Assembly (NCBI GenBank): GCA_903858815.1
Contig: CAIOKE010000022.1
Location: 1 to 49,245, forward strand
Reading direction: 5' to 3'
Length of the DNA: 49,245 bases
DNA from: an uncultured Planctomycetaceae bacterium
Lineage (GTDB): Bacteria; Planctomycetota; Planctomycetia; Planctomycetales; Planctomycetaceae
The notes beneath the pieces were generated by a model that saw nothing but the letters and a program-made list of their open reading frames with translations, made no database searches and was not told the DNA's origin. Position numbers and translations under genes: made by a program. Below, piece after piece: positions 1 through 49,245 of this stretch. Within the stretch, counting starts at the first letter, position 1; each line of letters begins with the position of its first letter.

Positions 1-787
1 AATCCCCCTTTTGGGAGGGCGAGGCTCCTGCCGAGCCGGTTTTTGGGGATTGGCTTCGCCGGGTTGGTGGGGTTTGTGTGTGTGTTTACCACGGAGGACA
101 CGGAGGACACGGAGAAACGCAAAGTGTGCTTTGGGGGTTTTTAAACCACGAAAGGCAGGAAAAACACGAAAGATGCAGGCTGTACGTGGGCAAGTTGTTG
201 GTGTCAGCCGCCGGGTGTCTTTGTGGTGATTGAGTCGAGGTGATTTTTCACCACGGAAAGTACGGAAAACACGGAAAAGCGTGAGGGCGACGGTTGAACT
301 GTTTTCAATTCTCAATCCCCCTTTTGGGAGGGCGAGGCTCCTGCCGAACCGATCACCCCAGCGCCCCCAAACGCCCCGCGGCTCAGCAGGAGCTTCGCCC
401 TCCCGAGCGTGTTGGTATTCTCTGTTTTGTGGTGTGTTTCGGCTCAGCAGGAGCTTTGCGCTCCCGAGGGGGACAGCACAAATCACGGGTAAGCAACGGA
501 TTCCTCAATCCGGCATTTTCAGAGGCCTGACCAACAGCACCTGAGAAACCCCCGAAACGCGAATTTTTTCATCTCTGAGCGGTCTTCCAGCCGACTAGAA
601 TTTGAGTGCTGCTGCTGTGTGACGTGTCCGATTTCCACTGACGCGTTGCTATCGGTGGCAGGCAACGTCACTGGTGCTCCGGTCTCATCGGAACTGGTGC
701 GTTGCTGGTACCCTCCGGCTCTCTCCCCGCCCCTAACCTCCATCGCTGCAGTGCCATGCTGTCGGCGATCCCACCTGCGAGGCACTC
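1..787. repeat. Gene-free spacer built of dispersed repeat modules
   Basis: I see no convincing gene here. Two direct copies of a module reading GGGAGGGCGAGGCTCCTGCC lie at about 13-32 and 327-346. Two opposite-orientation relatives (GCTCAGCAGGAGCTTCGCCC and a variant) lie at about 380-400 and 441-461. A second module, made of short CCACGGA/ACACGGA steps, occurs near 88-116, 146-170 and 250-278. The last 250 bases before the HlyD-like gene are ordinary sequence that probably holds its promoter, but I cannot place boxes with confidence. The open frames here have repeat-derived, low-complexity translations. Confidence 0.7.
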
Positions 788-2386
788 ATGGCTGTCAACT
801 CGACAAATTCCGCGCTGCGGTGTTTCCGGCGTTTTCTTCGCAGGCAACCCGATGCCGTGCTGCAGCCACTGCCGGCGTCTCCTGGTTCCGGTGACGTGTC
901 CACAACCCAGCGTGCTCCGCGTGTGTCGCACAGGGTTCGTGCTGCGTGGCTGGTGCTGGTGGTTGTGCTGGCTGTCACAACAGCCGTGGTGATTCGCTGG
1001 TTTCCGGTCCGACCAGTCGGCAGATTGCCGAATTCGCTGTTGACGGTCCAGCCCACTCGTTTCCGCATCACTCGTGAGTGTGCCGGGATTATCGAACCTG
1101 TCGGCAGCTCTGTTGTGCAGTCTGGTTGCCACTGGACCGTCTCAATTCTCAGTCTGGTCCCTGAAGGTACTCAGGTGCAGCAGGGAGACGTCGTCTGTGT
1201 TCTTGATTCCTCAGAGATTGAAGAGTTTCTGCGGTCGCGTGAGATTGCTTTGATTCGAGCCAATGCGGCCCTGACAGCGTCGCTGAAGTCTGAGCAGTTG
1301 CAGCAGACGGCGGCCGAACGTCGTCTGTCTGATGCGCAGTTCGCTCTGCAGTCTGCGGAAATGGATCTGCAGCAATACGTCATGGGTACGCATCCGAAGC
1401 AGGTGGATCGATTGAATCGTGATCTGCAGGTCGCGGAGACTCAGGCGCAGACGGCTGAAGATGAACTGGCATTTACTCGCCGGATGTGGCTGACCGGGAT
1501 GGCCAATCGAGCGGAGGTTGATGCCGCGACACTGGCATTGACCAACCGCAGTCTGCAGGCTGGGCGACTGGCCGGTCAGAAAGAGCTGCTTGAGAAATTC
1601 ACCGATCCGCGAACTCGTCGTCGTCTGGAATACAGCGTCGATCATCTGAAACTGAATCTGGCTCGCACGGATCTGGCCAACTCCCTTGCGGAAACTCGTT
1701 CACGCATGCTGACATTGTCTGATCAGCGTCGGCTGGACATCTATGAACGTTACGCCCGAACGGCTCGTGAAAGTATTGAGGCCTGTACTCTGCGAGCTCC
1801 ACGGGCCGGTCGAGTGATTCACGCCAACAGCTGGTACAATCGCAGTCGCGGTGTGCGTACGATTGAAGAGGGGCGATCTGTGTATTTTTCGCAGGCGATC
1901 TTTGAGATCCCCGACGAGCAGGAGCTGAAGGTCAGTTTCGGTCTCGATGAAACACTGGTGTCGCGGGCAGCTCCCGGAATGACGGTCGAAGTGCGGCTAC
2001 CGGGCTTTGAAGCAGATCCGGTGAAAGCTGAGGTCCGTTCCATCAGCAGTTTCCCGAAACAACGCTGGACCAATGGAGTGGAAATTCGGGAGTACATGGT
2101 GGATGCGATGCTTTACCCCACTGATGAGCAGCGCAGTCGGCTGCACCCGCAGCTTGACGCCATGGTGGATGTCGCGCTGACCGATGTGGCTGACGCGTTG
2201 GTGGTTCCTAAAGAGGCTGTTGTGAAGGTTCAGGGACGCTCGTGTGTTCTGATTCCATCGTCTGACCAGACCGAGCTGCTGCCGATCCAGGTCACGCCGG
2301 GTGAAGTGCATGATGGTGAAGTGCAGATTCTTACTGGTTTGAAGAAGGGCATGCAGATTGTTCGCAACGCTCGGTTCCCCCACTGA
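788..2386 (+). CDS. HlyD/RND-type membrane fusion (periplasmic adaptor) protein
   Basis: The product is 532 aa and resembles periplasmic adaptor subunits that link an inner-membrane pump to the outer envelope. A cytoplasmic N-terminus of about 50 residues is followed by one membrane segment (about 53-72). A half lipoyl-like motif follows at about 115-140 (ILSLVPEGTQVQQGDVVCVLD). A long Gln/Ala/Leu-rich coiled coil covers about 145-330. The returning half-motif (CTLRAPRAGRVI) sits near 335-348, with a beta-barrel-like region to the C-terminus. The ATG is preceded by GAGG at 779-782. No ABC or RND pump gene follows; the downstream neighbour is on the opposite strand. Any partner must be upstream of the window or elsewhere. 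Family assignment is good; the substrate is unknown. Confidence 0.8.
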   Translation: MAVNSTNSALRCFRRFLRRQPDAVLQPLPASPGSGDVSTTQRAPRVSHRVRAAWLVLVVVLAVTTAVVIRWFPVRPVGRLPNSLLTVQPTRFRITRECAGIIEPVGSSVVQSGCHWTVSILSLVPEGTQVQQGDVVCVLDSSEIEEFLRSREIALIRANAALTASLKSEQLQQTAAERRLSDAQFALQSAEMDLQQYVMGTHPKQVDRLNRDLQVAETQAQTAEDELAFTRRMWLTGMANRAEVDAATLALTNRSLQAGRLAGQKELLEKFTDPRTRRRLEYSVDHLKLNLARTDLANSLAETRSRMLTLSDQRRLDIYERYARTARESIEACTLRAPRAGRVIHANSWYNRSRGVRTIEEGRSVYFSQAIFEIPDEQELKVSFGLDETLVSRAAPGMTVEVRLPGFEADPVKAEVRSISSFPKQRWTNGVEIREYMVDAMLYPTDEQRSRLHPQLDAMVDVALTDVADALVVPKEAVVKVQGRSCVLIPSSDQTELLPIQVTPGEVHDGEVQILTGLKKGMQIVRNARFPH

Positions 2387-2424
2387 CGGGTGCTCTGACT
2401 CGGGCAGCGACGAGGGTGTTGTTT

Positions 2425-2521
2425 GCAGTCCGGGGCTTCAGCTCGGGCGCGAATGGTGTGTCAGAATTCGCATCCCAAAGTGGTTTTGAGGGATGGGGCT
2501 GAGCAGGAATGCTCGGGCTAC
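2425..2521 (+). repeat. REPIN-like dispersed element, diverged copy
   Basis: This 97 bp stretch aligns along its length with the two 96 bp copies at 6498-6593 and 36834-36929. It starts GCAGTCCGGGGCTTCAGC and ends GAGCAGGAATGCTCGGGCTA plus C. The right end holds the hairpin GAGCA-GGAA-TGCTC. The left end is more diverged than in the other copies. It lies just past the HlyD-like gene. Confidence 0.6.
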
Positions 2522-2562
2522 ATTTTGTCCTCGGCGTCAGGAATGTTCAGGGTACGGTGGTG

Positions 2563-2621
2563 GGTGTGCGCGGGCTGAAGCCCACGATACGTTGGTGGGT
2601 GGCGCGGGCTGAAGCCCACGG
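2563..2621 (+). repeat. Two copies of a GGGCTGAAGCCC hairpin module
   Basis: Two near-identical units containing CGCGGGCTGAAGCCCACG lie at about 2569-2586 and 2604-2620, each preceded by a GTGGGTG-like stretch. The core folds as GGGCT-GA-AGCCC. A related perfect inverted repeat (GCAGGGGCT-GA-AGCCCCTGC) occurs at 36775-36794. Confidence 0.65.
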
Positions 2622-2622
2622 C

Positions 2623-2699
2623 CCGGTTACGGTCCGGTTACGGTCCGGTTACGGTCCGGTTACGGTCCGGTTACGGTCCGGTTACGGTCCGGTTACGGT
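2623..2699 (+). repeat. 11-bp perfect tandem repeat, seven copies
   Basis: The unit CCGGTTACGGT is repeated seven times without a mismatch (7 x 11 = 77 bp). The last copy reaches into the 3' end of the minus-strand enolase-superfamily gene: its TAA stop codon (2693-2695 read on the minus strand) lies inside the repeat. The two hairpin modules at 2563-2621 directly abut the array. Confidence 0.95.
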
Positions 2700-3817
2700 T
2701 GGGGTTGGTGGGCGGAACTGACGTCGACAAGACGGGGTCCGAGGACGTCGAAACGAGGTTCGATTCCAAGGCCTGGTCCGGTGCCGGCCTGCATAAACCC
2801 GTTCACTCGCTGTGGCGCATTGCTGGCGGTGCTGACTGTGACATAACTGTTGAAGTCGGTGCTGGTGAATCGCAGCTCTTCAGGTGTGCTGTGGGCGAGA
2901 TGTGCGATGGCGGCTGTGGTGATGTCGCCACCCCAGCTGTCTTCCAGAGTCATGGCGATGCCCATCGAAACACACAGGTCGCGGACCTGGCGAGTCTTTG
3001 TGAGTCCGCCCAGTTTGCTGATCTTCAGATTCACCACATCCATGGCGAGATCAGCGCGGCCACGCAGCAACATCTCAAGACTGTCAACGTTTTCATCAAG
3101 CACAAACGGATGGTCGGTCTGACGTCGTACTGCAAGGCATTCTTCGTAGGTCAGACAGGGCTGTTCGATGTAGACATCGACATTCCTGACTGCCCGGACA
3201 ACTCGCACAGCTTCGTGCTGAGTCCAGCCGGTGTTGGCATCGGCCACCAGTCTGTCAGACGGCTGCAGCATGGCCCGTACTGCGTGAATTCGCTCAATAT
3301 CCGTATCCGGGTCGCCACCCACTTTGAGCTGGAAGCGGGTGTAGCCGGCAGCGCGATAACCGGCGACCTTCTTTGCCATTTCATCGGGTGATTCCTGCGA
3401 GATCGCGCGATACAGACGGACACTGTCTCCGTAACGCCCACCCAGCAGCGTACAGACGGGCAGTCCACTGGCTTTTCCCAGCAGGTCCCAGCAGGCAATA
3501 TCGATGCCGGACTTCACGTAGGGATGTCCTTTGAGTGCTGCGTCCATGCGATGATTGAGCTTTGAGATTTCCCGCGGATCCCAGCCGATGAGATGCGGGC
3601 CCAGCTCGCGAAGCCCCGCTCGCACACCCTCAGCGTAGGCCGGCAGATAGAACGGGCCCAGTGGACAGACTTCACCATAACCGACCAGCCCGCATTCTGT
3701 TTCGACACCCACAATCGTGCTGTCAAACACGGTGACGGATTTGCCGCCGGACCATTTGTATGAACCTTCGTTGAGCGGCAGTTCGACTTTGTGAGCAAAG
3801 ATGCGTCGGATTTTCAT
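2693..3817 (-). CDS. Mandelate racemase/muconate lactonizing enzyme family protein (enolase superfamily)
   Basis: The product is 374 aa from the ATG at 3817. A GTG at 3856 would add 13 poorly conserved residues. The family abstracts a proton alpha to a carboxylate with Mg2+ help. Expected elements are present: an N-terminal capping domain; Lys165 in FQLKVGG; metal ligands Asp193 (VADANTGW), Glu218 (YIEQPC) and Asp241 (VLDENVD); a Lys in the LKISKLGG strand; and a C-terminal [19 protein letters not shown] segment. That last segment resembles cis-3-hydroxyproline dehydratase or hydroxyproline-betaine epimerase-type members, but substrate cannot be fixed by eye. It follows the RimK-like gene with an 81-nt gap on the same strand, so the two may be co-transcribed. 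Its stop codon is supplied by an 11-bp tandem repeat. Confidence 0.85.
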
Positions 3818-3898
3818 GGGGCATTCAGGCGAGCAGGAGAAGACGGAAAGATTCACGTAAACAGGATGCTGTTACCTGCATGACATGGACGAGGGCGA

Positions 3899-4783
3899 TC
3901 AGCCCTGACAGGTCTGCTGCAGCCAGTCCAGCAGCAGTTGCGGCACATCCACTGCGCAGGCCTGCTGCAGACCACGCCAGCCGGGAACAGCGTTGATCTC
4001 GATCACCACGGGCTGGTGATTGTGATCATACATCAGATCAACGCCGGAAAAAACTGCACCCACAACTTTGGCAGCGGCGAGTGCAAGTTCGGTTTCCGCG
4101 GGCGCTGGCTGCCAGGGCGTTCCGGTTCCCTGCTGCGAAATGTTGGCTCGGAAATCACCGGGGCGTGGGGTCCGCTGCATGGCTCCCAGAAGTTTCCCAT
4201 CCAGTAGCAGGAACCGCAGGTCAAACGCCGGGCCAGCCACGAAACGCTGCACGTACAGGACGGCACTGATCCGTTCAAGAGCACGAAAGACTCGCTGGGC
4301 AATTTCGAGGTCGGTCACTCGCACAATCCCGCGGCCCTCGGCACCAAACAGCGGCTTGACGACGACGTCACGTCCCAGCAGTTCAAACGCGTGGAGTGCG
4401 GCTTCAGCACTTTCGCACACAATCGTGTCAGGAACGGGGATGCCGTGTTCTGCGAGACGCTGCGTGGTCAGGTACTTATCGACTGCACATTCCAGTGCGC
4501 GGGGCGGATTCACGACCCGGATTCCGGAGGCCTGCAGTCCGGCCAGCAGGTCCATGCGCGCAATGACCTGTTCAAGCGAACCTGGAGGCATCGTGCGGAC
4601 AAGTACGGCGTCCAGTGCGTCCAGTGCCACGTCACCGCAGAAAAACCGAGTTTTTCCGGCAAGAATGCGTGCTGAAAACTGTTCGAAGGCCAGAATCTGT
4701 ACGGTATCACCGCGAGCTGCAGCAGCCTGCTGCAGAAGGCGGACATAACCACCGTCGGCCTGCCCAAAAATCCCCAGACGCAT
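3899..4783 (-). CDS. RimK-like ATP-grasp ligase (candidate H4MPT-associated glutamate ligase)
   Basis: The product is 294 aa with the ATP-grasp order of RimK/MptN-type ligases. These join an amino acid, usually glutamate, to a carboxylate through an acyl phosphate. Visible motifs are the N-terminal lid strand (MRLGIFGQ), the ATP-binding segment VVVKPLFGAEGRGIVRV (about 140-157), YVQRFVAGPAFDLRFLLLDG, and the metal-binding end VVIEINAVPGWRGLQ. The RFLLLDGKLLGAMQR region resembles MptN/CofF-like ligases more than S6-modifying RimK. Methylotroph and planctomycete clusters for tetrahydromethanopterin carry such genes, and this window also encodes Fae and a second ATP-grasp protein. A role in coenzyme synthesis is therefore a reasonable inference. 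Ribosomal S6 or peptide modification remains possible. Confidence 0.75.
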   Translation of the reverse strand: MRLGIFGQADGGYVRLLQQAAAARGDTVQILAFEQFSARILAGKTRFFCGDVALDALDAVLVRTMPPGSLEQVIARMDLLAGLQASGIRVVNPPRALECAVDKYLTTQRLAEHGIPVPDTIVCESAEAALHAFELLGRDVVVKPLFGAEGRGIVRVTDLEIAQRVFRALERISAVLYVQRFVAGPAFDLRFLLLDGKLLGAMQRTPRPGDFRANISQQGTGTPWQPAPAETELALAAAKVVGAVFSGVDLMYDHNHQPVVIEINAVPGWRGLQQACAVDVPQLLLDWLQQTCQG

Positions 4784-4966
4784 TGAATTTCCACCAGCTG
4801 CAGATTCAGAAATGCCCCTGACACGCCGTCATTCTCGCGTTTTTCTCACGGCGGAACAGCATCCGCAGGCAGAATTTCAGATGCAGACTTCGCCACTGCC
4901 GGTTAGACTTCAGGAAATCACCTGCCTTTGTCCGCCCCACCTTTGATTCGGACCGGAGTTTTTTCG

Positions 4967-6271
4967 ATGTCTGCACAGCTCACATCGCGTCGTACCATGC
5001 TGCGTGGCCTTGGAGTTTCCATGGCCCTGCCGTGGATGGAATCTCTGCGTGTCTGGGGACAGGAAGCTGGTACAACAGCGGTCACCGGTCAGGCGCCAAC
5101 TCGCTTCGCCGTGCTGTTTTCCGGAAACGGTTTTCATAAAGATCACTGGTGGGCGCGGGGTGCCGGCCAGCAGATGGAACTGGGTCAGGTGCTGCAGCCG
5201 CTGCAGGCGCATCGCGAAAAACTGCTGTACATTCGCGGGCTGTACAATGAAGAAGCCCTGAAAGGCAATATTCATAGTTCGCAAACCGGAAATCTGCTGA
5301 GTGGAGCTCCCCTGGAGGCTGGCGGCGGAATTCGCAGCGGAACCAGTATCGACCAATTGCTTGCTCAGACCTGCGGTCAGACGACCAAAGTACCCAGTCT
5401 TGTCCTCGGCTGCGAAAAGGCCAACCCGTCCGTCCACAAAAACTATTCGATGCTGTACAGCAGCCATATTTCGTGGAGTTCCCCAACCACTCCGACTCCG
5501 CTGGAGGTGTTTCCGGCGCTGGCATTTGATCGACTGTTTCGGGATGACGCCACAAAGGCTGACAAAAGCGTGCTGGATGCTGTGCTGGAGGATGCGGGTG
5601 ATCTGCGTCGCAGCATCAGTCGTCGCGACCAGCAGAAGCTTGACGAATATCTCAATTCCGTTCGTGAAGTCGAACAACGGATTGCTCGAGCGGGAAGCCG
5701 TGGTGAATTGCAGGGCTGGAAGCCCACACTGGAAAAACCTGATAAAGCACGTCCAGCCGACGGCATACCTCAGGACATCGCCGAGCATATGCGGTTGATG
5801 TGCGAGATCCTCGTGCTGGCATTTCAGACCGACACCACTCGCATCTGCACTCTGAAGCTGAACAACGATCACTCGTCACTCCGGTTCCCCAACCTTGGAG
5901 TGGACTACATGATTCATCATCTGCTGTCGCATCAGGAATCGGATGACTGGCTGAAGGTCAATCGATTCTTTATCGAGCAGCTGGCGTGGATTGCGGATAA
6001 GCTGGATGCGGTTCAGGAAGGCGAACGGACTGCACTGGATAATTCGGTGATCATGTACTGCAGCAGCATGCTGACGGGCAGCCATGATGCCACCAAGCTG
6101 CCGGTGATCCTGCTGGGGCGGGCCGGTGGCAAACTGGAAACCGGACGGACTCTCGATTATCTCGATAAACCCAACCGCAGGATGTGCAGTTTGTATCTGT
6201 CGTTGCTGGACAAATTTGGTGTGCAGCAGTCAGCTTTCGGTGATTCCACCGAGCGATTGGCGGAGATCTGA
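4967..6271 (+). CDS. DUF1552 family secreted protein with Tat signal
   Basis: The product is 434 aa from the ATG at 4967; an upstream TTG at 4928 is less likely because it pushes the signal inward. The N-terminus carries a twin-arginine motif (SRRTMLRGLG) and a hydrophobic stretch (VSMALPWMESL). The body has the DUF1552 pattern: FAVLFSGNGFHKDHWWA, SGTSIDQLLAQ, a Glu/Arg-rich middle (LDEYLNSVREVEQRI), and a C-terminal DNSVIMYCSSMLTGSHD region like that of alkaline-phosphatase-superfamily relatives. Function is unknown. In planctomycetes this family usually sits beside a DUF1587/1588/1592 cytochrome gene. None is adjacent here: the neighbours on both sides are on the other strand. Confidence 0.85.
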   Translation: MSAQLTSRRTMLRGLGVSMALPWMESLRVWGQEAGTTAVTGQAPTRFAVLFSGNGFHKDHWWARGAGQQMELGQVLQPLQAHREKLLYIRGLYNEEALKGNIHSSQTGNLLSGAPLEAGGGIRSGTSIDQLLAQTCGQTTKVPSLVLGCEKANPSVHKNYSMLYSSHISWSSPTTPTPLEVFPALAFDRLFRDDATKADKSVLDAVLEDAGDLRRSISRRDQQKLDEYLNSVREVEQRIARAGSRGELQGWKPTLEKPDKARPADGIPQDIAEHMRLMCEILVLAFQTDTTRICTLKLNNDHSSLRFPNLGVDYMIHHLLSHQESDDWLKVNRFFIEQLAWIADKLDAVQEGERTALDNSVIMYCSSMLTGSHDATKLPVILLGRAGGKLETGRTLDYLDKPNRRMCSLYLSLLDKFGVQQSAFGDSTERLAEI

Positions 6272-6644
6272 CACGGTGGTCAGTGGTCAGTGGTCAGTTG
6301 TCAGTGAATGCAAAGTGCCCCTTTGGGAGGGCGAGGCTCCTGCCGAGCCGGGGGTTGTTGGGTTGGCGTTACCGAGCTGGTGCTCGGTGGTCTCGGGGTG
6401 ACGCGGTTTTGCGTTTTCAAAGGTCGTGAAGTGCCCCTCGGGAGGGCGAGGGGCTGAATACGTAGCCCGGGCATTCCAGCTGCGAGGGACAAAAGTCGTA
6501 GTCTGGGCTTTAGCCCGGGCACGAACTTCTCGGCACCGTTGAAATCCCCAGTGGTTTTTAATGGATGGGGCCGAGCAGGAATGCTCGGGCTACGGGTGGG
6601 GGTGTTCAGCGGCGGGGATGGTGCTGGGGTGTGGGGGGCCGGTT
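6272..6644. repeat. Repeat-mosaic spacer
   Basis: There is no gene in this 373-base gap. It starts with GTGGTCAGT-type short repeats (about 6274-6306), then a copy of the GGGAGGGCGAGGCTCCTGCC module (about 6326-6345) and a truncated one (about 6440-6452). A left-pointing REP half-element (GTAGCCCGGGCATTCCAGC, about 6462-6480) follows. The full 96 bp REPIN-like element at 6498-6593 comes next. Confidence 0.75.
6498..6593 (+). repeat. REPIN-like dispersed element, intact copy
   Basis: This 96 bp element begins GTAGTCTGGGCTTTAGCCCG and ends GAGCAGGAATGCTCGGGCTA plus C. The left arm folds as GGGCT-TT-AGCCC and the right arm as GAGCA-GGAA-TGCTC. The inner left sequence TAGCCCGGGCA is nearly complementary to the right end TGCTCGGGCTA (10 of 11). 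Copy two at 36834-36929 has the same length and same ends. Confidence 0.8.
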
Positions 6645-7817
6645 TTACTGGTTGAGGGCCTGTTGCAGGTCGGCGATGAGGTCGTCGGAGTGTTCCAGTC
6701 CTACGGAGACTCGCACTGTTTTTTCGGTGATGCCGGCTGCGGCGCGGGCTGCGGGGGTCATGGATGCATGGCTCATCGTGGTGGGGAACGAGATCAGTGA
6801 TTCAATACCCCCCAGTGATTCGGCTACGTCAAACAGGTGCGTCTTCATACAGACTCGTTCAGCCACGGGGCGACCGTCGCGCACATCGAACGCCAGCATG
6901 GCCCCGAAGCCCTTCTGCTGAGATTTCGCCAGCTGGTGCTGAGGATGGGATTCGAGGCCCGGATAGTAGACCTTTTCGATCAGGGGATGCTGTTCAAGGA
7001 AGCGAGCGATTCTGAGTGCACTGGCTTGTTGAGCATCCATGCGGATGCTGAGTGTTTTCAGGCCTCGCAGTACCAGCCACGCATCAAAGGGGGCACAGGA
7101 CAGTCCAAGGGCGTTGCAGGTCCACGCAATCTGCTTCGCCTGCTCTGGTGTCCGCGAGACGACACAGCCACCAACAACATCGGAATGACCGTTGATGTAC
7201 TTGGTGGTGGAATGCACCACAATGTCGACTCCGAAGTCAATCGGGCGCTGCAGATACGGCGACAGAAATGTGTTGTCACAGAGTGTGATGGCATTGTGTT
7301 GCCGGGCCAGTGCAGTCACGGCAGCAATGTCAATCACTTTCAGCAGCGGATTGCTGGGCGTTTCGATCCAGACACCCCGCGTTTCAGGTGTGAAGGCTGC
7401 GGTGACCTGAGGCAGACTGGTCATGTCCACGAAGGTGAACCGGAGTCCCTTCTCTTTCAGGTAGCGTTCGAACAGTCGGAAGGTGCCGCCGTACAGATCG
7501 GCAGGTGCGATGATGTGGTCACCGGGGGAAAACAGGGCCATCGCACAATGCACGGCTGACATGCCTGTGGATGTGGCCACGCAGCCCGCGCCACCTTCCA
7601 GCGCTGCAAGGCTTTCTTCCAGTGCTTTGCGAGTGGGGTTGCCACTGCGGGTGTAGTCGTAGCCCGAGTGCGATTCGAGGGAGTTCCAGTAGAAGGTGGA
7701 TGTCGGGTAGATGGGAGTGGTGACGCTGTTGTATTGCTGGTCCTTGTGCACACCCCCGTGGACACACTGGGTTGAGAAGTGCAGATGAGACAGGTCGGTG
7801 AGGTGCTTGTCGGACAT
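6645..7817 (-). CDS. Cystathionine gamma-synthase / gamma-lyase family PLP enzyme
   Basis: The product is 390 aa from the ATG at 7817; the upstream extension is not family-like. It belongs to the Cys/Met-metabolism PLP enzymes (fold type I), which carry out gamma-replacement or gamma-elimination in trans-sulfuration. Typical features are YNSVTTPIYPTSTF near the N-terminus, YDYTRSGNPTRKALEE, the phosphate-binding STGMSAVHCA, DNTFLSPYLQRPIDFG, the PLP lysine Lys206 in HSTTKYINGHSD, and the C-terminal SLGGIESLISFPTTMSH and RVSVGLEHSDDL. Sequence alone does not separate MetB from cystathionine gamma-lyase or homocysteine-producing relatives. It is a single gene flanked by the repeat mosaic and by the upstream region of the small secreted protein. 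Confidence 0.87.
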   Translation of the reverse strand: MSDKHLTDLSHLHFSTQCVHGGVHKDQQYNSVTTPIYPTSTFYWNSLESHSGYDYTRSGNPTRKALEESLAALEGGAGCVATSTGMSAVHCAMALFSPGDHIIAPADLYGGTFRLFERYLKEKGLRFTFVDMTSLPQVTAAFTPETRGVWIETPSNPLLKVIDIAAVTALARQHNAITLCDNTFLSPYLQRPIDFGVDIVVHSTTKYINGHSDVVGGCVVSRTPEQAKQIAWTCNALGLSCAPFDAWLVLRGLKTLSIRMDAQQASALRIARFLEQHPLIEKVYYPGLESHPQHQLAKSQQKGFGAMLAFDVRDGRPVAERVCMKTHLFDVAESLGGIESLISFPTTMSHASMTPAARAAAGITEKTVRVSVGLEHSDDLIADLQQALNQ

Positions 7818-8205
7818 GGGCGCGGGGCCTGTGGAGGACGGGGAAAACGGCTGCTGGCAGGCTGATGGTGTTCCGGTCCGCGGAATGCAGCCAGCCAGAC
7901 CCATTCTCACTTTGGTCCGCCGGATTACAAGGAAGGCCGGCAAAGCCTGCCGAACGCCGGAATGAAACTGACGACACGTTGTTGTCGTTTTGATGGCGCG
8001 TGGTGCTGTGTGTGGCGTGGCGTCAGGGGCAATTGAGTTTCTGTAAGGTGTTTTAGGGGCGAGGTTTAGGGTGGAAACGGAAGGTGTGTGTGGTGATTTG
8101 GTATGGATTTGGCACTGGGTAGGGCGTGGGTGTGGGGGTCAATGACGGCCGGACCTGCATCCATCACAGAATTCCCTCGAGCGAAGGTAATCAAGGAGAT
8201 CAGTC
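7818..8205. other. Divergent intergenic region with no recognised gene
   Basis: These 388 bases separate the PLP-enzyme gene (minus) from the small secreted protein (plus) and should hold both promoters. I could not identify boxes confidently. The only clear signal is the strong ribosome-binding site AAGGAG at 8193-8198, 7 bases before the ATG at 8206. Confidence 0.5.
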
Positions 8206-8559
8206 ATGAACATGAAGCGTGTGCTTGTGGCGGTGCTGCTGCTGGGCAGTCTGCTGGCGGTATCGGGTCGGGCGCAGGCGGACGACGACCGTCATCATTC
8301 TCGATCTCGCAGCCGATCCGGTTTCGGGATCAGCTTGAGTTTCGGGAATGGGCCGAGCAGTTTCAGTGGTTCTTACGGTCGCGGTTCGGTGGGTGGTTTT
8401 GGTCGATCGGGCTTTGGCAGTCCGATCTACGGTGGTCCGATTTACGGGGTGCCGGTGTATTCGTATCCATCCTATCAGCCGGGCTATTATTCGGTGCCGG
8501 TTTTTGGTGGCGGGTTTGGTGGCGGTTATTCTCGTCACCATCACCGTCACTGTCGTTAA
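8206..8559 (+). CDS. Small secreted Gly/Ser/Tyr-rich protein with His-rich ends
   Basis: The product is 117 aa. It has a clear signal peptide (MNMKRVLVAVLLLGSLLAVSGRAQA) and a predicted cut after AQA at residue 25. The mature part begins DDDRHHSRSRSRSG. It continues as a low-complexity Gly/Ser/Phe/Tyr region (FGRSGFGSPIYGGPIYGVPV) and ends with a basic His cluster (SRHHHRHCR). A perfect AAGGAG ribosome-binding site lies 7 bases before the ATG. No enzymatic domain is visible. Composition suggests a disordered envelope or extracellular protein, and the clustered His could bind metal, but that is speculation. It is monocistronic, and the large cytochrome-type gene converges on it. Confidence 0.8.
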   Translation: MNMKRVLVAVLLLGSLLAVSGRAQADDDRHHSRSRSRSGFGISLSFGNGPSSFSGSYGRGSVGGFGRSGFGSPIYGGPIYGVPVYSYPSYQPGYYSVPVFGGGFGGGYSRHHHRHCR

Positions 8560-8613
8560 GCTGTGTGTGCCGAGTGCCTGGAACGGCGTCCGGGGAATCG
8601 TGAGTGGCGTAAT

Positions 8614-8639
8614 CCTGAGCCTGCGGAGTCGGGCTCAGG
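8614..8639. terminator. Hairpin between convergent genes, overlapping a stop codon
   Basis: CCTGAGCC (8614-8621) pairs perfectly with GGCTCAGG (8632-8639) around a 10-base loop. The minus-strand stop codon (8635-8637) lies inside the right arm. No T-tract follows on either side, so it is at best a Rho-independent-like bidirectional barrier. Confidence 0.45.
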
Positions 8640-11600
8640 GTTTCATCAGCATTTCGTCTAGGTTCAGGATGACACCAGCGGCAACCGTCATGGCGGCGGC
8701 ATCTTCTGGTTTCATTCCTGTCGGCAGTGGTCCGAGGGGATCGGTGGCGAAGGTGATTGCGGCGGTCGGGTCCTGTGCGTAGCTGGTGCGAGCATCTTCG
8801 AAGAGTGCTTTCAGTTCCTGCAGTTCTGCGGGCGTTGCCGATCGAATGAGTGCTGTCTGCATGCCGCTGGCCAGCTGCTGTTCGATAGATCCGGGTGTTT
8901 CGAGCATCCTGCGAGCGAGTGCCTGGGCGGCTTCGACGTAGACCGGGTCATTGAGTGTTACGAGGGCCTGCAGGGGGGTATTGGTGCGATTGCGTCGCAG
9001 TGTGCAGACTTCGCGATTGGGGGCATCGAAGGTGGCCATGGACGGGTAGGGGTTGGAGCGTCGCCACGTGGTGTAGAGTGCGCGTCGGTAGCGATCTTCA
9101 CCGGTGCTGGTCTGCCAGTCCGTGGAGCTGCCGAAGGCGGCTGAGAGTCCGAGGCTGGGCTGCGGTGGTTTGACAGGGGGGCCGTACATTTTGTGGCTGA
9201 GCAGGCCAGCGACAGCGAGTGCCTGGTCGCGAACTGTTTCCGAACGCAGACGAACTCGTGGCCCGCGGGCAAGCCAGCGATTATCGGAATCGATGCGGGC
9301 GGCTTCCGGGGTGACCAGTGAAGACTGTCGCCAGACTGCCGAGCTGACGATCAATCGCTGGATGGCTTTCAGATCCCAGCCTGAGTCCATGAGTTCGACG
9401 GCGAGCCAGTCGAGGAGTTCGGGGTGCGTGGGCAGCTCGCCCTGTGACCCGAATTCTTCGGATGTGAGTACGATGCCGCGTCCAAACAGCTCTTCCCACA
9501 GGCGATTGACCTGGACGCGAGCGGTCAGTGGGTTGTCTCGGCTGACGAGCCAGCGAGCGAACTGCAGTCGGGCTGGTTGTTCAGCCGTCTGGAGTGGATG
9601 GAAGACTGCGGGAACTCCGACATCGACATCCGGTCCTTTATCGAGGTAGTTGCCGCGGAACTGCAGTTGTGTGCGACGGCGTTTGTCTGCGGGCAGTTCG
9701 CGCATGACCAGCACGGAGCCTTCGGGCTTCATGACGACCAGTTCTTTCTGCAGCTGAGTGAGTTCGCTGCGTTCAGCGGCAAGTTCCGGGGCTGCGTTGG
9801 TGCGGTACCAGGTTGCGAGTTGTGCGGTTTGTTCGGCAGTTCGCTGTGGTGCCGGGGATTCCAGCAGAGTGATGATGCTGGCGGGGACTTTGGTGCGTGC
9901 AACGGCTGCAGTGTTTGCGGTGGCGTGGAGTTGGAATTTGCCGAGCAGGTGGCCGGCATAGGGCGAGTTCTGTTCGATGGTCAGCCGCAGGATTCCGCCG
10001 TCCTGCAGTGGCAGTGCGTCTGCCAGTGCGAGTACGAGTTCGTGGCTGACGGTGGTGACTCCGCCGACGGCCCAGCCATTTTCCGGTTCAGTTTTTCCAT
10101 CGAGGACTTCTTCCGGCAGGAAGCCATCCTGCGAGAAGTCTGCGGCGGCGGCAGCGAGGCGGATGTTCCGACTGTTTCCGGGGGTGACTTCCACGGATGG
10201 TCGCGGTGCTTCTGCGACGGTGCGACTGGAGACTTCGTTTCGCTGTTCATCCAGCAGAGTGATGGTGAAATCGGCGAGCCGTGACTGGAGGTTATTATCG
10301 GTGCGATTCCAGACGATGATTTTTTCGACGGGGACGGCCGTTTGCAGATCGATTTCCCACCATGGGGCATCGGAGATGGCTGTATGGGTTACGGATTTCC
10401 TGAGGAAGTCACCGTTTGTGTTTCCGTCGATGGCCAGTTCTGCTGGTCCATTGAAATCGGTGGTGCTTTGGGAGGCTTTGCCTTTGGGTGCGATGTTCAG
10501 TCCCTGTGAGATGACCTGCACCTCTGCGAGAGAGAGGATGCGAGACTTGCCTGGTATCGCGATGCGTACGAAGCGAGCGGCGGGTGCGGCGTTGTTCTCA
10601 GGCAGCCATTCTGCGCGGACTTCGGTGACGACGAAATTGCCACCACCAAGCCCGGCACCGTTGCCTGGCAGTTCGGTCGTTGGCTGGGTCTGCAGTCGCA
10701 GTGCTGCGAGGGGTTGTTCGCCGAATGTCTGTCGCAGGGCCGTCAGTGGCAGATCAACGACATACACGTCTTTCTCTGCTGGTTGTGAGATGAGGATGGT
10801 GCCATTGGGTTGGATTTGTGCGGGTTGACCGCTGGAGCGGTTGAGTTGAGAGGGCGCGAGTGGGGCCCAGTCGATGGGTTTCTGCAGGGAATTTTCCCAG
10901 GTCTGCTGTGAGGCTTCGAGGGCTGCGGTGCTGGCGGTGAACAGCTGTCGGATTGCGGTCTGGCGTTGTTCGATTTCTGAGCGGCGCTGTTTCTGTGTCT
11001 GGGTGAAGAACTGCAATTTGGGGGAGTCATCACCGCGGTCAGCGTCTTCCGTATTGTTGAGCACAGCGAAGACTTTGAAGTATTCTTCCTGGGACAGTGG
11101 GTCGTATTTGTGGTTGTGGCATTGGGCGCAACTGAACGTCGAGCCCATCCAGACGGCCATCGTTGTGTTGACTCGATCAACAACGGCGACGTTGCGGAAT
11201 TCTTCGTCCTGGGTGCCACCTTCGTTATTGGTCATGGTGTTGCGGTGGAAGGCGGTGGCGATGAGTTGATCTTCGGTGGGGTTCGGCAGCAGGTCACCGG
11301 CCAACTGTTCGAGGGTGAACTGATCGAACGGCATTCCGGAGTTGAAGGCGCGAATGACCCAGTCGCGATAGGGCCACATGGTGCGAGCGGGGTCATCGGC
11401 ATAGCCGGAGGAGTCCGCATAGCGGGCGAGGTCGAGCCATTTGCAGGCCCAGTATTCGCCGTATTCGGGGCGTTGCAGCAGGTGTTCGATGAGTTCCTGC
11501 CACGCGTGGTCGTTGATTTCAGTGTTGGAACCGGCTGGGCTGAGCCGGGCCAGCCATGTGGTGGCTTCTGCCGGAGTGGGGGGCAGACCGATCAGGTCGA

Positions 11601-12162
11601 GGAAGACACGTCTCAGGAGGACGTTTGGGGGGGCCTGTGCCTGCGGCTGCAGGCCGTGCTGCTGCATGGTGTGCAGGGCAAAGTTGTCGATGGGAGTGCG
11701 GACCCAGGTTGCGTGCTGTTGAGCGGGCTGGGGAACAGCGGGACGCTGAGGCGGCGAGTAGGACCAGTGTCTGGCGAATTGAGCCCCGCCAGCGATCCAG
11801 CGTTCGAGGATCTGCTGTTCGGCAGCGGTCAGTGGCTGACCGAATTCGGGAGGTGGCATGCGAAGATCGTTGTCGGTGCTGTGAATTCGCTGCAGCAGTT
11901 CGCTTTCGGCGGGCTTACCGGGCGAGATCGCTGTTTTTCCGGATTCCAGTTTTGTGGTGGCTGACGCGGGGTCGTCCAGTCGCAGGCCGGCTTCACGCTG
12001 GCCGTCGTCCGGTCCGTGGCAGGCGAGGCAGCGATTGGAGAGGATTGGGCGGACGTCACGATTGAAGTCTACGGCCGGGGCTGTTGAGCTGGTGGTTTGT
12101 GCTGCCAGCGGGCTGGCAGTGAGCAGCAGGGCAAGAACCGTCAGGAAGCGAGTGGATTTCAT
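8635..12162 (-). CDS. PSCyt1-DUF1549-DUF1553 protein with discoidin-like insert
   Basis: The product is 1175 aa and secreted ([22 protein letters not shown]). The N-terminal planctomycete cytochrome domain carries the heme motif in [16 protein letters not shown] (about 40-55). DUF1549 follows, with [32 protein letters not shown] and a second CxxCH in [13 protein letters not shown] long middle region includes an F5/8 type C-like domain ([20 protein letters not shown] to [20 protein letters not shown]), a fold that usually binds carbohydrate. DUF1553 ends the protein ([57 protein letters not shown]). Length exceeds the 837-aa paralogue at 17777-20290, mostly through this insert. The family is thought to act in the envelope, perhaps in polysaccharide use. 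No DUF1501 partner is adjacent. Confidence 0.9.
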
Positions 12163-12374
12163 GCGGCACCGGTGGTGGGCGACAGAGCGGGAGGTCCGGG
12201 ACGACGGAACGTCGATGGGCTGAGTATATCGCGGAACGGCGGAGCATTCACCTGGAATTCAGCTGAATTCGGGCGGGGAAAACTTCGGACTGTGCGGCTT
12301 TCCTGTTATGTTCGGGGGCGGTCCGCCGGTTGGCGGCGAAAACTCAGAGTCCAATCGTGCAGGAAAGCGTGCAG

Positions 12375-13532
12375 ATGTTAACGGAGCAGGGTTGTCGGCA
12401 GCGTCGCAGTCGATTGTGGTCGCAGATTCCGGAAGAGCTTGAGTGGCTGCTGGTGGGGGACCCTCGGCACGTGCAGTATCTGTGCGGTTTTCGAATCAAT
12501 CCGCTCAGTTTTTCGGCAGATCAGCGGGCGTTGCTGCTGCTGAAGCGTGATGGGAAGTGTGTGCTGCTGGCGGATAATTTCACAAAACGGTCAGCTGGTG
12601 CTGCGTATTTTGTGGACGACGAAGTGATTACTCCGTGGTACACGCATCGTCGTTCGGTGGTCAGTCGGCATGAAGCACTGACTCAGGCCATCGCTGAGGC
12701 TCGACCGTACTGGTCCGGCAGCACGGGTTTGATTGAACCCGAAGGTCTGACCGAGATGTGTGCGGCGATGGTGGCGGAGGATGCGGCGTGGCAGTTTGCT
12801 GCTGACGAAGAAGAGACTCCGCGGACACTGGGTGATGTACTGCGTGAGCTGCGGCGGAGCAAGGATGGTGACGAGGTGGAGCTGCTGAAACGCTGCATGC
12901 GGGCGTGTGCGGCTGGGCACCGTCGAGCGATTGAAGTGATGGCACCAGGGCTGGGTGAACTGGATGTGTATCTGGAGGTGCAGCGAGCAGCTCAGCAGGA
13001 GGCTGGTGAACCGTGTGTGGTTTACGGTGACTTTCGTGCCACGCACGCGGCACTGCCGAAGGCTGGAGGTTTGCCGACCGACTACCGCCTGCGGGAGGGT
13101 GACCTGTTCATTCTGGATTACAGTGTGATCCTGCACGGGTATCGCAGTGATTTTACGAATACGCTGCCTGTGGGAATGGTGTCGTCGGCTGCCTCTGAGC
13201 AGCTGCAGGCCTGCCGGGAAACTCTGACAGCGACGGCGAAACTACTGCGTCCTGGAGCGGCGTGCAGAGAGTTGTGGCAGACGGCATCGTCGCTGCTGGA
13301 GCAGGCCGGGATGGGGCCGCTGGTGCATCACGCAGGACACGGTCTGGGACTGGAGCATCCTGAGCCTCCGATCCTGGTTTCGGAAAGCGCGGATGAGCTG
13401 CGAGTGGGTGATGTCGTGACTCTGGAACCCGGTTGCTATCGGGAGGGTGTAGGTGGCGTCCGGGTTGAAAACAATTATCTGATCACTGCGGACGGGTCTG
13501 AGCAGCTGAACGAGACACCGGGCGTCGGTTGA
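12375..13532 (+). CDS. M24 family metallopeptidase (Xaa-Pro aminopeptidase-like)
   Basis: The product is 385 aa from the ATG at 12375, which is preceded by AGGAAAG. A TTG at 12330 would add 15 residues. An N-terminal creatinase-like domain (about 1-150) precedes the pita-bread catalytic domain. The five metal ligands of M24 are visible: Asp in FILDYS, Asp in RSDFTNT, His in HHAGHGLGLEHPEPP, Glu in TLEPGCY and Glu in VRVENNYLI. The enzyme should remove N-terminal residues preceding proline in cytosolic peptides, although creatinase-type activities share the fold. It is monocistronic, diverges from the large cytochrome gene, and converges on the CpdA-like gene with about 50 bases between. Confidence 0.87.
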   Translation: MLTEQGCRQRRSRLWSQIPEELEWLLVGDPRHVQYLCGFRINPLSFSADQRALLLLKRDGKCVLLADNFTKRSAGAAYFVDDEVITPWYTHRRSVVSRHEALTQAIAEARPYWSGSTGLIEPEGLTEMCAAMVAEDAAWQFAADEEETPRTLGDVLRELRRSKDGDEVELLKRCMRACAAGHRRAIEVMAPGLGELDVYLEVQRAAQQEAGEPCVVYGDFRATHAALPKAGGLPTDYRLREGDLFILDYSVILHGYRSDFTNTLPVGMVSSAASEQLQACRETLTATAKLLRPGAACRELWQTASSLLEQAGMGPLVHHAGHGLGLEHPEPPILVSESADELRVGDVVTLEPGCYREGVGGVRVENNYLITADGSEQLNETPGVG

Positions 13533-13583
13533 GGGGCTGGTGGTGTTCCGTCGCAATGGTGTTTCTTTGCTGCGCGGCGTTGT

Positions 13584-14369
13584 TCAGTGAGTGATGGGGA
13601 TGGAGGGTGTGCTGATCCGCTGAATTTCGGTGGTATAGCCACCGGGGGTCAGGTCGATGATGCGGAACCCGGGACAGCCGGGTACGAATTTGGGAGTCTC
13701 ACTGTCGGGTGCGAACTGGATGCCGGTGGAGGGCGTTGTGCGGACAGCGGCCGAAGCCAGCTGGCCGTGAAATTCGTGGTGTACGTGTCCGCAGCAGATC
13801 AGTTGAATGCGTGGTTCGGCGGTGCACAGCTCAGCAAGAAGTTCCCGACCAGCGAGGCCAATCGCATCCATCCAGACGCTGTTCAGCAGGACCGGCGGGT
13901 GATGCATGAACACAGCGCAGCGGCTGGCCGAACTGGTCTGCAGCCGGCTGCGGATCTGGTCCACCTGTGCGGCAGAGAGACTGCCGGCCACGGCCCCGGG
14001 GACGTGAGTATCCAGTCCGAGGCACAGCCATCCGGCGGCTTCGAAATCAAACTGGATCGGCTGATCAGCGGTGCCACTGATGCGATCCTGGAAGACTGTG
14101 CGCAGGACTGCACGATCGTCGTGGTTTCCGGGGACCTGCCAGAGTCGATCGAGCCATGGTGTCAGCAGGGATCGAACGGCGGTGTAGCTTTCGGGCAGTT
14201 CATCATGGGTATGATCACCGGTGATGATCAGTGCATCGGGCTGCGGTGTGAGTTGTTGCAGCTGATGGATGACCAGTTCCAGAAACCGAAAAGGGGGCAC
14301 TCCTTTCAGCAGAGCATCGGGATCACGGAACACGTGCAGATCTGTCAGCTGAACGATGCGAAATGTCAT
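13584..14369 (-). CDS. CpdA-like calcineurin-type phosphodiesterase
   Basis: The product is 261 aa. It carries the metallophosphoesterase motifs in order: QLTDLHVF (D-x-H), ITGDHTHDE (GD), VPGNHDD (GNHD), FMHHPPV (H) and CCGHVHHEFHG (GHxH). This set and length fit class III 3',5'-cyclic-AMP phosphodiesterases such as CpdA, with two metal ions in the active site. Other phosphodiester substrates are possible. It begins 30 bases after the stop of the unknown 447-aa gene on the same strand, so the pair is probably one operon. There is no signal peptide; the location should be cytosolic. Confidence 0.82.
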   Translation of the reverse strand: MTFRIVQLTDLHVFRDPDALLKGVPPFRFLELVIHQLQQLTPQPDALIITGDHTHDELPESYTAVRSLLTPWLDRLWQVPGNHDDRAVLRTVFQDRISGTADQPIQFDFEAAGWLCLGLDTHVPGAVAGSLSAAQVDQIRSRLQTSSASRCAVFMHHPPVLLNSVWMDAIGLAGRELLAELCTAEPRIQLICCGHVHHEFHGQLASAAVRTTPSTGIQFAPDSETPKFVPGCPGFRIIDLTPGGYTTEIQRISTPSIPITH

Positions 14370-14399
14370 GGTGAGTCCGGCAGCAGATGGTGGAGTGTG

Positions 14400-15743
14400 T
14401 CAGTTTGAGATGTGGATTCGTCGCGGATCGGTGCGATGGATAATTTCGGTGATTCCGGTCTGATTGAAGCCTCGATAGCCATCATTTCGTTCAAGGATTT
14501 CCAGATGTGAACCGGGGGCCCCTGCGGTGCGAAAGGTGTCCGCCTGTTCGGCGGTGATCAGGTGCAGATGCAGCAGTTTCTGCAGTCGTGATTCCTGAAC
14601 GGTCCAGCGTTCGGGTTCGGTGAAGCATTGTCGCAGGAACGAGAAGTCGGTGAAGGGTTTCATGCTGTTGATACCCAGTTCTGCCAGTTGCTGTCGCGCA
14701 CCGTCGAAGCTGAACTGGCATTCGAGGTGGTGCATGCCGGCGGCGAACAGTGCTTCGCCATGCAGGCCACACCACAGGCCGATGGTTCCGAGTGCTGTGG
14801 CGGGGGCCAGCTGCTGATGGGCAAAATCGCCGGCAAGTTCCGCTTCTGTGAGATCAACATCAGCGAAGATGACAACAGGTGAGACGGGATGTTCGAGTAC
14901 CTGAGCTCCCCAGCCGGCATTGTGCCCTGGATAGAATCGTTCGCGGCAGATAAATCCAAGCTGTTCAAAGAGGGCGATCATGGGGGCGAAGCAGACGCGG
15001 CTGCTGCGATAGGTGTGGTGATCGTGGTTGCCCCAGCCCATGCCGAGGGCGGCTTGTCGCATGAACTGCACGCGAGCCGCACGGTTCCGCCCCTGCCAGA
15101 AGGCACGTTCAGCTTCAAAAAACAGGTCACAGGTGACGTCGCGTCCGACGAGCTGAATGGCGGATGTGAGCAGCTGCTGGAGACTGGTGAAGGCGGCTTC
15201 ATGAGAGTCGAATTCTCGAGGTCGCAGTCGGAGCTGGTCAGCGGTCTGGCAAATCTGCTGCTTCTGCTGGTCTGACAGCTGCGACGGGGGGCGACGAATG
15301 CTGCAGCCACGGTGTTCGATGACACCGAAACTGACAGTGGATGATTCGGCAGTGGTGATCCATGCCTGTCGCAGCAGATCGCCGGCCTGTCCGAGGACTG
15401 CGATGGGGAACCGGTGACTGCAGGCGACAGCGAAGTCGCTGACGGAATCGACTCGCAGCACGACGATTCTGCGGCCGGAGACGCAGACCGGGGGCAGCAG
15501 GGCCGCCGGATGCTGGTACCAGCCGTCGGCAGCCAGTTGAAAACCGGCATCGAGCAGTCCGGCAGCGGTGGGAACGTGAAGATAATCGACCCAGTCGGCC
15601 AGCCGGGTGCCTGTGGAGGTGTGCAGCAGGTCTGCGAAGTTCCGGAGGACTGCATTTTCGGAGCTGCAGTGAGCGAGTGTCTGAGTAACCCACGCGGCAC
15701 CAGCGGGCTGAGGTTCCCAGTGAGTATTCAGACCTGCATTCAT
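14400..15743 (-). CDS. Uncharacterised protein, possible VOC-fold oxygenase relative
   Basis: The product is 447 aa, soluble, with no signal peptide. I do not recognise the family firmly. It contains conserved-looking blocks: MGWGNHDHHTYRSSRVCFAP, LFEQLGFICRERFYPG, WGAQVLEHPVSP, and a C-terminal LEILERNDGYRGFNQTG. The His-rich block, a helix ending in LGF, and a strand ending in LEHP resemble the metal-binding pattern of vicinal-oxygen-chelate proteins, in the manner of HglS/DUF1338 enzymes. That is a weak, pattern-level resemblance. AGAGG lies just before the ATG. It precedes the CpdA-like gene by 30 bases, suggesting a two-gene operon. Confidence 0.65.
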   Translation of the reverse strand: MNAGLNTHWEPQPAGAAWVTQTLAHCSSENAVLRNFADLLHTSTGTRLADWVDYLHVPTAAGLLDAGFQLAADGWYQHPAALLPPVCVSGRRIVVLRVDSVSDFAVACSHRFPIAVLGQAGDLLRQAWITTAESSTVSFGVIEHRGCSIRRPPSQLSDQQKQQICQTADQLRLRPREFDSHEAAFTSLQQLLTSAIQLVGRDVTCDLFFEAERAFWQGRNRAARVQFMRQAALGMGWGNHDHHTYRSSRVCFAPMIALFEQLGFICRERFYPGHNAGWGAQVLEHPVSPVVIFADVDLTEAELAGDFAHQQLAPATALGTIGLWCGLHGEALFAAGMHHLECQFSFDGARQQLAELGINSMKPFTDFSFLRQCFTEPERWTVQESRLQKLLHLHLITAEQADTFRTAGAPGSHLEILERNDGYRGFNQTGITEIIHRTDPRRIHISN

Positions 15744-15942
15744 TGCCGCAACCTCTGTCTTTGTTGTAATCGCTGCAGTCGGCAGGTGCCGTGAGGTGGC
15801 CCGTAAACTGCCCTGTTGGATCTTCGCATCCAGCGGTGAGGACTTCCAGAGTCCGTCCCGCTGATTCTCTCAACTCGGCAGTCAGGATGCCCGAAGCAGG
15901 ACTGAATTGAGGGCTTCCATCGTCTGATTCGGGCGAACCGCG

Positions 15943-16323
15943 ATGCTGTATATTGCTGCGACTTTGCTGCTGCTGCTGACTGCGTGGATCATTTTCGGCT
16001 GGATTGTGACCGAGTCGTGGAACGTGCGCTGGCTGAAAAACTGGCTGGCGGTGCTTTCGGTTTGTCTGCTGGTGCTGATCTTTGGTGGCGGGGGCGTTTA
16101 TGTGACTCGCAAAGTGCTGCTGGCACAGCAGCGACGCAGCATCGAGGAATTCGTGAGGCAATTGAATGCCCGGATTCAGGAGGGGCGTTCTGAAGACGCA
16201 CTGGAGGCGATTCGGATTATGGCCGAGGGTCCGGCGGACGGGTCTGCGTGGAGCAGTGATCCGCTGCAGCGGATGAGCGAAGTGCAGTCGAATCTGCGGG
16301 CGGGTGGCAGCGAACGGCTGTGA
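15943..16323 (+). CDS. Small membrane protein of unknown function
   Basis: The product is 126 aa. Two hydrophobic segments are clear: residues 1-22 (MLYIAATLLLLLTAWIIFGW) and about 35-58 (WLAVLSVCLLVLIFGGGGVYV). A charged, helical C-terminal half follows (RRSIEEFVRQLNARIQEGRS), probably cytoplasmic. The last 30 residues are Ser/Gly-rich. I recognise no family. It stands alone between the unknown-protein gene, from which it diverges, and the DUF1501 gene, which converges on it. The good hydrophobic pattern and the lack of any competing frame argue that it is real. Confidence 0.65.
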   Translation: MLYIAATLLLLLTAWIIFGWIVTESWNVRWLKNWLAVLSVCLLVLIFGGGGVYVTRKVLLAQQRRSIEEFVRQLNARIQEGRSEDALEAIRIMAEGPADGSAWSSDPLQRMSEVQSNLRAGGSERL

Positions 16324-16366
16324 TGGAAGCGTGAGTTTCGGGCCGGACAGGGGCGGCTGTCAGACG

Positions 16367-17764
16367 CTAACTGAAGACGGCGTGGTGGACTTTGCCGGCC
16401 ACATCGGTCAGTCGAAAATCGCGTCCCGCATAACGGTACGTCAGGCATTCGTGATCCATGCCCAGCAGGTGCAGCAGAGTGGCGTGGACATCGTGAATAT
16501 GCATGGGGTTTTCGGCTGCGTAGTAGCCGTATTCATCGGTGGCCCCATAGCGAGTCCCGCCGCGGACCCCGCCACCCGCCATCCACATGGTAAAGCCTTC
16601 GGGGTTATGGTCTCGACCATCTGTGGTGCCCTGAGCAGTGGGTGTGCGACCGAATTCACCACCCCACAGAACGAGCGTATCTTCCAGCAGGCCGCGCTGT
16701 TTCAGGTCTGTGAGCAGTCCGGCAATCGGGCGATCCACTTCAAGGGCATTTTTGGTATGGCCTTTGCGGAGGTCACCGTGCTGATCCCACTGTACGAAAG
16801 CGTCACTGTGAGTCACCTGAATAAAGCGGACACCGGCTTCAGCGAACCGCCGCGCCATCAGGCACTGGCGAGCGAAGTTTTCGGTGACTTTGTCATGCAG
16901 TCCGTAGAGATCCTGAGTTTGCTGAGTTTCCAGTGAGAGGTCCTGCAGTCGGGGCATTTCCGACTGCATGCGGAATGCCAGTTCGTAGGATTGAATTCGC
17001 GCTTCCAGTGCTGTTTCAGCGGGATTCTGCTGCAACTGTTTTTCATTCAGCTGGCGCAACAGATCCAGTTGTGTGCGCTGGGCAGCGGTGGACCAGCGGG
17101 GATTGGCAATGTAGCGAACAGCCGCGGCTGTGGCCGGCTGACTGGCGACACCCAGCGGAATGCCCTGGCTTTGAGCCGGCAGAAAGGCAGATCCCCAGTT
17201 GTTGCGTCCGCCGTGTGCGAGCGTGGGGCAGATGGTGATAAATGCCGGCAGGTTCTGATTTTCAGTCCCCAGACCGTAGCTGACCCACGCTCCCATACTG
17301 GGACGCACGAAGTTGTCACTGCCTGTATGCAGTTTCAGGGCAGCACCGCCGTGAGCCGCATTTGTGCCGTGGCAGGAATTCAGGAAGCAGATGTCATCCA
17401 CACAGCGAGCGACGTTGGGAAACAGCTCACTGACAGGGATGCCACTGTCGCCATGCTGCCGAAACCTCCATGGTGAACCCAGCAGGTTCCCGGTGGGAGC
17501 GAACTGGACTCGAGGTTTGGCGAAGGGCAGGGTCTTTCCGTCATCCTGCTGCAGTTTCGGCTTATAGTCGAAGGTGTCGACCTGTGAAGGGCCGCCCTTC
17601 ATGAACATGAAGATGACACGTTTGGCGCGAGGCTGGAAGTGGAACGGGCTGTGCCCGGCATCAGCAGCGGCTGCAGCGTGCAGCAGAGCTGAGCAGGCGG
17701 TGCTGCCGAAACCGACAGCGGCGGACTGCAGAGCTCGACGTCGACTGAAACCGAATTCCGTCAT
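16367..17764 (-). CDS. DUF1501 family Tat-exported protein
   Basis: The product is 465 aa with a twin-arginine signal (FSRRRALQSAAVGFGSTACS). DUF1501 proteins belong to the alkaline-phosphatase/sulfatase-like superfamily. Visible blocks are KRVIFMFMKGGPSQVDTFD, FLNSCHGTNAAHGGAALKLH, PSMGAWVSYGLGTENQNLP, RRFAEAGVRFIQVTHSDAF, LVLWGGEFGRTPTAQG, GRDHNPEGFTMWMAGGG and MHIHDVHATLLHLLGMDH. These hold the expected metal-ligand Asp/His residues, but the biochemical activity of the family is not established. It follows the PSCyt1/DUF1549/DUF1553 gene by 12 bases, the usual planctomycete pairing, so the two products probably act together in the envelope. Export should require the Tat system, whose TatC is encoded nearby. 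Confidence 0.92.
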   Translation of the reverse strand: MTEFGFSRRRALQSAAVGFGSTACSALLHAAAAADAGHSPFHFQPRAKRVIFMFMKGGPSQVDTFDYKPKLQQDDGKTLPFAKPRVQFAPTGNLLGSPWRFRQHGDSGIPVSELFPNVARCVDDICFLNSCHGTNAAHGGAALKLHTGSDNFVRPSMGAWVSYGLGTENQNLPAFITICPTLAHGGRNNWGSAFLPAQSQGIPLGVASQPATAAAVRYIANPRWSTAAQRTQLDLLRQLNEKQLQQNPAETALEARIQSYELAFRMQSEMPRLQDLSLETQQTQDLYGLHDKVTENFARQCLMARRFAEAGVRFIQVTHSDAFVQWDQHGDLRKGHTKNALEVDRPIAGLLTDLKQRGLLEDTLVLWGGEFGRTPTAQGTTDGRDHNPEGFTMWMAGGGVRGGTRYGATDEYGYYAAENPMHIHDVHATLLHLLGMDHECLTYRYAGRDFRLTDVAGKVHHAVFS

Positions 17765-17776
17765 GACAGCACCTGT

Positions 17777-20290
17777 TCAGCGTACATACAGAAACTCGTT
17801 GGACATCAGCAGCGACTGACAGAGACTGGTCCAGACAGCGACATCAGGCTGTGCCTGTGGAGTGGCATCGGACTGCAGCTGTGCTGCAAGGCGAGCGGCG
17901 GCCTGCTGCAGAGCCGTCAGTTCATCCTGCTGCAGTGTTCGTCCCAGCACAGTGCGGGACATTCGGACGGCACGAGCTGTGAAATCCGAACTGCTGCTGC
18001 ACAGGTCCTGAGCGAGGTGTTCGGCGGCTGAGATCACAAGTGGACTGTTCATCAGAAACAGGGCCTGGGATGCCACTGTGGATGCTGCACGGTCACCATT
18101 GGGGACAGTACCGTCCGTGCAGTCAAACAGCGACATGGCATCGTACAGGTTATTGCGAATCACCGGCAGATAGACCGAACGCCGGAAGGAATCGTAGGAG
18201 GTGAGGTCTTTGGAAGTGTGGTCGAAGAGGAATTCACGATTCTTCACGTGCAGCATGGACTGTCCCATGCTGCGGTCCAGTTTGCCGCAGACGGCCAGTA
18301 TTGAGTCGCGGACGGATTCGGCTTCCAGACGCTGTACAGTCCAGCGCCACTGATAGTGGTTGTCCGGATCTGCCTGTTCAGCGGGATTGCTGCGATCGGC
18401 CGAGGCCTGCCAGGTCTGTGACAGCAGGATGCGTCGATGCAGTGCTTTGAGTGACCAGCCACTGCGAACGAAATCTGCGGCCAGCCAGTCCAGCAATTCG
18501 GGGTTGATGGGAGGCTGTGACTGGTGGCCGAAGTTGTCGGCTGTGGCCACAAGTCCGCGACCGAAATGCCAGCGCCAGACTCTGTTGACAAGCACTCGCG
18601 GCGTGAGCGGGTTGGTGGGGCCTGTCATCCATTCAGCAAATTCCAGTCGCCCGCTGCGTCCATCAGGGATGCGGAACGAATTGTCGGCATTCAGTACGAC
18701 CGGGATTGTGCGGGGGACAATGCGACCGGGGGCCAGATGGTTACCTCGGGGCATGACGCGAGCATTGGTCACTTCGGATTCGGTCACACCCATGGCTGTG
18801 GGTAACTCGGGAACAGTGGCCTCCAGTTCCTTCAGAGTTGTGCGGAGTGTGGCCAGTTGCTGCTGAGTCTGTTGAGGCAGTTGATCTTCCGGGATGGGTT
18901 GTCCGGCTGCGGCGGCAGCGGTGGCCAGTTGCAGCAGGGTGGCGATTTCGGCCTTCTTCGCGGCAATCTGTGCATTGTGCTGTGCAAGCCGCTGCTGGTC
19001 AGCGACGGTGGCGATGGAATTTTCGTGCCACTTCGCGATGCGTTTCAAAGACTCCATCGTCTTTGTGCTTTGGAACATGCCGGCCAGTGAGTAGTAGTCG
19101 GCCTGTGTGAGGGGGTCGAATTTGTGATCGTGGCAGCGAGCACACCCGATTGTCAGTCCCAGCATGGAGCGGCCGATGGTATCGAGCTGTTCGTCGATGA
19201 TGTCCAGCATCAGTTTCTTTTCGTCACCTTCGGCGAGGACTTTGGGTCCGAGCGAAAGAAAGCCGGTGGCAATCAGGCGATCATTGCGGGCCTGTTCGTC
19301 CGAGGCGGCGGTGGTGATCAGGTCACCGGCCAGCTGTTCGCGGAGGAACTGATCGATTGGTCTGTCGTGCTGGAACGACTGAATGACGTAATTGCGATAG
19401 CGCCAGGCGTTTCCGTGGGCGATGTTTTCGTCGAGCCCGTTGGAGTCTGCGTAGCGGACGACATCCAGCCAGTGTCGTCCCCAGTGTTCGCCGTACTGCT
19501 GGCTGTCCAGCAGTCGATCGACAACGCGAGCAAAGGCGTTGGGGGAGTGATCAGCGAGGAAGGCGTCAATTTCTTCAGGAGCGGGTGGCAGGCCAGTCAG
19601 CATGAAGGAGGCACGGCGGATCAGAGTGATGCGATCGGCCGGTGGATTCCGGACGAAGCCCTGCTGCTGCAGCAGGCGTTCGGTGAGTACATCAATGGGG
19701 TGACTGTCCGGATGTGCGGAAGTCTGGGGAGGTTGCAGCGGGCGAAAGGCCCAGAACTGCCGAGCCTGCTGGGGCTGAAATGGCAGGGGTGGCTGTGCCG
19801 GGACCACGGGGCCATCGGGATGGTGAGCGCCGAGCGAGATCCATTGTTCCAGTGCGGCTACGGCTTCCTGTGGCAGTTTCCCTTCAGGAGGCATCTGCAG
19901 GGCCGAGTCCGTGCGGCGGACAGCCACCATCAGGAGACTTTCATCGGGTTTCCCGGGGATGATGGGGGCACCGGCTTTGCCGCCAGTGTTCAGGGCCGAC
20001 AGGGAGTCGAGGCGGAGGCCTGATTCCTGGGCTTCAGGGCCGTGGCAGGAGATGCAGTGCTGTTGCAGCAGGGGAGCGATTTTTTCAGTGAACAGCTGGT
20101 CCTGAGCGGGCAGTGGGGCGACCGAGCCGAGCGTCAGTACGAGAAGCAGCAGCAGGAGGCTGCGAAGTGTGCGACGAGTCTTCTGTGAGGACCGCGGAAC
20201 GGGGACCGGGCAGGGCACAGCGCGGGTTCCGGGGATCAGCCGCGCCAGCAGGCGTCGGATGAGTTCCGGGAGACTGGCGGGTACGGACAT
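17777..20290 (-). CDS. PSCyt1-DUF1549-DUF1553 protein, partner of DUF1501
   Basis: The product is 837 aa. A long basic N-region precedes the hydrophobic core RSLLLLLLVLTLGSVAPLPA of the signal peptide. PSCyt1 carries its heme motif in QQHCISCHGPEAQESGLRLD. DUF1549 follows (HPIDVLTERLLQQQGFVRNP, YGEHWGRHWLDVVRYADSNG, second CxxCH in CARCHDHKFDPLTQADYY). A helical linker full of Ala and Gln separates it from DUF1553 (LTPRVLVNRVWRWHFGRGLV, SFRRSVYLPVIRNNLYDAM, ASQALFLMNSPLV). It lacks the discoidin-like insert of the 1175-aa paralogue. It is first in a two-gene operon with the DUF1501 gene 12 bases downstream. Electron transfer linked to an exported hydrolase-like partner is a reasonable but unproved role. 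Confidence 0.92.
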   Translation of the reverse strand: MSVPASLPELIRRLLARLIPGTRAVPCPVPVPRSSQKTRRTLRSLLLLLLVLTLGSVAPLPAQDQLFTEKIAPLLQQHCISCHGPEAQESGLRLDSLSALNTGGKAGAPIIPGKPDESLLMVAVRRTDSALQMPPEGKLPQEAVAALEQWISLGAHHPDGPVVPAQPPLPFQPQQARQFWAFRPLQPPQTSAHPDSHPIDVLTERLLQQQGFVRNPPADRITLIRRASFMLTGLPPAPEEIDAFLADHSPNAFARVVDRLLDSQQYGEHWGRHWLDVVRYADSNGLDENIAHGNAWRYRNYVIQSFQHDRPIDQFLREQLAGDLITTAASDEQARNDRLIATGFLSLGPKVLAEGDEKKLMLDIIDEQLDTIGRSMLGLTIGCARCHDHKFDPLTQADYYSLAGMFQSTKTMESLKRIAKWHENSIATVADQQRLAQHNAQIAAKKAEIATLLQLATAAAAAGQPIPEDQLPQQTQQQLATLRTTLKELEATVPELPTAMGVTESEVTNARVMPRGNHLAPGRIVPRTIPVVLNADNSFRIPDGRSGRLEFAEWMTGPTNPLTPRVLVNRVWRWHFGRGLVATADNFGHQSQPPINPELLDWLAADFVRSGWSLKALHRRILLSQTWQASADRSNPAEQADPDNHYQWRWTVQRLEAESVRDSILAVCGKLDRSMGQSMLHVKNREFLFDHTSKDLTSYDSFRRSVYLPVIRNNLYDAMSLFDCTDGTVPNGDRAASTVASQALFLMNSPLVISAAEHLAQDLCSSSSDFTARAVRMSRTVLGRTLQQDELTALQQAAARLAAQLQSDATPQAQPDVAVWTSLCQSLLMSNEFLYVR

Positions 20291-20444
20291 GGGACAGTCC
20301 TTGAGAAGGCAAACTGGCGGGACTGTGAGGGTACGACTTTCGGGGCGGAATCACAAGTGAAATCAGGGATGAAGACGGTTAAGCCGGGGTGGGGGCAGGG
20401 CGGGAGCAGCGGTGGGAGGGACTTTGAGTGAAAAACGGTCAGTA

Positions 20445-20825
20445 TCAGTTGAAGACAGTGCTGACGTCCGGCACGTAGTCGTTGACGAAAACCTGTTGAA
20501 AGCTGTAGACGTCGAAGAAATCTTCCAGTGAGTCATCCTGGGTGCGACGCATATCGCCGTTGTCTATCATCTGGAAGACGATGTAGCCGAAATCATCGGT
20601 TGTGTGGATACCCCAGCGTGCGAACACAAGCGGACACAGCATACCGAAGGTCTGGAGCCCCAGTGAGCGGATTCCTTCGAGCAGTTCGGGGCCGGAGATA
20701 TGGCCGGTTTTTTCGGAGCCGGAATCGCGTCCCAGTTGCTGTTGGGTGAATTTGAGGGCCGCATAGACGAAGCGGAATGCGGCGGGGTGATAGTGACCTG
20801 AGGCTTTGCTGCTGAGCGATTCCAT
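20445..20825 (-). CDS. Minf_1886 family protein
   Basis: The product is 126 aa. It matches my recollection of the Minf_1886 family of planctomycetes and verrucomicrobia: FRFVYAALKFTQQQLGRDSG, HISGPELLEGIRSLGLQTFG, a WGI-x-T-x-DFGYIVFQMID block, and DSLEDFFDVYSFQQVFV at the C-terminus. No catalytic motif is evident and the function is unknown. It is soluble, with no signal. It lies 118 bases after the RicT-like gene on the same strand and may be the last gene of the ilvE-tatC-ricT run. Confidence 0.75.
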   Translation of the reverse strand: MESLSSKASGHYHPAAFRFVYAALKFTQQQLGRDSGSEKTGHISGPELLEGIRSLGLQTFGMLCPLVFARWGIHTTDDFGYIVFQMIDNGDMRRTQDDSLEDFFDVYSFQQVFVNDYVPDVSTVFN

Positions 20826-20943
20826 CGAGAGCTGACCTGCTGAAACTGGCTGAGTCCGGGGGTAGGATCAACGAGTGATGCTGCGAAACGTCAACGGATG
20901 ATAATCAGCGGAAGCAGCAGAATGAAGCGCGGGATTGGAAAAA

Positions 20944-21837
20944 TCAGTCATCATCACCCTGATCGTGGCGTTTGCTGCCACGGGAGATCACGGTGACGAT
21001 GTCCGCTTCGTCCGCAATCTGTCGACGTCCATCTTCGAATGCGACGACCAGCTTGCGTGCCAGAAGTTCCTGGGAAAGGACTCGCCCCTGCCCCGATTTT
21101 GTCAGGACAGTGGCTCCCACGGGTGGCAGGTCGCGTCGATGTTCTTCGTAGGTGTCGTATTCATAACGCAGGCAGCATTTGAGACGTCCGCAGCGACCGG
21201 AAATCTTGCTGGGATCGAGGGAAGCTTTCTGGAGCTTGGCCATTTTCATGGAGACGGCGGGCATTTCCTGCAGGTGCGTATTGCAGCAGACGGGTTTGCC
21301 GCAGTCTCCGTAATCGGCGAGCAGTCGGGCTTCATCGCGGATACCGATCTGCCGCATTTCAATGCGGAGGTTGAAGTCGCGAGCGAGAATGCGGACGAGT
21401 TCGCGGAAGTCGACGCGGTTTTCGGAAAGGTAATACAGGACCAGTTTTTCACCACCGAAGATCAGTTCGACATCCACCAGCTGCATCTGCAGAGCACGTT
21501 CCCGCAGCTGTTCTGTGCAGCGTCGGAACAGGTCACGTTCGCGAGTTGCGTGTTCTTCGCGAGCACGACGGTCTTCGTCGGTCACCGGTCGCAGCACACG
21601 GCCACTGCCGACTCGACCGTTCCCGAACCAGGCGGCGGTCTGAGCATCTGCGGGGCAGAGCACGACCCCCCATTCGACCCCTCGTTCGGAGCGCACAATG
21701 ACCTCGTCCCCGCGGAGCAATCGCTGGTCACGACGCGTTTCAAAGTTTCCCAGCAGTCGAGTATTGCCGTAGCGAATGACGTAGCGCGGTGTTTCCGTGC
21801 GAAGCTGCTCGGGTTCCCGCAATGATGTTTCAGACAT
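20944..21837 (-). CDS. PSP1 domain protein, RicT/YaaT-like
   Basis: The product is 297 aa from the ATG at 21837. It shows the PSP1 C-terminal domain with VDVELIFGGEKLVLYYLSEN and VDFRELVRILARDFNLRIEM. Two cysteine clusters (DCGKPVCC and GRCGRLKCCLRYE) match those that hold Fe-S clusters in the RicA-RicF-RicT (Y) complex of Bacillus, which affects RNase Y-dependent RNA processing. An N-terminal beta-rich part precedes this (PRYVIRYGNTRLLGNF) and an SH3-like C-terminal strand region follows (GATVLTKSGQGRVLSQELL). No RicA or RicF gene is nearby, so a Bacillus-like complex cannot be assumed. It lies between tatC and the Minf_1886 gene. Confidence 0.85.
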   Translation of the reverse strand: MSETSLREPEQLRTETPRYVIRYGNTRLLGNFETRRDQRLLRGDEVIVRSERGVEWGVVLCPADAQTAAWFGNGRVGSGRVLRPVTDEDRRAREEHATRERDLFRRCTEQLRERALQMQLVDVELIFGGEKLVLYYLSENRVDFRELVRILARDFNLRIEMRQIGIRDEARLLADYGDCGKPVCCNTHLQEMPAVSMKMAKLQKASLDPSKISGRCGRLKCCLRYEYDTYEEHRRDLPPVGATVLTKSGQGRVLSQELLARKLVVAFEDGRRQIADEADIVTVISRGSKRHDQGDDD

Positions 21838-21959
21838 GCTGTCCACTTTCTGAGAATGTCCGCAGGCAACGGCACAAACCGAAGTTGTGCGCGGTTGCGG
21901 CGGGGAGCATAGCGGATTGTGGGTGGAAAAGCACGTGAGATGTTCCGGCGGGCGACCGT

Positions 21960-23048
21960 TCAGCGAATCGGGCTGGCTGGTCCGCCAATGCGGAACTGGC
22001 ACAGATAGATCCCCAGAACATACAGGAACAGCAGCGGAAACATCATCAGCAGCATGCTCCACGGGTCCGGCGAAGCGGTCAGCAGCATGGAAGCCACCGA
22101 GATTGCCAGGACGGCAATCCGCCAGTTTTCCTTGTAAGTCTGCACAGTGCAGATGCTGATGCGTTCCAGAAAGACCATAACCAGTGGCAGCTGGAAACTG
22201 ACACCGAACAGCAGCGGCATCAGCATGGCCATGCTGATGTATTCACTGAGTCGTGGCTGGACAGTGACACCCAGCCATTGGTTGAATCCGATCAGGAAAT
22301 CCAGCATCAGCGGAAAGGCGTAGAAGTATCCTGCCATGGCCCCCAGCGAGAACAGGATGACGCTGAGTGGCAGATAGACGTAAACGTAGCGGCGTTCGTG
22401 CGGGTAAAGGCCGGCTGCGACGAACAGCCAGAGCTGATAGAACACCCACGGTGCAGCGATGATCAGCCCGCTGAAGAAGCAGACCTTCATGTAGGCCATG
22501 AAGCCTTCTTCGACTTTGAACGTGGTGATCCGCGACGTGTCTTCGATGACTCGTTGCAACTGAGCGAATTCGGGGGCAGTGATCACAACGCTGACGTACT
22601 GTGTCGCGGGGTTTGTGGAGGGCTGTGCGGCGGGGGGGGCTGAAGGTGGCGGGGTGGGATCGGTGGTGTTCTGTCCGAGGGCTTTGAGCAGTTCAGCGCG
22701 CTCGATGCGAACCAGCAGCTGATCGGATTTCAGCTGCGGGGCCTGGGTTTGCCGGGTTGTCTGCTGAGCGACGGGATCCAGCGGTGGTTTTCCGGAGAAC
22801 ATTCCGGTGAGGTACTGGTAGAACGACTGTTTGGGGACATCCATGGCGACGTTGTCGATCCCGCGTTCGCGGAGTGCTTTTTCGACGGGTTGACGCAGCC
22901 AGTAGAAGATTCGATCACCAAAGAACAGACTGACGGCGACTGCGAGGATCAGACCTATGACAGCCCGGAAGACATGCACGCGGAGCACTTCGAGGTGCTC
23001 GCCGAAGGTCATCGTGGTGTCATCGAACAGGTCGTGATTTCGAGGCAT
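21960..23048 (-). CDS. tatC: Sec-independent protein translocase TatC, with an enlarged first periplasmic loop
   Basis: The product is 362 aa, about 100 longer than E. coli TatC. Six membrane segments can be placed. The N-terminal signal-binding region reads MTFGEHLEVLRVHVFRA, the first loop keeps the conserved Pro in LRQPVEKAL, and the second cytoplasmic loop keeps LYPHERR. The extra length lies between TM1 (ends about 44) and TM2 (starts about 187). It includes a Pro/Ala-rich stretch (DPTPPPSAPPAAQPSTNP) and possible helices. TatC recognises twin-arginine signals in the inner membrane, and the DUF1501 and DUF1552 proteins here carry such signals. TatA/B genes are not in the window. It lies 66 bases after ilvE and 122 before the RicT-like gene. 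Confidence 0.93.
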   Translation of the reverse strand: MPRNHDLFDDTTMTFGEHLEVLRVHVFRAVIGLILAVAVSLFFGDRIFYWLRQPVEKALRERGIDNVAMDVPKQSFYQYLTGMFSGKPPLDPVAQQTTRQTQAPQLKSDQLLVRIERAELLKALGQNTTDPTPPPSAPPAAQPSTNPATQYVSVVITAPEFAQLQRVIEDTSRITTFKVEEGFMAYMKVCFFSGLIIAAPWVFYQLWLFVAAGLYPHERRYVYVYLPLSVILFSLGAMAGYFYAFPLMLDFLIGFNQWLGVTVQPRLSEYISMAMLMPLLFGVSFQLPLVMVFLERISICTVQTYKENWRIAVLAISVASMLLTASPDPWSMLLMMFPLLFLYVLGIYLCQFRIGGPASPIR

Positions 23049-23114
23049 TTCGCGGGGTTACCTGACGGGCGGTACTGGCAAGTGGCAGTGTGGTCCGTGG
23101 AGTGTGTAAGGGTT

Positions 23115-23975
23115 TCAGGCACCGCGTGTGAGGCGGCGGAAAAGTTCGAGCAGCTGAGTGGTGACGGGGCCGGGTTGTCCGCTGCCGATCTGTCGTCCGT
23201 CAAGGCTGGTGACGGCGATGACTTCGGCGGCTGTTCCGGTCAGGAAGCATTCGTCGGCGATGAAGATATCGTGGCGTGTGAGTACGCATTCGACGACGGG
23301 GATGCCGGCTTCTCGGGCCAGTTTCATGACGGCATTGCGAGTAATGCCTTCGAGGATTCCGGCGTCGGGCTGTGGAGTTTTGAGAATACCGTTTTTGATG
23401 ATGAAGATATTGTCGCCGGTACATTCGGCGACTTCGCCATTGTGGTTGAGCATCAGGGCTTCGACGGTGCCGGCATCTGTGCCTTCGATTTTGGCCATGA
23501 TGTTATTGAGGTAGTTGAGCGATTTGATGCGGGGGCTGAGTGCACCGGGATGATTGCGGATGGTGGAGGCTGTAATCAGCCGCATGCCGGTGCGGTACAT
23601 TTCTTCGGGGTACATGGTGATGGTGTCAGCGATAATGATGACCCGCGGATTGGCGGTGCGTCGAATATCGAGTCCGAGTGACCCGGCACCGCGGGTGACG
23701 ACCAGTCTGACGTAGCCATCGGTGATGTGATTGGCTTTGACGGTGTCTTCGACGGCGGCCGTCATTTCCTGTTTGGTAAGAGGGATCTGGAGACGGATCG
23801 CGAGCGCGCTTTCGTAGAGGCGATCGATGTGTTCTGTGAGCAGAAAGACTTTGCTGGAGTAGACGCGGATGCCTTCGAAGATGCCGTCGCCGTAGAGGAG
23901 GCCGTGGTCAAAGACGCTGACGACAGCCTGTTCAGCGGGGACGAGGGTACCGGCGACGTAAACCAGTCTGGACAT
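23115..23975 (-). CDS. ilvE: Branched-chain amino acid aminotransferase (class IV PLP)
   Basis: The product is 286 aa. Fold-type IV aminotransferase blocks are clear: VSVFDHGLLYGDGIFEGIRV, RLYESALAIRLQIPLTK, YVRLVVTRGAGSLGLD, the PLP Lys151 in RIKSLNYLNNIMAK, EALMLNHNGEVAECTGDNIF and GILEGITRNAVMKLAREAGI. The reaction is the last step of Val, Leu and Ile synthesis or the first of their breakdown, with glutamate/2-oxoglutarate. The GIFEGIR and SLNYLNN motifs favour a branched-chain enzyme over D-alanine transaminase or aminodeoxychorismate lyase. It is probably the first gene of a minus-strand run into tatC. Confidence 0.9.
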   Translation of the reverse strand: MSRLVYVAGTLVPAEQAVVSVFDHGLLYGDGIFEGIRVYSSKVFLLTEHIDRLYESALAIRLQIPLTKQEMTAAVEDTVKANHITDGYVRLVVTRGAGSLGLDIRRTANPRVIIIADTITMYPEEMYRTGMRLITASTIRNHPGALSPRIKSLNYLNNIMAKIEGTDAGTVEALMLNHNGEVAECTGDNIFIIKNGILKTPQPDAGILEGITRNAVMKLAREAGIPVVECVLTRHDIFIADECFLTGTAAEVIAVTSLDGRQIGSGQPGPVTTQLLELFRRLTRGA

Positions 23976-24201
23976 AGGAACGCTCGGGTTGCGGGGGTCA
24001 GGAACGGGAATTGTGGCTGGATTATGAGGTGCGTAAGGATACAGTGCAAAGGGCTGGTTGGCCAGTTTGGGAGTGAATTCCCGTCACAATCGCGGGAAGT
24101 GGCAGGTTCGCGCATTCAGCGGGTTTTTTCGGTCTGTTTCAGATCTAGCGACGAACGGTGACTGACCGCCTGGAAATGCCCGAAAAACGACAATTCGCCG
24201 C

Positions 24202-24229
24202 TTGCTTCCCCGCGGACAGCCGATATTCT
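24202..24229 (+). promoter_or_regulatory. Candidate sigma-70 promoter of tRNA-Leu
   Basis: TTGCTT (24202-24207) and TATTCT (24224-24229) are separated by 16 bases. The expected start site falls about 15 bases before the mature tRNA 5' end at 24252. Match to consensus is moderate. Confidence 0.4.
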
Positions 24230-24251
24230 TCTGGCTCGGCCGACCAGACAG

Positions 24252-24336
24252 GCCGGAGTGGCGAAATGGCAGACGCGCCGGATTCAAAATCCGGTATGGG
24301 TAAAACCATGTGTGGGTTCGAGTCCCACCTCCGGTA
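24252..24336 (+). tRNA. tRNA-Leu (anticodon CAA)
   Basis: The acceptor strand GCCGGAG (24252-24258) pairs with CTCCGGT (24329-24335), with one G-T wobble at the end. The anticodon stem CCGGA/TCCGG (24278-24282 and 24290-24294) encloses the loop TTCAAAA, with anticodon CAA at 24285-24287. A long variable arm (TATGGGTAAAACCATG) is typical of class II leucine tRNAs. The T-arm GTGGGTTCGAGTCCCAC is canonical. CCA is not encoded. A run of seven T follows the acceptor and may terminate transcription. Confidence 0.96.
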
Positions 24337-24385
24337 GTTTTTTTCAGCTGTATTCAAAGCGGTTTTCCGGGTCGGTTTCCGCCGA

Positions 24386-24520
24386 CCGGTGTTCACTGAA
24401 ACGTCCGGCCGGTGTTCACTGAAACGCTCGTTACGGCTTCCAGTGATTGCTCGCGGCGAAGACTTACAGTGTGTGGCTCGTGGGCTGTGGCTCGTGGGCT
24501 GTGGCTCGTGGGCTGTGGCT
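24386..24520 (+). repeat. Short direct repeats downstream of tRNA-Leu
   Basis: CCGGTGTTCACTGAAACG occurs twice, at 24386-24403 and 24409-24426 (period 23 bp). A 14-bp unit GTGGCTCGTGGGCT is then repeated three times exactly at 24473-24514, with a partial fourth copy to 24520. Neither repeat copies the tRNA 3' end. They fill the spacer between the tRNA and the phosphatase gene; no gene lies there. Confidence 0.85.
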
Positions 24521-24577
24521 TGCGGGGCCTTCGCCATGGTGGCAGCATCTGTTTCCGGACTTTGTTGATGTTGCAAC

Positions 24578-25408
24578 ATGCCATCTGTCCCGCATCAGAT
24601 TGACGGTCCCGTTGCAGTGATTGGGGACGTGCACGGGCAGACGGAAAAGCTGCGTCAGATCATTGGCCAGCTGGCTCGGCTTCCTGATGTGCAGCGTCGC
24701 TGGATCGTGTTTATCGGTGACCTGGTGGATCGTGGTCCTGATCCTGCTGGCACGGTGCAGGTGTTTTTTGATCTTGTCAGGCAGCATGGTCGTGTGACGT
24801 GGGTTTGTGGCAACCATGAGCTGGCGATGCTTGGTTCGCTGAAAATGCTGCCATCGCCGGACTACATCGATTATGCGGGTCGCTGGGTTCAGAACTACGG
24901 GACTCGCAGTACCTTTGAATCGTGGGGCGTCCCGTTTGGCGATCTGGATGCTCTGCGGCAGGCGATTCCCGAGCAGCAGCTGCAGGTGATGGCCGATCTG
25001 CCGTGGGCGGTGGAGCATCCGGAATTTTTGTTTGTGCATGCCGGTCTGGATCGCAATCTTCCGTTTGATACTCAGATTCGCATTCTGCGTCAGCGTGATT
25101 ATTCGCTGGCGCATCCGCCGTGGCTGTATTCGAAGGATTTCATCCTGCTGGGGGCTCCTGTGGATTCCCCAGTGCCGCTGGTGGTGGGGCACGTGCCAGT
25201 GCCGCGAGTGCAGTCGGCGCTGGGGATGATCATGACGGACACGGGTGCGGGTTCTGACGGTGAGCTCAGTTGTGTCCTGCTTCCTGAGGGGAATGTGCTG
25301 CAGTCTCAGCCGGAGATTCGTCATCGTGGGTTTTCGATGGATGGCCCATCGCCGCCTCCACCGCCACGTCCGCCGCAGGTCAACAAGCCGTGGTGGAAGG
25401 TGTGGTAA
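24578..25408 (+). CDS. PPP-family metallophosphatase
   Basis: The product is 276 aa. It has the serine/threonine phosphatase (PPP)/ApaH-type motif set: AVIGDVHGQTEK (GDxHG), VFIGDLVDRGPDP (GDxVDRG), VCGNHELAM (GNHE), LFVHAGLDRNLPF (HAG) and VVGHVPVPRV. Substrate could be a phosphoprotein or a dinucleoside polyphosphate. The C-terminus ends in an unusual proline run (PSPPPPPRPPQVNKPWWKVW). Its TAA stop overlaps the ATG of mazG (TAATG), so the two are translationally coupled. Pairing with a nucleotide pyrophosphohydrolase hints at nucleotide clean-up, but this is inference. Confidence 0.83.
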   Translation: MPSVPHQIDGPVAVIGDVHGQTEKLRQIIGQLARLPDVQRRWIVFIGDLVDRGPDPAGTVQVFFDLVRQHGRVTWVCGNHELAMLGSLKMLPSPDYIDYAGRWVQNYGTRSTFESWGVPFGDLDALRQAIPEQQLQVMADLPWAVEHPEFLFVHAGLDRNLPFDTQIRILRQRDYSLAHPPWLYSKDFILLGAPVDSPVPLVVGHVPVPRVQSALGMIMTDTGAGSDGELSCVLLPEGNVLQSQPEIRHRGFSMDGPSPPPPPRPPQVNKPWWKVW

Positions 25409-26367
25409 TGGGGACAGAGGAGAACTTGTCTGCCGTTCCGCATCCGACCCCGGGAACTCCGCCGGATTTCCAGCACTTGTTGCCTGAGTTTCAGCGGTTG
25501 TGTGAAGTGATTGCTCGTCTGCGTGCTCCGGATGGCTGTCCGTGGGATCGTCAGCAGACGCTGCAGACGATCAAGCCGTATACTCTGGAAGAGACTTACG
25601 AGTTACTCGAGGCGATCGATTCGAACGACAGCGGTGCGATTCAGGAGGAGCTGGGAGATTTGCTGCTGCAGGTGATCCTCGATGCTCAGATTGCGGCGGA
25701 TGAGGGTCGTTTTGAGCTGACGGCGGTGGTGCGTCAGATTGCTGACAAGATGGTGCGGCGGCACCCGCATGTGTTTGGCGAGAGTGCGGCGGAAACGGTG
25801 TCGCAGGTGCGTGCGGCATGGCAGGTGATCAAGCAGCAGGAGAAGCCTGCGCGGTCATCGCAGCTGGAGGGCATTCCGAAGGCTCTGCCGGAGCTTGCGC
25901 GGGCAGCGCGGCTGTCGTCCCGGGCGGCTTTGGTGGGCTATGATTTTCCGGATCGTCTGATGCTGTTTGACAAGCTGCGTGAGGAGCTGGGTGAGTTGGC
26001 GGTGGAGTTGTTTGGCACAGACGAGCTGCCATCGGTGACTCCCTCCGCCACTGCAGCTTCGGTGGCTGATGAGCCGTGGACGGATGCAGCGCGGCGGGAT
26101 CGAGCGGAGTCTGAACTGGGGGATGTGCTGTTTGCCGTCGCCAATATTGCTCGACGTTGGGGCATTAATCCGGAAGAGGCATTGCGGAAGACCAACGCCC
26201 GGTTTACTCGCCGGTTTCAGGCGATTGAGGCGGCCGTGCGGCAATCCGGCAGGGCTTTGCAGCAGGTGACACTGCCTGAGATGGAAGCCATTTATCAGGC
26301 ATACAAGCTGCGGGAGAAGTCGGCCGCAGCAGGTGCTGCTGAGTCTGAGGGCGGTCCCGAGTCCTGA
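25408..26367 (+). CDS. mazG: Nucleoside triphosphate pyrophosphohydrolase MazG
   Basis: The product is 319 aa from the ATG that overlaps the preceding stop codon; a GTG 18 bases upstream is less likely. Two MazG domains are visible. The first has RLRAPDGCPWDRQQT, EETYELLEAID and EELGDLLLQV, which carry the acidic residues that hold Mg2+. The second has LREELGELAVEL and ESELGDVLFAVANIARRWGI, then ALRKTNARFTRRFQAIE. The enzyme hydrolyses NTPs to NMP and pyrophosphate and is linked to removal of aberrant nucleotides and to ppGpp control in E. coli. A Thr/Ser/Ala-rich insert in the second domain (SVTPSATAASVADEP) is a local oddity. Confidence 0.93.
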   Translation: MGTEENLSAVPHPTPGTPPDFQHLLPEFQRLCEVIARLRAPDGCPWDRQQTLQTIKPYTLEETYELLEAIDSNDSGAIQEELGDLLLQVILDAQIAADEGRFELTAVVRQIADKMVRRHPHVFGESAAETVSQVRAAWQVIKQQEKPARSSQLEGIPKALPELARAARLSSRAALVGYDFPDRLMLFDKLREELGELAVELFGTDELPSVTPSATAASVADEPWTDAARRDRAESELGDVLFAVANIARRWGINPEEALRKTNARFTRRFQAIEAAVRQSGRALQQVTLPEMEAIYQAYKLREKSAAAGAAESEGGPES

Positions 26368-26400
26368 GTGTGAAAGCCAGTGCTGCGGATGAGAAACAGG

Positions 26401-26433
26401 ACAGGCCACAAACCGGATGGGCATGTGGCCTGT
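26401..26433. terminator. Hairpin between convergent mazG and fae
   Basis: ACAGGCCACA (26401-26410) and TGTGGCCTGT (26424-26433) form a perfect 10-bp stem with a 13-base loop, midway between the two stop codons. No T-tract is present, so it is a probable rather than certain bidirectional terminator. Confidence 0.55.
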
Positions 26434-26477
26434 ATCAGCAGCAGTCGGCAGTTGTGCCGAGCCGTTCAGCGGTGGGC

Positions 26478-26975
26478 TCAGCCTGCGTAGAACGGATGAG
26501 CGGCTGTGTCGCGCTGTGAGAGAACCGTGTCAACGCACGGCTGATTCTTCATGGCACGCTCGATAGACAGTTTGGTCGCTTCGTAGTTGTACTGATAGAT
26601 CTTCTTGTCGTCGGCAGCGTCCCAGTGAATGAAGACACCGCAGACGATGACGAGGTTTTCGGCCTGATCCTTTGGGATCGCGCCGCTTTTAACGCAGTCG
26701 GTCACAGCATCAGCAACGGCCTTCTGAGCCGGGCCGAACATCTGCACAGCCTGGCGGGCACCTTTGATGGTGACCTTGGTGATCATCACGGTGCTGGGCT
26801 TTACAGCAACGTTCGGAGTGAGAACGGCCAGCAGATTGCTGTGGCCGTGCTTCTGATCAGCCAGAGCGTTGGCGAATGCCGTGCCGACCGGACCGGCCTT
26901 GTCGCCAATCAGCAGGTCGATATGAGCAACTTCATTTCCTTCGCCGACAAGAGCTTCCCCGACGTACATCGACAT
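26478..26975 (-). CDS. fae: Formaldehyde-activating enzyme
   Basis: The product is 165 aa and full length. Fae speeds condensation of formaldehyde with tetrahydromethanopterin to methylene-H4MPT. The family hallmarks are present: [20 protein letters not shown] with the catalytic His (residue 18 counting Met), [60 protein letters not shown], and a C-terminal [17 protein letters not shown]. The ATG has an A/G-rich leader (AAAGGATCTGAAAAG). It diverges from an ATP-grasp gene of the type seen in H4MPT clusters, supporting an active formaldehyde pathway. H4MPT dehydrogenase and cyclohydrolase genes are not in the window. Confidence 0.95.
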
Positions 26976-27209
26976 CTTTTCAGATCCTTTTTTTGAACCC
27001 TGCGTGAGTGGACAAGGTTACCAAAACCACGGAAGAATACCGGAAACAGCCCGGGTCACAGAACGATCGAGAAGTGTGTTCGAGCCGTTTTGTGACAATG
27101 ACCGATGCTGATCAGACACTAAGGATTGCGATTTTCTGTCGGATGTTCAACTGACCGGGATATTGGTTCCGCAGTTTCGTCGGAACCGGAGTGGAAATGG
27201 GGGATTGCG

Positions 27210-28427
27210 GTGACTGGGGAGGTACTGCTGGCGGGGGCCAGTGTGCGATCACTGGCTGAGTCAGCGGTGGCGGCCGGTTTTCGGCCGTGGTGCTGTGATT
27301 TTTTCGGAGATCGGGATCTGCAGCAGCTGCTGTCTCAGTGTGGTGGCCGTTACCTGCGGACGTTGAGTTCGTTTGCCGAGCTGCCAGGAGTGCTCGAGTC
27401 CGTTCCACTGCAGATTCCGCTGTGCTGGTCGGGTGGTCTGGAGAATGCGGTTGAGATTCTGGAGCAGTCCGGTCGCAGTGGTCGGCGCGTGTGTGGAGCG
27501 ACGGCAGCGGCCGTGCGTGCGGTGCGAACGTGGCAGAATCTGCAGAGCTGGGTTGAGGATACGGGGGTACGGTTTCCGGAGACGATTTCGTCTGCCGAAC
27601 AGATTCCTGGTGGTGACTGGCTGCTGAAGCCTGTGCGCAGTGCGGGCGGTGCCGGGGTGCGACGACTTCGCGAAGGGGATGAGCCGCTGAGGGCGGTGGT
27701 GGGTGCGGGGGCAGGTACTGAGTATCTGCTGCAGCGATATATTCCCGGGGCACCGATTTCGATGGTGTTTCATGCGGGGGCGGAGCAGCTGCTGATGCTG
27801 GGATGCAGTCTGCAGTTTTGTGGCTGGCGATCCCTGGGGGCGGTGGCTGGTGAAGCTTTGTGGTGTGGCAACGGTGGGCCATTGAGACTTCCGGACAGGC
27901 TGCAGCGGCAGGCTGTTCGGCTGGCACTGCGGATTGTGCAGGGAGCGGGTCTGAGCGGTGTTTTCGGGGTGGATTTTCTGCTGAGTGCGGGTGAGTTGTG
28001 GCTGCTGGAAGTGAATCCGCGGATCCCTGCTTCGCACTGGATCTACGATGCGGGTCAGCGGGGTCTGGCAGTTCGCCTGCAAGTGACCGGGGAGGCTGAC
28101 AGGGTTGACCGGATCGGTGACCTGACCGGGTTTCGTGCACAGTTTGTGGTTTGGAGTGGTGAACCAACCGGGCCAGCGAGTGAGCTGTTGAATTCCGTTG
28201 CTGTGCCGGCGGGCATGCGGCTGGCTGATCAGCCTGTGTCCGCGCATGTCAGCGGGGAGGGGCCGGCGTGTTCTGTGTTGTTGAGTGCGGAAACGTGTGA
28301 CCATGCCAGCAGCCAGCTGGAACAAGCCGCCGGGGCTGAATCAGGGCTGCGGGAATTCTGGCAGCAGACATCCGCTGATCTGTCGTTGGCAATGCAGACG
28401 TATCAGCGGCATCTGCCGTCAGATTGA
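27210..28427 (+). CDS. ATP-grasp protein, probably tied to H4MPT-linked C1 metabolism
   Basis: The product is 405 aa from a GTG at 27210, chosen because GGGGGA precedes it and the N-terminal Rossmann-like strand (EVLLAGASVRSLAESAVAAG) then sits correctly. A TTG at 27126 would add 28 residues. ATP-grasp motifs are WLLKPVRSAGGAGVRRL, EYLLQRYIPGAPISMVFHAG and GVDFLLSAGELWLLEVNPR, with the conserved Glu/Asn metal ligands. Uncharacterised ATP-grasp genes of this kind accompany fae in methylotroph and planctomycete C1 clusters. That family knowledge and the divergent fae give the functional guess; the reaction is unknown. Its stop codon abuts that of lexA (TGATCA). Confidence 0.75.
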   Translation: MTGEVLLAGASVRSLAESAVAAGFRPWCCDFFGDRDLQQLLSQCGGRYLRTLSSFAELPGVLESVPLQIPLCWSGGLENAVEILEQSGRSGRRVCGATAAAVRAVRTWQNLQSWVEDTGVRFPETISSAEQIPGGDWLLKPVRSAGGAGVRRLREGDEPLRAVVGAGAGTEYLLQRYIPGAPISMVFHAGAEQLLMLGCSLQFCGWRSLGAVAGEALWCGNGGPLRLPDRLQRQAVRLALRIVQGAGLSGVFGVDFLLSAGELWLLEVNPRIPASHWIYDAGQRGLAVRLQVTGEADRVDRIGDLTGFRAQFVVWSGEPTGPASELLNSVAVPAGMRLADQPVSAHVSGEGPACSVLLSAETCDHASSQLEQAAGAESGLREFWQQTSADLSLAMQTYQRHLPSD

Positions 28428-29081
28428 TCAGGGTTGTGCTGGTTCAGCAGGTGTTGCTGCGGCTTCGGCCGCGGGCTGTGGTCGGCGGAAGCGACGGATC
28501 ACTCCGGTTAACACGCCCAGCAGCTGTCGGGTTGTGGGAACGTAGCTGCCGACACCCAGAGGAATCAGTTGACCGGATCCTTCCTGCACACTGCAGATGA
28601 CGACAGAGTGTCTGTCATCGAGTGCCACGACGTGACAGCCGGGAGTTACCTGAGCATCCCGGCTGATGATCAGGAAATCACCGCTGGCGATACTGAGTGG
28701 GGCGAAGTTGTTGCCTTCGACTTTGAGGCAGCCGAGATCCATGCTGTCGAACACTTCGCGAAAGCTGATGGTTTCGTCGAGTGAGACGGAGGGCTGGATG
28801 GGGCCGGAGGTGGCTGCCGTACCGATCAGGCGAACGTTCAGCCGATTCTGAGGTGACTCGGCCAGCTGGATTGCTCGCGACATATTCTGTTCGCGGCTGA
28901 TCAGTCCTTTTCGTTCGAGTGCTTTGAGGTGGCACATCACGCCGTTGGGTGAGCGAATGTCGAAGTGCAGTCCGATTTCGCGAACCGTCGGTCCGTAGCC
29001 TCGGTTGACGATCTTGTCACGGAGAAATTCATAGATTTCCCGCTGCCGTTTAGTCAGTGAGGTTTTTTTTCCTGCAGCCAT
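28428..29081 (-). CDS. lexA: LexA-like repressor lacking the self-cleavage residues
   Basis: The product is 217 aa. The N-terminal winged helix matches LexA well: LTKRQREIYEFLRDKIVNRG, GPTVREIGLHFDIRSPNGVM and HLKALERKGLISREQNMSRA. The C-terminal S24-like domain is recognisable, but its catalytic positions are changed. The Ala-Gly cleavage pair aligns with Thr91-Ser92 in LIGTAATSGP. The serine of GMSM is Asn125 in VEGNNFAPL. The lysine of VTVK falls at Ile162 in SVVICSV, and there is no lysine at all after residue 120. It should bind DNA and dimerise but not self-cleave. It may be a constitutive or differently switched repressor. A 12-bp palindrome lies 57 bases upstream. Confidence 0.85.
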   Translation of the reverse strand: MAAGKKTSLTKRQREIYEFLRDKIVNRGYGPTVREIGLHFDIRSPNGVMCHLKALERKGLISREQNMSRAIQLAESPQNRLNVRLIGTAATSGPIQPSVSLDETISFREVFDSMDLGCLKVEGNNFAPLSIASGDFLIISRDAQVTPGCHVVALDDRHSVVICSVQEGSGQLIPLGVGSYVPTTRQLLGVLTGVIRRFRRPQPAAEAAATPAEPAQP

Positions 29082-29137
29082 GAGTGCATTCCTGTCAGCT
29101 CTGTTCCGACGGCACTGTTTCCGGAAGCGAATGTTAG

Positions 29138-29149
29138 TTCGGATCCGAA
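29138..29149. promoter_or_regulatory. Candidate operator upstream of lexA
   Basis: TTCGGATCCGAA is a perfect 12-bp palindrome centred about 60 bases before the lexA start. LexA proteins usually repress their own genes through such sites, but the motif is not one I know as a LexA box. Confidence 0.35.
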
Positions 29150-29816
29150 TCGTTCACACTGCCAATCTCTGGGATCCGGTTCACTTTTTCAACAACTTGA
29201 TCGGTGATTTTTGTTTGGTGAAAAATCGAAAAATTTATCGATTTAACCGAGAATAGTTTGTTTTTTGCTTAGGTTTGGGGAATTCGAGGTGGGTGATCTG
29301 CCGTGCCCTGCAGTGAGTGGTGGGAAAACGACAAAGCTGCCGAGGCTGTGACATTTGCTGGATTGATTTGTTCACAACTGCTGCGAAGACCAGATCGCAG
29401 TCGCTGAGACGAAACCGATGGAGGCTGGATTCAGGGGAATTGCAGTGGGCTGGGTGGAGTTGCCGCCGAGTTGCCACTGAGTTGTGTACGGGGAAGGATT
29501 TGGGGGGGGGGGGGAGTGCCGGAGGGATTTGTCTGGATTGCAAGCTGACCGCAAACGTGGTTGAGCCACGAAAGCGGGATCGTGCCTGCGAGTTCATGAT
29601 CGTGGACTTATTTCGTTCAGGATCTCAGCATGCGGAGATCATATGTTGGGCATATGAGAGGCATGTGGGTCTGTTCGATACAGTCATCGTCATGGTGTTG
29701 GCGGAGGATAGCAGCAATCTGCGAGAAAATCCAACCAAAACTGCGAGGTCCTGCGGAACATCGGGAAATTGGATTCTGCGAGATTCTGCATGGGGCTACG
29801 TTCAGTTTGCGTCCGT
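29150..29816. other. Long gene-free stretch with a 13-G run
   Basis: Between lexA and the GT39-like gene there are about 735 bases without a convincing gene. Frames that cross it have irregular, Cys/Arg/Trp-rich translations. The region includes an AT-rich part (about 29200-29280) and a run of 13 G at 29502-29514. It also holds a near-repeat of CATATG around 29641-29656. I see no RNA gene I can name. Confidence 0.5.
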
Positions 29817-31427
29817 TCAGTTGGGGGCAGGTGAGACTTCGACAAGGCGTGCGAGGGTTGTACCGGAGCAACGGATGGACAGGATTTCGGGGCGTTCAGG
29901 GCGAGACTGGGCCAGTTCTGTTCGGAGGTCTGCGAGCCGATGGATCAGCAGCAGTCGACAGGGGAGTGGCTCGCGCGAGTCTTCGTAGAGCCATGGTTTC
30001 AGGTGAATTTTTTTCTGGCTGATCAGAGGCACCATGGTTTCGAGGGAGCTGAGCTGGAACTGATGGCTGACAGGTGCGACCAGCAGCGTACTGTGCTCAG
30101 GGATCTGTCGCCAGAGCTGCGCATTCAGGGCATCACCCCAGTAGCCGGCTTCGAGCCCCAGAGCAGATGCACCGTAGTTTCCGCCACAGAGCAGACTGTA
30201 TTGATTGAGTGCGAATGGCTGCATGGTCCACGGCAGTGGCAGCAGCAGGAGTGCGAGTGCGACGGAGCTGGACTTCAGTCGAGGCAGGAGTGATTTTGAG
30301 GAGTAGTCAGCGAGGCTGTTCGCCCAGCCTCGGGCTGCCAGCAGGATCAGTCCGGGGAAGCAGATCAGGAACAGTCGGTTGCCATCGTAAACGGGGACCC
30401 CGGGGACTGCGAAGACGATGAGAGGGAACAGGCTGGCAGCCAGCAGTAGTTGTTCATCGGGGGCGAACAGCCGGGTACGACATCTGAGCAGCAGTCCGCT
30501 GGCTGTGGCAAACGGGAGGGAGCAGAGCAGGATGACAAACGGGTAGTGCCAGGGGACTTCGCGGTCCACCCAGCGTTCCCCGAGATACCAGCAGTAGAGG
30601 ATCGTGCGGTTGGTGGTGCGTCCGAGGTATTGCAGGGTGCGCTGGAGGGGTAGTTCCCAGAGCCATGGCCATGCGGCGACGAACAGCAGTCCGGCGGTCA
30701 GGCCCCAGATCAGCAGTGGCCGGATGCCGCGTTGGCGGAAGCGGAGCAGGGTCCAGCCGACGACAACCGGTGGCAGGAGGATGGCCTGCACCTTGGTCAG
30801 CAGCAGCAGTCCGAAGCAGATACCGGCCAGTGCTGCCTGTCTGTTGCGTGGTGGGGCTTGGCTGGTCCAGTGGGCGAGCAGCGGGAGGAGTGCGAGTGTC
30901 CACGTGAAGTTCAGTGTGGTTTCGAGTGCAGCGAGGCGTGCATGTCCGATGAGCTGTGGCGATCCGATGAACAGTGCTGCTGTGGCGAACGCGGTGACCG
31001 CACCCCAGCGACGGAGTGCGAATCCGGTGAGCAGTGCGGCAGTGAGTGCGAAAGTCAGGCAGGAAGCGAGTCTGGCAGCGACCACATTGCACACCGCCGC
31101 ATCTGCCCCGGGAATCAGCCACGCTGTGGATTCGTGTGCGAGTCCGATGACCAGTCTGGCGAGAGGCGGGTGATCGGGGAGAAAGTCGGGAGTTCGGAAA
31201 ACCTGCTGTGCCACGGCTGGTGTGAACAGCAGTGGCCCGTGCTGTTCAAGTGCCTGAGCAAGATAGATTCCCTGAAGGATATTGAAGGATTCGTCGGTAG
31301 TCAGTCCGGGGCCATCGGGGAGTGGCGAGTCAACGAGTCCGGGATTGATGAACAGTGCTGCGGCCACGAATGCTGTGCAGAAGGCAGCGATCGCGGTGGG
31401 CAGGATTCTGACGTGGGGACGTGACAT
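29817..31427 (-). CDS. GT39/ArnT-like polytopic glycosyltransferase
   Basis: The product is 536 aa from the ATG at 31427; an earlier start would overlap the preceding gene. About ten or more hydrophobic segments are visible, for example ILPTAIAAFCTAFVAAALFI and LLIWGLTAGLLFVAAWPWLW. The first extracytoplasmic loop carries the acidic DE pair expected of GT-C enzymes (GPGLTTDESFNILQGIYLAQ), followed by FLPDHPPLARLVIGLAHEST. These transfer sugars from polyprenyl-phosphate donors. The soluble C-terminal part is short and divergent. It begins 7 bases after the HD-domain gene, so both are likely on one transcript. Acceptor and donor are unknown. Confidence 0.75.
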   Translation of the reverse strand: MSRPHVRILPTAIAAFCTAFVAAALFINPGLVDSPLPDGPGLTTDESFNILQGIYLAQALEQHGPLLFTPAVAQQVFRTPDFLPDHPPLARLVIGLAHESTAWLIPGADAAVCNVVAARLASCLTFALTAALLTGFALRRWGAVTAFATAALFIGSPQLIGHARLAALETTLNFTWTLALLPLLAHWTSQAPPRNRQAALAGICFGLLLLTKVQAILLPPVVVGWTLLRFRQRGIRPLLIWGLTAGLLFVAAWPWLWELPLQRTLQYLGRTTNRTILYCWYLGERWVDREVPWHYPFVILLCSLPFATASGLLLRCRTRLFAPDEQLLLAASLFPLIVFAVPGVPVYDGNRLFLICFPGLILLAARGWANSLADYSSKSLLPRLKSSSVALALLLLPLPWTMQPFALNQYSLLCGGNYGASALGLEAGYWGDALNAQLWRQIPEHSTLLVAPVSHQFQLSSLETMVPLISQKKIHLKPWLYEDSREPLPCRLLLIHRLADLRTELAQSRPERPEILSIRCSGTTLARLVEVSPAPN

Positions 31428-31434
31428 GGTGGAT

Positions 31435-32844
31435 TCACATGTTCGTTTTGGTATCACCGCCGCTGCCACCGGCAACTTTCTGCAGTGCGGCGTTGAGTTC
31501 GCGGTCGTGCAGATGATCGCGGCTGTAGATCCGGAAGATCAGGAAGCTGGTGGGCAGATTGCGGAACAGTTCATCGTCGTCGAGTACGTGAGAAGTTCCG
31601 CTGGCCGGGTCGTACCAGTAGTTGAGTTTTCCGGTTGGTCGCCGGGCACTGGGGCGGTGGTAGTGGCGTGCCACATCAATGCGGAGTGGGATGGAGCGGA
31701 GTGGTGCGGGGAGCGCTTCACGGACTCGTCGTTCGACGAGGTCGGGTTCTGAGAAGATGGTAGTGTTTTCAGCCTGTCCGCTGTGGAAGTGCATGGTTCG
31801 TTCGCAGGCCATGCGCCACATTTCATCGCGATTGATGATGGCTTTCCAGTGCTTGCCCAGTTCCTGGAGCTGGGGGTCTGAGCTGGAGGCCCAGCGGGCA
31901 ACATCGACGAGGAAACTGGTTTCGGTGAGCTGTTGATACTGAGCGAGGTACTGCAGTGGATTTCCGGGGAAGAGGCGGCGCATGGTTTCTGTGAAATAGT
32001 CTTCCAGCGCGATATCGATGCCGCGAACGGTGCGATGGAAGTAGATCGTGCGAAACAGGTTGGCGCGGGTTTCGATGAAGTTGATGAGGGTGGGCATGCC
32101 GCGGGCGTGGATGGCCAGTCCGCTGTCGGTGAAGAAGCTGTAATGGATCAGGCGAGAGATATCGAAGGCGCGGGTGTTGTAGCCGGACATGTAGGCGTCA
32201 CGGAGGACAAAGTCCATGTTATCGACTGTGTAGATACCGCTGAACAGGGCACGCAGCTTTCGCAGCCAGTCCGGGTGTCCTTCCTGGTCTTCAGCGGTTC
32301 CGGCAGGGCGGCGGATCAGCCACGCGACCTGCCGCGGGTCCAGTTCTTCGAGCGGTTGCAGGCGACCACCGGGATTGCGTCGAATCCGGCGGATGATCTC
32401 GCCCAGTTCGTGTTCGATGATATGGCTGCCGATGTCTTCGTGAGTCAGCCCGAACTGTTCGAGGTAGTGATCGTCGAAGAAATGTCCGAAGGGGCCGTGG
32501 CCGACATCATGCAGCAGACCGGCAATGCGGACGAGACTTTCGACGCAGGCGCGTGATGGGACGTTGCGACAGGTATCACAGAGCGAGTCATACCAGGCGT
32601 GTACGGCGATGGATCCGAGGTGCATGACACCGAGGACATGCTGGAATCGCATGTGTTCAGCCGAGGGGAACACCCACCAGGCGGTCTGGAGCTGGTGGAT
32701 CTGTCGCAGGCGCTGGACCCAGGGGTGATCGATGAGTTCCTGTTCGGACGCTTCCGAGGCTGGCAGACCACTGCGGGAGATGAACGGGATGTAACCGTGG
32801 ATGGGGTCGTGAGACAGGCTTTCGCTGTTGAAGTCCCTGGGCAT
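31435..32844 (-). CDS. SAMHD1-like HD domain phosphohydrolase
   Basis: The product is 469 aa. The HD superfamily metal site is complete: His69 in MRFQHVLGVMHL, His112-Asp113 in GLLHDVGHGPFGHFFDDH, and Asp208 in IYTVDNMDFVLRD. The N-terminal DPIHGYIPF and the R-F-x-H-x-L-G-V spacing are those of SAMHD1/dGTPase-type proteins, which remove triphosphate from dNTPs. Bacterial members are often uncharacterised. The C-terminal portion (LNYWYDPASGTSHVLDDDEL, FLIFRIYSRDHLHD) is shared within the group. It precedes the GT39-like gene by 7 bases. A role in dNTP balance or phage restriction is possible but not shown. Confidence 0.87.
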   Translation of the reverse strand: MPRDFNSESLSHDPIHGYIPFISRSGLPASEASEQELIDHPWVQRLRQIHQLQTAWWVFPSAEHMRFQHVLGVMHLGSIAVHAWYDSLCDTCRNVPSRACVESLVRIAGLLHDVGHGPFGHFFDDHYLEQFGLTHEDIGSHIIEHELGEIIRRIRRNPGGRLQPLEELDPRQVAWLIRRPAGTAEDQEGHPDWLRKLRALFSGIYTVDNMDFVLRDAYMSGYNTRAFDISRLIHYSFFTDSGLAIHARGMPTLINFIETRANLFRTIYFHRTVRGIDIALEDYFTETMRRLFPGNPLQYLAQYQQLTETSFLVDVARWASSSDPQLQELGKHWKAIINRDEMWRMACERTMHFHSGQAENTTIFSEPDLVERRVREALPAPLRSIPLRIDVARHYHRPSARRPTGKLNYWYDPASGTSHVLDDDELFRNLPTSFLIFRIYSRDHLHDRELNAALQKVAGGSGGDTKTNM

Positions 32845-33093
32845 CGGTTCAGGCTCGGTTTTGCGATAGAGGGTGTTGTGTGGCAGCCGCCTGTGGGCAG
32901 GCTGCGTGATCTGAGGGCTGACGGAATGATAGCCCGGCGATGGAATTGTCTCTATTTCGTGGCAGAACGAAAATGTCTGGTCGAGGAAATCTCGCTCAAA
33001 AACCCCCGATTCACTATGCTGCCTCCGATTGCTCGGCAGATTTCGGCCTGAAATCGGCTGCTGTGGTCTGAATTCCTTCCCGCAGGTGCTGCT

Positions 33094-35415
33094 TTGGATC
33101 GGTTGTCCGACCGTATAGCGAAATATCGCAACTGGTTATTTGCTGCGGCCATGCTGCTGCTGGTGGCTGCGGTACCGGCTGCGCGGCGGCTGACTTTTGA
33201 TCAGACGATTGAGTCGTTTTTTGCGCCGCAGCATCCTGACATTCAGCTGCTGAAACGCACGCGGGAAGTCTTTGGCGGTGATGAATTTGTGATCGTGGCG
33301 TGGCGTCAGCCGGAGTTATTGACGGATGAGGCGGGTACGGACCCCGTGGAGGTGACGGCGACGGCCGGGGCTGTGATTCGGCGTCTGGCTGATGGTCTGA
33401 GTGTGGTTCCGGGTGTGGATGGAGCGAGGACTCGCGATCTGGAGCGATTGCTGTCGCAGTCACCGCGGAACAGAAACACGCGGCGTGCCATGCTGAAACT
33501 GTTTCAGGGTTTGCTGGTGAGTGGTGATCGCGGGACAACAGCCATCGTCCTGCAGTTGCTGCCCTCCGCAAAGGCTCCGGTGTCGCGGAATACTGCGATT
33601 CAGGCAATCCGGGACACGGCGCTGCGGCTGCAGCCGGGGTGTGCGGTAGCGGGCGAGCCTGTCCAGATTCAGGAAATGTTTGATCTGGTGGAGCGTGACG
33701 GCAATCTGCTGTATGCGGCATCGCTGCTGGTGTTGTCTGCAATGCTGTTGTGGATTTTTCGTGGTCTGCGATGGGTGGCTGGCAGTCTGCTGGTGGTGCT
33801 GGGAGCGGTCGCAGCCACGCGGGCTCTGCTGGTACTGGCTGGTGCGCAGCTGAGCATGGTGAGTTCCATGCTGAATTCGCTGGTGACGGTGATTGCCATC
33901 AGTACAACGACGCATATTACGGTGCATTATCGCGAGTTGCGTATGCAGGAGGGGCTGACAGCGGAGCAGGCTCTGCAGCGGACTCTGCGTGAGCTGGCAG
34001 CTCCGGTCTTCTGGACTGTGGTGACTGTGGCGGCGGGCTTTGCTGCTCTGCTGGTTTCGGACATCGTGCCGGTTCGCAGTTTTGCGATCATGATGACAGT
34101 GGGAACTCTGCTGGTACCGTTGCTGATCCTGCTGGTGCTGCCGGCTGTCTTTGCATCAGGGCGTTACGTGCCGCTGCCGGGGCGAGTGGGTCTGGAGGAC
34201 CGGCTTGATCGCTGGCTGTCAAAAATGGCTCGTGCGATTGACCTGCATCCGCTGGCGACGACGGGGATTTGTGCTGTGCTGATGGTGGTCACGGTTCCCG
34301 GCCTGCTGGTATTGCAGGTGGAAACGGATTTCAGTCGCAATTTCCGTGACAGTTCCCCGATGATACAGGCGCTGCGATTTGTGGAGTCGGAACTGGGGCC
34401 GGCGGGCACCTGGGATGTTTCATTCAATGTTCCGCAGCCACTGACGGCCGGATTTCTTGAGCGAGTAGATGAGTTGACCGGTCGACTGCGTGGATTGCGG
34501 GAGGGTGGCCTGCAGGTGGAGGTGGTGTCTTTAAGTGATGCGCTGAACATCCCGCCGCGTCTGGGGACGGCCGTGAAGCGACTGGAACTGATTCAGCGAC
34601 GCCAGCCGGATCTGGTGCAGGGGTTTTATAACCGCGAATCTCGGCGGATGCGGATTGTGCTGCGGTCGGCAGAGCAGCAGGCAACGGCTGAAAAGCTGCG
34701 GCAGATCACCGCAGTGCGGGAAGTGGTGGTGTTGTTTTTCGAGGAACTGGAGCGTGAGCGTGCGGAGGTGCAGTCCGGGGCGGCGGAGGCATCGGCGGAG
34801 TGGCGAGCGGAGGCTGCGGCGGGTGGTTTGTTTGTCGTGATGGCACGCATCATTGACAGTCTTCTGGCAGATCAGCTGAACAGCTTTCTGTGGGCTTCGG
34901 CAGGGACAGTGCTGTGTACTGCACTGGCGTTTCGCAGCTTGCGGATTGGCTTGATTTCGCTGGTGCCGAATGTCTTTCCGATTGGCATTGTAACGGGGAC
35001 CCTTGGGTGGCTGCATGTGCCGGTGAACATCGGGACGGCGATGATTGCCAGTGTCGCGATGGGTTTTACCTGTTCGGTGTATTACATCGATGTGTTTGAG
35101 CGGGCGGTGCCATTGGTGGGGGTCACAGGTGCGCTGCAGCGGGCTCAGGCGGGAGTGGGCAAGGCCGTGGTTCTGGCGCATGCGGCGCTGGTGGCAGGGT
35201 TTCTGGTGCTGACGTTATCGGAGTTTATACCGCTGGTGTATTTCGGTGGGCTGCTGAGTCTTTCGATGCTGGGTGGTCTGGTGAGTGATCTGGTGATGCT
35301 GCCGCTGCTGTTGCGCTGGACGACGCGGGGGTACGGGAGTGGCACTGGTGCGGGTGGTGCCGCGGTGGAGAGTTCGTTGGGTGCAGCGGGTTCTGTGTCG
35401 GGTGTTTCCGGCTGA
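33094..35415 (+). CDS. MMPL/RND superfamily transporter
   Basis: The product is 773 aa from a TTG at 33094; no better start was found near the hydrophobic N-terminus (NWLFAAAMLLLVAAVPAARR). It has the duplicated RND plan: TM1, a large periplasmic loop (about 30-215), and a block of five segments (YAASLLVLSAMLLWIFRGLR to LLVPLLILLVLPAVF). TM7 (ATTGICAVLMVVTVPGLLVL), a second loop and a second block of five follow. The sterol-sensing-like block includes MLNSLVTVIAISTTTHITVH, resembling hopanoid/lipid or predicted exporters of the RND superfamily. Cargo is unknown. It is monocistronic, diverging from the HD/GT39 pair. Confidence 0.83.
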   Translation: MDRLSDRIAKYRNWLFAAAMLLLVAAVPAARRLTFDQTIESFFAPQHPDIQLLKRTREVFGGDEFVIVAWRQPELLTDEAGTDPVEVTATAGAVIRRLADGLSVVPGVDGARTRDLERLLSQSPRNRNTRRAMLKLFQGLLVSGDRGTTAIVLQLLPSAKAPVSRNTAIQAIRDTALRLQPGCAVAGEPVQIQEMFDLVERDGNLLYAASLLVLSAMLLWIFRGLRWVAGSLLVVLGAVAATRALLVLAGAQLSMVSSMLNSLVTVIAISTTTHITVHYRELRMQEGLTAEQALQRTLRELAAPVFWTVVTVAAGFAALLVSDIVPVRSFAIMMTVGTLLVPLLILLVLPAVFASGRYVPLPGRVGLEDRLDRWLSKMARAIDLHPLATTGICAVLMVVTVPGLLVLQVETDFSRNFRDSSPMIQALRFVESELGPAGTWDVSFNVPQPLTAGFLERVDELTGRLRGLREGGLQVEVVSLSDALNIPPRLGTAVKRLELIQRRQPDLVQGFYNRESRRMRIVLRSAEQQATAEKLRQITAVREVVVLFFEELERERAEVQSGAAEASAEWRAEAAAGGLFVVMARIIDSLLADQLNSFLWASAGTVLCTALAFRSLRIGLISLVPNVFPIGIVTGTLGWLHVPVNIGTAMIASVAMGFTCSVYYIDVFERAVPLVGVTGALQRAQAGVGKAVVLAHAALVAGFLVLTLSEFIPLVYFGGLLSLSMLGGLVSDLVMLPLLLRWTTRGYGSGTGAGGAAVESSLGAAGSVSGVSG

Positions 35416-35523
35416 TTTGAGGGGGCTCGGGCTGTTGCCTTTCTGCAGCATGTCGTCAGAACCGGCGCGTACCGGGATGCCTTTATTCATTTCCTTCGAT
35501 TTTCGCTTGATCACAGGAATTAT

Positions 35524-35543
35524 ATCACTACGTGTGTAGTGAT
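35524..35543. promoter_or_regulatory. Inverted repeat over the rpn start codon
   Basis: ATCACTAC-GTGT-GTAGTGAT has perfect 8-bp arms. The ATG of the Rpn nuclease gene (35542-35544) begins within the right arm. In RNA the hairpin would hide the start codon; in DNA it could be an operator. No ribosome-binding site is visible outside the arms. Confidence 0.6.
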
Positions 35544-36573
35544 GGCACAGAAAGACTCCCTTAATTCGCACGATCGTTTTGCAGCCGGTTTGTTGCAGAT
35601 GCCGCAGCATATGCGGCGTCTGTTGCAGTTACTGCTGCCTGCCGAGTTGTTGCGGGGCATGCAGCTGAATCGAATGCAGCAGTGCAGCGAGCTGTTGCTG
35701 GACGATAAGTTACGAAAGCGTCAGGCGGATGCTCTGTATCGGATTCCGATGCTGGGTGGCGACCAGATCTGGCTGTATGTGATTTTCGAGCACAAGAGCT
35801 GGCAGGATCCACTGACGGCCCTGCAGTTGCTGACTTATATGACGTCTTTGATGCACCAGTTGTTGCGTCGCAGGCAGCGGCTGACGGCAGTGATTCCGAT
35901 TGTGATCTATCACGGTCGTGAGCCGTGGAAAACCGCTTTAACGTTGCGGCAGTTGGTGCGAGTGCCAGAGGTTTTGAGGGGATTTCTTCCGGATCATCAG
36001 GTTCTGTTGCTGGATCTGCCGCGAGCGGATGACCGAATTTTCACAGGTCCGGTGGACTATGTGGCGCGTCTGAGAACACTGATTGCCGGACAGTTGAGGT
36101 CGCAGCTGCCAGAGCAACTGCTGCAGATTCTGAGTCTGATTGCCGCGGACAGCGCAGAAAAATCCTCGCATAAGTCGCTGATTCAGGATATCCTGCGGTA
36201 TATCTCTGAGGTCGCTCGTCCGGAGCAGGCGGGGCAACTACTGGCGGTTGCACTGGCCGGGTTACAACTGGATTCGGAGGATGGTATGAAGAGTGCATTG
36301 GATGTGTGGAAGGAAAAGTGGCGTCTGGAGGCGATTCAGGAGGGCCTTGAGGCAGGCCGTCAGAAAGGTTGGCAAGAGGGGCGGCAGAAGGGTTTGCAGG
36401 AGGGACTTCAGGAGGGACTTCAGGAGGGTGAAAAGGCTGGTCTGGTTCTTCAGATTCGGTCGGTGCAGCGCGCGTTACGTCTGCCGTTGCAGACTGAAAG
36501 CGATTTGCGTGCTCTGCCATTGCAGGACCTGCGTCAGCTGGCGTGGTCGCTGTACGACCGCTTGCCCGAATAG
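35542..36573 (+). CDS. Rpn family recombination-promoting nuclease (PD-(D/E)XK)
   Basis: The product is 343 aa from the ATG at 35542; a GTG three bases earlier is also open. The nuclease core has Asp63 (QADALYRIPM) and Glu83-x-Lys85 (YVIFEHKSWQD), then VIPIVIYHGREPW, matching the Rpn/transposase_31 group of Mg-dependent DNA endonucleases. The C-terminal tail is a run of EG-containing repeats (GLQEGLQEGLQEG) encoded by 12-bp tandem repeats, as seen in other Rpn proteins where repeat number varies. RpnA-type proteins promote RecA-independent recombination in E. coli, and toxin-like or phage-defence roles have been proposed. The start codon sits in a perfect inverted repeat, so expression may be tightly controlled. 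Confidence 0.85.
   Translation: MAQKDSLNSHDRFAAGLLQMPQHMRRLLQLLLPAELLRGMQLNRMQQCSELLLDDKLRKRQADALYRIPMLGGDQIWLYVIFEHKSWQDPLTALQLLTYMTSLMHQLLRRRQRLTAVIPIVIYHGREPWKTALTLRQLVRVPEVLRGFLPDHQVLLLDLPRADDRIFTGPVDYVARLRTLIAGQLRSQLPEQLLQILSLIAADSAEKSSHKSLIQDILRYISEVARPEQAGQLLAVALAGLQLDSEDGMKSALDVWKEKWRLEAIQEGLEAGRQKGWQEGRQKGLQEGLQEGLQEGEKAGLVLQIRSVQRALRLPLQTESDLRALPLQDLRQLAWSLYDRLPE
36397..36428 (+). repeat. 12-bp tandem repeat inside rpn
   Basis: CAGGAGGGACTT occurs twice exactly (36397-36408, 36409-36420), followed by a third partial copy to 36428. In frame it encodes QEGL repeats, so copy-number change would lengthen or shorten the tail by four residues without a frameshift. Confidence 0.9.
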
Positions 36574-37149
36574 TTGCTGCATGGACTGGCACAAAATCAG
36601 GATCAGCGCGAAATCCTGGGCGCAGCTGCAGGTTGCAGTTTGATGGGGTTAGCGAAAACGCGCTGGATACTGCTTCCGTGCCCGGGAGAACACAACCGTT
36701 CAGGCGTAAACGACAACACTTGTCGGCTTACACTGGCGGCTCGCGAGGGGGGGGGGCTTGAACGGCGGTGGACGGCAGGGGCTGAAGCCCCTGCTACGAC
36801 CACCGAGCAGGAATGAGGCGAGGTACACAAGTCGTAGTCTGGGCTTTAGCCCGGGCACGAACTTCTTGTTACCCTTGAAATGCCCAGTGATTTTTGCGGT
36901 GCGGGGCCGAGCAGGAATGCTCGGGCTACGGTTGTCGGCGAATAACGAACGCAGAACACTGACAAGCGACTTCGGCTCGGCGGGAGCCTCGCCGTCCCAA
37001 CGGGAATTCTGCGTGCACTGATCACTGACAACTGACAACTGACGACTGCCAACTGCCAACTGACAGCTGAGTCATGGTGTCATTCTGTAGTGAAGAATCA
37101 CCAAAACTCAGGCGGCACGGCATCACCGTGCGGCATCTTACGTCGCGCC
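36574..37149. repeat. Repeat-mosaic spacer
   Basis: There is no gene here. Elements in order are a 10-G run (36747-36756), a perfect inverted repeat GCAGGGGCT-GA-AGCCCCTGC (36775-36794), and the 96 bp REPIN-like element (36834-36929). A diverged CGGGAGCCTCGCCGTCCC module (about 36979-36996) follows, then a string of ACTGACAACTG-type short repeats (about 37018-37070). It resembles the spacers at 1-540 and 6272-6644. Confidence 0.75.
36834..36929 (+). repeat. REPIN-like dispersed element, intact copy
   Basis: This 96 bp element has the same ends as the copy at 6498-6593 (GTAGTCTGGGCTTTAGCCCG at the left, GCAGGAATGCTCGGGCTAC at the right). The middle is diverged but colinear (TTGAAAT-CCCAGTG-TTTT in both). 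The equal length suggests it moves or is copied as a unit. Confidence 0.8.
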
Positions 37150-37183
37150 AAAAAAATGGGCCTGCCATCTCTGGCAGGCCCAT
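37150..37183 (-). terminator. Rho-independent terminator of the glutathione peroxidase gene
   Basis: ATGGGCCTGCCA (37156-37167) and TGGCAGGCCCAT (37172-37183) form a perfect 12-bp stem with a 4-base loop. On the minus strand the stem is followed by seven T (37150-37156 complement, the last base shared with the stem). It lies 25 bases past the stop codon. Confidence 0.93.
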
Positions 37184-37207
37184 CGCAAATCTCGTCTGGT
37201 CGAAGAC

Positions 37208-37753
37208 TCACTTCTTCAGTTCTGCTTCGATGGCTGCGATCACTTCCGCTGCATCAGGCTTTGTCCGAGGTGCGAAGCGAGCAGCGACCTTGCCGTCCTT
37301 ACCCACAACGAACTTCTCGAAATTCCAGCTGATGTCATCCTTCTTATCGGAATGGCTTTTCAGGAAGCTGTACAGTTCGTGCTGCTTGCCACCGTTCACA
37401 TCAACCTTGCTCATCATAGGAAATGAGACATTGTATTTGGTGCTGCAGAAGGTCTGAATTTCCTTCTCACTGCCCGGCTCCTGTCCGCCGAACTGATTGC
37501 AGGGCACTCCGATCACAACCACGCCCTTGTCCGCGTACTTCTCGTGCAGTGCCTGCAACTGAGTGTACTGGTTGGTCAGTCCGCACTGGCTGGCGACGTT
37601 GACAATCAGCAGGACTTTGCCCTTGTACTGAGCCAGTTTCACGTCCTTGCCTTCGATCGACTTCATGCCGATGTCGTGAACGGTATCTGCTGCCATGGAA
37701 ACTGCTCCGAAAAGAACGGCTGACGCCAGAGCCAGAGTGTGAATCATCCGCAT
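37208..37753 (-). CDS. Secreted glutathione peroxidase family protein
   Basis: The product is 181 aa from the ATG at 37753, preceded by GGAG with nine bases between; longer starts are not credible. A signal peptide (MRMIHTLALASAVLFGAVSM-AA) directs it out of the cytoplasm. The peroxidatic residue is Cys57 in NVASQCGLTNQY, not selenocysteine. The tetrad partners are Gln91 (FGGQEPG) and Trp143-Asn144 (ISWNFEKF). A further Cys103 (TFCSTKYNVSFPMM) matches the resolving cysteine of thioredoxin-dependent members. It should reduce hydrogen peroxide or lipid peroxides in the periplasm. It is a single gene with its own terminator and diverges from the kinase gene. Confidence 0.92.
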   Translation of the reverse strand: MRMIHTLALASAVLFGAVSMAADTVHDIGMKSIEGKDVKLAQYKGKVLLIVNVASQCGLTNQYTQLQALHEKYADKGVVVIGVPCNQFGGQEPGSEKEIQTFCSTKYNVSFPMMSKVDVNGGKQHELYSFLKSHSDKKDDISWNFEKFVVGKDGKVAARFAPRTKPDAAEVIAAIEAELKK

Positions 37754-38049
37754 ACAAGTGTGCTCCTGTCTTAAGTGGTTCGGGACGGACGGGCAGCGGG
37801 ACATTCCGCAGGGCCTCTGAGTACCACGTCCTGAATTGCCTGTGCTGCTATTCTTGTGCTCGCTGCAGGAAAGGCAAGCGCACGGGGGCCTGCAGCGGCA
37901 CGCGGGCAAAGGGATTGTGGCAGGCTCACCTGCAAGGACCTGGGGGGCACACGAGGCGCTGCCGTTTATCTGATCCGGCGAATTCGTCGCCAAATTCACC
38001 GTTTTTTGAGGAAAAACCCCGAACAGGTCCCGTCAGTGACGAGAACTTG

Positions 38050-38078
38050 TTGACTTTTCGAAAAGCCGGGGCGTTAAT
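38050..38078 (+). promoter_or_regulatory. Candidate sigma-70 promoter of the kinase gene
   Basis: TTGACT (38050-38055) and GTTAAT (38073-38078) are 17 bases apart, about 50 bases before the kinase ATG. The rest of the 373-base divergent spacer (37754-38126) holds nothing else I can name. Confidence 0.4.
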
Positions 38079-38126
38079 TCCCACTGGTGGAATCTGAGTT
38101 TGTGTGCCTGAATCTGCGAGCGAATC

Positions 38127-39248
38127 ATGTTTGAAAAATTCTTCGCCAAAAAGCCGGCTCATGAACAAACGGATATTACTCGCCGCTTCAACCTGATCGG
38201 CCGAGTCGGTCAGGGCAGCATGTCAAAAGTCTGGAAGGCTGTCGATCTGCAGTCCGGGCGGACTGTCGCGCTGAAAGTGCTGGACAAAGAGAAGACGCAA
38301 AAGCTGGAGGAACGTTTCAAGGGGTTGAAGAAGCCCACTGAGGCCGACGTGGCAATGTCGTTGAGCCATCCGAACATTGTGAAGACGTGGGAATTCGGCT
38401 GGACGACGGAAGACGAGATGTTTCTGGTGATGGAGTTTGTTGAGGGCGTCGGACTGGCCCTGCTGGTGGACCTGCAGAACGACGAAATGAAGCGTTACCG
38501 TCTGCGTTACATGATTCAGATCGGTGAAGCGATTCAGCATTTTCACCAGCAGAACTGGATTCATCGAGACATCTGTCCGCGGAATGTGATGATCGGTGAC
38601 GACAAGTCAGCTCGACTGATCGATTTTGGACTTGCCGTTCCGAACACTCCGGAGTTTCGTCGACCGGGCAATCGAACGGGGACGGCCAGTTACATGGCCC
38701 CGGAACTGATCAAGCGACAGCCAACTGATCAGCGGATCGATATTTTCTCGTATGCTGTCACGTGTTTTGAAATGTATTCAAAGCGGTTCCCGTGGGATGC
38801 TGCTCTGACCATCGATGCTGTGCTGCAGCACATCAACAAGCCACCACTGGAGATCACAACGATTGTGCCGGGGATCGATAGTCAGATCGCTGCCGCCATC
38901 ATGAAGGGGCTTAAAGCCAATCCCGATGAACGCTGGCAGAAGATCGGGGACATGGTGGCAGAAATCCGCGAGGCCGAGATGCGACTTGTGAAGCTGGCTC
39001 GGGAAGCCGCAGCAGCGAAGGCGAAAGCAACTGGTTCTGCGGGTCCCACAACCGCTGCTCGCACTCAGGCGACAGCACCTCAGACTGTCGCTGCTGCTGA
39101 TCGTTCGCAACAGCCGGAAAAATCGGAGGCAGCCGGAAAGCCTGCAGCTCAGGGGGACGCGACGAAGCAGACCGTCAAAAAACCGGCCCGGAACAAAAAA
39201 CGGTCAGGCGATGATGACATCGATCTGACCGCATTATTTGCAGAATGA
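38127..39248 (+). CDS. Soluble Hanks-type serine/threonine protein kinase
   Basis: The product is 373 aa. The kinase domain (about 20-285) is complete: glycine loop GRVGQGSMSKVWKA, Lys50 in VALKVLD, HRD in IHRDICPRNVMIG (Asp148, Asn153), DFG in LIDFGLAVP (Asp166), APE in YMAPELI and DIFSYAVTCFEMYSKRFPW. The catalytic loop has HRDICPRN instead of the usual HRDLKPxN, as in some divergent bacterial kinases. A helical stretch (EIREAEMRLVKLAREAAAAK) and a low-complexity Ala/Gln/Lys tail follow, ending DDIDLTALFAE. There is no membrane segment or sensor domain, so it should be cytosolic. Its targets are unknown. Confidence 0.9.
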   Translation: MFEKFFAKKPAHEQTDITRRFNLIGRVGQGSMSKVWKAVDLQSGRTVALKVLDKEKTQKLEERFKGLKKPTEADVAMSLSHPNIVKTWEFGWTTEDEMFLVMEFVEGVGLALLVDLQNDEMKRYRLRYMIQIGEAIQHFHQQNWIHRDICPRNVMIGDDKSARLIDFGLAVPNTPEFRRPGNRTGTASYMAPELIKRQPTDQRIDIFSYAVTCFEMYSKRFPWDAALTIDAVLQHINKPPLEITTIVPGIDSQIAAAIMKGLKANPDERWQKIGDMVAEIREAEMRLVKLAREAAAAKAKATGSAGPTTAARTQATAPQTVAAADRSQQPEKSEAAGKPAAQGDATKQTVKKPARNKKRSGDDDIDLTALFAE

Positions 39249-39272
39249 TGTGTGTCGCGGGCGAGGAAGCAG

Positions 39273-39986
39273 TTACTCCATTGTGTCGCCGAAGCTGAGA
39301 AACACAATGCGGCCGGGGATCAGGCGGACGAAGCGGGTGGCAACGGCATCCATATCCAGTGGATGCTCCTTCGCTTCGACTCGGACAATGTGGGATACTC
39401 CCGGATCAAGCGGTCGGTTGGATTCGAATAACCAGACACCGCTTTTCAGACGAATTCCGCTCATTCCGCGGATCGCAATGGTTTCCTCGCTGTCTCCCGT
39501 GCGGATGGCCAGCATGCCCAGACGCGGATGTTTTTCTTCCGGTACCGGATGAGAAACTCGGAGGTAGGTGAAGCCCAGCGTTCCTCTGAGTTGCACGGCA
39601 ACCGGCTGATCGACGGGACCGGCGACGGGACCGGGAATCATAGGCCCGTATTGCATGGCGGGATCGGGCACTGGCTGCAACGCAGGCCGTGGCATGGGTT
39701 GAGGGACGAATGGCTGAACGCCGGGTGCTGTGGGCTGTGGTATCGGGGGTTGTGGCGCGGGTGGCTGTGGTATCGGTGGCTGTGGTATCGGTGGCTGTGG
39801 TATCGGTGGCTGTGGCAAGGCGGCTGGATTGCCAGCAGCCGGTGGAATTGCGGTGGGCGCTTCGAGATCCACGGGGGGGGCCAGATCAACTTCCTCGTCA
39901 CCCGTGGCTGTCAGTGGCAGCAGGCACAACAAGGCACCGCAAAACAGTGCGTGTCGACAGGCAGCAATCGTCATGAATGACCCCAT
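39273..39986 (-). CDS. Secreted protein with a proline-rich repeat
   Basis: The product is 237 aa from the ATG at 39986; another ATG at 39974 is equally possible. The N-terminus looks like a signal peptide (HALFCGALLCLLPLTATGDE). Next comes a linker of QPPIP repeats, then a Pro/Gln/Val-rich stretch. A compact C-terminal domain follows (about 130-237: VAVQLRGTLGFTYLRVSHPV, ETIAIRGMSGIRLKSGVWLF, VATRFVRLIPGRIVFLSFGD). I do not recognise the domain. The rigid linker suggests the domain is held away from an envelope surface. The gene converges on the kinase gene. Confidence 0.7.
   Translation of the reverse strand: MGSFMTIAACRHALFCGALLCLLPLTATGDEEVDLAPPVDLEAPTAIPPAAGNPAALPQPPIPQPPIPQPPIPQPPAPQPPIPQPTAPGVQPFVPQPMPRPALQPVPDPAMQYGPMIPGPVAGPVDQPVAVQLRGTLGFTYLRVSHPVPEEKHPRLGMLAIRTGDSEETIAIRGMSGIRLKSGVWLFESNRPLDPGVSHIVRVEAKEHPLDMDAVATRFVRLIPGRIVFLSFGDTME
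39731..39815 (+). repeat. 15-bp tandem repeat coding the QPPIP linker
   Basis: The unit GGCTGTGGTATCGGT is repeated three times exactly, with degenerate copies on both sides. It reads QPPIP on the minus strand. Being a multiple of three, copy changes keep the frame. Confidence 0.88.
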
Positions 39987-40196
39987 GTGAAATGTCGGAG
40001 CGGCAGAAACGAGGATGCTTCGCGCGAAAGCATGCCCTGTGCAGAACATTGTGGGGCGAGAATTGCTGGTGCCTGCGGATTTTCTGCAGGGGACCCTGAC
40101 GGATAGTCCAGAGGTAACTGTCCCGAAGACCGTGCGGTCCTGTTCAGTGCGGGAACTGTCTGCGGAACCACATGGGAGACTGTGTGGAGGCGGTTA

Positions 40197-40844
40197 TCAG
40201 GGAGTGCGGCTGGGCAACAGGTCCGGCAGATCGGCGACAAGGTAGACTGTCAGGGACCGTGCTCCGTGGGCCCCGATGACCAGCGACTGTTCGATGTCAG
40301 CAGTTTTGCTGGGGCCCGAGAGAAATCCTGCGTAACGGTGCTGACCGACGGTGATTCGACTGTAGGCCTGATGCATGTTGTGGACGATGCTGGCGGCCGG
40401 CACGACCAGCGCCATGTGCTGTGGAATAAAGTACAGTACGCGGTGCAGCAGTGTCTCGTCAGTGACCCAGACGGCGGCGTTTTCGGCGACTGCGAGGTGT
40501 CCGCGAAGAACGGCAAATTCAACATTTTCCAGTTGATGTGGATCATTGGCTGCAGCGGTCGCTGGTGAGGTTTCACCCAGTTCGGGTACAGCGGAGTAGC
40601 GGACCTGTGCCGTATTCCAGAGCGGCATGGACTGAAGGTGCTGCTGTGCTTCAGCAAGGTTTTGACAGGCGACCATCTGACCGCCGACCGTGGCGAGGAC
40701 TTCAGCGAAGCGGGCGACGGGATCGGGAAACGTCTGCCAGGGACCGTTGCCGAGGACTTCCGGCAGTGGAGCCGACTGTGGCAGGGCTTTGCGGATGCGA
40801 TTCAGGATGAATTCGCGGGAATTGCGGCTTGCGGGAATCGACAT
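40197..40844 (-). CDS. LUD domain protein, LutC-like
   Basis: The product is 215 aa from the ATG at 40844. It resembles LutC/YkgG: an N-terminal REFILNRIRKALPQ helix, then ENVEFAVLRGHLAVAENAAV, LVVPAASIVHNMHQAY, YAGFLSGPSKTADIEQSLVI and GAHGARSLTVYLVAD at the end. In Bacillus, LutABC oxidises L-lactate, with LutA and LutB carrying the Fe-S clusters. Neither is in this window. The gene follows the CoA-transferase on the same strand (136-base gap), so it may work in short-chain acid use. The lone LUD protein may have a different partner. Confidence 0.83.
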   Translation of the reverse strand: MSIPASRNSREFILNRIRKALPQSAPLPEVLGNGPWQTFPDPVARFAEVLATVGGQMVACQNLAEAQQHLQSMPLWNTAQVRYSAVPELGETSPATAAANDPHQLENVEFAVLRGHLAVAENAAVWVTDETLLHRVLYFIPQHMALVVPAASIVHNMHQAYSRITVGQHRYAGFLSGPSKTADIEQSLVIGAHGARSLTVYLVADLPDLLPSRTP

Positions 40845-40980
40845 GAGACGTTTCTGACGACAGGTACGGGAGCAAGGGAGCGGTGGCGGGGGCCGTTGGG
40901 CTGGCTGCCTTCCGGGCACCTTTCTCACTTCAACAATCAGTCCCGGAAAACTCAAGTGAAATCCGGGTCAATCCTGGTCC

Positions 40981-42510
40981 TCAGAGTGGCATCGGGCGGA
41001 CGGAATTGATGATGGGGTGGAAGTCCATGTGCTGCAGCAGGTCGCGGTCAAGTTCCATGCCGGGGGCGATTTCGACCAGTTCAAGGCCTGCGGCATGGAG
41101 CCGAAAGACGGCGCGTTCGGTGATGTACAGCACATCCTGGGCCTGTTGGCGTGCCTGCAGGCCTGAGAAGGAAATCTGTTCCACATGCTGGACGAATTTG
41201 CGGATTGCGCCTTCCTGCATGATTCGCAACTGACCGTTTTCCATGGTGAGTTGCAGGCCACCGGCGGTGAATGTTCCGCAGAAGACCAGTCGGCGGGCTG
41301 ACTGGGAGATATTGACGAAGCCTCCGACGCCCGCGAATCGCTGTTTGAACCGTGAGACGTTGACATTTCCGGCGGCGTCGACTTCGGCAGCGCCGAGGGC
41401 GGCGAAGTCGAGACCTCCGCCATCATAAAAATCGAATTGTGACGCCGAATCGATGATGGCTTCGGGGAATCGTGAGGCGCCGAAGCTGAGTCCGGTGGCC
41501 GGCAGGCCTCCGAGGGGACCGCTTTCGAGTGTGAGAGTGACCTGCTGCAGCAGGCCCTGTTCGGCGGCCACTGCAGCTATGCCCTCGGGCAACCCGATGC
41601 CGAGGTTGCAGATGCTGCCCGGCTGCAGTTCGCGGCAGGCTCGGACGGCGATGATGCGACGAACCATTTCAGTGGCATCATCGGGGTTGGGCAGTGTGGG
41701 GTGTTGCTGAGGAGCGGGGCTGAAGTAGTCGGGGTTGAGTTGTTCGGCGAATGTCTGCCAGTGGAGTTCTGGATCGGCGACGACGATGTGATTGACCAGT
41801 TTCCCGGGAACTCGAACCTGTTGCGGAGGTGCCGGCTGCTGGAGCAGTGACTGGACCTGGGCAATCACGATGCCGCCGGAGTTGTGAGCGGCCTGAGCGA
41901 GTGCGAGTACGTCGCCGATGACAGCTTCCTCGTCCAGCAGCAGATTGCCATGGCAATCCGCAGAAGTGGCTCGGAGCAGGGCCACGTGGATTGGAAAGGC
42001 GTGGTACAGCAGCCATGTCTGTCCGGCGAGGGTGACCCGTTCCACGAGCTGTTCAGTGGAGCGTGCGTTGAGTCGACCGCCATCGTGGAGTGGATCAATA
42101 AAGGTCCCGAGACCAATGCGGCTGATGCATCCCGGTCGGCCGGCAGCGATGTCGCGAAAGAGCTGGCAGATGACGCCCTGGGGCAGATTCCAGGCCTCAA
42201 TTTCATTGTTCAGTGCCAGTTCCCCGAGTCGGGGAGCCAGTCCCCAGTGTCCACCGATGACGCGTTTCAAGAGTCCCGGGTGTGCCAGACGATTCAGTCC
42301 GCGCTGGCGACCGTCACCCTGACCGGCGGCGTAGACAAGGGTCAGGTCTGTGGGCATGCCGGTGTGCAGGAAGCGTCGTTCCAGTTCCAGTGTCAGCTGT
42401 TCCGGGTGCCCGGCCCCGATGAATCCGCTGCAGGCCACGGTGGATCGAGGCGGAATCCCGGCGATGGCGGCTTCTGCCGAGCAGAGCTGTGCGGGAACGT
42501 GATCTGTCAT
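40981..42510 (-). CDS. Acyl-CoA:acetate/3-keto acid CoA-transferase (fused alpha-beta, YdiF-like)
   Basis: The product is 509 aa from the ATG at 42510, whose bases overlap the fabG-like stop (ATGA). Both halves of a class I CoA-transferase are fused in one chain. The N-half holds [20 protein letters not shown] and [15 protein letters not shown]. The C-half holds [20 protein letters not shown] and the catalytic glutamate Glu329 in [12 protein letters not shown], then [20 protein letters not shown]. These enzymes move CoA between acetate, acetoacetate or other short acids. Overlap with an SDR reductase suggests a role in 3-hydroxyacid or 3-ketoacid metabolism. Exact acids are not predictable. 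Confidence 0.88.
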
Positions 42511-43259
42511 GCCCACCAGCCGCCGTTGACGTGCAGGGTTTGTCCGGTGATGTAGGAGGACAGCGGGCTGCAGAGAAACACGATGGCGGACGCGATTTCC
42601 GAGGGTTCGCCGAAGCGTTTGAGTGGAATCTGGTTCAGCATCTGTGCTCGAGCGGATTCCGGGATGGACTGTCCCATGTCTGTCAGCACGACACCGGGTG
42701 CAACAGCGTTGACGTTGATGCTGCGGGCGGCCAGTTCACGGCTGAGGACCTTTGTCAGGCCGATAATACCGGCTTTAGCGGAAGCGTAATTTGCCTGTCC
42801 GTAGAAACCGATGACTGCGGAGATGGAGGCGAGGTTGACGATGCGACCACCATCGCGGAGCACGGGGAGGGCAGACTGACAAACGCGGAAAACGGCTGAC
42901 AGATTTGTTTCGATGACAGCATCCCAGTCGTCATCAGACAGATTTCTGACTGTGCGATCGCGCAGAATACCAGCGTTATTGATGAGCAGATCGAGACCAC
43001 CGAAGCGGGTCTGAATCTGGGCCATCAGCCGCTGCAGATCAGAACGTGAACGGACATCGGCAGGGACGGCCAGTCCTTTGGAACCGAATGGTGCGACAGT
43101 CTCTTCGGCTTTGATCCGTCCGACACCAGCGGCATCATTCAGATAGTTGACGATGACAGTGGCCCCGCACTGCTGCAGCAGGCGTGCTGTGGCTTGTCCC
43201 AGTCCCTGTCCGCCTCCGGTGACAAGGGCAACGCGATCGCTCAGGTCAATCTGCAGCAT
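42507..43259 (-). CDS. FabG/PhaB-like short-chain dehydrogenase
   Basis: The product is 250 aa. Classical SDR features are in place: nucleotide-binding TGGGQGLG (14-21), NNAG (94-97), catalytic Ser145, Tyr158 and Lys162 (NLASIS and YASAKAG), and a C-terminal [17 protein letters not shown] typical of FabG-type 3-oxoacyl reductases. The likely reaction is NADPH-linked reduction of a 3-oxoacyl thioester. The stop overlaps the start of the CoA-transferase gene by four bases. The pair may handle acetoacetyl/3-hydroxybutyryl units outside fatty acid synthesis. Confidence 0.88.
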
Positions 43260-43283
43260 GGTCGGGGCAGTCTTTGCGGGCCG

Positions 43284-43568
43284 TCAGAAGTTCAGGATAC
43301 GCCGAGTTTCCTGTTCGATGCTGAGCAGGTAGGCGCGAAGTTTGTCGTGGATTCCCGAGGCGAAGGCTTCAGCTTCGGTAAAAGCCGTCATGTGGTCGAG
43401 CATTTCCTGATCACTGACTGCGGAGACGTCGTGGACTTTGGCGGCATGGCGGAGTGCCGAGATTTTGGGCAGCAGGGATTGTTGCAGGTGCTCACTGAGA
43501 TCCCGGGCAAGGTGTTCCGCGCGATGAAAGCGTTCGACCAGTGGAACATTCTGCGGTTGGTCATCCAT
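43284..43568 (-). CDS. Short helical protein of unknown function
   Basis: The product is 94 aa from the ATG at 43568; a start at 43628 would add 20 residues. It is almost all helix by composition (FHRAEHLARDLSEHLQQSLL, DKLRAYLLSIEQETRRILNF), with many His, Glu and Leu. There is no signal, membrane segment or known motif. It ends 24 bases before the SDR start and is probably first in the SDR/CoA-transferase/LUD run. I do not recognise it. Confidence 0.6.
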   Translation of the reverse strand: MDDQPQNVPLVERFHRAEHLARDLSEHLQQSLLPKISALRHAAKVHDVSAVSDQEMLDHMTAFTEAEAFASGIHDKLRAYLLSIEQETRRILNF

Positions 43569-43813
43569 AGGAGACGTCCGGGCAGTGGGAAGGGCGGGGA
43601 GGGGGAGTCTGACGATTTTTTCTGACACACAGGATAACAGGAATGCCGGGGTGAGGGCACTGCGGATTTCGTGAACGGGGCGAAAAGTCGGGAAAATCGG
43701 GAGGTTCTGCTGCGGTGGAACGGTGACGGGGTTCTGGATTTCCTGTCGACCCAGTGCGATAATTGCGAGTGGGGTGGGTAACGGTGGGCGTGGCGAACAG
43801 CAGAGGAGTGCAG

Positions 43814-45229
43814 ATGTTTCGGCCGGGCGAACTTTTCATGCTGCTGACGCTGCTGTTTTCGGCAGTGCCGGGCGGGATTGGGAGTGCAGCGGCCAGTGAT
43901 CGCTGGCTGAGTCTGTCGCTGCGGAGTGCTCGGTTGCAGGCTCTGGTGCTGGACGAATCTGCGGAGCAGAATCCGGTGCGGAAGCGACTGCTGAATTCGC
44001 AGGTGACAGGTGAGCAGACCACGAAGACTCAAACGCGTCTGCGGATTGAGCCCAACAGCCGGCCACTGAAGTTTGAGCTGCAGACAACGGGAGTGGTCAG
44101 CAGTGAAACCACCGGTTTGAATGCTCGAGCGATCGTTGACAGCAGTGGGCAGCATCGGTTTGAGGTTCTGAAGCCACTCTGGTTTGACGGGACTCGCTTT
44201 CGGACTCAGAAGGGCTATGGGGTGATTCAGGCCTTTCAGTGGCCGCAGCGGGTTTCCAGTGTGGTTGGTCGTCAGACTCCGGCACTGGCGGTGTTGGGGG
44301 ACCGTCTGGCGTGGAATCAGGTGATGCTGATGCAACCGCAGATCAATCGGGCGGTGGCTGAGGATCTGTCTCGCGATGTATTGCCGAGTCTGGACCGGCG
44401 TGTAGAGCAGAGATTTGCTGAGCTGGAGGACCGTTGGCGAGTTCTGCGTGCGGAGCAGTCGGACTGGCTGGGCGACGCCCGTTTCCGCTGGTCTGCGTGG
44501 TCGACGGCGACGGAGGTCTGTTTTGCGGGGGATCGAGTGTCAGATGCTGCTGTGCAGTCAGCAGAGTCAGCCGAATCGGTGCGAGGTGCGTCGGTGGCTG
44601 TTCCCGCTGCAGTTCAGCTGCAGGACGCTGAGGACGGGGTGCTGGTGATATCGGAAGCGGCATTGAGTGCCTTGGGGAACAAGTTCCTGGAGCGATTTCT
44701 GATGAAATCCGGCAGTCGGGTACTGACGGATACGGCGTTGCAGGGGGTGCTGGGGGAATCCGGGGTTGGTGGGGTGTCAACCGCAGCGGTTGCGGGTGTT
44801 GGAGGAGTGGCTACTGAGGCGGTGTTGTATTCCGTTGAATTTCCGCAGCCGGACGTTGTGGATGTGGAGTGTGCGGCTGGTGTGATAGGGGTGCAGCTGC
44901 GGTTTCGGGTGTTGCCGCGAGTGGGTCAACCGAGTGACGAGTTGCAGTTGCGAGTGGAGTTACGTGGTGAGATTGTGGAGTCAGGTTTCTGGCGGGTCGT
45001 CGTTTCGGGGGTGGACGTTTCCGGAAGTGGGACAGCGTGGACGAATCTGGTCAAGGGGGCTTTGCAGTCGTTTGTGGGTCGGTCGGTCCTGTCAGATCAG
45101 CCGCGTGAGATTCTGCCGGCGTGGTTACCTCGGGGACGTGTACGATTACAGCAGGTGGAGTCGGCTGCGGGGCAATTGCGGCTGAGTCTGGTTGTGCGGC
45201 AGGATGAGGCTGGGGGTCGTGGTGATTGA
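43814..45229 (+). CDS. Secreted protein of unknown function
   Basis: The product is 471 aa from the ATG at 43814, preceded by AGAGGAG. A signal peptide is clear (MFRPGELFMLLTLLFSAVPG-GIGSAAA). The mature part has a repeated pattern of long beta strands and Arg/Gln-rich helices (DLSRDVLPSLDRRVEQRFAE, FELQTTGVVSSETTGLNARA) and a Gly/Val/Ala-rich stretch (GESGVGGVSTAAVAGVGGVA). I recognise no domain. The last 150 residues look beta-rich (VQLRFRVLPRVG, LQLRVELRGEIVESGF). Several predicted envelope proteins of planctomycetes have this general look. It is monocistronic, diverging from the SDR operon. Confidence 0.7.
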   Translation: MFRPGELFMLLTLLFSAVPGGIGSAAASDRWLSLSLRSARLQALVLDESAEQNPVRKRLLNSQVTGEQTTKTQTRLRIEPNSRPLKFELQTTGVVSSETTGLNARAIVDSSGQHRFEVLKPLWFDGTRFRTQKGYGVIQAFQWPQRVSSVVGRQTPALAVLGDRLAWNQVMLMQPQINRAVAEDLSRDVLPSLDRRVEQRFAELEDRWRVLRAEQSDWLGDARFRWSAWSTATEVCFAGDRVSDAAVQSAESAESVRGASVAVPAAVQLQDAEDGVLVISEAALSALGNKFLERFLMKSGSRVLTDTALQGVLGESGVGGVSTAAVAGVGGVATEAVLYSVEFPQPDVVDVECAAGVIGVQLRFRVLPRVGQPSDELQLRVELRGEIVESGFWRVVVSGVDVSGSGTAWTNLVKGALQSFVGRSVLSDQPREILPAWLPRGRVRLQQVESAAGQLRLSLVVRQDEAGGRGD

Positions 45230-45663
45230 GTGGGGGGGGGCACGTCGAGTGTGTTTGAAACGGGATCTGTCAAACGGGTTGTTGTGGAATCTGGTGGAAT
45301 GCGGGTATGTCTGCGTGGGATTAGTGTTGGTGAAGGGGCCGAGTGGGATCTTCCGGGCGCGTTGCGAGTAGGGGTTGGGCAAGTATCCGCAGTCGCGCAG
45401 GAAACTCGGCGGGCGAAGACCTGTTCTGCTGGGGGAAGTACGACTGCGGGCTCCTGTGTTTCGCTGCGTGTGAGGAGTCGAAGTTCTTGACCTGCGAGGA
45501 ATTACGAGTAAAGTTCGGGGTCCGCTGAACGGCTGCAGAATGGGCAGTCTGGCGGGCAACTGGTCGAGTGCAGCCTTGTTGCCGGCTGGTCCCTGAAAAC
45601 GCTGGATTTGTGTGGTATTGGTGTGATCTGTTCGGGGATCAGTGCGCAGCAGGAGTTCGTGAG
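45230..45663. other. Spacer before dnaG with a 9-G run
   Basis: There are 434 bases with no convincing gene. A run of nine G lies at 45232-45240. The dnaG ribosome-binding site (CAGGAG at 45647-45652) is the only clear signal. An upstream GTG in frame with dnaG (45568) would add 32 residues that do not look like primase sequence. Confidence 0.55.
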
Positions 45664-47556
45664 GTGCAGGGGACTGGCGACGATTTTCGGGAGCTTGTTC
45701 GTTCCAGCACCAATCTGGTGGATCTGGTGGCAGAGACTGTCACTTTGAAGCCGCTGCATGGTGGGCGTCAGTACGTGGGTTTGTGTCCGTTTCACGACGA
45801 TCACAATCCATCTTTCTATGTTTACCCGGACCGTCAGTCGTATCGTTGCTGGGTTTGCCAGCAGGGTGGTGACTGTTTTCGCTGGGTGATGGAGATTGAG
45901 AAGCTTTCGTTTCCGGAGGCGATGGAGAGTCTGGCCCGTCGTGCTCGGCTGGAGATACCGAAGCGTGGGCGTGGAGTTGCTGGGGCGGATGTGCCTGGGA
46001 AGGCTGCTGCTCTGGAGATTGTGGAGTGGGCGGCCAACCTGATGCATGAGGCCCTGCGGACGGGGCGGATGGCGGAGCATGCTCGGGAGTATGTTGAGAA
46101 GCGGCGTTTGACGGCCGAGACGGTGCGAAATTTTCGGCTGGGTTACCATCCGGAGGATCGTTACTGGCTGATGGACCGGGCGCGAGGGAAGTACACTCCG
46201 GCCCAGCTGGTATCAGCCGGGTTACTGCGTGAACGTGACGAGGGTCAGGGGTATTCGGCGATGGATCTTGCCGATCGTCTGATTTTTCCGATTTTTGACG
46301 AGCGGAGCAGGATTGTTGCATTTGGGGGACGTGTGCTGCCGGGGCGTAATGATCAGAACCGGGGCAAATACTGGAACAGTCAGGAGAGTGGGATATTTCA
46401 GAAGCGGCGTACGATGTACGCCTTTGACAGGGCACGGGAGACCATTCGTCGTCAGGAATTTGTGATAATTGTCGAGGGTTACATGGACTGCATTGCCTGC
46501 CATCAGGCGGGAGTGCTGAATGCCGTGGCGACGCTGGGCACGGCATTGACGGAGGAGCATGTTCGCTTTTTGCGACGTTTTGCTTCGCGGGTGGTGCTGG
46601 TTTACGACAGTGATGACGCCGGGCAACGCGCGGCAGAAAGGTCAATTTCGCAATTCATCGCTCAGGATCTTGATCTCAGAATTCTGAATGTTCCGTCAGG
46701 AAAGGATCCTGCGGACTATCTTGAAGATCACAGTCGAGAAGAGTTTCTGTCGCTGACGGCGTCGGCTGCGGAGGCATGGGATTACAAGCTGCAGGCAGTG
46801 CTGAAGCGTACGGGAGTCGCGACGGTGGCTGGTCGGCAGCAGGTGTTGGGTGCGATGCTTGAGTTTCTGGCGGGTTCACAGGGTCTGGCTGGCACGGCGC
46901 GCGAGGACATGATTCTGCGTAGTGTGTGCTGGCGGGTCCAGGTGGACGAGCGGGTGGCTCGGCAGCAGCTTGGTGAACTTCGCGGGACGGCTCAGAAAAA
47001 GCTGGTTTTGCGGCGTTCAGACGAGTTGCCTGAGGCTGTTCCTGCCCGTCCCGAGAATGCTCTGGATCGGGCCGAGCGGGAGCTGCTTGAGATTCTGCTG
47101 ACATGTCCTGACATGATTGAGATTGTGGGGCGGAATCTGGGGCCGGATGACTTTCGGAATCCGCAGCATCAGAAGCTGCTTGAGTTGTGTCTGGATTTGT
47201 GGAAGGAAGAGGGCGAGTTACCTGAGCTGGGTCGTTTGATCAGTCGAGCGGATTCGGATTCGGCGATGTTGAATCTGATCAATTCGATTGTGGATTCGGC
47301 AGAGGACAAGGGAATTTTTCGGTTGATGTCTGACGGTGGAGAGGGCCGGCTGGCTGGTGCGATTCCTGTGCATCTTGAGAGGGTGCTGGGACCGTTACTG
47401 GAGAAGCGAGACCGACCCGCAGGACAGTTGTCGCGACAGATGCAGGCTCAGACCGGGCCGGCTGGCGGGACACTCGATGAGAACGCTCGAGCGGCTCTGA
47501 AGAAACTGACGGAATTTCGTCGGAATCAGACGGGGAATTCGGGCACATTCAAGTGA
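45664..47556 (+). CDS. dnaG: DNA primase DnaG
   Basis: The product is 630 aa from a GTG at 45664, chosen for the CAGGAG eleven bases upstream and because the primase N-terminus (DDFRELVRSSTNLVDLVAET) begins right after it. The zinc-binding domain is complete: Cys41, His44, Cys62 and Cys65 (CPFHDDHNPS and RCWVCQQGGDCF). The RNA-polymerase core has GVLNAVATLGTALTEEHVRF, and the Toprim metal residues lie in IIVEGYMDCIAC and LVYDSDDAGQRAA. A DnaB-binding C-terminal part (LLEILLTCPDMIEIVGRNLG) follows. It makes RNA primers at the replication fork. The sigma-factor gene starts 72 bases downstream, the common dnaG-rpoD order. Confidence 0.95.
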   Translation: MQGTGDDFRELVRSSTNLVDLVAETVTLKPLHGGRQYVGLCPFHDDHNPSFYVYPDRQSYRCWVCQQGGDCFRWVMEIEKLSFPEAMESLARRARLEIPKRGRGVAGADVPGKAAALEIVEWAANLMHEALRTGRMAEHAREYVEKRRLTAETVRNFRLGYHPEDRYWLMDRARGKYTPAQLVSAGLLRERDEGQGYSAMDLADRLIFPIFDERSRIVAFGGRVLPGRNDQNRGKYWNSQESGIFQKRRTMYAFDRARETIRRQEFVIIVEGYMDCIACHQAGVLNAVATLGTALTEEHVRFLRRFASRVVLVYDSDDAGQRAAERSISQFIAQDLDLRILNVPSGKDPADYLEDHSREEFLSLTASAAEAWDYKLQAVLKRTGVATVAGRQQVLGAMLEFLAGSQGLAGTAREDMILRSVCWRVQVDERVARQQLGELRGTAQKKLVLRRSDELPEAVPARPENALDRAERELLEILLTCPDMIEIVGRNLGPDDFRNPQHQKLLELCLDLWKEEGELPELGRLISRADSDSAMLNLINSIVDSAEDKGIFRLMSDGGEGRLAGAIPVHLERVLGPLLEKRDRPAGQLSRQMQAQTGPAGGTLDENARAALKKLTEFRRNQTGNSGTFK

Positions 47557-47628
47557 TTTGACGGATACGTGGAACTGGAACAGTGCGTGATGGGGTGCAG
47601 CCTGTCATTGTCCCTGGGAGCTGAAGCA

Positions 47629-49245
47629 ATGCGTTGTCTTGATGAAGGTCTGCGAACACTGGTTGAGTCCGGCCTGAAGCGTGGCCATCTGACGTTTTCT
47701 CAGGTGAATTCCTACCTGCCTGATGAGGCGCCGGATCCGGTGCATCTGGACAATCTGATTGTGTGTCTGGAGGAGCTGAACATCCAGCTGGTTCCGGACC
47801 CGGAGGTGCCCGTGGAGGCGGTCCCAGTGGTGGTCCGTCGGAAGCGGAAGCAGGAGATTCGGATTGACGACGAGGGTCGTGGTTCTGAGGACCCGATCCG
47901 TGTGTATCTCAGTCAGATGGGCGAAATCCCTCTGCTGACTCGCGAAGAAGAGATTTTCCTTGCGAAGCAGATCGAGGTGACTCGCCGGCGTTTCCGGAGG
48001 ACTTTGCTGTCCACCGAATATGCTCTGAATTACTGCCATGAAACGTTGTTGCGGGTGCATCGGGGTGAACTGCCATTTGATCGCACGATCAAGGTCTCAA
48101 TGACGGAGAGTCTTGAGAAGGAGCAGATTCTGGGGCGGATGCCAATCAATCTGGCGACGATCGCGGACATGCGGCGTCGGGATCGTGAGGATTATGAGTT
48201 ATTGAAGTCGGCGGGGTTGTCTGCCGAGGATCGTCATGCGGTGCAGCAGCGACTGCACGAGCGCCGTCGTCGTTGTGTGACGCTGCTGGAAGAACTGAGT
48301 CTCAGGACTCAGCGTCTGCAGCCCTGCATGAAGCGTCTGGAACAGATTTCGGCTCGGATGTCGGAACTGCACGAGCAGATTCAAAGTCTGCAGAACCTGC
48401 AGTCTGCGGCGGATGAGAGTCGGCATCTGCAGCGGGAGCTGGACGAGCTGCAGGCTTTGACTCAGGAGACACCAGCGTCACTGGCACAGCGAGTGCGATC
48501 GATCCAGCAGCGGCATGATGAGTACGACAAGGCGATGCGTGATCTGTCAGGCGGGAATCTGCGTCTGGTGGTTTCGATTGCCAAGAAGTATCGCAATCGC
48601 GGTCTGACCTTCCTCGATCTGATTCAGGAGGGCAACACGGGATTGATGCGAGCGGTTGACAAGTACGAGTATCGGCGGGGATATAAGTTTTCGACTTATG
48701 CTACGTGGTGGATTCGTCAGGCGATTACTCGGGCGATTGCCGATCAGGCTCGTACGATCCGTGTGCCCGTGCATATGATTGAAGCGATGACGAAGCTGCG
48801 AGCGGCGGGGCGAGTCCTGTTGCAGGAAATCGGTCGCGAGCCGACGGTAGAGGAGATGGCTGAAGCGGCCGGAGTGCCCCTGGAGGAAGCTCGTCGGGTC
48901 CTGCGAATTTCGCGTCAGCCGGTCAGTCTGGACAAGCCAATTGGCGAGGGCGATGACAGTGCCTTCGGGGATTTCATTGAAGACCGTGGCAACGACAGTC
49001 CCGTCAGCAATGCGGCTTCAGAGATGCTGAAGGACAAGATTGATCTGGTCCTGAAGACACTGACGTATCGTGAGCGTGAGATCATCAAGCTGCGGTATGG
49101 TCTGGGTGACGGTTACACGTACACGCTGGAGGAAGTGGGACGCATCTTCAAGGTGACTCGAGAACGCGTGCGTCAGATCGAGGCGAAGGCGGTTCGCAAA
49201 CTGCAGCATCCGGTGCGCAGTCGACAGCTGCAGGGGTTTCTTGAG
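47629..49245 (+). CDS. rpoD: Primary sigma-70 factor, 3' end cut by window
   Basis: 539 codons are visible from the ATG at 47629 (GGGAG eight bases upstream), with no stop before the edge. A region 1.1-like start ([20 protein letters not shown]) is followed by region 1.2 ([20 protein letters not shown], 88-107). A non-conserved region of about 190 residues, rich in Arg/Glu/Gln helices, runs from about 115 to 300. Region 2 is classical ([40 protein letters not shown]). Regions 3 ([20 protein letters not shown]) and 4 ([40 protein letters not shown]) follow. Only a few residues should be missing. It directs transcription of housekeeping genes; rpoD is the natural name given its place after dnaG. 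Confidence 0.93.

Follow-up and report, generated by a model that had tools for sequence, protein, structure and literature searches.

The window, by which we mean the whole analysed stretch of 49,245 nucleotides from an uncultured member of the Planctomycetaceae, carries the lexA gene of a lineage in this family that appears to have lost autoproteolysis. Judged from its residues, the encoded LexA lacks the known self-cleavage chemistry. We think it probable that this non-cleavable LexA has been released from SOS control, and that any RecA-cleavable switch now lies with a second repressor, an XRE-S24 protein whose gene is joined to csrA.

The lexA gene of the window

The putative lexA orthologue (28428..29081, minus strand; 217 aa, stop codon within the range) was recognised from its open reading frame and from profile and PDB sequence matches, and every one of the nine PDB sequences that match it at E 0.001 is named LexA. 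The protein begins with a LexA winged-helix DNA-binding domain (residues 7-70; 28872..29063, minus strand), which scores 77.5 bits against Pfam LexA_DNA_bind (PF01726) where the cut-off is 23.7. It continues with an S24-fold C-terminal domain (residues 85-200; 28482..28829, minus strand), which according to prediction keeps the LexA/UmuD' fold and scores 21.3 bits against Peptidase_S24 (PF00717), just below the cut-off of 23.3. Against the NCBIfam lexA equivalog TIGR00498 the protein reaches 100.5 bits, below the cut-off of 110.95. Among the canonical features it thus passes for PF01726 and falls short for PF00717 and TIGR00498, and it has neither the Ala-Gly pair nor the Ser-Lys dyad.

The gene neighbourhood of lexA is not kept. 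Close to the gene in the window there is an ORF resembling a formaldehyde-activating enzyme (26478-26975, minus strand) and an ATP-grasp-like ORF (27126-28427, plus strand), both named by eye, and of 80 loci only L076 and L080 have these two neighbours beside lexA.

Active-site residues

RecA-stimulated self-cleavage of LexA requires a Ser-Lys dyad. To assign its residues we aligned the window LexA with canonical LexAs from its own family, with E. coli numbering for reference. The scissile pair Ala84-Gly85 corresponds to Thr91-Ser92 (28806..28811, minus strand) and the nucleophile Ser119 to Asn125 (28707..28709, minus strand), both as the original prediction had them, and Lys120 is the last lysine, in agreement with its remark that none occurs past residue 120. 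The general-base lysine had been placed at Ile162 and this was off by one, the family alignment setting Cys163 (28593..28595, minus strand) against Lys156. Alignment with planctomycete LexAs had been proposed as a check, and it puts no serine and no lysine in the active site. Because scissile bond, nucleophile and lysine have all been replaced, there would be no known route for RecA-stimulated self-cleavage of this LexA, and the claim that the known Ser-Lys mechanism is not available to it holds.

Conservation, selection and predicted fold

The genus of the window (genus group g1) is represented by 18 genomes, G000 to G017, where G000 is the genome of the window, and LexA could be read in 16 of these. 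Ala-Gly is absent in 16/16 and Cys stands at the lysine position in 16/16, while the serine position is occupied by N in five, S in four, G in three, L in three and A in one. Such conservation across the genus, together with a dN that is low against dS (see below), rules out a sequencing error or a fresh mutation, and goes beyond chance. The two genomes not read are G012 (86% complete), which has just one weak PF01726 match, and G016 (79% complete), from which no LexA was obtained. Several PF01726 matches per genome are found in other members of the genus, three in G001 and two each in G011 and G014.

The S24 domain is under purifying selection. By the Nei-Gojobori method its dN was 0.007-0.173 against a dS of 0.10-2.03 in eight pairs of close relatives, some with dS near saturation. 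The DNA-binding domain had dN 0-0.042 against dS 0.10-1.86, lower in dN than the C-terminal domain in 7/8 pairs, and is hence the more constrained of the two. The recognition-helix region of the DNA-binding domain shows no change, with S44, P45, N46, G47, V48, H51 and L52 the same in all 29 rows of the clade and all 30 canonical rows compared. The loop at the old cleavage site has a conserved sequence of its own, and G87, P94, Q96 and P97 are present in 15/15 same-genus rows.

A structure prediction, which had also been suggested from the start, recovered the fold of the LexA C-domain and UmuD'. The model was made from 29 aligned sequences and has a mean pLDDT of 76.5 (mostly 70-90 in the S24 domain) and a pTM of 0.50; structure comparison matched it to LexA, to the C-domain of LexA and to UmuD'. 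Over whole chains the TM score is low (0.27-0.54 for the LexA chains among the first 11 matches), and it is better over single domains, 0.68-0.77 for the C-domain in four M. tuberculosis entries and 0.84 for the DNA-binding domain. Purifying selection and a fold that is predicted to be kept point to an S24 domain retained for something other than self-cleavage.

Distribution in the Planctomycetaceae

Judged by the loci that carry names, relatives fall in the Planctomycetaceae, Fuerstiella and Schlesneria included; two close ones bear the title Candidatus Kuenenia and look like misnamed bins. PF00717 and PF01726 were searched in 148 genomes of the family, for which the counts per genome are complete and statements on single proteins concern those among the matches listed. 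LexA and S24 proteins from these genomes were aligned, and the LexA tree covers 82 genomes of the family (81 from the set of 148, plus G027) along with six outgroup rows. Left off the tree were genomes without a fetched LexA (those of genus g44 included), the fragments L075 and L192, the genomes G017 (61% complete) and G031 (78%), both with a non-canonical LexA, and G170, where a high-scoring LexA accompanies the non-canonical one. G113 and G115 have several LexA-type genes, of which the non-canonical one was used. By non-canonical we mean any departure from Ala-Gly, Ser and Lys.

The 58 non-canonical LexAs represent 15 genera and group in a single clade (SH-aLRT 94), which argues for a LexA lineage that lost autoproteolysis, and the canonical LexAs on the tree come from 24 genomes in 21 genera. 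The window LexA groups inside the LexA tree of the family, next to canonical rows, in a tree of LexA only and not of species. Since long branches meet and the catalytic columns were kept in, one loss and several are not separable on it, and an independent-pairs test of the contrasts between canonical and degenerate LexAs found a single pair (p 1, no power). The g68 group has kept Ser and Lys and changed the scissile pair alone, and in G120 Ala-Gly and Ser are kept and Arg replaces Lys. In the Fuerstiella-type clade, with 29 rows, the lysine position holds Cys in 26, and Ser, Phe and Tyr in one each.

Two further observations concern the winged helix. The g44 genomes (G077-G091) have 4 to 8 PF01726 matches each, an expansion of LexA-type DNA-binding domains, and an ORF in G027 (L074, contig C57) has by eye two tandem LexA-type winged-helix stretches and no apparent S24 domain.

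The predicted LexA box

Canonical lexA promoters, 38 for a first version and 32 for a later one, some of them from close relatives, served to train a LexA box motif, and the predicted box is a palindrome near TAGTGNACNNNNGTNCACTA. The 95% and 99% points of shuffled sequences were 8.7 and 9.8 for the first version of the motif. When each promoter was left out of training, 22/32 canonical lexA promoters scored at least 9 and 10/32 fell short, as against 4/58 non-canonical ones (G070, G075, G022 and G066), with the box absent in 54/58. The lexA promoters of G070, G075 and G022, which belong to the Fuerstiella-type clade, still score at least 11. The region of about 250 bp upstream of the window lexA (29082..29331, minus strand) has no match to the predicted canonical box (best score 1.0, shuffle p 0.68).

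The promoters of recA were outside the training set and were compared in 28 genomes, 10 canonical and 18 non-canonical. A score of at least 8 was reached by 5/10 of the former, the other 5/10 falling short, and by 0/18 of the latter (Mann-Whitney p 0.0003, for genomes that are not independent), and all of the 18 come from the Fuerstiella-type clade. As the predicted box is apparently lacking at recA and lexA, a departure of LexA from its SOS role is the simplest explanation. By eye, the recA promoters of several genomes in the genus of the window (L281, L276, L272 and others) share a block like TTCCCT-N17-TAAACT.

The box pattern also matches 13 bp before a gene for a Y-family polymerase in G165. 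Close homologues of this polymerase are present in 6/14 canonical genomes searched, and 5/6 have a box of at least 9.8; the scores, which are without a shuffle control, are 12.9 (G165), 13.2, 9.8, 11.7, 5.1 and 12.6. The polymerase gave no match at E 1e-20 in 10/12 genomes of the window's genus, G000 included, and only distant matches in G001 and G006, and since 8/14 canonical genomes are also without a close homologue, the absence in G000 is no evidence. In L291 (G109) and L298 (G162), ORFs that by eye resemble ImmA/IrrE-type peptidases are preceded by sites similar to the LexA box, at distances of 35 and 25 bp respectively.

No convincing intergenic box site was found in G000 when targets of LexA were sought, and the one hit that G000 has in common with G007 and G010 lies inside a coding sequence. 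As a word, the palindrome shows no enrichment: with at most one mismatch it has fewer sites in 80 genomes than the reversed control, and with two mismatches three genomes gave 4, 1 and 4 sites where the control gave 24, 21 and 15, a deficit that we do not interpret because the control word differs in composition. A motif search of the promoters of degenerate lexA genes, for an operator of their own, gave just an A/T-run motif.

A second S24 repressor behind csrA

A second intact lexA in the genome was named in the original prediction as something that would speak against it. Strictly there is none, as a profile search of the assembly (99.4% complete, 373 contigs) gave one PF01726 match, the window LexA itself; what the genome does have is one further S24 protein, with an XRE domain, and in this repressor Ala-Gly, Ser and Lys are all in place in the alignment. 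The XRE-S24 protein is 219 aa long as listed, or shorter if it starts as in its relatives, and scores 57.1 bits against HTH_3 and 96.5 bits against S24 (Pfam). Relatives that share 53% identity or more and extend over the XRE part are present in 23/148 family genomes, 14/16 of g1, 3/3 of g42, 5/8 of g43 and one of g69. More distant partial matches are found in g68, and G064 has a different XRE-S24 protein (L241) and a LexA of its own with a high-scoring S24 domain.

On the tree, a second S24 protein that is canonical or high-scoring accompanies 51/58 non-canonical LexAs versus 3/24 canonical ones (G018, G118 and G121), or 12/15 versus 3/21 when counted by genus; it was not found in 7/58 degenerate genomes. 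Of the 51, 47 were read as Ala-Gly, Ser and Lys, and those of G060, G141, G146 and G148 were taken from profile-match rows. Canonical G020, G028 and G105 have an extra weak S24 match and are not among the 3/24. The tree amounts to one independent pair, so the coincidence of a second S24 protein with the loss in LexA is an association and not a test. Off the tree, a high-scoring LexA plus at least two S24 matches is seen in G064, G123 and 14/15 g44 genomes. For DNA binding the second S24 proteins have either an XRE domain or a winged helix of divergent sequence, and the two winged-helix types checked match PF01726 with 43.3 and 41.8 bits, which makes the second protein in those lineages, by its sequence, a divergent and cleavage-competent LexA.

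Directly upstream of the XRE-S24 gene there is a csrA-like ORF in 14/23 loci according to a motif rule. In G000 the CsrA domain gives 44.5 bits, and the stop of csrA overlaps with what is probably the start of XRE-S24. Further upstream in this genome are two large ORFs side by side that by eye look GTPase-like (L006, 7010-8836 and 8887-10815, minus strand). Behind a promoter-like -10 element at csrA-XRE-S24 we find a 20-bp inverted repeat, TGTTGG-N8-CCAACA, which is exact in 10/23 loci, differs by one mismatch in L221 and has variant forms in L226, L230, L231, L232 and L234; in L219, L220, L224, L229, L235 and L237 of the 23 loci examined it was not recognisable. A de novo motif search, run on 9 of 16 promoters, recovers this putative operator with a likelihood of 85.3, compared with 31.4 or less for six shuffles.

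The one exact copy of the operator in G000 lies at the promoter of XRE-S24 itself, and when one mismatch is allowed the genome has 11 sites and the control 10. The arrangement suggests autoregulation of XRE-S24 and a narrow regulon. That XRE-S24 should have taken over the whole SOS regulon is not supported, given the single exact site and the near equality with the control.

Discussion

In the reading that we hold probable, the window LexA would bind DNA as a dimer, which RecA filaments could not inactivate through self-cleavage, and it would regulate non-SOS genes, either constitutively or under some other form of modulation, similar to what has been proposed for the LexA of Synechocystis. 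Loss of the LexA box would have uncoupled recA and lexA from it. XRE-S24, which seems to be the sole cleavage-competent S24 repressor left, would carry whatever RecA-cleavable switch remains, from a gene that overlaps csrA and is probably autoregulated via the TGTTGG-N8-CCAACA operator. One can go further and picture the SOS response as dismantled, with LexA a non-cleavable and perhaps thiol-based regulator, recA freed, and the RecA signal reaching, through a self-cleaving XRE-S24, the csrA operon to which this repressor belongs, so that damage would be answered at the mRNA level via CsrA and not by a transcriptional SOS regulon, and this extended scheme we consider doubtful.

The original prediction had SOS relieved by a ligand, a partner or a host protease. 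LexA would then still be the SOS repressor, removed by a protease such as ClpXP, a ligand or a partner protein, which fits a DNA-binding domain that is intact and constrained as well as the box-like site that G070, G075 and G022 keep upstream of lexA; HdiR of Lactococcus, according to passages of PMC8565304, needs Clp processing after its self-cleavage for full derepression. The predicted box is, however, absent at recA in 18/18 degenerate genomes and at the promoter of the window lexA, and given this absence we judge the explanation rather unlikely, and less likely than a loss of the SOS role. Regulation could also work through cysteines, if Cys163 and Cys118 (28728..28730, minus strand), or another cysteine, form a redox sensor that sets DNA binding. 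Both are frequent in the clade, Cys118 being present in 27/29 rows, and the conserved loop at the old cleavage site would be in keeping with such a function. Cys118 is, however, also found in 24/30 canonical LexAs and is therefore no innovation, and three clade members have Ser, Phe or Tyr at 163; we find the idea quite improbable.

It might finally be asked if the window lexA has no role any more and is decaying, with control exerted by XRE-S24, as a lost catalytic site and the presence of a second S24 repressor could indicate. The excess of dS over dN in the C-terminal domain, with the DNA-binding domain tighter still in nearly every pair, is not what decay would leave behind, and a full LexA persists in 16/18 same-genus genomes, the other two being incomplete assemblies; we regard decay as highly improbable. 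A LexA that has left SOS control, with XRE-S24 carrying any switch that remains, is the account that we retain as probable.

Comparison with known systems

By title, we found no study devoted to the planctomycete SOS response in the open-licence literature, and a passage of PMC3108266 states that the E. coli LexA motif is not recognised by planctomycete LexA. The window LexA resembles canonical E. coli LexA in domain order, DNA-binding domain and predicted C-domain fold, and differs from it in having no scissile Ala-Gly and no Ser-Lys dyad and in scoring below the TIGR00498 cut-off. A retained LexA without self-cleavage chemistry is already on record for Synechocystis; what we describe here is the loss across 15 genera of one family on the LexA tree, beside sister genera with an intact LexA, and this proximity makes the steps of giving up or rewiring an SOS switch traceable and testable. 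Should the csrA-linked S24 repressor respond to RecA, translation in these bacteria would come under the influence of DNA damage.

In passages of PMC3091678 and PMC7567884, the LexA of Synechocystis sp. PCC 6803 is described with Gly-Gly for Ala-Gly and Asp for the nucleophile serine, and is proposed, with a lexA mutant studied, to control non-SOS genes. Both are LexAs without Ala-Gly and the catalytic Ser. As far as those accounts go, the clade of the window differs in that the lysine is also changed, to a conserved Cys, and in that the loss spans 15 genera, most of them with a second intact S24 repressor; the window LexA is known here from its sequence, whereas that of Synechocystis has been studied in a mutant.

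Phage-type S24 repressors are described in parts of PMC8565304 and PMC13148647 as serving DNA-damage responses where LexA is absent. HdiR, the non-canonical LexA of Bacteroidetes and FddR of Francisella resemble XRE-S24 in combining a phage-type HTH with an S24 domain that has Ala-Gly, Ser and Lys. Unlike the bacteria of those descriptions, the one studied here keeps a LexA, albeit one that appears non-cleavable, and its XRE-S24 gene stands apart in lying behind csrA, with a putative operator of which the genome has one exact copy.
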